The notes under the pieces were generated by a model. It did no database searches. It saw only the letters and a program-made list of their open reading frames with translations, and was not told where the DNA came from. Positions 1-36,534 of a DNA stretch of 36,534 nucleotides are shown here, in pieces. The position numbers and the translations under genes are program-made. Source of the stretch: Candidatus Thalassarchaeum betae. GTDB lineage: Archaea > Thermoplasmatota > Poseidoniia > Poseidoniales > Thalassarchaeaceae. The stretch spans positions 1 through 36,534 of the forward strand of contig PSPG01000014.1 of NCBI GenBank assembly GCA_003193925.1, given 5' to 3'. The stretch's first letter is position 1. Each line of letters opens with the position of its first letter.

Positions 1-107
1 CCTATCTGACCTGGGAGGAGTTTCAGGCTGAAGGACAAGAGGCCCACGGTACGATGGATTCCCTAGTCGTTGTGCCAGATGACACGCCTCCGGACGTCCT
101 CTCCTAG
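1..107 (+). CDS. C-terminal end of an unidentified protein, cut by the window edge
   Basis: Frame 3 is open from the window edge to a TAG at 105-107. It encodes about 34 residues ending VVVPDDTPPDVLS, acidic and soluble. The gene converges on the minus-strand oxidase cluster, with 37 bases between the two stop codons. The fragment is too short for a family call and codon use is only weakly informative, so this may be chance open frame. Nothing further is visible in it. Confidence 0.4.
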   Translation, partial: YLTWEEFQAEGQEAHGTMDSLVVVPDDTPPDVLS

Positions 108-144
108 CCTCCCCCCCAGGCATGACATCGTTCCGGACTCACGT

Positions 145-378
145 CTACTCTTCAGAGGCCGAATCGGTACCCTGTTCGGGCGGAGAATCCTTCTTCCCTC
201 GGGAATCGGCCCGCCAGATGCCAGCGGCCACCAGCAGGAAGAAGCTGAAGCCCACGATCCAAGCCTCTCTGACCCCAAACATCTCCATCGAGGTGAAACT
301 GAGTCCGATTGTGCATACAATCCAGACGACACCGATGAACAGGAAAATCTTCGCATCATCTCCCTTGTCGTCAGCCAT
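145..378 (-). CDS. Small two-helix membrane protein of the oxidase cluster
   Basis: This 77-residue protein has two hydrophobic helices (about residues 10-29 and 37-53) and a charged, Ser/Glu-rich C-terminal tail. It starts 15 bases after the stop of the heme-copper subunit I gene, behind a strong purine-rich ribosome site (GGGAGGGGAGG), so it is the last gene of that operon. Family knowledge: B-type oxidases often carry tiny extra subunits (the T. thermophilus ba3 enzyme has one with a single helix). By position this is inferred to be an accessory subunit or assembly factor. I recognise no sequence family, so function is inference only. Confidence 0.7.
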   Translation of the reverse strand: MADDKGDDAKIFLFIGVVWIVCTIGLSFTSMEMFGVREAWIVGFSFFLLVAAGIWRADSRGKKDSPPEQGTDSASEE

Positions 379-393
379 CCTCTCCCCTCCCGT

Positions 394-2070
394 TCATCCC
401 GGCAAATCTCCAACCATTGAGAATGTCAACCAAGTGAGCGCGAACAACGCCGCGAGCGCGACGAACATCACGATCGTGGCCGTGGGCGCCTTGACAGCCC
501 CCGGCTCGGCGGGTTCCCATCGTACAGTGGGCAGGTTGGCAGTCACCTCGCCGACTCCTGCCTCCTCGCCAGACCGCAAGGTGCGGACGAGCCCGTACAC
601 GAACAGCAGCAGAACGATGGCCATGATGATTCCACCGAGGCCGACGAGCGCATTCAGAAGGGGAATCGAAGCGTGCAAGTCGTACTCCGGCGCCAGCGTC
701 CGCCGAGCCGAGCCGAGGTATCCGGCGGCGATGCCCGAGACGCCGAACAGGTAAACTCCGACGGTGAGCGCCCAGGGCAGTTGAGCCATCAGTTTCGGGT
801 TCCACAGCTGCCTGCCGTAGAGGATGGGGATGACGTACATCAGCAGCCCGATGAAGGTGAGCGTGATAGTGCCCACGGTGAAGAAGTGGAAGTAGGCCGG
901 GATTGCGAAGGTGTCCGACAGCAGAGCGGCGAATTTCACCTGTATGAGGATGTTTGCAAGCACTCCACCGGCGGCGGCACAGACGCAGGCGGCCGCAATC
1001 GAGGAGAAGGCGGGGTTGCCCCACGGCAGGTCGCGCATCCAGGCGAACAGCCCCTGTCTTCCTTCGCTGACCCGCGCACTCGCTTCGAGGGAGACCAGGA
1101 TGATGACGAACACCATGATCGTCGGGATGCTGATGAACATGGCGAGTGTCGAGGCGACCGTCTTCATCAGCGCGGAGATGGTCGGGTCGAGGAACATGTG
1201 GTAGAGGAAGGTCGGGGGGAGGACGACTAGGTAGAAGGAAAAGAAGACCTTCGACAATCGATCGCTGAAGATGCTCTTCACACCGGTAGTGACCTCCGCC
1301 AGAGCATACCAGACCAACACCGTGGACAGCAGAGGCAAGTAGTGCATGTTGTGGAACATCACGTGATAGGCAATCATGTAGTCGAAGTCCATCGGCCCAC
1401 CGCCTTCCAAGGCCCACAAGGCAGTCCTGCCGAACACATTCAGCGCGGCGAATGAGGTGACGGTGAGCAGGGCCGCCCAGAGCGTCGCGGCGAAGGTGAT
1501 GGAGGACCAGCTCTCGACCTTGCCGTCCAACTTCGCTTTGATGGGAGTCGCGATGCAAGGAATCGAGACGCACAACAGACCGAGTCCGAGCAGGACGTAG
1601 CCGACGTAGAACCAGTCAGCACCCGGCATCCCATCAGACAGCGGGGCGAGTCCGGTGTAGGTGATGACCGCTCCCATCCAAGGTGCGATCTGGTCGATCA
1701 GGAAACCGGCTGACATCAGGCCGAACCCTACCCACGCCAAGTTGCGCCAGACCAGCTCGTCGACACCATCGGTGTAGACGAGCACGAACACCATCACCAC
1801 AGCAACCTGCACGAAGTAGAGCCAGTAGTAGAATACCGTGGTTCCATGCAGAGTGAGAATCGTGTAGGCTAGGGTTGACTCGAGGGAGAGGAAACCCCCC
1901 TTGACCAACACGAGCAGCAAAGCGTAGAGGACTCCAAGCCCAAGAGTGAAGATGCTGACGAGCACGAAAGCCTTCAGCAACCGCCTGTCCCCCTCTGCCA
2001 GACTTGACAGCGAAGCCTCGAACCGCCCCGAAGCATGCTCAATGGTGGATTCGTCACCTTGTTCCGCCAT
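394..2070 (-). CDS. B-type heme-copper oxidase subunit I homologue with altered active-site ligands
   Basis: This 558-residue polytopic membrane protein is collinear with the ba3-type (B family) oxidase subunit I; the stretch GLFAWMRDLPWGNPAF is very close to the Thermus protein. In the family, helix II and helix X His ligate the low-spin heme, a second helix X His ligates the high-spin heme, and three His bind CuB. Seen here: low-spin ligands are present (H75 in LHGTT; H395 in YFHFF), and helix VI keeps H240 and the cross-link Tyr Y244 (FHNMHY). The double His of helix VII reads Y290-H291 (FLYHMFLDP), and the high-spin heme His reads Y393. Extra His occur at 236 and 243. It overlaps no gene and sits between subunit II and a small membrane protein. 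Either it is a reductase with an unusual site, or it is catalytically changed. The family assignment is firm; the activity is unknown. Confidence 0.9.
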   Translation of the reverse strand: MAEQGDESTIEHASGRFEASLSSLAEGDRRLLKAFVLVSIFTLGLGVLYALLLVLVKGGFLSLESTLAYTILTLHGTTVFYYWLYFVQVAVVMVFVLVYTDGVDELVWRNLAWVGFGLMSAGFLIDQIAPWMGAVITYTGLAPLSDGMPGADWFYVGYVLLGLGLLCVSIPCIATPIKAKLDGKVESWSSITFAATLWAALLTVTSFAALNVFGRTALWALEGGGPMDFDYMIAYHVMFHNMHYLPLLSTVLVWYALAEVTTGVKSIFSDRLSKVFFSFYLVVLPPTFLYHMFLDPTISALMKTVASTLAMFISIPTIMVFVIILVSLEASARVSEGRQGLFAWMRDLPWGNPAFSSIAAACVCAAAGGVLANILIQVKFAALLSDTFAIPAYFHFFTVGTITLTFIGLLMYVIPILYGRQLWNPKLMAQLPWALTVGVYLFGVSGIAAGYLGSARRTLAPEYDLHASIPLLNALVGLGGIIMAIVLLLFVYGLVRTLRSGEEAGVGEVTANLPTVRWEPAEPGAVKAPTATIVMFVALAALFALTWLTFSMVGDLPG

Positions 2071-2086
2071 CGTTCATCGCCCCGTT

Positions 2087-2632
2087 TCACACAACGACAA
2101 TCTTGCCGCTCATGCCGTTATGCTGCTCCCCGCAGTAGTAACTGCAGTACAGCGTGTACTCTCCCGGCTCGTCGAATGTCAGTCTCTGTTCGATCACTAC
2201 TCCTGGAATGAGCCTGACCATCTGGCTGCCGGAGTCGGTGCTGACCGAGGCGCCATGGTAGACGTCCATCGTCATCATCCTGAACTGATACTCGACGCCG
2301 GCTTCCAGTTGAATCTCAGCAGGTGAGTATCCCCATTGGTAGGCGGCGAGGTAGACCGGATTCATCGACATCCGCTCCCCGCCCATTACCATCCAGCCAG
2401 GGTCAGGCGCCACCACGATGCCGGCGTCCGCATCCCAGTTGTTCTCTTCGAAGAGAATGGTGATTGCCATGAACTGACCAGCAGACATCTCACTGGGGCC
2501 TCCGTGCCCGGCGTGGGCATCGCCAGCACCCTCTTCTGCGGTGTAGGCGCCGCCCAGAGACCAAGGGATGATGAGCAGGAGCAGTGAGAGGCTGGTCAGG
2601 ACCGCGCCCAGCGGCTCACTCGAACGATTCAT
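2087..2632 (-). CDS. Heme-copper oxidase subunit II with CuA site
   Basis: This is a 181-residue protein with one N-terminal membrane helix (about residues 9-29) and an exported cupredoxin domain. The dinuclear CuA ligand set is complete: H126 (DVYHGAS), then C163, C167, H171 and M174 in CSYYCGEQHNGM. Tyr165 sits where A-type enzymes have the carbonyl-donating Glu, and B-type enzymes also vary there. In the family this domain accepts electrons from cytochrome c or a blue-copper protein and passes them to heme in subunit I. It lies 16 bases upstream of subunit I and 22 bases downstream of a secreted cupredoxin, which is the obvious candidate donor. Its intact CuA site contrasts with the altered catalytic site of its partner. 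Confidence 0.92.
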   Translation of the reverse strand: MNRSSEPLGAVLTSLSLLLLIIPWSLGGAYTAEEGAGDAHAGHGGPSEMSAGQFMAITILFEENNWDADAGIVVAPDPGWMVMGGERMSMNPVYLAAYQWGYSPAEIQLEAGVEYQFRMMTMDVYHGASVSTDSGSQMVRLIPGVVIEQRLTFDEPGEYTLYCSYYCGEQHNGMSGKIVVV

Positions 2633-2654
2633 GCTTGTTCACCTCGGAATCGAA

Positions 2655-3179
2655 TCACCGCTCCTTGCGGGTGGCGACGATGGAGGCTGCTGTGATTGCC
2701 GCGACGGCCAACCCGAAGGCGAAGCCGGGAATCCCATCATCCTGCGTGTGTTCGTCGTGCATGTCACCACTCATGTCCATCTGGGTGGCTGTGTGGACGG
2801 CGGAATCGTTGTTCACCCAGGTGACTGTGACACCGGGTTGGATCTTCACCGTGCTCGGTTGGTAGCTGAAGCCGTCGATGTAGATGGTGACGTCGTCAGC
2901 GCGGGCATCAGAGTCGTCGGAGACGTTCACCCAGCCGGTGAAGTCGGGGAAGCCTTCGTGAGGCGGGTGCGGAGTGCAGGAGTACATGTCATTCGACGCC
3001 ATCGTGAAGGTGTGTGACCAACTCTCATTCTGAGCCAGTTCTCCGCTGTCCCACAACTCCATCTCTTTCGCGCTTGCCGAAGGCAAGAGGAACATGAGGG
3101 GTAAGAGCAGCATCAGGGCGGCCCCTAACCGCACAGTAGTTCGGGTTTTGTTCTCACCTGATTTTCTTGATTTATTCAT
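2655..3179 (-). CDS. Secreted cupredoxin with swapped halves and a PGF-CTERM-like anchor
   Basis: From the ATG at 3179 this is 174 residues. It has a signal peptide (to about residue 37, SASAK), a cupredoxin-like domain, a Met/His-rich stretch (MDMSGDMHDEH) and a tail IPGF plus one helix plus RKER, which matches the PGF-CTERM archaeosortase signal layout. The domain order is unusual. The C-terminal half of a cupredoxin (SGELAQNESWSHTFT, then MYSCTPHP with C68 and H71) comes first. The N-terminal half (FSYQPSTVKIQPGVTVTWVNNDSAVHT with H129) follows. The usual Met ligand is not evident; H74 is nearby. It probably donates electrons to CuA of the next gene. A longer TTG start at 3215 is rejected because a TATA-like box at 3221-3230 places transcription start inside that extension. 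Confidence 0.85.
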   Translation of the reverse strand: MNKSRKSGENKTRTTVRLGAALMLLLPLMFLLPSASAKEMELWDSGELAQNESWSHTFTMASNDMYSCTPHPPHEGFPDFTGWVNVSDDSDARADDVTIYIDGFSYQPSTVKIQPGVTVTWVNNDSAVHTATQMDMSGDMHDEHTQDDGIPGFAFGLAVAAITAASIVATRKER

Positions 3180-3220
3180 CTCAGCACTCGCCCTGACCAA
3201 TCCCCGGTATTCCAATGGTT

Positions 3221-3230
3221 GAATATAACA
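3221..3230 (-). promoter_or_regulatory. TATA-like box before the cupredoxin/oxidase operon
   Basis: Read on the minus strand this is TGTTATATTC. It lies about 45 bases before the ATG at 3179, which would give a leader of roughly 20 bases. It is the likely promoter of the cupredoxin, subunit II, subunit I and small-protein operon. The position fits archaeal promoter spacing; no start site has been measured. Confidence 0.5.
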
Positions 3231-3293
3231 TTTCCCGCGGCGAGAAATCTGCCTTTCAGTTCACTGGGAGTGACCCCTCAAATCGTTGAGGCC

Positions 3294-4772
3294 CTAGTGT
3301 CCTGACCTCCTCGAGCCGGGGCCCACTCGCATCGCTATAGCGCCTGCAACGAGAGAGAGCAATCCCATTGAGAGGGACCAACCCGGCAGCCCCTGATCCG
3401 CCTTGCCAACTTCGAGGAACACCACAGAGCGTTCGGTCTCGGAGAGCAGCCGCTCGGGCGTTCCGTCGACCAGCAGTGGCCGAAAGCGCCCCTCCAACTC
3501 GACAGAGATGTTCCCGCTGTACAGCGGCCGCACGGTGAACTCCAGCGTAGTCGAGTTGTTGGCGCCCAACTCGGCTACCTCCACCCAATCGGGTGACGCC
3601 TTGAAACCCTCCTCCTTCAACCAGAAGGTCCCGTTGACGAGCGGTCCGAAGCCGGTGTTGTTCAATTCGAGGGAGAGGGTGAAGGACTCGCCGCTGACGA
3701 TCTTGGCGGGATGGCTGCTCGCTTCGAGCACGGGATGGGCACCGAAGAGAGGGTAGTTGCTCATCATGTACAACGAGCCGATGAAGGCGGCGGTGAGTCG
3801 TGACTGCTTTTCCTCTACCGAGATCATCCCCCACTGCTCATTGTCTACCTCGACGGTCACTGAGGGCATCCCGAGCGAGTATCCGTAGTCGAGCGAGGTC
3901 CCCTTGGCGATGTACAGCTCAGTCGCGGCCGGCCCGGCCCTGAGTCCGGTGAGCTCAGTCAACTCCTGCTCCAGGCGGGTGTACATCTCGATGTCCGGCG
4001 TGGCTGATTCGGTGTATCCCCACGGCGTCAGGAACCAGAGTGTGCCGGTGTGCATCGATATGTAGAGACGGAAGTCATGCGACTCAAACACCTCCACGTT
4101 GGCAGCCACCTCGGGCTCGCTCGCAGCCGAGCTTCCGGCACCGTCCCATTCGAAGGGATAGTTGCGGTTGAGGTCGACCCCGTTGGAGTTGGCCCGCGTG
4201 TCGCGGGTGTTGCCGTCGACATTGACCATCGGGAAGATGAAGATGTCGTGGCTGTCGACGAATTCCTTGACCCATGGGTCGTCTTCGTACTCGGTCACTA
4301 GGTAGTCGAGCAGCAGCACCGCCACCTCCATCCCGAGTTGCTCGTTGCCGTGGTGCCCCCCATCGATGTGGATCTGCGGTTTGGGTGTCGGGTCGGAGAG
4401 GTTGGTGACCTGCGCCAGCAGCAACTTGCCGTAATCGTTGAACGGATCCAGCTCAGCGTCGACGCTGTGCCCGATTGTCGAGAGGCGCATGATTTCCGAG
4501 TGGTCCTGCTGCAGCGCCTCCATGTGCTCGCGCAGGTCCCAGTAGTGGTAGTACACCTGGTCGTAGATCTCGTCGCGGATTTCCTGACGCAGCCACTCGC
4601 TCGCCCTGTCAGAAACCTCCGGCCCCCACTCGACCTCGGGGCTCCCCTCGACTCTGTTCCAGCCGTCGGCACCGTCTGCCTCAACTGGCTCCTGTGCTGC
4701 GCTGGAATCGAAACAACCGGCCAGTGGCGTCAATAACAAGAAAAAAGCAACCAGAAGGTGCTTGTGTTTCAC
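3294..4772 (-). CDS. M14 zinc carboxypeptidase, lipoprotein
   Basis: This is a 492-residue exported peptidase. The signal peptide ends in a lipobox-like LAGC with Cys20, so a lipid anchor is likely. The M14 catalytic set is visible: zinc ligands H141 and E144 (GGHHGNE), substrate-binding NRNY near 202-205, third zinc ligand H241 (SMHTG) and catalytic E308 (TVEVD). A beta-rich region of about 100 residues follows (about 350-450), then LPGW plus a hydrophobic helix and basic end, a weak match to a PGF-type tail. The family removes C-terminal residues from peptides, here presumably outside the cell. The gene stands alone: it ends about 115 bases before the cupredoxin ATG and its upstream neighbour is divergent. 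Having both a lipobox and a C-terminal anchor is odd. Confidence 0.92.
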   Translation of the reverse strand: MKHKHLLVAFFLLLTPLAGCFDSSAAQEPVEADGADGWNRVEGSPEVEWGPEVSDRASEWLRQEIRDEIYDQVYYHYWDLREHMEALQQDHSEIMRLSTIGHSVDAELDPFNDYGKLLLAQVTNLSDPTPKPQIHIDGGHHGNEQLGMEVAVLLLDYLVTEYEDDPWVKEFVDSHDIFIFPMVNVDGNTRDTRANSNGVDLNRNYPFEWDGAGSSAASEPEVAANVEVFESHDFRLYISMHTGTLWFLTPWGYTESATPDIEMYTRLEQELTELTGLRAGPAATELYIAKGTSLDYGYSLGMPSVTVEVDNEQWGMISVEEKQSRLTAAFIGSLYMMSNYPLFGAHPVLEASSHPAKIVSGESFTLSLELNNTGFGPLVNGTFWLKEEGFKASPDWVEVAELGANNSTTLEFTVRPLYSGNISVELEGRFRPLLVDGTPERLLSETERSVVFLEVGKADQGLPGWSLSMGLLSLVAGAIAMRVGPGSRRSGH

Positions 4773-4931
4773 GAAAACGCCTGTTTATCTGTCCGTATTA
4801 ACTTTCAGATGACATCAGATTCACAGGGGTTCGTGGCTTCCGATAGTCCCCTGAAACCACTTTTATCAGCCGATTCGGACCCTTCGCTCTCAAATACTCA
4901 GAAATGAGCGTCAACTCGGGGATGGGTACCC
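4773..4931. promoter_or_regulatory. Divergent promoter region, carboxypeptidase / coiled-coil gene
   Basis: This 159-base gap between divergent genes is more AT-rich than its flanks. On the plus strand a TATA-like CTTTTATCAG lies at 4859-4868. It would start transcription near 4890, just before a mini-ORF (ATG at 4904, eleven codons, stop at 4937-4939) that overlaps the GTG start of the coiled-coil gene. On the minus strand AGTTAATAC near 4794-4802 is the best box for the carboxypeptidase. No other gene is seen. Confidence 0.4.
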
Positions 4932-6032
4932 GTGAGTGAGAGCAAGTCGCCAGAGGGTGACGATACCGGAGGTATCGACGAGTTGGCTGCGCTGCGTGCC
5001 CAGCATGCCATCTCAGCCTCTTCCAGCATGGAGTCGGTGGCACGCGCCAGGGAGCGCCTCGACGAGGAGTCGAAGCTGCGCTCGGGCATCCGCCGCGAGC
5101 GTCGAATGCGCATCGCCGAGATGACCGAGAGGGTCTCTGGGATGCACGGCGCGATGCGCAAGGCCAATGAGATTCTGTTCGAGGAGAGGTTGCAGCAGAT
5201 CGAGGCCGACCTGAGGGCAGAGCTCGAGGATGAGATGGAGAGACTCGAGACCGAGGCCCTGGAGCGCGAGGAGCGCCTCCTGCGGGAGGAGATGCTGCAC
5301 CGGCTGCGCCGGGAGGAGAACCGGCTGCGCGAGCAGTTAGACCTGGAGCGTGACCGTCGCATAGAGGCCCATTCCATCAAGCTGCGCAGCAGGCTCAAGG
5401 ACGAGATGGAGACCGAGTACGAGCGCCGCAGGGCGTTCCTCGAGGAGCGTCTGGAGCTAGAAGCGGCGCAAGACGTCGAGAGGATGCAACGCCGCGTCGA
5501 AATGGACCTGCGCGAGGCTATGGAGAGTGGTGTCCACAGGAAGGTCGAGGCCCACCGACTGGAACAGGAGATGCAGATGCGGGAGCGCCTCTCCGAGGCA
5601 CGCAGGGAGCGCGAGGGAGAACTGGAGAAGCAGCTCAAGGACGAGCGAGCATCGCTCGAGAAGGAGATGAAGGCCGACGTCGACGTCCGCATCAAGGTGC
5701 TCGAGGAGGAGTCGGAGCGCGCTGCGCTGGCCGAGCTGGACCGCCGCTTCCGAGCAGAGCGCGAGACCATGGAGGTCGCACTCGCCCTGCGCCGCCAGGA
5801 GATGGCGCTGGAGCAGGAGGTCGAGATGGAGCAGAGGGTTGCCGAGTTCGCCAAGAAGCGCGAGGCCGAGATGATGGCCAAGCTCGAGGAGCAGTTCGCC
5901 AAGCGCGGCGACCTCTCAAAGGAGGAGGTCAAGGAGATACTCAAGTCGCTCGAGGCCGAACTCAAGTCGAAGTGGGAGGCCGCGCTGCTCGATGCCAAGC
6001 AATCCGCCCTCGAGAGAGTGGGCGAGGACTAG
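4932..6032 (+). CDS. Long Glu/Arg-rich coiled-coil protein
   Basis: This 366-residue protein is almost entirely a predicted coiled coil from about residue 30 to 340. It is very rich in Glu, Arg, Leu and Met, with heptad-like repeats such as LREEMLHRLRREENRLREQL. There is no signal peptide, membrane helix or enzymatic motif. The N-terminal 30 residues (SPEGDDTGG) and the last 20 look non-coiled. The start is a GTG; the first in-frame ATG would lose 30 residues. It converges on and overlaps by four bases a ParA-type ATPase. Filamentous coiled-coil proteins are common partners of ParA/MinD ATPases, so a role in positioning or chromosome or cell-pole organisation is possible, but this is inference. 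I do not recognise a family. Confidence 0.8.
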   Translation: MSESKSPEGDDTGGIDELAALRAQHAISASSSMESVARARERLDEESKLRSGIRRERRMRIAEMTERVSGMHGAMRKANEILFEERLQQIEADLRAELEDEMERLETEALEREERLLREEMLHRLRREENRLREQLDLERDRRIEAHSIKLRSRLKDEMETEYERRRAFLEERLELEAAQDVERMQRRVEMDLREAMESGVHRKVEAHRLEQEMQMRERLSEARREREGELEKQLKDERASLEKEMKADVDVRIKVLEEESERAALAELDRRFRAERETMEVALALRRQEMALEQEVEMEQRVAEFAKKREAEMMAKLEEQFAKRGDLSKEEVKEILKSLEAELKSKWEAALLDAKQSALERVGED

Positions 6033-6937
6033 CCTCCCAGTATCCTCTCTATCCGCGCATCGGCTTCCTTCGCCAGCTCCCAGTACGCCTTGCTGCCCGG
6101 GTTGGACTTGTTCGGCTTCTTCGCGATGACTATCGGTGCTCCCTCAAGTGGAGCCTCTGCTATCGCCACCGAGCGCTGGATGGCAGTCTTGAACACCCGG
6201 TCGCCGAAGTGCTTGCGCGCGCGCTCGGCGACCGTCTCGCCCAGGTTGCTGCTGGTCTGCACCATAGTCAGCGCGATCCCGAACAGCTTGAGGTCGGGGT
6301 TGATGGCCTTCTGCACGTCGCGAATCGCGTTCATCAACTGGCTCATGCCCTCGAGCGCGTAGAACTCGGCTTGGATGGGGATCAGCACCCAATTGGCCGC
6401 GGCCAGCGCGTTCACGGTAAGCAGGCCAAGCGAAGCCGGTGTGTCGACGATCACCAGGTCGAAGTGTCCCACAGCCTGCTCGAGAGCCACTTTGAGTCGG
6501 GTCTCGCGCCCGATTCTCATCGCGAGGTCGATCTCGACGCCAGACAGGTCGAGGTCGGCGGGCAGCAGCCAGAGGTTGTCGATGGCGATTCCCTTGGGCG
6601 GGCCCCGCTTGCGGTCGGGGTTATGGCGCTTCCAAGCCGCACGCATAGCCTCAGTGAGGTTGTCTGGGCCGAGCAGGCACTCGGTGAGGGTGACCGGCGC
6701 GCCTTCCAAGCCTCCCTTGAACAGCTCGTTCATCGTCGGGCCCAGCGACCTCTTGTCGATGCCGAAGGTGGTGGCCACGTTGCCCTTGGGGTCGAGGTCG
6801 ACCAGCAAGACCCTGCGGCCGGAGATCCCCATCTCCTCGTTACCCACCGCCAGAGCCGCGGCCAGATTGACCGCGGTTGTGGTCTTGGCGCAGCCGCCCT
6901 TGTGGTTCACAACCGCAATCACCACTGGCGCAGACAT
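6029..6937 (-). CDS. ParA/Soj-family partition ATPase (orphan)
   Basis: This is a deviant Walker-A ATPase of the ParA/MinD superfamily. The N-terminal VIAVVNHKGGCAKTTTAVNLAAAL carries the signature Lys and the catalytic Lys. LLVDLDPKGN (switch I region) and VIVDTPASLGLL follow at the expected spacing. From the ATG at 6937 the protein has 302 residues, a normal ParA length, and starts five residues before strand one. A longer GTG start at 6988 would overlap the MoxR stop (GTGA) and could allow coupling, but adds an atypical tail; GAGGGAG lies directly before the ATG. No ParB or parS is visible nearby. The family forms dynamic ATP-dependent gradients that move DNA or protein cargo. Neighbours are a MoxR ATPase upstream and a convergent coiled-coil protein. 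Confidence 0.9.
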   Translation of the reverse strand: MSAPVVIAVVNHKGGCAKTTTAVNLAAALAVGNEEMGISGRRVLLVDLDPKGNVATTFGIDKRSLGPTMNELFKGGLEGAPVTLTECLLGPDNLTEAMRAAWKRHNPDRKRGPPKGIAIDNLWLLPADLDLSGVEIDLAMRIGRETRLKVALEQAVGHFDLVIVDTPASLGLLTVNALAAANWVLIPIQAEFYALEGMSQLMNAIRDVQKAINPDLKLFGIALTMVQTSSNLGETVAERARKHFGDRVFKTAIQRSVAIAEAPLEGAPIVIAKKPNKSNPGSKAYWELAKEADARIERILGG

Positions 6938-6984
6938 CTCCCTCGTTGGGGGGATAACCGCGGGACTACCGTGAATCTTGCGAA

Positions 6985-8004
6985 TCACTGGATGACCGGG
7001 ACGGGGACTTCGGACAGTATCTTGCGAGTGATGTGCCGTCCGGTGACGCCGCGTATCTTCGATTCGGGCTTGAGGAAGATCCTGTGGCTGATGACCTCGA
7101 GTGCGACGTTCTTGATGTCGTCGGGGATGACGTAGTCGCGACCGTCGATCGCCGCGGATGCGCGACTGGTCTTGAACAGCGACTGGCTGCCGCGCGGCGA
7201 GGCGCCGGTGATGACGCGGTGGTCCTCGCGGGTGCGCTGGACCAGCTCGACGATGTAGGACATGATGGCGGGGTCGACGTGGACCGTCTCGAGCGCCTTC
7301 TGCATGGCGACGACCTTCTTCGGGCTGGTGATCTGCTCGATGTCGTACTCGTCCTTGCCGCGCAGCTTCCTGCGCTGCAGGATGGCCTTCTCCTCCTGAC
7401 GGTCGGGGTACCCCATTGTCATCTTCATCAGGAATCTGTCCATCTGCGCCTCGGGCAGCGGGTAGGTCCCCTCCTGCTCGATCGGGTTCTGGGTGGCCAT
7501 GGTGATGAAAGGCGCCGGGAGCTTGTGGGTGATTCCCTCGATGGTGACCTGCTTCTCCTCCATGGCCTCGAGCAGAGCGGCCTGGGTCTTGGGCGGAGCG
7601 CGGTTGATCTCGTCAGCGAGCAGGACGTTGGTGAACAGAGGTCCCGGGCGGAGCTTGAATTCGCCCGCCTGCTGGTCGTACATGTACGTCCCCATGATGT
7701 CGGCGGGCAGCAGGTCCGGGGTGAACTGGACGCGCTTGAACTTGCATCCGAGGGCGGAGGCGAAGGTGTTCGCCATCAGGGTCTTGGCCAGCCCGGGGAA
7801 GTCCTCGATGAGCATGTTGCCGTTCGAGAGTATGCCTATCGTGATTCTGCGCAGATTCTCCTGCTTGCCGATGATGACTTTGGCGACTTCGTTCATCAGG
7901 GCATTGGAGATTTGAGCGACAGTCTGGATCAATTCACGAGCCTTTGGGTTCGCTGTTTGAGCCATAGAGATAACACGACCTACTACGTCCTCAGGCCCCC
8001 TCAT
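6985..8004 (-). CDS. MoxR-type AAA+ ATPase
   Basis: This is a 339-residue AAA+ protein. The Walker A region reads IEDFPGLAKT (about residues 66-75), the usual MoxR form with Leu-Ala before the Lys. Walker B is VLLADEIN (127-134). The MoxR hallmark stretch PPKTQAALLEAMEEKQVTI follows, then sensor-1 ATQNP and a C-terminal lid. The family acts as a chaperone that matures metalloenzymes or secreted complexes, usually beside DUF58 and VWA genes. None of these is present here; instead it is joined to a ParA gene by a stop/start overlap. The ATG at 8004 is kept, but an ATG at 7965 (MAQTANPKA) is equally possible because neither has a ribosome site. Confidence 0.9.
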   Translation of the reverse strand: MRGPEDVVGRVISMAQTANPKARELIQTVAQISNALMNEVAKVIIGKQENLRRITIGILSNGNMLIEDFPGLAKTLMANTFASALGCKFKRVQFTPDLLPADIMGTYMYDQQAGEFKLRPGPLFTNVLLADEINRAPPKTQAALLEAMEEKQVTIEGITHKLPAPFITMATQNPIEQEGTYPLPEAQMDRFLMKMTMGYPDRQEEKAILQRRKLRGKDEYDIEQITSPKKVVAMQKALETVHVDPAIMSYIVELVQRTREDHRVITGASPRGSQSLFKTSRASAAIDGRDYVIPDDIKNVALEVISHRIFLKPESKIRGVTGRHITRKILSEVPVPVIQ

Positions 8005-8053
8005 ACACTACTTGAGTTTTCGCTCCCCGTGAACGCGGAACGCATCAAAACAC

Positions 8054-9832
<1,779 letters not shown>

Positions 9833-9860
9833 CCGACCCACCTCATGCTACTCCCTCTTT

Positions 9861-10283
9861 TCAGTCCTCAAGACCGTCCGGGAACCAAAGCCCCAGTTCG
9901 AAAGCCGCTGTGTCCTCGCCGTCCGAGCCGTGGATGAGGTTTCGCTCGATGCTGCGGGCGAAGTCCGCTCGGATGGTGCCCGGCTCCGCTTCGCGCCAGT
10001 CGGTGGCCCCGATCAGCTTGCGAGAGGCCGCTATCGCATCCTCCCCGTTCCATGCCATGGCCACCACGGGACCGGAGGTGACGAACTCGACCAGATCGGA
10101 GTAGAAGGGGCGCTCCCTGTGAATCGCGTAGTGCGCCTCAGCCAGCTCGAGCGAGGGGGTCAGATCGTGCCGGCCCAGCATCCGCAGCCCGATGCCCTCG
10201 AAGCGTCCGATTATCTCGTCGACAAGGCCACGCTGGACGCCGTCAGGCTTGATCATGATGAAGGTGGTCTGAGCGTCTCCCAT
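9861..10283 (-). CDS. ndk: Nucleoside diphosphate kinase
   Basis: This 140-residue enzyme has the family's usual length. It transfers the gamma phosphate between nucleoside triphosphates and diphosphates through a phosphohistidine. The active-site His is H118 in RNLIHGSDG. The IKPDGVQRG motif near residue 11 and the nucleotide loop around residues 85-105 ([12 protein letters not shown]) are typical. A Gly-Glu pair follows the usual SD of the active-site loop, a minor variation. A TATA-like TTGAAATAGG near 10303-10312 lies about 25 bases before the ATG, consistent with a leaderless transcript running on into infB. Confidence 0.96.
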
Positions 10284-10309
10284 GGGCCGGGCGACCCCCC
10301 TCCCCTATT

Positions 10310-10891
10310 TCAACGCAAAGTACACTCAGCAATATCCTCGTATTGGGGGCCTTGGGGAGTCAGAATCGACCGGTAGAGTGTCACTCCCCGCACGTCGACT
10401 CCTCCGAAGCGCTTCTCGGACATGGGGTCAAGCAGGCCGGTCAAGTCGGGCCGGGCCTTGCGGTCCCTGACACGCCCGAGCGTGATGTGCGCATGGAAGT
10501 CGCTCGAATCGAAGCCCAGCGGGTTGAGGGCATCCTCGACGGCTTCGTGGAGCTCCGAGAGGCGGTCTTCGGGGTCACTCACACCCGCCCAGAGCACGCG
10601 CGCCTTCCTTGAGGATGGGAAGGCGCTCAGGCCCACGACTTCGACTTCGAAGGCGGATAGGCCGGCGGCAGCGCCCCGGAGCGCCTCGATCACAGCCTCG
10701 GCGGTCTTGCAGGTGACGCGGTCGCCCAGGAACTTCAGCGTGAGGTGCAGGTTCTCCGGGCGCACCCACTTGACGCGCGCCCCGGCAGCCAGAGACTCGC
10801 GCAGGCCCTCCTGGGCTGCACCGAGCAAGTCAACGGCGGACCGGGGCAGGTCGAGTGCCACGAAGTAGCGTCCCGCATCAGGCAGCGCCAT
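10310..10891 (-). CDS. thpR: RNA 2',3'-cyclic phosphodiesterase (2H family, ThpR/LigT)
   Basis: This is a 193-residue two-histidine phosphoesterase. Both catalytic tetrapeptides are present: HLTL (in ENLHLTLKFLGD) and HITL (in DFHAHITLGRVRD). The start YFVALDLP is typical of the family. It opens 2',3'-cyclic RNA ends and can ligate tRNA halves in vitro. The ATG at 10891 is preferred over one at 10942: the TATA-like ACATAAAC at 10931-10938 would lie inside the longer coding region, while it is well placed for the shorter one. It sits 26 bases upstream of ndk on the same strand and is divergent from the small repeat protein. Confidence 0.9.
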   Translation of the reverse strand: MALPDAGRYFVALDLPRSAVDLLGAAQEGLRESLAAGARVKWVRPENLHLTLKFLGDRVTCKTAEAVIEALRGAAAGLSAFEVEVVGLSAFPSSRKARVLWAGVSDPEDRLSELHEAVEDALNPLGFDSSDFHAHITLGRVRDRKARPDLTGLLDPMSEKRFGGVDVRGVTLYRSILTPQGPQYEDIAECTLR

Positions 10892-10927
10892 GTCCACCGT
10901 TCGCGAATTGTCCAACCGCCTTACCAA

Positions 10928-10941
10928 GTTGTTTATGTCCA
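10928..10941. promoter_or_regulatory. Shared divergent TATA region between thpR and the small repeat protein
   Basis: The sequence GTTTATGT (plus, 10931-10938; ACATAAAC on minus) is TATA-like in both directions. It lies about 26 bases before the ATG at 10964 on the plus strand and about 43 bases before the thpR ATG at 10891 on the minus strand. Opposite promoters would overlap here, so the two genes may compete for TBP/TFB. This is inferred from spacing only. Confidence 0.4.
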
Positions 10942-10963
10942 TTACAACGATGGCTTCTGTTTG

Positions 10964-11281
10964 ATGGACGGAAAAACCGAACTGACAATCGCCGCGCTGA
11001 TCTTCCTAGCTGGCACGGCAGGCCTCGTCTCTGGTGAAGACATCGAAGGCGTTGAAACGACGACCGATTTTGACGACGAATCAGAGGACGGGCCTAGGCC
11101 CATGATCGACTCGCACAACCTGTTCAGCAGCCCTGTGCTGTTCATCGACCTGCACAACCTGTTCAGCAGCCCTGTGCTGTTCATCGACTCGCACAACCTG
11201 TTCAACAAGCCGATGTCTGATTCAGACGGCCACTGCCCGATGGGTGAGTACGGCGACGACGTGGGGATTCTCGAGTACTGA
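10964..11281 (+). CDS. Small secreted protein with three tandem 13-residue repeats
   Basis: This is a 105-residue protein with an N-terminal hydrophobic segment (about residues 8-23, ending AGLVSG) that looks like a signal peptide or anchor. A very acidic spacer follows (EDIEGVETTTDFDDESEDG). Then come three near-identical units, IDSHNLFSSPVLF, IDLHNLFSSPVLF and IDSHNLFNKPM, and an acidic tail with GHCPMG. His in each unit plus the single Cys-His pair could bind metal, but no known motif is matched. The ATG is about 26 bases after a TATA-like box and has no ribosome site, so it is probably leaderless. It lies 32 bases before the S15 peptidase on the same strand. Unknown function. Confidence 0.75.
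   Translation: MDGKTELTIAALIFLAGTAGLVSGEDIEGVETTTDFDDESEDGPRPMIDSHNLFSSPVLFIDLHNLFSSPVLFIDSHNLFNKPMSDSDGHCPMGEYGDDVGILEY
11105..11215 (+). repeat. In-frame 39-base tandem repeat (two full copies plus one partial)
   Basis: Unit 1 is 11105-11143 and unit 2 is 11144-11182. They differ at one or two bases (tcg to ctg, Ser to Leu). A diverged third unit starts at 11183 and matches for about 22 bases, then drifts. The near identity at the DNA level, including third positions, indicates recent duplication. The unit encodes a 13-residue Phe/His/Pro motif. Confidence 0.9.
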
Positions 11282-11313
11282 ATTCAAATCAGCGTGGGTA
11301 TCAAGTCACCCTA

Positions 11314-13260
11314 TTGCCTCGACGGGCCGTGGACCCGGAGAGGAGCGACATCATAGTCGGCGAAATCGCCGATGATGCGGACAGCCCGGGGATAGTCTAC
11401 TTCGGCATGCCCATCGAGCCCTCGCAGGCCCTGATGGCCGCCACCGCGCTGGCCGTGGCGGCGCTGTTCGTGCTGCTGATCTTCCAGAACTTCGTCTTCG
11501 ACTCGGTCGAGCCTACCGAGGGGCCGCAGGCCGACTACGAGCGCGTGCCCGTGTGGGAGCGCGCCGACTGGCCGTACATCACCAACGGCTCGCACGGCTT
11601 CGTGATGGAGCACGGCCCGTACAGCCCGAGCACCACCGAGAACGAGTGGAACTCGACCCACGCCTTCGTCGACTTCACCCTGCCACTGGCCGAGGGCGGC
11701 TCGGCGCCCGACGGCAGGGTCAGCCTCGCCTACTGGCTGCCCGAGGTACCCGAGGGGGTCCAGGTGCCGATGATAGCCGAGTTCGGCCCGTACTTCGACG
11801 AGGCCAGCGTCAGCACACCGCCCATAGAGGTGCCAGGCACCTGGCTCGGCCAGATGATCATCGACCAGATCCTGCCGCACGGTTACGGCTTCGCCCAGGT
11901 CTCGGTGATGGGCACGGGACGCTCCAACCACTGCATGGACCTGATGGGCAACGCCGAGCAGCTCGGAGTCGACGCCGCGGTGAGCTGGCTGGGCAGCCAG
12001 AGTTGGAGCAACGGCAAGGTCGCCATGATAGGCAAGTCCTACGACGGCAGCACCCCGTGGCAGGCGGCGATGTTCGGCAACGACTACCTCGCCACCATAG
12101 TCCCGATATCCGGGCTGATCGGCGTGATGGAGCTGATGTGGAAGAACGGCTCCAGCGAGGCCCGCGCGCCGTTCATGCACAACGTGGTCTACGGCGGCTA
12201 CGGCCTCGACGGCGACACCGATGACATCGGCAACGCCTGCCCGGACTACGCGATGGGGCCGGCGACGGGCGTGGGGGCCTACGTATGGGGTGGCGAGGCG
12301 GTCGGCAACTACTGGGGCGAGCGCTACTTCCTAGACCGGGTGCTGGAGAACTACAACGGCTCGGTCTACCTAATCCAGGGGATGCAAGACTGGAACGTCG
12401 ACCCGCACATGGCGGTGCCGACGATCAACATCCTAAAGCAGCACGGAATCGACGCCAAGGGCCTGTTCGGCCAGTGGGACCACGACTACCCTGACCGCCC
12501 TGACTACCACTTCGACCGCTCGGCCGAGGGCCGTGGGCGCGAGGCCTATCCGCAGATGACGCGCTTCGACTGGATGCAGGATCTGCTCGAGTGGTTCGAC
12601 TACTACCTCAAGGGCATCGGTGACAAGCCGGGGCAGTGGATTGAGATACAGTCCAACCACGGCGAGTGGCGCATCGAGGACTTCTACCCACCGCAGGGCA
12701 TGGAGACGCTCACTTTCGACCTCGGCGGGGAGTTATCCAACATCGGTGGCACCACGACCATCCTGCCCGATGCCTCGACGGGTCCGGTGTACGAGACCGC
12801 TCCCTTCGAGGAGGGTATCTGGATCGCGGGACTGCCTAGGCTGCACATTGACGTGCGGACAACGACAATCGGAGGGCAGATCTACGCCCTGATGGAGGAC
12901 TGCGACGAGGCCGGCGGCTGCATTCAGATCGGGCACGCCATCATGGATTTGCGATACCACGAGGGCGGCACCGAGGAGCAGGCTTGGATCCCGCTGCTGC
13001 AGACCATCAACGCCAAGATGGAGTTCTTCACCATCGATGCCTACATCGCCGCCAACCACAGCATCAGGCTGAGTCTGTACTCCACTGGCGACGACTACAT
13101 GCCCGCGAGCACGAGCTCGATCGTCATGGTCCAGGAGGGCCCTGGCTCGACCCTGCAACTCGACATCATCGATGCGGCGGAGAAACTGTGGTTCGAGCCA
13201 CCGGCCTGTACCCACTCGTACTGCCTCGACTGGCTGAACCAGACCGTGGACTCTACTTGA
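11314..13260 (+). CDS. Membrane-anchored S15 (X-Pro dipeptidyl-peptidase/CocE-type) hydrolase
   Basis: This is a 648-residue protein with one membrane helix (about residues 37-60) and an outer domain. The S15 alpha/beta-hydrolase triad is seen: Ser242 in GKSYDGS, Asp359 in GMQDWNVDP and His390 in QWDHDYP. A jelly-roll C-terminal domain typical of the family begins near TLTFDLGGEL. Family members cleave N-terminal X-Pro dipeptides or acyl esters; the substrate is not predictable. The listed start is TTG. The next ATG (11407) would give the same helix, but codons 1-31 keep the strong G/C third-position bias of the gene, so the longer form is kept. It is transcribed against the ribosomal genes and its 3' end overlaps the L24e gene end by eight bases. 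Confidence 0.9.
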   Translation: MPRRAVDPERSDIIVGEIADDADSPGIVYFGMPIEPSQALMAATALAVAALFVLLIFQNFVFDSVEPTEGPQADYERVPVWERADWPYITNGSHGFVMEHGPYSPSTTENEWNSTHAFVDFTLPLAEGGSAPDGRVSLAYWLPEVPEGVQVPMIAEFGPYFDEASVSTPPIEVPGTWLGQMIIDQILPHGYGFAQVSVMGTGRSNHCMDLMGNAEQLGVDAAVSWLGSQSWSNGKVAMIGKSYDGSTPWQAAMFGNDYLATIVPISGLIGVMELMWKNGSSEARAPFMHNVVYGGYGLDGDTDDIGNACPDYAMGPATGVGAYVWGGEAVGNYWGERYFLDRVLENYNGSVYLIQGMQDWNVDPHMAVPTINILKQHGIDAKGLFGQWDHDYPDRPDYHFDRSAEGRGREAYPQMTRFDWMQDLLEWFDYYLKGIGDKPGQWIEIQSNHGEWRIEDFYPPQGMETLTFDLGGELSNIGGTTTILPDASTGPVYETAPFEEGIWIAGLPRLHIDVRTTTIGGQIYALMEDCDEAGGCIQIGHAIMDLRYHEGGTEEQAWIPLLQTINAKMEFFTIDAYIAANHSIRLSLYSTGDDYMPASTSSIVMVQEGPGSTLQLDIIDAAEKLWFEPPACTHSYCLDWLNQTVDST

Positions 13261-13444
13261 TGCCGCCCTTCTCGTAACGACGGGTCCACTTGAGCCGGCG
13301 CGGGTTGCGCTTGAGCTTGAGCATGTTCTTGCGCGCCTTGCTGTCCTTGAACCAGTACACGGTGCCGTCGCGCTTGATGTACATCATGCCGGTACCCGGC
13401 TCGATCTCCTCGTGGGTGAAACTGCAGATTCTCTGCTCCGGCAT
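13253..13444 (-). CDS. rpl24e: Ribosomal protein L24e, zinc-site residues mostly lost
   Basis: This 63-residue protein has the L24e core PGTGMMYIKRDGTVYWF and NPRRLKWTRRYEKG. Canonical L24e carries four zinc Cys in two pairs. Here only one Cys (ICSFTHEE) remains, followed by His, and the second pair is replaced (FKDSKARKN). So it probably folds without zinc. The ATG at 13444 is preferred over a GTG at 13453, since AAGGTGAGAGGG before it is a good ribosome site. The S28e stop TGA lies just upstream (13450-13452), so the genes are coupled. It is a component of the large ribosomal subunit. Confidence 0.95.
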   Translation of the reverse strand: MPEQRICSFTHEEIEPGTGMMYIKRDGTVYWFKDSKARKNMLKLKRNPRRLKWTRRYEKGGIK

Positions 13445-13449
13445 CCCTC

Positions 13450-13668
13450 TCACCTTCCGCCGATCCGGCGGGCCTCACGACCGGTGTCTCGCAGCATCAG
13501 GACGTCACCGACGCGCACTGGGCCCAACACGTTGCGGGCGATGATGCGCCCGATGTCGCGGGGGTTGGCAGCATCGCCGACGCGGACCTTGACCTGGATC
13601 GCCTCGCCGCTCATGCCGGTGCGGCCGACGACCTCGACGACCTCTGCGGGCCATGCCTCCTGTGCCAT
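13450..13668 (-). CDS. rps28e: Ribosomal protein S28e
   Basis: This 72-residue small-subunit protein has the family signature [20 protein letters not shown] and the C-terminal [10 protein letters not shown]. The N-terminal [21 protein letters not shown] is the expected OB-fold strand set. It is part of the L7Ae-S28e-L24e operon on the minus strand. The gap to L7Ae is 27 bases. Confidence 0.96.
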
Positions 13669-13695
13669 GCTGGATTTCCTCCTTCACCGGGTCGC

Positions 13696-14079
13696 TCAGG
13701 CAGATGAGAGAGTCTCGTAGTGGCCCTTGACTTCCTTGAACTTGTCCTCGGCCTCCTTCTCGACTTCTATGACCGCTATCGCAGCGGTCCTGGTTCCCAG
13801 GCTCATGCCAGCCGCCTCGGCCAGGTATGCCTGGTCCTCGACGTAGATGAATGGGATCTCCTTCTCGCGGCAAATCATCGGGATGTGTGCCAGGAGCTCG
13901 CCCGGGTTCACGTTCTCGGCCATGACGACCATCTTCGCGGTGCCGCGCTCGGCCGCCTTGGTGACCTCGTTGGAGCCCTTCTTCAGGCGGCCGCGGCCAT
14001 CCTTGCCCAGAGACTTGACCATCTCGTAGACCTGCTCTTGTATGTCGTTGGGGGTTTCAAACGCTATGTGGACACTCAT
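13696..14079 (-). CDS. rpl7ae: Ribosomal protein L7Ae / K-turn binding protein
   Basis: This 127-residue protein has the L7Ae hallmarks: GSNEVTKAAERG for K-turn recognition, VVMAENVNPGELLAHIP, then the hydrophobic loop EDQAYLAEAAGMS. In archaea it serves the large subunit, box C/D and H/ACA particles and RNase P. The ATG follows GAGGAG (a ribosome site about 8 bases before). A clear TATA box lies about 45 bases upstream, so this is the first gene of the operon. Confidence 0.97.
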   Translation of the reverse strand: MSVHIAFETPNDIQEQVYEMVKSLGKDGRGRLKKGSNEVTKAAERGTAKMVVMAENVNPGELLAHIPMICREKEIPFIYVEDQAYLAEAAGMSLGTRTAAIAVIEVEKEAEDKFKEVKGHYETLSSA

Positions 14080-14123
14080 TGGAACTACTCCTCGTGTTAG
14101 GTAAGCCGGCGCACGGCATGGCT

Positions 14124-14132
14124 GATATAAAC
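14124..14132 (-). promoter_or_regulatory. TATA box of the L7Ae-S28e-L24e operon
   Basis: Read on the minus strand, GTTTATATC is a near-consensus archaeal TATA box. It is 45-53 bases before the L7Ae ATG, leaving a short leader with the GAGGAG ribosome site. It is the best-formed promoter box in this block. Confidence 0.65.
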
Positions 14133-14170
14133 GAAACGGATTGGCCGGATTCGACCATAGGTCGCATTGC

Positions 14171-15100
14171 CTAACCCATCAGTTGCTTCAGCCCTCGCGC
14201 CAGAGCCGGCGCTGCGCTCACAACAGCCCTCGGGTTGGGCAGCGAGTCTGTGCTGTGCACACCGTCTACGTGGTTGGCCAGTCTCAGGATGGCGCCGCCG
14301 GTGAACAGGCCGTGCGTGCAGGCGGCGTGGACCTCGACCGCGCCCTGGCGGCGCAGTGCATCGCTGGCGCGGCAGATGGTACCGCCAGTGCTGATCATGT
14401 CGTCGACGATGGCGACGATCTTGCCGTTGACATCGAGGTCCTTCGGGGTGTGCTCGATGGTGTGGGCGTCGATTCTGCTCTTCTCGAGGTAGGAGAACTC
14501 GCAGCCGATCAGTCCGGCCACCTCCGAGGCTCTCGCGATGGCTCCCTTGTCGGGGCTCAGGATGAAGTCGGGTCTGACCTCGGCCCGCAGGCGCTCGGCA
14601 ATCTCGGGCATCGAACTGACGAACTGCAGCGGCACGTCCATGCCGTCGAGGACTGCCGGCTCGTGCAGATCGAGAACGGCGATGCCTTCGCAACTGCGCT
14701 CGAGTATCTCTGCGATGACGCGCGCGGAGACCGCCTCGCCCTTCGAGAAGCGCTTGTCTTGGCGCGAGTAACCGAAGTACGGAATGGCCAGATAGATCCC
14801 GGAGCCGACGTCGTCGAGGCTCTGAGGCTCCTCACCCTTGAGGTTCGAGAGCTCGCCCTTGCGAACGTCTGCTATCGCTCCGAGCAGGAGGATGGTCTGT
14901 ATGACCCCCGAGTCGGGGTAGGTATTGGAGACCAGCACGACCGGCTCGGAGCGGACGGCGTCAATTGCACCCGAGGGCACGCGCACGTAGCCCTCGCCGT
15001 CGGGGAACCTGCGGCTCACCAGTTCGATGTGCTGCATCCCGAGAAGGGGAGCCAGAGAGGCTGCCACGTCGCGGCCGGAGGAGCCACTCACAACCGGCAT
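14171..15100 (-). CDS. prs: Ribose-phosphate pyrophosphokinase (PRPP synthase)
   Basis: This 309-residue enzyme makes PRPP from ribose 5-phosphate and ATP for nucleotide and His/Trp synthesis. Seen motifs: RFPDGEGYVRV near residue 31, the ATP-binding YFGYSRQDKRF near residue 108, LDLHEPA with the catalytic metal-binding His, and the PRPP loop AIVDDMISTGGT near residue 215. Length fits archaeal Prs. It ends 91 bases before the L7Ae start and follows tRNA-Ile on the same strand by about 60 bases, so it may share that transcript. Confidence 0.96.
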   Translation of the reverse strand: MPVVSGSSGRDVAASLAPLLGMQHIELVSRRFPDGEGYVRVPSGAIDAVRSEPVVLVSNTYPDSGVIQTILLLGAIADVRKGELSNLKGEEPQSLDDVGSGIYLAIPYFGYSRQDKRFSKGEAVSARVIAEILERSCEGIAVLDLHEPAVLDGMDVPLQFVSSMPEIAERLRAEVRPDFILSPDKGAIARASEVAGLIGCEFSYLEKSRIDAHTIEHTPKDLDVNGKIVAIVDDMISTGGTICRASDALRRQGAVEVHAACTHGLFTGGAILRLANHVDGVHSTDSLPNPRAVVSAAPALARGLKQLMG

Positions 15101-15162
15101 GTGACAAGGAGCCGACCTGCCAGCCCTTCATGACTCTGCCGACAGGCATTGAGGGGTTGTGT

Positions 15163-15240
15163 TGGTGGGCATGACAGGATTTGAACCTGCGACCTCCCGG
15201 TTATCAGCCGGGTGCTCCAGCCAAACTAAGCTACACGCCC
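15163..15240 (-). tRNA. tRNA-Ile (GAT anticodon) with encoded CCA
   Basis: Read on the minus strand the cloverleaf is complete. The acceptor stem GGGCGTG/CATGCCC has one G-T pair. The D stem is GCTT/GAGC. The anticodon stem is CCCGG/CCGGG with loop CTGATAA, giving anticodon GAT. The T loop is TTCAAAT, the discriminator base A, and CCA is encoded at 15163-15165. There is no intron. No integrase or attachment duplication is seen beside it. Confidence 0.96.
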
Positions 15241-15292
15241 TTGAGCAGGCATGGGACACCTGAATCTGATTTCAAGATGTTCCTAGGCGCAC

Positions 15293-15880
15293 TCACTCCT
15301 CTTCGGAGCCCTGGCCATTGAGTTTGAGGTAACTTGGCAGCGTCACCAGCCTCTTCATCGAGCATCGCAGTATGATCTCGTCAAGTCTAGCTGTGGTCCT
15401 AGCCAGTTGGCCTACCGGGACGATGATGGTGTCGGGCAGCCCTTGCCTCGTGCGCACGATGTAATGCGGCTTGATCACCAGTCCCTTGTAGGTCCGCTTG
15501 ATCTTGACCAGGTCAGTCACGTTCCCCAGGTCCAATCCGTCATTGTCGAGCACTGCTCTGTCGAGCAGTTCGTCGGGCGCGTACAACTTCTCGTTGATTC
15601 GGACAGTGTTCCTCCAACGACGCTGTAACTCGCGCATTGATTTCGACAGCTTCACCCCACCATCGGACCTGATGCTGTGCACCAACTCCTTCGAAAGCGG
15701 AGCGAACTCTGCGGGCTTTCTCATGTATTCCTCAGCTATGCCGTCCTCGACCCTGATTCGCATCGATCGCACGAGCTCGTCGCGCGGATGGAAGCGCTCG
15801 CCGGTGATCACACCGACTCGTGTCTCGCCGACATAGACTTCTCTCTCCAGTAGTTCTTGTATTCTGTATTCTTCGCTCAC
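15293..15880 (-). CDS. Conserved hypothetical protein, possibly PRC-barrel-like
   Basis: This is a 195-residue soluble protein from a GTG start. Two beta-rich parts (YVGETRVGVITGERFHPRDELVRSMRIRV at the N-terminus; LDNDGLDLGNVTDLVKIKR to the C-terminus) resemble the strand pattern of PRC-barrel domains. They flank a basic helical middle (SKSMRELQRRWRNTVRINEKLY). No catalytic motif is seen. It stands alone between tRNA-Ile and an AT-rich intergenic region that holds its promoter (GAGTATAAGTG on the minus strand near 15953-15963). An interrupted palindrome ACTGGGCCAGT at 15930-15940 lies near the expected transcription start. The PRC-barrel call is tentative. Confidence 0.65.
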   Translation of the reverse strand: MSEEYRIQELLEREVYVGETRVGVITGERFHPRDELVRSMRIRVEDGIAEEYMRKPAEFAPLSKELVHSIRSDGGVKLSKSMRELQRRWRNTVRINEKLYAPDELLDRAVLDNDGLDLGNVTDLVKIKRTYKGLVIKPHYIVRTRQGLPDTIIVPVGQLARTTARLDEIILRCSMKRLVTLPSYLKLNGQGSEEE

Positions 15881-16011
15881 TCAATTCCCCCCCCGTTGGG
15901 AGGAGAAGTGCATCCCCTAGCAATTCTCCACTGGGCCAGTAGGTGGTTTGGCACTTATACTCTACGATTGTTAAGACTGATAATCCAATTGGAATATTTG
16001 TATATTTCCAA

Positions 16012-16030
16012 AGTTTTCAATTGGAAAACT
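16012..16030. repeat. Inverted repeat AGTTTTC-n5-GAAAACT
   Basis: Perfect 7-base arms flank AATTG. This could be an operator for a dimeric regulator, or a hairpin in the transcript. It lies in the AT-rich island about 130 bases before lat. Confidence 0.6.
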
Positions 16031-16078
16031 AAAGTCAGTTTGATTAATTGTATGATTATCGGAAATCGCGTTTTCGAC

Positions 16079-16121
16079 GATTCCGGAGGATTACCGGACG
16101 GAATCTGCGATTCCGATTCCG
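16079..16121 (+). promoter_or_regulatory. Leader of lat with mutually exclusive hairpins
   Basis: Segment A (GATTCCG, 16079-16085) can pair with segment B (CGGAATC, 16099-16105). B can instead pair with segment C (GATTCCG, 16109-16115, then again 16115-16121) around a three-base loop. The two foldings exclude each other, as in attenuators and riboswitches. No known riboswitch is matched. If transcription starts near 16075 or earlier, this lies in the 5' leader of lat. Confidence 0.35.
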
Positions 16122-16158
16122 GAGAATGTTGATGTGACGATTCGACCTCGCTGATGGC

Positions 16159-17520
16159 ATGGGGTTGGGAGCCGACTTGGTCCATTCCACCCTTGGCCTT
16201 CACATACTGACCGATGGGTATGACTTCGTGATCGACCTAGACAGGTCGACCGGCTGCTACTTCCACGACTCGAGGAGCGGACGGGACATCCTCGACATGT
16301 TTTCCTGCTTCGCTTCGCTGCCATTGGGCTGGAACCATCCTAATCTCGTTGCAGCCAAGAGCGAGCTGGCTAGGGTGTCGGTCAACAAGGTCGCAAACTC
16401 GGATCTCTATACCGAGGCGATGGCCGAGTCCGTAGCCGCGTTCGGCAGGATCGCCGCTCCTCCCTACCTGCCTCATCACTTCTTCGTCTCCGGTGGTGCG
16501 CTCGCTGTAGAGAACACCATGAAGGCGGCGATGGACTGGAAGTCGCACGACCGCGAGGCGAAGGGGATTGACGCGTCGGGCAAGTTCGACTGGGATACCG
16601 ATCAGGAGAAGTCGTCGCATCTCACAATCGGCCACTTCCACGAGGCCTTCCACGGTCGCTCGGGGTACACCCTCTCGGTCACCAACACCGATCCGAACAA
16701 GACCGCGCGCTTCGCTAAATTCGACTGGCCGCGATTCGACAACCCGAAGGTCCGATTCCCTGTGGATGGGGCTGAGAACGCACGACTGGACGCCTGTGAG
16801 GGGGCCGCTTTGGACTCCATCAGGGCCCATGCCGAGGCGAACCCCGACACGATGGCGGCCATCATCATGGAACCCATACAGGGCGAGGGCGGTGACAATC
16901 ACTTCCGCGACTCGTTCCTCCGCGACATGAGGTCGGTCTGCGATGAGGTCGGTGCTCTGTACATCTTCGACGAGGTGCAGACCGGGATGGGCGCAACCGG
17001 CATGATGTGGGCCCACCAGCACGCCGGTGTCGAGCCCGACATGATAGCCTTCGGCAAGAAGTCGCAGGTCTGCGGGCTGATGGCCGGACCACGCCTCAAG
17101 GAGTTCGACGACAACGTCTTCGAGACCTCTGGCAGGATCAACTCGACCTGGGGCGGCAACCTGACCGACTTCGTTCGCGCGCGTCTGATACTGGAGACCA
17201 TCGAGCGTGACGACCTGGTGAGAAACGCCAAGGTGGTCGGAGCGGAACTGGTGGCAGGCCTGGAGGAGTTAGGAGCATCTAACGAGATGGTGAGCAACGT
17301 TCGCGGCCGCGGGCTCTTCGCTGCCTTCACGCTGCCGAGCCAAGAGATTCGTGACAGGTTCAACTCGGCCTGCCTCGAAGCGGGCATGCACGTCATGAAC
17401 TCGGGCACGCAGAGCATCAGACTGCGCCCGAACCTGACCTTCTCCTCCGAGGAGGTCAACGAGGGCCTCAACATACTCGAGAGCGTGGCGAACGGCATCG
17501 AGTCCAAAGCCGTGGCTTAG
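16159..17520 (+). CDS. lat: L-lysine 6-aminotransferase
   Basis: This is a 453-residue class III PLP aminotransferase, close in length to mycobacterial Lat. Seen: LGWNHPN, the phosphate-binding FVSGGALAVENTMKAAMDWK, EPIQGEGGDNHF with Glu243 (the residue that gates substrate in the M. tuberculosis enzyme), DEVQTGMG, and the PLP Lys300 in FGKKSQVCG. The longer SGGALAVENT loop separates Lat from ornithine and acetylornithine enzymes. The reaction moves the epsilon-amino group of lysine to 2-oxoglutarate, giving allysine, which cyclises to piperideine-6-carboxylate. It heads an operon with the next gene (7 bases apart) and has an unusual AT-rich, structured upstream region. No aldehyde dehydrogenase to finish the route is in the window. 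Confidence 0.93.
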   Translation: MGLGADLVHSTLGLHILTDGYDFVIDLDRSTGCYFHDSRSGRDILDMFSCFASLPLGWNHPNLVAAKSELARVSVNKVANSDLYTEAMAESVAAFGRIAAPPYLPHHFFVSGGALAVENTMKAAMDWKSHDREAKGIDASGKFDWDTDQEKSSHLTIGHFHEAFHGRSGYTLSVTNTDPNKTARFAKFDWPRFDNPKVRFPVDGAENARLDACEGAALDSIRAHAEANPDTMAAIIMEPIQGEGGDNHFRDSFLRDMRSVCDEVGALYIFDEVQTGMGATGMMWAHQHAGVEPDMIAFGKKSQVCGLMAGPRLKEFDDNVFETSGRINSTWGGNLTDFVRARLILETIERDDLVRNAKVVGAELVAGLEELGASNEMVSNVRGRGLFAAFTLPSQEIRDRFNSACLEAGMHVMNSGTQSIRLRPNLTFSSEEVNEGLNILESVANGIESKAVA

Positions 17521-17527
17521 TGGTACA

Positions 17528-18208
17528 ATGCCCAAGGTAGTCCACATCAGTGGCGCAGTCGACGCCTTCTACCACGCTCTGGCCGACCGTCTCCACCGAG
17601 CCGGGGCGACGCTTACTGACGACCCCGAGGAGGCCGATGTCACAGTTGGCATCGGCGAGGGAGCCAGCGGCGATGTCGCCGTCGTCCCCGCGCATGTCGA
17701 CCACGGCGAAGCCGGGCTGGTCGTCAGGATCCACGACCTGCTGATCCCCGAGGGTGCGGTGGACTGGGGCACCGAGGTCCTCCATGAGTGGGCCGATTGG
17801 GTCAAGGACGGCGCGGAGGGAATCCACCCGCCCGACATCGAGGCGCGTCATTGGGTCCATGTAAGAGACGCGACCGATGCACTCTCGCTGCTGATCCTCG
17901 CAGACTCGGACGCGATGGTGCAAGGCGTGCTGGACATGAGCGGTCGCAGAGCCTGGTCAGCGAAATCCATCCTCGACGAGATGAGGATGCTCTGGTCGCG
18001 CTTCACCAACGCTTTGCATCACACCCACACTATCTCGTCTCTCTCGGACAATCCCAGTCCCGCCTCCTCGAGCTACCGACCAAGGCCAGCGAGGCCCGAC
18101 TTGGGGCCCCTGCACGATGCGCTTCTCAGAGCAGGGGGAGAGGGCTGGCGCCCTCTGGTTTCCATGAGGATGGGCCTGATGGAAGTCTTCGCGCACAGTG
18201 CCGACTGA
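17528..18208 (+). CDS. Degenerate extended SDR-like protein
   Basis: This is a 226-residue protein. The start VVHISGAVDAFYHALADRLHRAGATL follows the layout of an NAD-epimerase Rossmann motif but lacks the glycines. Later HWVHVRDATDALSLLILADSDAMVQGVLDMSG matches the extended-SDR pattern of a conserved substrate strand. No catalytic YxxxK is present, and the middle is shorter than in active enzymes. So it is probably a non-catalytic relative, or a product with a different role. It lies seven bases after lat, probably in one transcript. That link suggests a part in lysine or allysine metabolism, but this is inference. Confidence 0.7.
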   Translation: MPKVVHISGAVDAFYHALADRLHRAGATLTDDPEEADVTVGIGEGASGDVAVVPAHVDHGEAGLVVRIHDLLIPEGAVDWGTEVLHEWADWVKDGAEGIHPPDIEARHWVHVRDATDALSLLILADSDAMVQGVLDMSGRRAWSAKSILDEMRMLWSRFTNALHHTHTISSLSDNPSPASSSYRPRPARPDLGPLHDALLRAGGEGWRPLVSMRMGLMEVFAHSAD

Positions 18209-18209
18209 T

Positions 18210-18392
18210 TCAGCTGGCGTTCTTGTCGGCCTGGACCTGCTTCCGAACGTCCTGAGCCGTGCCCTTTGCTGCCTGCATGGACTTTCGCACACGCGTTCCA
18301 GCGGCGCCGTTGCCCCGGTCGTGCTTCGCAGCATCACTGAGGGCCTCTGTTAGTGCATCTATCATTCCCTGTACCATCGATTCAACGGACAT
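18210..18392 (-). CDS. Small basic Hc1/histone H1-like protein
   Basis: This is a 60-residue protein from the ATG at 18392. The segment GAAGTRVRKSMQAAKGTAQDVRKQVQADKN resembles the core of the Hc1 histone-H1-like family (bacterial and chlamydial), which has the same spacing of Arg-Lys and Ala-Lys. The N-terminal part (MVQGMIDALTEALSDA) is an amphipathic helix. Hc1-type proteins bind and compact DNA. A TATA-like GCATAAGAG lies about 26 bases before this ATG, which supports a leaderless start and argues against a longer form from 18431. The stop lies one base after the stop of the convergent SDR-like gene. The family assignment rests on pattern only. Confidence 0.7.
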   Translation of the reverse strand: MSVESMVQGMIDALTEALSDAAKHDRGNGAAGTRVRKSMQAAKGTAQDVRKQVQADKNAS

Positions 18393-18454
18393 GGCGGCGG
18401 CGCCTTGTCGAACGCTCTTATGCATTTGCACGGCATTAGTAGGGGTTTCGCGTA

Positions 18455-19463
18455 CTAATCACGGAATAAATCGGCGCCGAGAATCGGAAGAAGCACGCTC
18501 GCATCGCCCTCGACCACGACCTGAGGCGCCTCAGGACGCACCTTGCCCCACGAGATTGCCTCGCGCAGTCGCGCACCCGAGAGCGAACCGTCGTGCTCGG
18601 GAGCAGTCGTGATGCCCACTGCGGAGTCCAGGCCCCCGCGGTACTGGTTCCACCAGATGACGTGGTGCTTTGAGATTCCCCCACCGACCATGAGGGCATG
18701 GCTCTCCTCGGCCGTCCAAGTCAGGTCAGAGAGGATTTGCTCGTCGGCTAGGAAGTCGACCATGAAGTCGGGGCTCTTCTGCCTGTGCATGAACAGCTGC
18801 GAGCCTATAGAGCCGTCCGAGAGCCCCGGGATGACGATGGGGATGCGGTGCTTGGCAGCCCAGTGAAGAAGCGACGACTCGTCGTCGATGCGCTCGCCCA
18901 TGGCCCAGCATAGCTCGACCGACCCGAAGCCTAGCCACGGGTTCTCTGGGTTGGCCTCGCGGCGCTCGGCCTCGATTTCCTCCAACCAGGGGAGGACGAC
19001 CCGCTCGAGAATCTCGCCGTAGCACTCGTTGGGCACGATGACGTTGCCCAGTCGATTGAGCCCCTCCTCGGCCAGTGCGATGTCGTCGAGGCGGAAATCG
19101 CCGTGAAAGTAGTCCCGGTACGTGCGTGCGATGTCGTGGTCGAGCGTGCCGCAGGTCGTGATGACGACGTTGAACGACTTGCGCTTGAGAGCCTCGAGAA
19201 AGAAGCCGCGCGTGCCGGTGGCGCACAGGCAGGCGGGGAAGGATAGCCAGTTCAGCACGCCGTCCTGGCCGCTCTTGGCCATAGAGTCACGTAGCACGTC
19301 GCGCGCGTGCGCGAGTTTAGTAGCAGTGAAGCCGCCGGCGTGCCCCATCTGGTCGATGAGCGAGCGCACATCGTCTGCAGCGGAGAAGTCGTAGTCCTCC
19401 ACAGGCGTGGAGTAGTCGTCCTTGCTGTAGCCCGACACAGGCCGTCGCAGTGCTCCCGGGCCT

Positions 19464-19477
<14 letters not shown>
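18455..19477 (-). CDS. dys: Deoxyhypusine synthase
   Basis: This is a 340-residue NAD-dependent enzyme. It transfers a butylamine group from spermidine to a Lys of aIF5A, the first step of hypusine formation. Seen: the NAD region TTCGTLDHD, GLSDGSIGSQLF, GGGISKHHVIWWNQYRGGLD and the active Lys (about 312) in AISWGKVRP. The GTG at 19477 (MRRIEGPGALRRPV) is chosen; it overlaps the end of uvrB by 14 bases. A GTG at 19516 would overlap by 53 bases and add an unusual sequence. aIF5A itself is not in the window. Coupling to uvrB is by position, with no known functional link. Confidence 0.94.
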
Positions 19478-21740
<2,263 letters not shown>

Positions 21741-21749
21741 CGTATTACC

Positions 21750-22703
21750 TCAGTCAAGCCCGTGGATCAAACTCTCTACGAAGACGAGGCTGCCCAGCAG
21801 CACCCAGCCGGTGAGCATCGAGGCTCGGAAGAGCACTTGCTGGAACCTGCCCATCGCCGCATCGGACTCTCCGGCAGCATCGGCCCCCTTGGTCATCACG
21901 TAGAGGTTGGCTGCCGCCATGAGGACGACAGCTGGCATCCACAGCATGTAGCGGGAGGCGCGCTGGTCGCTGAAGTCATGGAGGCCAGTGAGGAAGAAGC
22001 AGGCCACCCAGCCGATGATGAGCGCGACGCTCAGGTTGCGCGTGGCATCGGAGCCGTAGCGCGCCGGGAAGGAGTGAATGCCCTGCTCCCGATCGGCATC
22101 CACGTCCATCCTCGCGTAGTTGACGTCGAACGCAGCGATCCAGAACACGATTCCGAGCGAGATGAAGAAGATCTCCGGATACCAGAGGAACTCGGTTCTC
22201 CCATCGAGCATCCCGTTGATGGACGCCCAGCCGTGGGTGTCGGCTGCCACAGCGACCCATGCGCCTGCCGGTGCAAGCCCGAGGCAGAGCCCGACCCAGA
22301 AGTGGCACAGCGATGTGAAGCGCTTCGTGTACGGGTAGACGACGAAGACGAGCACCGGCAGCCAAGCCATCTTCAGGGCTACCTCGTTGAGCATCCACGC
22401 ACCTCCTAGGAGCATGGCGAGGAAGACGGCAGAAAGAGTCCAAGCGGCCTGCACCGACATCGAGCCCGAAGGCAGGTGCCGGCTCGCAGTACGCGGGTTC
22501 GCAGCATCGATGTCGTGATCGATTATGCGGTTAAGCGCCATCGCGAGGCCGCGCGCTCCGACCGCGGCTACGAGAATCCAGATGATATCCATAGACTCGG
22601 AACCGAATTGGTGTTGCGCGAGGATGAATCCGATTAGTACGAAGGGCAGGGAGAACAGCGTGTGCTCGACCTTGACGAACTCGAGTATCTCCTTGGCTCC
22701 CAT
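21750..22703 (-). CDS. ubiA: UbiA-family prenyltransferase
   Basis: This is a 317-residue membrane protein with about eight or nine helices. Both Asp-rich motifs of the superfamily are seen: NRIIDHDIDAANPRT (residues 58-72) and DVNYARMDVDADREQG. The start EHTLFSLPFVLIGFILA is typical of 4-hydroxybenzoate and menaquinone-type enzymes. It attaches a prenyl chain to an aromatic quinone precursor. The ATG overlaps the UbiD stop by one base (TGATG), so the two are coupled. With UbiD and geranylgeranyl reductase close by, quinone synthesis is the likely role. A longer frame from 22901 runs through UbiD and is rejected. Confidence 0.93.
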   Translation of the reverse strand: MGAKEILEFVKVEHTLFSLPFVLIGFILAQHQFGSESMDIIWILVAAVGARGLAMALNRIIDHDIDAANPRTASRHLPSGSMSVQAAWTLSAVFLAMLLGGAWMLNEVALKMAWLPVLVFVVYPYTKRFTSLCHFWVGLCLGLAPAGAWVAVAADTHGWASINGMLDGRTEFLWYPEIFFISLGIVFWIAAFDVNYARMDVDADREQGIHSFPARYGSDATRNLSVALIIGWVACFFLTGLHDFSDQRASRYMLWMPAVVLMAAANLYVMTKGADAAGESDAAMGRFQQVLFRASMLTGWVLLGSLVFVESLIHGLD

Positions 22704-24574
22704 CAGTATCCCCCTTCGGCCAGCCACGCGTCGACCCGCTCGGCGACCTCCGCATCGTGCAGGGTGACGCCCGGCCAGCGCCGCACAGGCAGCGGCCCCT
22801 CGTTGGACGGGATGGGCGCGGTGGCATCCCAAGCGAGCCTGCCGCCGGAATCGTCGAAGTGCAGGTCGCGACCGACGTCGAAGCGGCAGAACAGCTGCCA
22901 CAACAGCCGCCGCCGCCAGTCCTCGCTGGCTAGGTAGACGTCGTCGTCGGTGATGAACAGCCAGCGCAGGTTCCGGGCGGCTTCAAGCGACCAGATTCCG
23001 CGGCAGATTTCATCGATTACCTCCCGCTGCCGTGCAGCACCCTCCTCACTGACCTCCTCCATGCTCCCCTCAGGCTTCGGTGCGCCCTCGATGTTGGTGG
23101 TGACGACTAGCATCGAGGAGCGCAGCATTCGCGCTTGTATCACGCCGCTCACAGCCGAGGCGGAGATCTCGAGCGAGTCCGGGCAGCCCAGTTGCGGGGG
23201 CTGGCCCGAGTGCGGGTCGTTGTCCGGAGTCGTGGTCGCATCGATGATCAGCTTGTCGTGGATGTTCTCCCAAGGCGCGGCGTGAGCGATTGTGTCGGCC
23301 ACCATCCCCCTGAGGAAGACGAGGTCGTGCGGTATGTGGACGCGGTAGTCCAGAGCATCCAGAAGTGCCTCGAGGTCCTTGACCGGGTGACCCTCGTCAA
23401 CGGCCACTATCACCTTCTGGAACATCATCTGACCGGCGCCTAACAGGCCCAAGGCTGTCTTGCGAGCCTGTCTCGGGTAGCGCTGTTTCGAGGCGACGAT
23501 GGCGAGGTTGTGGAATCCGCTCTCGAGCGGCAGGTATAGGTCGACGACATCGCGGTGCTGGAATTGCAGAATGGGCAGGAAGGCATCGGTTATCGCCTCG
23601 CCGAGGTAGCCGTCCTCCATCGGTGGCATACCGACGATAGTCATCGGTATCATCGCATCCTTGCGGTGGGTGATCCTGGTGATGTGCATAACTGGGTAGG
23701 GCTCGGCCAGCGAGTAGTATCCGAAGTGGTCTCCGAACGGACCCTCCATGCGGGTCTCGCCGGGCACCGTGTAGCCTTCGATGAGCACGTCGCACTCGGC
23801 CGGCACCCAGAGGTCGCAGGTCTGACACTTGACTATGGACAGCCTCTTGCGGCTCAGCAATCCTGCGAATTCGTACTCCGAGAGGTTGTTCGGCAGCGGC
23901 GCTATTGCGCTGAACATCACTTCAGGCGGACCACCGAGGCAGATTGCCACAGGCATCCTGCCGGTGGTCGCGTCTGCGTGGTCCGCACCGTGCTTGTGGG
24001 CCTGCCAGTGCAGCCCGACCTCGTCCGGCCCGTACACCTGACTGCGGTATATGCCCATATTGTGGACACCCGTGTCGGGGTCGGCTGTGACGACCAGCGG
24101 GAGGGTCATGAACGGCCCCGCGTCCTCGGGCCAGGTCTTCGGTATGGGCAGCCTCGTGACGTCGGGAATCTCCATCACGATCCGCTGGCACGCTCCCCTC
24201 GAGACCTTGCGAGGCGCCATCGTCAGGCCCTGCTTGGCAAGTCCCAGTCCGGTCCACGGCGCCTTGAGGATACCACCGACGTCCGGCTTCATCAGAGCGA
24301 CCATCCGCTCCCCGATCTCCTTCGGGTCATCCACGCCCAAGGCCCGGTTGGTCCTCTCTCTGGTCCCGAAGAGGTTCATCAATAGAGGAAACTGGCTGAT
24401 GCTGCCGTCGGGCAGGCGGGGCTGCTCGAACTTCACTGCCGGCCCACCCCGCTTCACTAGGCGATCGGCGAAGCATCCCGCTTCGAGCTCCACATCGACC
24501 GGATCGACGATTCGCAGCATCTCACCGGACTCCTCCAGAGCCCCGACGTAGCGGGAGAGCTGCCTCCAGACCAT
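22703..24574 (-). CDS. ubiD: UbiD-family prenylated-FMN decarboxylase
   Basis: This is a 623-residue protein, longer than typical UbiD (about 490). The family core is clear: YRSQVYGPDEVGLHWQAHKHGADH, EGPFGDHFGYYS with the metal and cofactor residues, and LFLRGMVAD-like segments before the C-terminal helix. UbiD enzymes remove a carboxyl group from an aromatic or unsaturated acid with prenylated FMN. Here it likely acts on a prenylated hydroxybenzoate or a menaquinone precursor, since ubiA is directly coupled downstream. No UbiX is in the window. The extra C-terminal part (about 515-623) has a Trp/Arg-rich stretch of unknown role. Confidence 0.94.
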   Translation of the reverse strand: MVWRQLSRYVGALEESGEMLRIVDPVDVELEAGCFADRLVKRGGPAVKFEQPRLPDGSISQFPLLMNLFGTRERTNRALGVDDPKEIGERMVALMKPDVGGILKAPWTGLGLAKQGLTMAPRKVSRGACQRIVMEIPDVTRLPIPKTWPEDAGPFMTLPLVVTADPDTGVHNMGIYRSQVYGPDEVGLHWQAHKHGADHADATTGRMPVAICLGGPPEVMFSAIAPLPNNLSEYEFAGLLSRKRLSIVKCQTCDLWVPAECDVLIEGYTVPGETRMEGPFGDHFGYYSLAEPYPVMHITRITHRKDAMIPMTIVGMPPMEDGYLGEAITDAFLPILQFQHRDVVDLYLPLESGFHNLAIVASKQRYPRQARKTALGLLGAGQMMFQKVIVAVDEGHPVKDLEALLDALDYRVHIPHDLVFLRGMVADTIAHAAPWENIHDKLIIDATTTPDNDPHSGQPPQLGCPDSLEISASAVSGVIQARMLRSSMLVVTTNIEGAPKPEGSMEEVSEEGAARQREVIDEICRGIWSLEAARNLRWLFITDDDVYLASEDWRRRLLWQLFCRFDVGRDLHFDDSGGRLAWDATAPIPSNEGPLPVRRWPGVTLHDAEVAERVDAWLAEGGY

Positions 24575-24611
24575 GCTCCGCCGGAGCGCTCACACAATGA
24601 GAAGGTTCGCT

Positions 24612-24628
24612 CGCCATCGTAGATGGCG
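24612..24628. promoter_or_regulatory. Inverted repeat in the ubiD / GGR divergent region
   Basis: Perfect arms CGCCATC and GATGGCG flank GTA. It is centred about 45 bases before the ubiD ATG and 60 before the GGR GTG. It could be a regulator site coordinating the two quinone/isoprenoid genes, or a hairpin. The 106-base gap holds no gene. Confidence 0.45.
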
Positions 24629-24680
24629 GGACCGACGGTTTCTTTGACGTACAGCCGTCCGTGGCTAACTGGGTGAGGCC

Positions 24681-25916
24681 GTGAGCACATGCGATGTCCT
24701 AGTTGTCGGAGCGGGTCCGGGGGGTGGCAACGCTGCCTTGCAGTGCGCCCGTCACGGCCTCTCGACGATGCTCATCGAGGACCACCCGGCGATAGGCACG
24801 CCAGTCCACTGCGGCGAGTGCATCTCCGACATCGCGTGTGACAATCTCGACTTGGACCTGCCAGAGCATGTCATCAGCAAGAGGGTCCATGGCATTCGAG
24901 TCATCTTCCCCGACGGCACCGAGAAGCGCCTGACCGAGGAGGGCTACGTCCTCGAGAAGCACCTGTTTGAGCGCTGGATCGCCGACGAGGCGGTCGCTGC
25001 CGGAGCGAGTGTGCACCTCGGTCACAAGCTGTCCTCGATGGAGAGGATGGAGGATGACGGGCGCTTCGTCGGCTGGAAGTGCGATGGCAAGGGCGAGCTG
25101 TTCCCCCTCCAGGCCAAGGTGGTCATCGACGCTTCCGGCGCAGCCGCAGTGTGCTCGAAACTCGTCAAACTCGACGAGGACAAGCCCCTGAACACCATGG
25201 GCAAGGTCGTAGCCGGGATGCAGTACGAGATGCTCGAAGTCCCGAGCGATGGCTACCTCGACTTCTACATCTGGCCGAAGTACGCCGAGAAGGGGTACCT
25301 GTGGATGATACCCAAGTGCGATGGCCGCGCCAACGTCGGGCTGGTGACCGAGGACCGGCCGCGCACCAAGAAGGCGCTTGACGAGTTCATCGAAGTCACC
25401 CACTTCAAGGAGCTCGAGCAGGTCCCCCCTCCTTGGAAGGAGAAGGGAAATCCGGCTTTCGGAGGAACCATCCCGATCTCGGGCCCGTTCGAGAACACAC
25501 ACTACGACGGGCTGATGCTGGTAGGCGATGCCGCCGGCTTCACATCCCCACTCTTCGAGGGAGGCTCTCACTTGGCGCTGAAGTCGGCGGTTTACGCTGC
25601 CGATACTGCCGCCGCTGCTATCGCCGCAGGCGACATCAGCGCCGACGGCCTCGCCGAGTACCCCGGGCTCTGGAAGGACGAGTTCCCGCCCTACGACAAG
25701 ATACTGAGAGGCAAGAACGCGCTGTTCGACCTAACAGACGAGGAGATGTCGGTGATGGCTCGGTGCTTCCCTGACGAGATGGGGGACATGGGAGTCAGCG
25801 GGAAGGCGATGGTGGGCCTCAGGCTACTCGTGCGCCGCCCCGGGCTGTATCTCAAGAAGGTGGTTCCAGCGATGCTGGCGTTCGGGTATAGCAGAGCCAA
25901 GTACTACGGGTGGTGA
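24681..25916 (+). CDS. Geranylgeranyl reductase family FAD enzyme
   Basis: This is a 411-residue flavoprotein from a GTG start. N-terminal FAD motif DVLVVGAGPGGGNAALQCARHG, then HCGECIS (the conserved Cys region), and the second FAD motif GLMLVGDAAGFTSPLFEGG. C-terminal helices (LYLKKVVPAMLAFGYSRAKYY) may touch the membrane. Family members saturate geranylgeranyl chains of archaeal lipids or the prenyl tails of quinones. Next to ubiA and ubiD a menaquinone-tail role is plausible, but lipid saturation is equally likely. The stop is directly followed by the start of the CcmF coding frame. Confidence 0.94.
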   Translation: MSTCDVLVVGAGPGGGNAALQCARHGLSTMLIEDHPAIGTPVHCGECISDIACDNLDLDLPEHVISKRVHGIRVIFPDGTEKRLTEEGYVLEKHLFERWIADEAVAAGASVHLGHKLSSMERMEDDGRFVGWKCDGKGELFPLQAKVVIDASGAAAVCSKLVKLDEDKPLNTMGKVVAGMQYEMLEVPSDGYLDFYIWPKYAEKGYLWMIPKCDGRANVGLVTEDRPRTKKALDEFIEVTHFKELEQVPPPWKEKGNPAFGGTIPISGPFENTHYDGLMLVGDAAGFTSPLFEGGSHLALKSAVYAADTAAAAIAAGDISADGLAEYPGLWKDEFPPYDKILRGKNALFDLTDEEMSVMARCFPDEMGDMGVSGKAMVGLRLLVRRPGLYLKKVVPAMLAFGYSRAKYYGW

Positions 25917-26010
25917 TTCCGTTCTCACTTGGCTCGGACTCGCCCTGCTCGCGCTCGCGTTCCTGACCAGCGCGCACCAGATCGCGCGCCCGGAGAAAGC
26001 TGGAGACGGC
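25915..26010 (+). other. In-frame upstream extension of CcmF lacking a canonical start codon
   Basis: The CcmF frame stays open upstream of its first GTG (26011). It encodes VLTWLGLALLALAFLTSAHQIARPEK, a well-formed first membrane helix with the codon bias of the gene. Back to a stop at 25753-25755 the frame has no ATG, GTG or TTG. A GTG at 25913-25915, overlapping the GGR stop, is in another frame. One extra base between 25916 and 25920 would join that GTG to this helix, so an indel or a non-canonical start is suspected. Confidence 0.6.
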
Positions 26011-28287
<2,277 letters not shown>

Positions 28288-28318
28288 GCGGAATATCACT
28301 TGGGGTGATACCGTTTGT

Positions 28319-28366
28319 ATGAAAAAGGAGGAGTCGGTCGGCGAGTCGCCTAGGAGGGTCATCTGA
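28319..28366 (+). CDS. Possible 15-residue leader peptide before the FKBP gene
   Basis: ATG at 28319 opens a 15-codon frame (MKKEESVGESPRRVI). Its TGA (28364-28366) overlaps the FKBP ATG as TGATG. A TATA-like GAATATCAC (28291-28299) lies about 25 bases before, so the transcript would begin right at this ATG. AGGAGG inside the mini-ORF serves the next start. It may be a coupled leader, or chance. Confidence 0.35.
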   Translation: MKKEESVGESPRRVI

Positions 28367-29061
28367 TGGACAAGGGAACGATCATACACATCGATTACGA
28401 CCTCTTCAATGCGGAGACTGAGGTGCTCATCGAGACGACCCGCGAGGAGGTCGCCAAGGAGCACGATGCGCACGATGAGAACCGAACCTACTCGCCGATG
28501 GTGACCGTCGTCGGCGACGGGCGCCTCGTCTCCGGGTTCGAGGCCCATCTGGTCGACGCCGAGGCTGACACCGACTACGCCTTCGACATCGAGCCCGCCG
28601 AGGCTTACGGCGAGCGGGATGCGAATCTCGTCGAGACCATCGGCCAGAACGTCCTGATGCGCAGCGTGCGCGACCCGGAAACGCTCGCCATCGGCGCGCC
28701 CGTAGAAATCGGCGGGCGCACCGGTGTTCTGCAGTTCCTCAGCGCCGGCCGCGCAAGGATCGACTACAACCACCCGCTCGCCGGCGCTACCCTGCGCTAT
28801 AGCTACCGAATCACCAAGGTCGTCGAGGACCGCACCGAGAAGGTCTCAACCCTGCTCAACATGAACACCGGTCGCGACGACTTCGAGGTCGCCTTCGACG
28901 GCGACGACCTGACCGTCACCACTCCCGAGGCCATCGCGTACGACCAGAGCTGGGCCTACGCCAAGTTCAGCCTCGTCCGCACTCTCCGAGACCACCTCGG
29001 TGTCGGCAAGGTCGTGTTCAGGGAAGTCCACGAGCCCCGTGCAATCACAGAAGAAGAGTGA
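28366..29061 (+). CDS. FKBP-type peptidyl-prolyl isomerase (long archaeal, SlyD-like)
   Basis: This is a 231-residue protein of the long archaeal FKBP class. The FKBP core holds an inserted flap: VVGDGRLVSGFEAHLVDAE, then IEPAEAYGERD, and the closing RARIDYNHPLAGATLRYSYRI, where NHPLAG is the SlyD signature. A C-terminal domain of about 80 residues follows, as in other archaeal members. It catalyses proline isomerisation and has chaperone activity in the cytoplasm. AGGAGG at 28352-28357 is a strong ribosome site eight bases before the ATG. It stands between ccmF and a lipoprotein gene. Confidence 0.92.
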   Translation: MDKGTIIHIDYDLFNAETEVLIETTREEVAKEHDAHDENRTYSPMVTVVGDGRLVSGFEAHLVDAEADTDYAFDIEPAEAYGERDANLVETIGQNVLMRSVRDPETLAIGAPVEIGGRTGVLQFLSAGRARIDYNHPLAGATLRYSYRITKVVEDRTEKVSTLLNMNTGRDDFEVAFDGDDLTVTTPEAIAYDQSWAYAKFSLVRTLRDHLGVGKVVFREVHEPRAITEEE

Positions 29062-29212
29062 TTCGCAGGGTTCATCCCCCCTCTCCGCCCCGAAGGGATG
29101 CCTCAATGACGACGAAAGGGTGACTGAGCCTGCGGCTTTGACGTGCCCTATGAGTACCGAGAGGCACCAAACGACACACGGATTGAAGATATCCTGTCGT
29201 TTCCGGTAACCG

Positions 29213-29830
29213 ATGACACGTACCAGTGCGGCGATTTGCGTCCTCGCCGTCCTGCTCATCTCGACGATGACCAGCGGCTGCCTCGGGCTGGCGGTCCAGC
29301 GCGAGATCATGGAGTCGTGGCGAGACGAGCCGATAGTCATCGAGAAGGAGGAGACCACAGGGTGGGACCACACCTTCGAGTCCACCGGACTCGAGGCCGC
29401 CGACCCGTACGAGGAGGAGGAGCTGATTCAGTTCGACGAGAGCGTGACTCAGCTGGTCATCAACTTCCGAGCGCAGTTCCCGTGGTCCTCGCAGATCGAG
29501 GAGTTCTTCGGCAACGAGACCAACGAGTTCCGCTATGTCGAGGTGCGACTGTGGGAGCCAGGCGTGAAGGAGGCTGGCGGCGACCCGTTCTGGGAGGTCA
29601 GGGCGACTCAGGACTACCCGCTGGAGCGCTTCACCCTGGGCAACGGGACCTTCGTCGAAGGCAAGTGGGTATTCGAGGTCGAGGCTCGCGGCTACGGCAT
29701 CACCGCGCCCATCGAGCAACTCTCGTTCCACGACCACTTCGACGTTTATCTGACGATCACCAGGCCCTGCGTGCGCTTCTCAGAGATGCATGAGAGCGGG
29801 GAATGCACCTACCTGTCCGATTTCGATTAG
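29213..29830 (+). CDS. Lipoprotein of unknown function
   Basis: This is a 205-residue exported protein. The signal peptide ends in a lipobox (STMTSGC, Cys23). The mature part is acidic and beta-rich with Trp and aromatic residues (NFRAQFPWSSQIEEFF; RYVEVRLWEPG) and ends with a Cys pair. The pattern suggests a beta-sandwich ligand- or surface-binding domain, but I recognise no family. The 150 bases upstream hold no gene; AGATATCC near 29188-29195 is a TATA-like box about 20-25 bases before the ATG, so it is probably leaderless. Confidence 0.75.
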   Translation: MTRTSAAICVLAVLLISTMTSGCLGLAVQREIMESWRDEPIVIEKEETTGWDHTFESTGLEAADPYEEEELIQFDESVTQLVINFRAQFPWSSQIEEFFGNETNEFRYVEVRLWEPGVKEAGGDPFWEVRATQDYPLERFTLGNGTFVEGKWVFEVEARGYGITAPIEQLSFHDHFDVYLTITRPCVRFSEMHESGECTYLSDFD

Positions 29831-29905
29831 GCCTGTACGGCCCTGTGGGGCGATGCGCAGCGCTTATGAGTCAAGGTCAGGTCGCCGCGACGCTGAGGAT
29901 TCATC

Positions 29906-30520
29906 TTGGATGAGAGTCTATCCCCTTTGGTGCCGCTCGATGTGTACGAGCAGCACGCCGTCCACATCGGAACCAACCAGAAGTCGGCCGACATGAAGAA
30001 GTTCCTCGACACCCTCCGCTATCACGAGGGCGGACTGCACCACATCGACATCCACCAGACCGACGCACGCATCCGTGTGGTCGCCAAGTTCCTGTCCCGC
30101 TACGACCCTGAGAGGGTCCTTGTCGTGAGCGCACGGCAGTACGGTCAGCGCCCCGCACGCAAGTTCGCCGAGAGCATCGGAGCGATGCGCATCGTAGGAC
30201 GCTTCATTCCCGGCACGCTGACCAACCCGAGACTGCGAACCTACATCGAGCCCGAGGTGATTCTGGTCACCGACCCGGCTGCCGACTCCCAGGCCCTCTC
30301 AGAGGCTGTGAACTCCGGCATGCCGGTGGTTGGGATATGCGACGCCAACAACAGGCTGCGCAACGTCGACCTAGCCCTTCCCGCCAACAACAAGGGACGA
30401 CGCTCGCTGGCTCTCGTCTACTGGCTGCTGGCCCGCGAGATGCTCAAGACCCGGGACTCGATCACCGACGCAGACTGGGAGCGCGCCCAGAACGTCGACG
30501 ACTGGGAATCCACCTTCTGA
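29906..30520 (+). CDS. rps2: Ribosomal protein S2 (archaeal type)
   Basis: This is a 204-residue small-subunit protein. Family stretches: HIGTNQKSADMKKF, RVLVVSARQYGQRPARKFAE, GRFIPGTLTNPRL, PEVILVTDP and GMPVVGICDANN. The archaeal form ends shortly after ALVYWLLAREMLK, as here. The start is TTG, with GAGG about ten bases before it; a GTG at 29930 would be too short. It is followed by Dus, 42 bases downstream. The usual archaeal neighbours (enolase, Rpb6-type RNA polymerase subunit K) are not present here, so the cluster is rearranged. Confidence 0.95.
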   Translation: MDESLSPLVPLDVYEQHAVHIGTNQKSADMKKFLDTLRYHEGGLHHIDIHQTDARIRVVAKFLSRYDPERVLVVSARQYGQRPARKFAESIGAMRIVGRFIPGTLTNPRLRTYIEPEVILVTDPAADSQALSEAVNSGMPVVGICDANNRLRNVDLALPANNKGRRSLALVYWLLAREMLKTRDSITDADWERAQNVDDWESTF

Positions 30521-30562
30521 GGCCTCGACGCCCTCATAGAGGGGCTACCGGACCGCCGTTTC

Positions 30563-31543
30563 GTGACCAGTGACCCCGTTCCGCTGTTTCTCGCCCCCAT
30601 GGCAGGGGTCACCGACCTCGCCTACAGGTTGCTCGCACGCGAGTGCGGAGCGGATGTGACGGTCACCGAGTTCACCGCGGCATCCGGCCTGACCCGTCGC
30701 GACACGCATTCGTGGCTGAAGGTCGAGAGTGACCCTCGAGAGCAGCCCTTCATCCCGCAGATCTTCGGCGGCATCACCGAGGAGATGGTGCAGACCGTCG
30801 AACTCTTGCAGGACAGGGCCGACGTCATCGACATCAACTTCGGCTGCCCCGCGCCCAAGGTGTGCCGCAACGATGCCGGGGCAGCGCTTCTGAGGGACCC
30901 CGACCGAGTCGTCGAGATGGTCCGAGCCTGTCTCGATGTGGCTAAGGTGCCGATCACGGTCAAGGTCAGGCTCGGCACCGGCGGCGGCCCGAACACCGCG
31001 CTGGAGGTCGCCGAGAGGCTGGAGGCAGAGGGCATCGAGCGAATCTGCGTCCACGGCCGCACACTGAGACAGAGGTACTCAGGCACAGCCGACTGGGAGC
31101 AGATTCGCGACATCGTCGAGGCCGTCGACATCCCGGTCATCGCGAACGGCGACGTCGTCGACGCCGCTACGGCCTCGGCATGCTTGGAGGCGACAGGCGC
31201 CGCAGGGCTGATGATTGGCCGCGGTGCTATCGGCCGACCTACCATCTTCCACGACATCAAGCGAGACCTAGGATGGTCGGACCAAGCTCCTACTTGGGGT
31301 GACGGCGACCCCGCAGTAGCTCGATTGTGGTGCTGGAAGAGATATCTGGAACTCAGTGGCGAACTCTACACGGTGCAGGAGAACAAGAACCTCAAGCGGC
31401 ACGCGGTCTCGTTCACCAAGGGACTTCCAGGTGCTTCGGCGATGAGGGTCGAACTGCATTCTATAGGGGGCCAGGCCGAGCTCGGCAGGAGAGTGACCGA
31501 GTACCTCGAGGAACTCACCGAGCCCAGCTCCATCGCTGCCTGA
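30563..31543 (+). CDS. dus: tRNA-dihydrouridine synthase
   Basis: This is a 326-residue FMN-dependent TIM-barrel enzyme that reduces uridines in the tRNA D loop. Seen: LAPMAGVTDLAYR at the N-terminus, the active site INFGCPAPKVCRNDAGAALL (Cys95 in the GCP motif), VKVRLG, CVHGRTLRQRYSG and ANGDV. MIGRGAIGRPTIF completes the barrel, followed by the C-terminal tRNA-binding helices. It starts with GTG. It lies 42 bases after S2, so probably in the same transcript. Confidence 0.95.
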   Translation: MTSDPVPLFLAPMAGVTDLAYRLLARECGADVTVTEFTAASGLTRRDTHSWLKVESDPREQPFIPQIFGGITEEMVQTVELLQDRADVIDINFGCPAPKVCRNDAGAALLRDPDRVVEMVRACLDVAKVPITVKVRLGTGGGPNTALEVAERLEAEGIERICVHGRTLRQRYSGTADWEQIRDIVEAVDIPVIANGDVVDAATASACLEATGAAGLMIGRGAIGRPTIFHDIKRDLGWSDQAPTWGDGDPAVARLWCWKRYLELSGELYTVQENKNLKRHAVSFTKGLPGASAMRVELHSIGGQAELGRRVTEYLEELTEPSSIAA

Positions 31544-31580
31544 TACGCGAGTTAATCAGCGATTGTCGATTGCGAGAACC

Positions 31581-31943
31581 ATGCTCCCTTCGTTTAACGT
31601 ACTCGGAGGGGAGCTCCAGCCCTGCTCCCTCGATCCTCTGACTGGTTGGTTAAGGGACGGCTGCTGCAACACCGACCGCAATGACAGTGGCCTGCACACA
31701 GTCTGCTGCTTGGTTACCGATGACTTCCTCGAGTTCGCCCGGCAACAGGGGAACGATCTCATCACTCCAGCGCCGGAGTTCAATTTCCCCGGGCTCAAGC
31801 CCGGGGACAGGTGGTGTGTGTGCGCTCAGACCTGGCAGGATGCGGCCGAAGCAGGTGTGGCATGCCCTATCGTGCTGGGGGCCACACACGAGGAGACGCT
31901 GCAGATCGTCTCGCTAGATCTTCTGGAGCAGTACGCCGCCTGA
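31581..31943 (+). CDS. DUF2237 family protein
   Basis: This 120-residue protein matches the DUF2237 (COG3651) pattern. NVLGGELQPCSLDPLTGWLRDGCCNT is the family's Cys-rich opening, and HTVCCLVTDDFLEFARQQGNDL and GLKPGDRWCVCAQTWQDA follow. These motifs keep several Cys, and metal binding is possible. The biochemical role of the family is unknown. The ATG at 31581 is chosen over a TTG at 31563. GTTAATCAG near 31549-31557 is a TATA-like box at the right distance for a leaderless start. The family is mostly bacterial, so transfer is plausible. Its stop abuts the stop of the convergent regulator. Confidence 0.9.
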   Translation: MLPSFNVLGGELQPCSLDPLTGWLRDGCCNTDRNDSGLHTVCCLVTDDFLEFARQQGNDLITPAPEFNFPGLKPGDRWCVCAQTWQDAAEAGVACPIVLGATHEETLQIVSLDLLEQYAA

Positions 31944-33029
31944 CTACGCTGCTAGCGACTCGTCGAGGCGTTGCGCCACTGTCCTCAGGCGCCGCAGCGT
32001 CCTGTCGGCCCGACGCATCACCCGCTCCTTGACCGCGGCACCGTCCCGCCCGGCGATCCTGATCCCATACGGCATCCTGCCTCCCAGCGTGTTGAGCAGG
32101 ACCCTCTGTGCGTCGAGCGGCACCTGCGCGAGTATGTCCTGCACCTTCTCGATGTTCAGTGACTTCTTCCTCACCCCGGCGATCAGGGCCTTCGAGACCG
32201 ACTCGTCCAGACGTCCCAGCCCCCCTCGCGTCATCAGCCACTCCTCGCCGCGCGCGTCGTGCTGGCGCATCAGGCCGGCGTAGACGTCCTGCGCGATTCG
32301 GTCGAGCATCGGGATGCGCTCTGCGATTCCCATCACGCGCATGCGCTCGACCGTGCGTTGCACGCGCGAGCGCGAGTCGCTTGTCTTGTCAGCTAGCGTG
32401 AGCAGGGTCATCGCCCGCCCGCTCGGAGCCATCTCCTCGAAGAGTTGACGTGCGAGTCTGTCATCGGGCTTGGCCCGCTCGCCGTTCAATCCGAGGTCGC
32501 GCATCAACGCATCCAGCCGGTCCTCGCCATCCGCAGTCGCACCCGGCTCGGCGACCCCGACTCGGAAGCCGAACTCCTCGTCCTCGCTCGCGACAGCCAT
32601 CCTCTCATCGGACTCGGTGATTGCAGCAGCGAGCTCGGAGAGCCGCAGATCCAGTATCGCACGTGCTTGGGCCGAGACCAAATCGACGGCCGCACTGATC
32701 GAGCCGCCACGTAGGACGTGGATGTGCCAGCGTCCCTTGGTCTCGACTGAGACCAGCCCCGACTCCTTCAGTTTCACCAATTGGTGGTGCATGCCGGTCT
32801 GGGAGAGCCCGCAAGCATCGCCGAGAGCCTTGGTGTCCCAGCCTCGCAAGGGCTCTCGGAGCAGGGTCTCGCGCATCAGGCGATGCAGCGCCCCCTGCTC
32901 GTCCTCGATGGTCATCCCCTCGGATTTCCTCTTCACGAGACCCATGGAATCGAGCAGCCAGGCGAGCAGGACATCGGGGTCCTTGCTCCCCGTCGGCATG
33001 GGTGATTCCAACAGTCTGATTCTGAACAT
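31944..33029 (-). CDS. Winged-helix transcriptional regulator (two DNA-binding regions)
   Basis: This is a 361-residue protein. A winged helix near residues 47-107 reads TKALGDACGLSQTGMHHQLVKLKESGLVSVETKGRW, with a clear recognition helix. A second helix-turn-helix-like part (about 205-250; DKTSDSRSRVQRTVERMRVMGIAERI) sits before a helical C-terminal region. The second half resembles proteins with a four-helix dimerisation domain. The target is unknown. An 8-base perfect inverted repeat abuts the start and may be its own operator. It is the third regulator in a row on this strand; its first gene neighbour upstream is a membrane-tethered regulator. A start at 32999 (MPTGSKD) is also possible. 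Confidence 0.85.
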   Translation of the reverse strand: MFRIRLLESPMPTGSKDPDVLLAWLLDSMGLVKRKSEGMTIEDEQGALHRLMRETLLREPLRGWDTKALGDACGLSQTGMHHQLVKLKESGLVSVETKGRWHIHVLRGGSISAAVDLVSAQARAILDLRLSELAAAITESDERMAVASEDEEFGFRVGVAEPGATADGEDRLDALMRDLGLNGERAKPDDRLARQLFEEMAPSGRAMTLLTLADKTSDSRSRVQRTVERMRVMGIAERIPMLDRIAQDVYAGLMRQHDARGEEWLMTRGGLGRLDESVSKALIAGVRKKSLNIEKVQDILAQVPLDAQRVLLNTLGGRMPYGIRIAGRDGAAVKERVMRRADRTLRRLRTVAQRLDESLAA

Positions 33030-33046
33030 GCGCGCTCCGCGCGCAT
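33028..33046. promoter_or_regulatory. Perfect 8-base inverted repeat at the start of the regulator gene
   Basis: ATGCGCGC and GCGCGCAT flank TCC. The left arm includes the start codon of the minus-strand winged-helix gene. A protein bound here would block initiation, and an RNA hairpin would hide the start codon. It could also extend to 33050. Self-regulation is inferred. Confidence 0.5.
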
Positions 33047-33085
33047 TCCGTGGCTCAAGAGGCTTAGCCAGCCCTCAGCGCCTAC

Positions 33086-33739
33086 TCATGCGTATTCGAC
33101 GCGTATGTCCAGCCACGGGTAGTCTACCTGTGAGGTCTGGAGGCGGGACAGATGAGGCGCCAGGGTGAGCCCGCCAGCGCACAGTATGCCGCGCTGGCGG
33201 AGGACTCCTATGGCCGAGTGGACCGAGGCTCGCGAGCGTCCGAGGTCGCGAGCCAGTTGGGCCTGCGACGGGGGTTCCGGGTTCTCCGAGAGTCTGGAGA
33301 CGATGTTGCGCTGGACGGTTGACAGGCCGACTGGCAGCATCGCCGCTGCCTGGCTCTGGTCAGTCACTCCGGTGCCGGCCAGGATCTCGACCTGCGTGGG
33401 CGCGCCGGCATAGTAGCAGGTGCGTCCGTTCACCGGCATGATGGTGATAGAGCGCTCCCTGACCAGCACGTCGAGGTGATGTCGCAGTGTTCCGTTGGCC
33501 GTATCCAGTTGGCGCTGCAACTCGCGGAAGTGGATTCCGGGCGAGCGCTCGAGCGTGTTCAGGATGCGCTTCCTGAGCGGATGCTCCCACGAGTGACTGC
33601 GAGGAGCTACCAGAGTGCCCTGTGCGGCTGGGGCGATGAATGGGAGAAACCCCCCCAGTCCCAAGGCGCCACCCGCGAGCGCAGCGAGCCCATCCACGAA
33701 CCAAGGACGCGTACTGCGCCATTGCTCAATCAGAGCCAT
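33086..33739 (-). CDS. Membrane-tethered winged-helix regulator
   Basis: This is a 217-residue protein. One hydrophobic helix (about residues 14-38, GLAALAGGALGLGGFLPFIA) is followed by two winged helices. The first is near 55-115 (RELQRQLDTANGTLRHHLDVLVRERSITIM, ArsR/MarR-like). The second is near 140-195 (RNIVSRLSENPEPPSQAQLARDLGRSRASVHSAIGVLRQRGIL). Membrane-bound double winged-helix proteins of this kind are common in archaea, mostly uncharacterised. It sits between an HxlR protein and another winged-helix gene. It may read a membrane signal directly into transcription; this is inference. Confidence 0.85.
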   Translation of the reverse strand: MALIEQWRSTRPWFVDGLAALAGGALGLGGFLPFIAPAAQGTLVAPRSHSWEHPLRKRILNTLERSPGIHFRELQRQLDTANGTLRHHLDVLVRERSITIMPVNGRTCYYAGAPTQVEILAGTGVTDQSQAAAMLPVGLSTVQRNIVSRLSENPEPPSQAQLARDLGRSRASVHSAIGVLRQRGILCAGGLTLAPHLSRLQTSQVDYPWLDIRVEYA

Positions 33740-33813
33740 GACCCCTTTCGTCGACGTACGACCTTTGAAGCATACGGTCAGTTGTATCGGCCGTGCTCAG
33801 GTCCGTGCACGCC

Positions 33814-34269
33814 TCACTTCGGACCGACGACACGGCCCTGGTGCAACTTCATGTAAGCGACCAACGGGCTCAGCAGCCTACCAGCCTCGCGCCCGTGGTC
33901 GGTCAGGTGGTAGATGACTCGTATAGGGGGCCCCTCCACGACGACTCTGTCGATCAGCCCGTTCTGCACGCAAGTAGTCAGCTTGTCAGACAGGGTCCTG
34001 CTGCTGATCCCGCGAAGCAGGGTTCGCATCTCGTTGAAGCGGCGGTCGCCTGCGATGTACAGGGTGGCGAGTATCTCGATGGTCCACTTGGAGCTGAAGA
34101 TGGAGAAGGCGTCGACGGCGGCATCGACCTCCCAGCTGACGTCGAAGCCATCGTTGTAGTAGGACTCGAAGGCCCGGCGGATCATGCCTCCGTTTTCCTC
34201 GACATCAGAGATGGCCTGCCTAATCCTCTTGAGGTCGGAGGCGGAGATTCTCATGGGGGCAAGAGCCAT
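33814..34269 (-). CDS. HxlR-family transcriptional regulator
   Basis: This is a 151-residue winged-helix protein. The HxlR core is FSIFSSKWTIEILATLYIAGDRRFNEMRTLLRGISSRTLSDKLTTCVQNGLIDRVV, followed by VIYHLTDHGREAGRLLSPLVAYMK. Family members are small dimeric regulators, often of stress or redox genes, that bind palindromes near their own promoter. A palindrome and a TATA box lie in the divergent region to the 50-residue protein. The ATG at 34269 is chosen, about 33 bases after the TATA box. The N-terminal 40 residues are an unusual helical extension. Confidence 0.92.
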   Translation of the reverse strand: MALAPMRISASDLKRIRQAISDVEENGGMIRRAFESYYNDGFDVSWEVDAAVDAFSIFSSKWTIEILATLYIAGDRRFNEMRTLLRGISSRTLSDKLTTCVQNGLIDRVVVEGPPIRVIYHLTDHGREAGRLLSPLVAYMKLHQGRVVGPK

Positions 34270-34290
34270 GCGCAACAGGTTGTCCAGGCG

Positions 34291-34319
34291 GCATTTAGTG
34301 TATAAAATGCACCTAGGTG
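34291..34319. promoter_or_regulatory. TATA box and 10-base palindrome between HxlR and the small protein
   Basis: GTGTATAAAATGC (34299-34311) is a strong TATA-like element. It can serve the small protein on the plus strand and, reversed (GCATTTTATAC), the HxlR gene on the minus strand. A perfect palindrome CACCTAGGTG (34310-34319) lies directly after it, a typical place for repressor binding. Confidence 0.6.
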
Positions 34320-34401
34320 TACTCGTGCAAACTGGCCCGTTGAAATACCAGAGGTTTTCGGCTCAGTGTGAAAACTACACTTAGTAGCAGGAGGACACCA
34401 C

Positions 34402-34554
34402 ATGGACAGATTATTGGAGAACTGGTTGGACGAGACGATAGCCGAAATGAAAGTTGAGACGGATTGGTCTGAGCTGAGTTTGAGGGACTTCATCTTCAGC
34501 GCGATCGCCGAGTACCGAGCACCCGCATGGGTTCAGTCGCCACGCCGAGTCTGA
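34402..34554 (+). CDS. 50-residue small protein with a perfect ribosome site
   Basis: ATG at 34402 opens a 50-codon frame ending in TGA at 34552-34554. It is preceded at seven bases by AGGAGG (34389-34394), a consensus Shine-Dalgarno and one of the best in the window. The protein (start MDRLLENWLDETIAEMKV) is acidic in its first half, with amphipathic helices (LLENWLDETIAEMK; LRDFIFSAIAEYR) and a basic tail (SPRRV). There is no membrane helix. It is divergent from the HxlR gene across a TATA/palindrome region, so it is a natural HxlR target. The stop is three bases before the convergent dehydrogenase gene's stop. I recognise no family. Confidence 0.7.
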   Translation: MDRLLENWLDETIAEMKVETDWSELSLRDFIFSAIAEYRAPAWVQSPRRV

Positions 34555-34557
34555 GTC

Positions 34558-36534
34558 TCAGGCGTTGGTGTAACTGGGGCGACGTCCCTCGATTAGCGCG
34601 CTGAGTCCCTCGAGCGCGTCGGACGTCCCGAAAATCCTATCAAGCCCCTCGAGCTCTCTCGTCAGGCCCGCTTTGAGATTCGAGTCAGCAGCACTGTCGA
34701 GCAACCCGTTGGCCATCGCGAGCGCGATGGGCGCGGCCCGCGACAGCGACTTGAGTTGCCGCGAGACTATCTTGTCCTCGACATCGAAGCCCTCCGGCAC
34801 CCCGCCGGACATCAGGGCCGACATGTTGCCATCGGAGTAGAAGGCGGCGGCGAAGGCTGCCGCGGGATGGCTTTCGTCGGTAGGTCGGCCGGGGTACTTG
34901 TCGCCTGGCTTGCCTTGCTCGACGATGGCGTCGACAGTGGCTTGGATCTCCGAGGGCTCGACCAGGTGAGTCAGCAGGCCGAGTGCCTCAGCGGATGTCG
35001 CATCGAGGAAGTTGCTTGCGAGCACGGCGAAGCGAGCGCACTCCAGACCGCAAATACGCGGGGTCCGCTGGGTGCCCCCGAGCCCGGGGTAGATCCCGAT
35101 GCTGGTCTCGGGGAACCTGAACTGGGTGCGGCGGGTGCCGACCCTGTAGTCGCATGCCAGCGCGAGCTCTAGTCCCCCGCCGAGCGCCAGCCCGGTGGTC
35201 AGGGCGATCGTGGTCTTCGGGCTGCTCTCCAGTTTGTCCAGCACCGCGTGCCCGTGCGCTGTGAAGTCGTAGATGTCCTGGATGGCGTCGGCGCGGATCT
35301 TGTCGACGAAGAACTTCACGTCCGCGCCGGCGACGAAGGCCTTGCCAGCTCCCTCCAGTGTGATGGCGCTGATGTCATCGCGGGCGTTCAACTCGTCCAG
35401 CGCTTCACCCAACTGCGACACCACGGTCACGTTCAGCGCGTTCATCGCCTCCGGCCTGTTGATACGTACTGTGGCGATGCCGCCATCGACCTCGACGTCG
35501 ATGTAGGAGAACTCGAACGGCTCCTTCCTGCTAGCGAACCAGTCAGCCAGCTCCAGCCCCGCCTCGTCGGCGTAGGCAACGGCCATGCGGACAGCCTCGC
35601 CCACGCCGATGCGGTTGGCCAACTCGAACGGCCCACGCGCCCAGCGCAGGCCGACCTTCGCCCCGCGGTCGACGTCCTCCATCGAGCAGATGCCCTCTGC
35701 GACGATTTGCGAGGCGACCGCGAAGACCTGTCCGAGGAGACGCTGGCGGATGACCGCAGCCACCTCCTCGCCGCAATTCACATCATCACCGATCTCCCAG
35801 GTCCTGCCCCCGGCGACGAGGTCACGCAGACTCTGAGTCCCGATGTAGCGGGGGCTGTTCAGCTGCTCTGCGAGGTAATCGGTCGAGTGCAGAGCGATTG
35901 GGGAGCCTGTGAGGTTCATCAGCGCGAACGGACCCAGTCCGATGCGGAAAGCCTCGCACGCGACCGCGTCTATCTGCGCGGTCGAGCCCACGCCCTCCTC
36001 TAGCAGCCTGCAGGCCTCGTTGAGCCAGGGCACGAAGAAGCGGTTGACCACGAATCCGGGCCTGTCCTTGCAGACGATGACCACCTTCCCCATCGTCTTG
36101 CAGTACTGCTCGACGGCAGCCAGCGTCTCAGCGGAGGTGGAGGCCGCCGGGATGATCTCGACGAGCCTGTTCTTGGCCGGGTGGTAGAAGAAGTGGAGCC
36201 CGATGAACCTATTCGGCCTGCCGACCGCTCCGGCCAGCGCGTTCACCGAGAGCGACGAGGTGTTGCTCGCTAGGATGGTGTGCTCGTCGCAGACTTCGTC
36301 GAGGATGCCGAACACCTCGGTCTTGATGCCGAAGTCCTCGAACACCGCCTCGATGACCAAGTCGGTGTCTGGTGAGATGTTCTCGGTCCCGACCACCCCG
36401 GTGATCCGGCCCTTGATGCCCTCGACCTGCGCCAGCGAGAAGATCCGCCTCTCGACCGCCTCCCCGAGGAACTCGGAGATGATGTCATGGCCGCGGTCGA
36501 CCCACTGCTGCTCGCGATCGACCATCTGGACCTC
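34558..36534 (-). CDS. Fused 3-hydroxyacyl-CoA dehydrogenase / enoyl-CoA hydratase, N-terminus cut by window edge
   Basis: The visible 658 residues (the frame stays open to the edge) lack the first Rossmann motif, so the gene continues beyond 36534. The dehydrogenase part shows NTSSLSVNALAG, GLHFFYHPAKNRLVEIIP with the catalytic His, KDRPGFVVNRFF and a repeat of the C-terminal domain. A hydratase part begins near residue 340, with GAGKAFVAGADVKFF and both catalytic Glu (GGGLELALACD; FPETSIGIYPGLGGTQR). The order, dehydrogenase then hydratase, is opposite to FadB and matches the fused archaeal type (crotonyl-CoA hydratase/3-hydroxybutyryl-CoA dehydrogenase). It works in beta-oxidation or a related cycle. 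The stop is close to the small-protein stop. Confidence 0.93.
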   Translation of the reverse strand, partial: EVQMVDREQQWVDRGHDIISEFLGEAVERRIFSLAQVEGIKGRITGVVGTENISPDTDLVIEAVFEDFGIKTEVFGILDEVCDEHTILASNTSSLSVNALAGAVGRPNRFIGLHFFYHPAKNRLVEIIPAASTSAETLAAVEQYCKTMGKVVIVCKDRPGFVVNRFFVPWLNEACRLLEEGVGSTAQIDAVACEAFRIGLGPFALMNLTGSPIALHSTDYLAEQLNSPRYIGTQSLRDLVAGGRTWEIGDDVNCGEEVAAVIRQRLLGQVFAVASQIVAEGICSMEDVDRGAKVGLRWARGPFELANRIGVGEAVRMAVAYADEAGLELADWFASRKEPFEFSYIDVEVDGGIATVRINRPEAMNALNVTVVSQLGEALDELNARDDISAITLEGAGKAFVAGADVKFFVDKIRADAIQDIYDFTAHGHAVLDKLESSPKTTIALTTGLALGGGLELALACDYRVGTRRTQFRFPETSIGIYPGLGGTQRTPRICGLECARFAVLASNFLDATSAEALGLLTHLVEPSEIQATVDAIVEQGKPGDKYPGRPTDESHPAAAFAAAFYSDGNMSALMSGGVPEGFDVEDKIVSRQLKSLSRAAPIALAMANGLLDSAADSNLKAGLTRELEGLDRIFGTSDALEGLSALIEGRRPSYTNA

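Follow-up and report, generated by a model that had tools for sequence, protein, structure and literature searches.

Six His define the heme-copper oxidases (HCOs); in the NO reductases of the superfamily the cross-link Tyr is replaced by Glu, Gln, Asp or Asn, and in some NO reductase types one of the His of CuB or FeB is an Asp as well (PMC3475470; PMC8756737). eNOR is marked by Gln at the position of the cross-link Tyr, and gNOR has Asp there (PMC8756737). The sNOR and bNOR types (CuANOR; Bacillus azotoformans, Nitrosomonas) keep the His sextet and have Asn for the cross-link Tyr (PMC3475470; PMC8756737). The window analysed here comprises 36,534 nucleotides of contig PSPG01000014.1 of Candidatus Thalassarchaeum betae. 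At 394-2070 on the minus strand it encodes a subunit I of 558 aa, which is a B-type HCO according to Pfam, the alignment to ba3 and a fold search, and in which Tyr replaces one of the CuB His and the His of the high-spin heme.

Identity and fold of the subunit I

The open reading frame runs from ATG to TGA without interruption, and its product matches the Pfam COX1 family with 125 bits. The closest solved relative in sequence searches is the ba3 subunit I of Thermus thermophilus (E about 1e-24), and the same enzyme is ranked first when the fold model is searched with Foldseek (TM 0.72 to 3s8f_A). The preliminary description had aligned the protein with ba3-type subunits I, and the HMMER mapping and Foldseek agree on this. 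VIA-align gives Z values of 28-30 against many HCOs. The predicted structure has the HCO fold with 12 or more helices, as is characteristic of the superfamily. The mean pLDDT of the model is 66, and residues 283-294 and 377-391 are below 50; the model is of middling confidence only, and its pocket geometry is putative.

Residues of the active site

Residues were mapped by aligning the protein onto T. thermophilus ba3 with HMMER, and the agreement of this alignment with that of MAFFT makes a misalignment of the ligand positions unlikely. All codons given here are on the minus strand. Both low-spin heme His are kept, namely H75 (1846-1848; ba3 H72) and H395 (886-888; ba3 H386). The helix VI motif HVMFHNMHY (1339-1365) contains the CuB ligand H240 (ba3 H233), Y244 at the position of the cross-link Tyr (ba3 Y237), and two extra His beside the site, H236 (ba3 W229) and H243 (ba3 V236). 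These four residues are invariant in all 10 members of the clade described below. The Tyr four residues after the helix VI His is thus present, and its covalent link is putative. In helix VII the first CuB His (ba3 H282) is replaced by Y290 (1201-1203), followed by the kept H291 (1198-1200; ba3 H283). The proximal His of the high-spin heme (ba3 H384) is replaced by Y393 (892-894), and Ser S385 stands at another pocket His, ba3 H376. The earlier assignments (H75, H395, H240 and Y244 kept, Tyr-His at 290-291, Tyr at 393) are correct in every residue, and the codon of Y393 reads TAC as had been reported; that of Y290 is TAC as well. Of the three His that hold CuB and the one that holds heme a3 in ba3-type enzymes, the protein therefore has H233 and H283, and H282 and H384 are Tyr. 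Four residues of the His sextet, the signature of the HCOs, are kept, and Y290 and Y393 take the place of the other two in all members.

Homologues with the same replacements

Nine homologues with 39-46% identity carry identical His-to-Tyr changes, seven of them from gammaproteobacterial MAGs and two from Azospirillum megaplasmids. The former (43-46% identity) were found in a scan of 84,980 species genomes; in the plasmid collection three records of Azospirillum megaplasmids matched (43%), and residues were read in two of them. The motifs WH[VI]LFHN[ML]HY, LYHMFL[DE]P and SDTFxxPxYFHF are present in all nine sequences read, and none of the sequences compared had one of the two Tyr without the other. 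Because the homologues have been sequenced separately, and two of them are on complete Azospirillum plasmid records, the Tyr codons are not a sequencing error. The statement that the gene is intact and not a pseudogene holds, given the uninterrupted reading frame, the nine homologues, and dN/dS values of 0.10-0.16 among close relatives.

H236, H243, Y290, S385 and Y393 are shared by all 10 members, which belong to three lineages, and occur in none of the 43 other HCOs of the tree set. In the residue comparison, which comprises 50 sequences (seven rows of the clade and 43 other HCOs), the corresponding changes in ba3 numbering, W229 to His, V236 to His, H282 to Tyr, H376 to Ser and H384 to Tyr, are found in 7/7 and 0/43 rows, respectively. 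D/N372 is Ala in the clade and also in one other row. The earlier idea that the extra His 236 and 243 take part in the site has gained support from this distribution. The K-path of the B-family, which we take to consist of Y244, Y248, S261, T312 and T315 (ba3 numbering), retains Y248 alone throughout the clade (as Y255): Y244 is replaced by Val, S261 is Gly or Ser, T312 is Val or Ala, and T315 is Ile. The propionate Arg pair R456/R457 is kept.

The clade is under strong purifying selection, and the invariant positions amount to 29 of 38 in the active-site segments versus 116 of 428 elsewhere. It could be imagined that the high-spin heme has been lost and that the protein reduces no small molecule at all, being a CuA/heme b conduit or a sensor of redox state or copper whose pocket is filled by Tyr. 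Such a protein could do without the heme ligand H384, the pocket residue H376 and most of the K-path, all of which are lost, and the location of the Azospirillum copy among putative metal-handling genes would suit it as well. However, conservation is highest in the segments that formerly made up the active site, the two invariant His that were gained would be superfluous in a dead pocket, and the Arg pair that holds the heme propionates is still there. We regard a conduit or sensor as unlikely, although it is the least unlikely of the alternatives considered here.

Phylogenetic position

In the maximum-likelihood tree the Tyr-type sequences are monophyletic (100/100) on a long stem of 2.39. 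Their sister group (100/97) consists of Gln-type, eNOR-like HCOs with GHSSQQ or GHGAQQ in helix VI. The length of the stem calls for caution with this placement, and the tree program flagged that long branches meet here. Topologies that group the clade with the ba3-type enzymes or put it outside all others were rejected (AU p 0.014 each). Gln-type HCO genes on Thermus plasmids adjoin Rrf2 and DUF542 genes, neighbours that fit NO as a substrate of these HCOs.

The Gln-type HCOs from T. thermophilus plasmids (L022 2386-4068; L023 2311-3996) have Lys (VGHFK) at the low-spin heme His, ba3 H386. As read from the alignment, this is a second natural change of a heme ligand in HCOs.

The operon and its surroundings in the archaeon

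An operon of a CuA subunit, the Tyr-type subunit I and a small membrane protein is common to all three lineages. In the archaeon subunit II is encoded at 2087-2632 (minus strand) and has T. thermophilus ba3 subunit 2 as its best PDB match. The preliminary description had placed subunit I in an operon with an intact CuA subunit, and indeed the CuA site (HGAS...CSYYCGEQHNGM) is complete, with H126, C163, C167, H171 and M174 all present; the ligands are invariant in the seven subunits II compared. The third gene (145-378, minus strand) encodes a two-helix membrane protein of 77 aa. Genes in the corresponding position follow that of subunit I in the gammaproteobacteria, where they are duplicated, and in Azospirillum. 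The archaeal protein and that of a gammaproteobacterial locus (L011) match with a BLASTP E of 3e-4 in a two-sequence comparison; the Azospirillum counterpart was matched by position and appearance only.

A secreted cupredoxin-like protein with a PGF-CTERM anchor is encoded at 2655-3215, on the same minus strand and 22 bases upstream of subunit II, and is the probable electron donor to CuA. This cupredoxin seems to be circularly permuted with respect to amicyanin: residues 61-88, in its N-terminal half, match amicyanin 73-100 in the C-terminal part with the Cu loop, and residues 109-143, in its C-terminal half, match amicyanin 21-55 in the N-terminal part. Its Cu loop reads CTPHPPH; the last ligand of amicyanin is Met.

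The operon is located at the end of a contig of a 1.48 Mb MAG and was not found in 12 genomes of the same genus. In 20 relatives nothing matches the adjoining M14 carboxypeptidase (3294-4772, minus strand) at more than about 41% identity, and therefore the initial 4.8 kb of the contig appear to be accessory. These circumstances might be taken as signs of a chimeric assembly, just as the Tyr codons might be attributed to sequence error or to a decaying pseudogene. However, the codon usage of the subunit I gene fits that of the other genes on the contig (r 0.95), the archaeal PGF-CTERM cupredoxin and aIF-2 are on the same contig, and nine other sequences with the same changes, together with the low dN/dS of the relatives, exclude error and pseudogene. 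Explanations of this kind are effectively refuted. An ordinary A-type HCO is encoded separately, on another contig of the archaeal MAG.

Distribution and host genomes

The Tyr-type subunit I is found in one of 292 genomes of the archaeon's order, the archaeon itself, and no relatives besides its own gene were found in 292 genomes of its phylum or among the 12 genomes of its genus. In the order of the gammaproteobacterial hosts, 7 of 109 genomes encode it. Even draws of 398 Pseudomonadota and of 369 Gammaproteobacteria each yielded nothing except the already known gammaproteobacterium G060, and the viral contigs contained no relative. Since the clade is rare and patchy, horizontal transfer looks likely.

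Every host genome checked also encodes an ordinary oxidase. The gammaproteobacterial hosts have a cbb3-type (7/7) and an A-type (6/7) oxidase, and none has a NOR-type HCO besides the Tyr-type protein. A copper nitrite reductase (NirK) is encoded by five of these seven versus 10 of 102 order-mates; the five are closely related and are not independent points. NirK was not found in the archaeon. Upstream of the cluster in the two gammaproteobacterial genomes examined are genes for a multi-heme c protein, a Tat-type 4Fe-4S protein and an NrfD-like membrane protein; together these resemble a pathway that supplies cytochrome with electrons from quinone. NO-response genes were not seen adjoining the operons.

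An association with NosZ was considered and dropped: full-length NosZ occurs in one of eight host genomes, and most of the other matches are the CuA domains of the Tyr-type operon itself. Beside the operon and divergent from it, the gammaproteobacteria have a conserved gene for a lipoprotein-like BNR-repeat protein with a CDCCQP motif (L008 3987-5258 and L010 3986-5233, with counterparts in L005, L009 and L011). On an Azospirillum plasmid (L012 1-13840) the genes around the operon were judged by eye to be putative metal-handling genes, with a heavy-metal RND pump, a Met-rich Spy-like protein, an HMA-domain protein and a DUF305-like protein.

Possible function

Our main reading, to which we assign a probability of about 0.45 together with its mechanism, is that the clade is a branch of the B-type HCOs which is functional and conserved and whose pocket has been rebuilt in one coordinated way. 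The enzyme would be a membrane reductase fed through CuA, in which the non-heme metal site has been relocated and the high-spin heme is either ligated by Tyr or lost; it would not be a canonical proton-pumping O2 reductase. Electrons would pass from the cupredoxin to CuA, then to the low-spin heme b and the rebuilt pocket; the CuA site and the bis-His low-spin site are evident from the residues. Two His were gained near the two that were lost, which points to a non-heme metal (Cu or Fe) still being held, presumably by H240, H291 and H236 with H243 and Y290 nearby. Opposite this metal there may be a high-spin heme with Y393 as its proximal, tyrosinate ligand, or the heme may be absent. A small oxidant would be reduced in this pocket, probably by a chemistry different from that of the O2-consuming relatives.

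The leading candidate for this oxidant is NO, and the support for it is weak. NO is favoured by the sister relation to the eNOR-like HCOs, by the loss of the K-path, in which T312 and T315 have given way to apolar residues, and by the NirK of the gammaproteobacterial hosts. Counting against NO, the known NO reductases replace the cross-link Tyr, which is invariant in the Tyr clade, the archaeon is without NirK, and no NO-response genes adjoin the operons. In addition, an anionic Tyr ligand makes a heme hard to reduce. A Tyr-ligated heme would thus be hard to reduce from CuA, which speaks against the chemistry of a ferrous heme with either NO or O2.

A heme that cannot be reduced by electrons at the cytochrome level would be chemically consistent with a membrane peroxide reductase, in which a tyrosinate-ligated ferric heme meets H2O2 in a catalase-like manner and is re-reduced via CuA and heme b. 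The proximal Tyr and the His and Asn opposite to it (H240, N241 and H243) are all invariant, as such an enzyme would have them. However, there is no catalase-like Arg beside the Tyr in the sequence, and no peroxide-stress genes were seen near the operons. This purely inferential proposal appears to us less probable than a conduit or sensor.

It is harder still to imagine an enzyme that reduces O2 at an unusual yet functional binuclear site and serves as an extra terminal oxidase, and of the functions discussed we consider this one the least probable. The invariant cross-link Tyr Y244, the invariant CuA and the B-type fold would be expected of such an oxidase. However, the proximal His and one CuB His are lost, T312 is replaced by Val or Ala and T315 by Ile, and the hosts already have ordinary oxidases. 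With the separate A-type HCO of the archaeon and the ordinary HCOs of the gammaproteobacteria, the Tyr-type enzyme is not the sole oxidase in these hosts.

Going beyond a rebuilt reductase, the clade could represent a new catalytic class of the heme-copper superfamily. Its pocket would then hold either a high-spin heme with a natural tyrosinate ligand, opposite a relocated metal bound by His, or a Cu site without heme, formed by H240, H291, H236 and Tyr, and its reaction would have no known precedent in the superfamily. We hold this stronger proposal somewhat more tentatively than the main reading.

Comparison with known oxidases and NO reductases

The invariant Y244 decides against assigning the clade to any of the compared NO reductase types: Gln, which is present in the sister clade, would be expected for eNOR, Asn for sNOR and bNOR (CuANOR), Glu for cNOR and qNOR, and Asp for gNOR. 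No description of Tyr at a heme or CuB His was found in the full-text literature searched. Murali et al. 2024 reportedly propose eNOR, sNOR, gNOR and nNOR. The earlier remark that the pattern is unfamiliar among NO reductases fits the published descriptions of the types compared here. The Tyr-type clade is apparently undescribed, but its novelty is not certain, and the chief doubt is that it may be the same as nNOR.

In this clade, which is present in archaea and in two proteobacterial classes, Tyr has replaced two of the six His that serve as the signature of the HCOs, and two other His have been gained in a coordinated way. Such a clade would be evidence that evolution can rebuild the binuclear centre, and it is a natural case in which the need for the proximal His and for the third CuB His can be tested. 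It is also a warning that annotation as cytochrome c oxidase from profiles alone can miscount respiratory capacity.

The Tyr-type enzyme resembles T. thermophilus ba3 (1xme/3s8f) in its fold and sequence, the CuA subunit II, the low-spin His pair, the helix VI CuB His, the second helix VII His, the cross-link Tyr position and the propionate Arg pair. It differs from ba3 in having Tyr at H282 and H384, His at W229 and V236, and Ser at H376; in the archaeal protein Val stands at T312 and Ile at T315. With the Gln-type HCOs (Thermomicrobium roseum, L014; Defluviimonas, L015) it shares the sister relation, Val at ba3 Y244 and a similar length. However, the Gln-type HCOs keep all CuB and heme His, apart from the low-spin Lys of the Thermus pair, and have Gln-Gln at positions 243-244, where the Tyr clade has His-Tyr. 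Like bNOR/CuANOR and sNOR, the Tyr-type protein is a B-related HCO fed by CuA. As far as these enzymes have been described, the clade is set apart from them by retaining the Tyr and by losing two His of the sextet.
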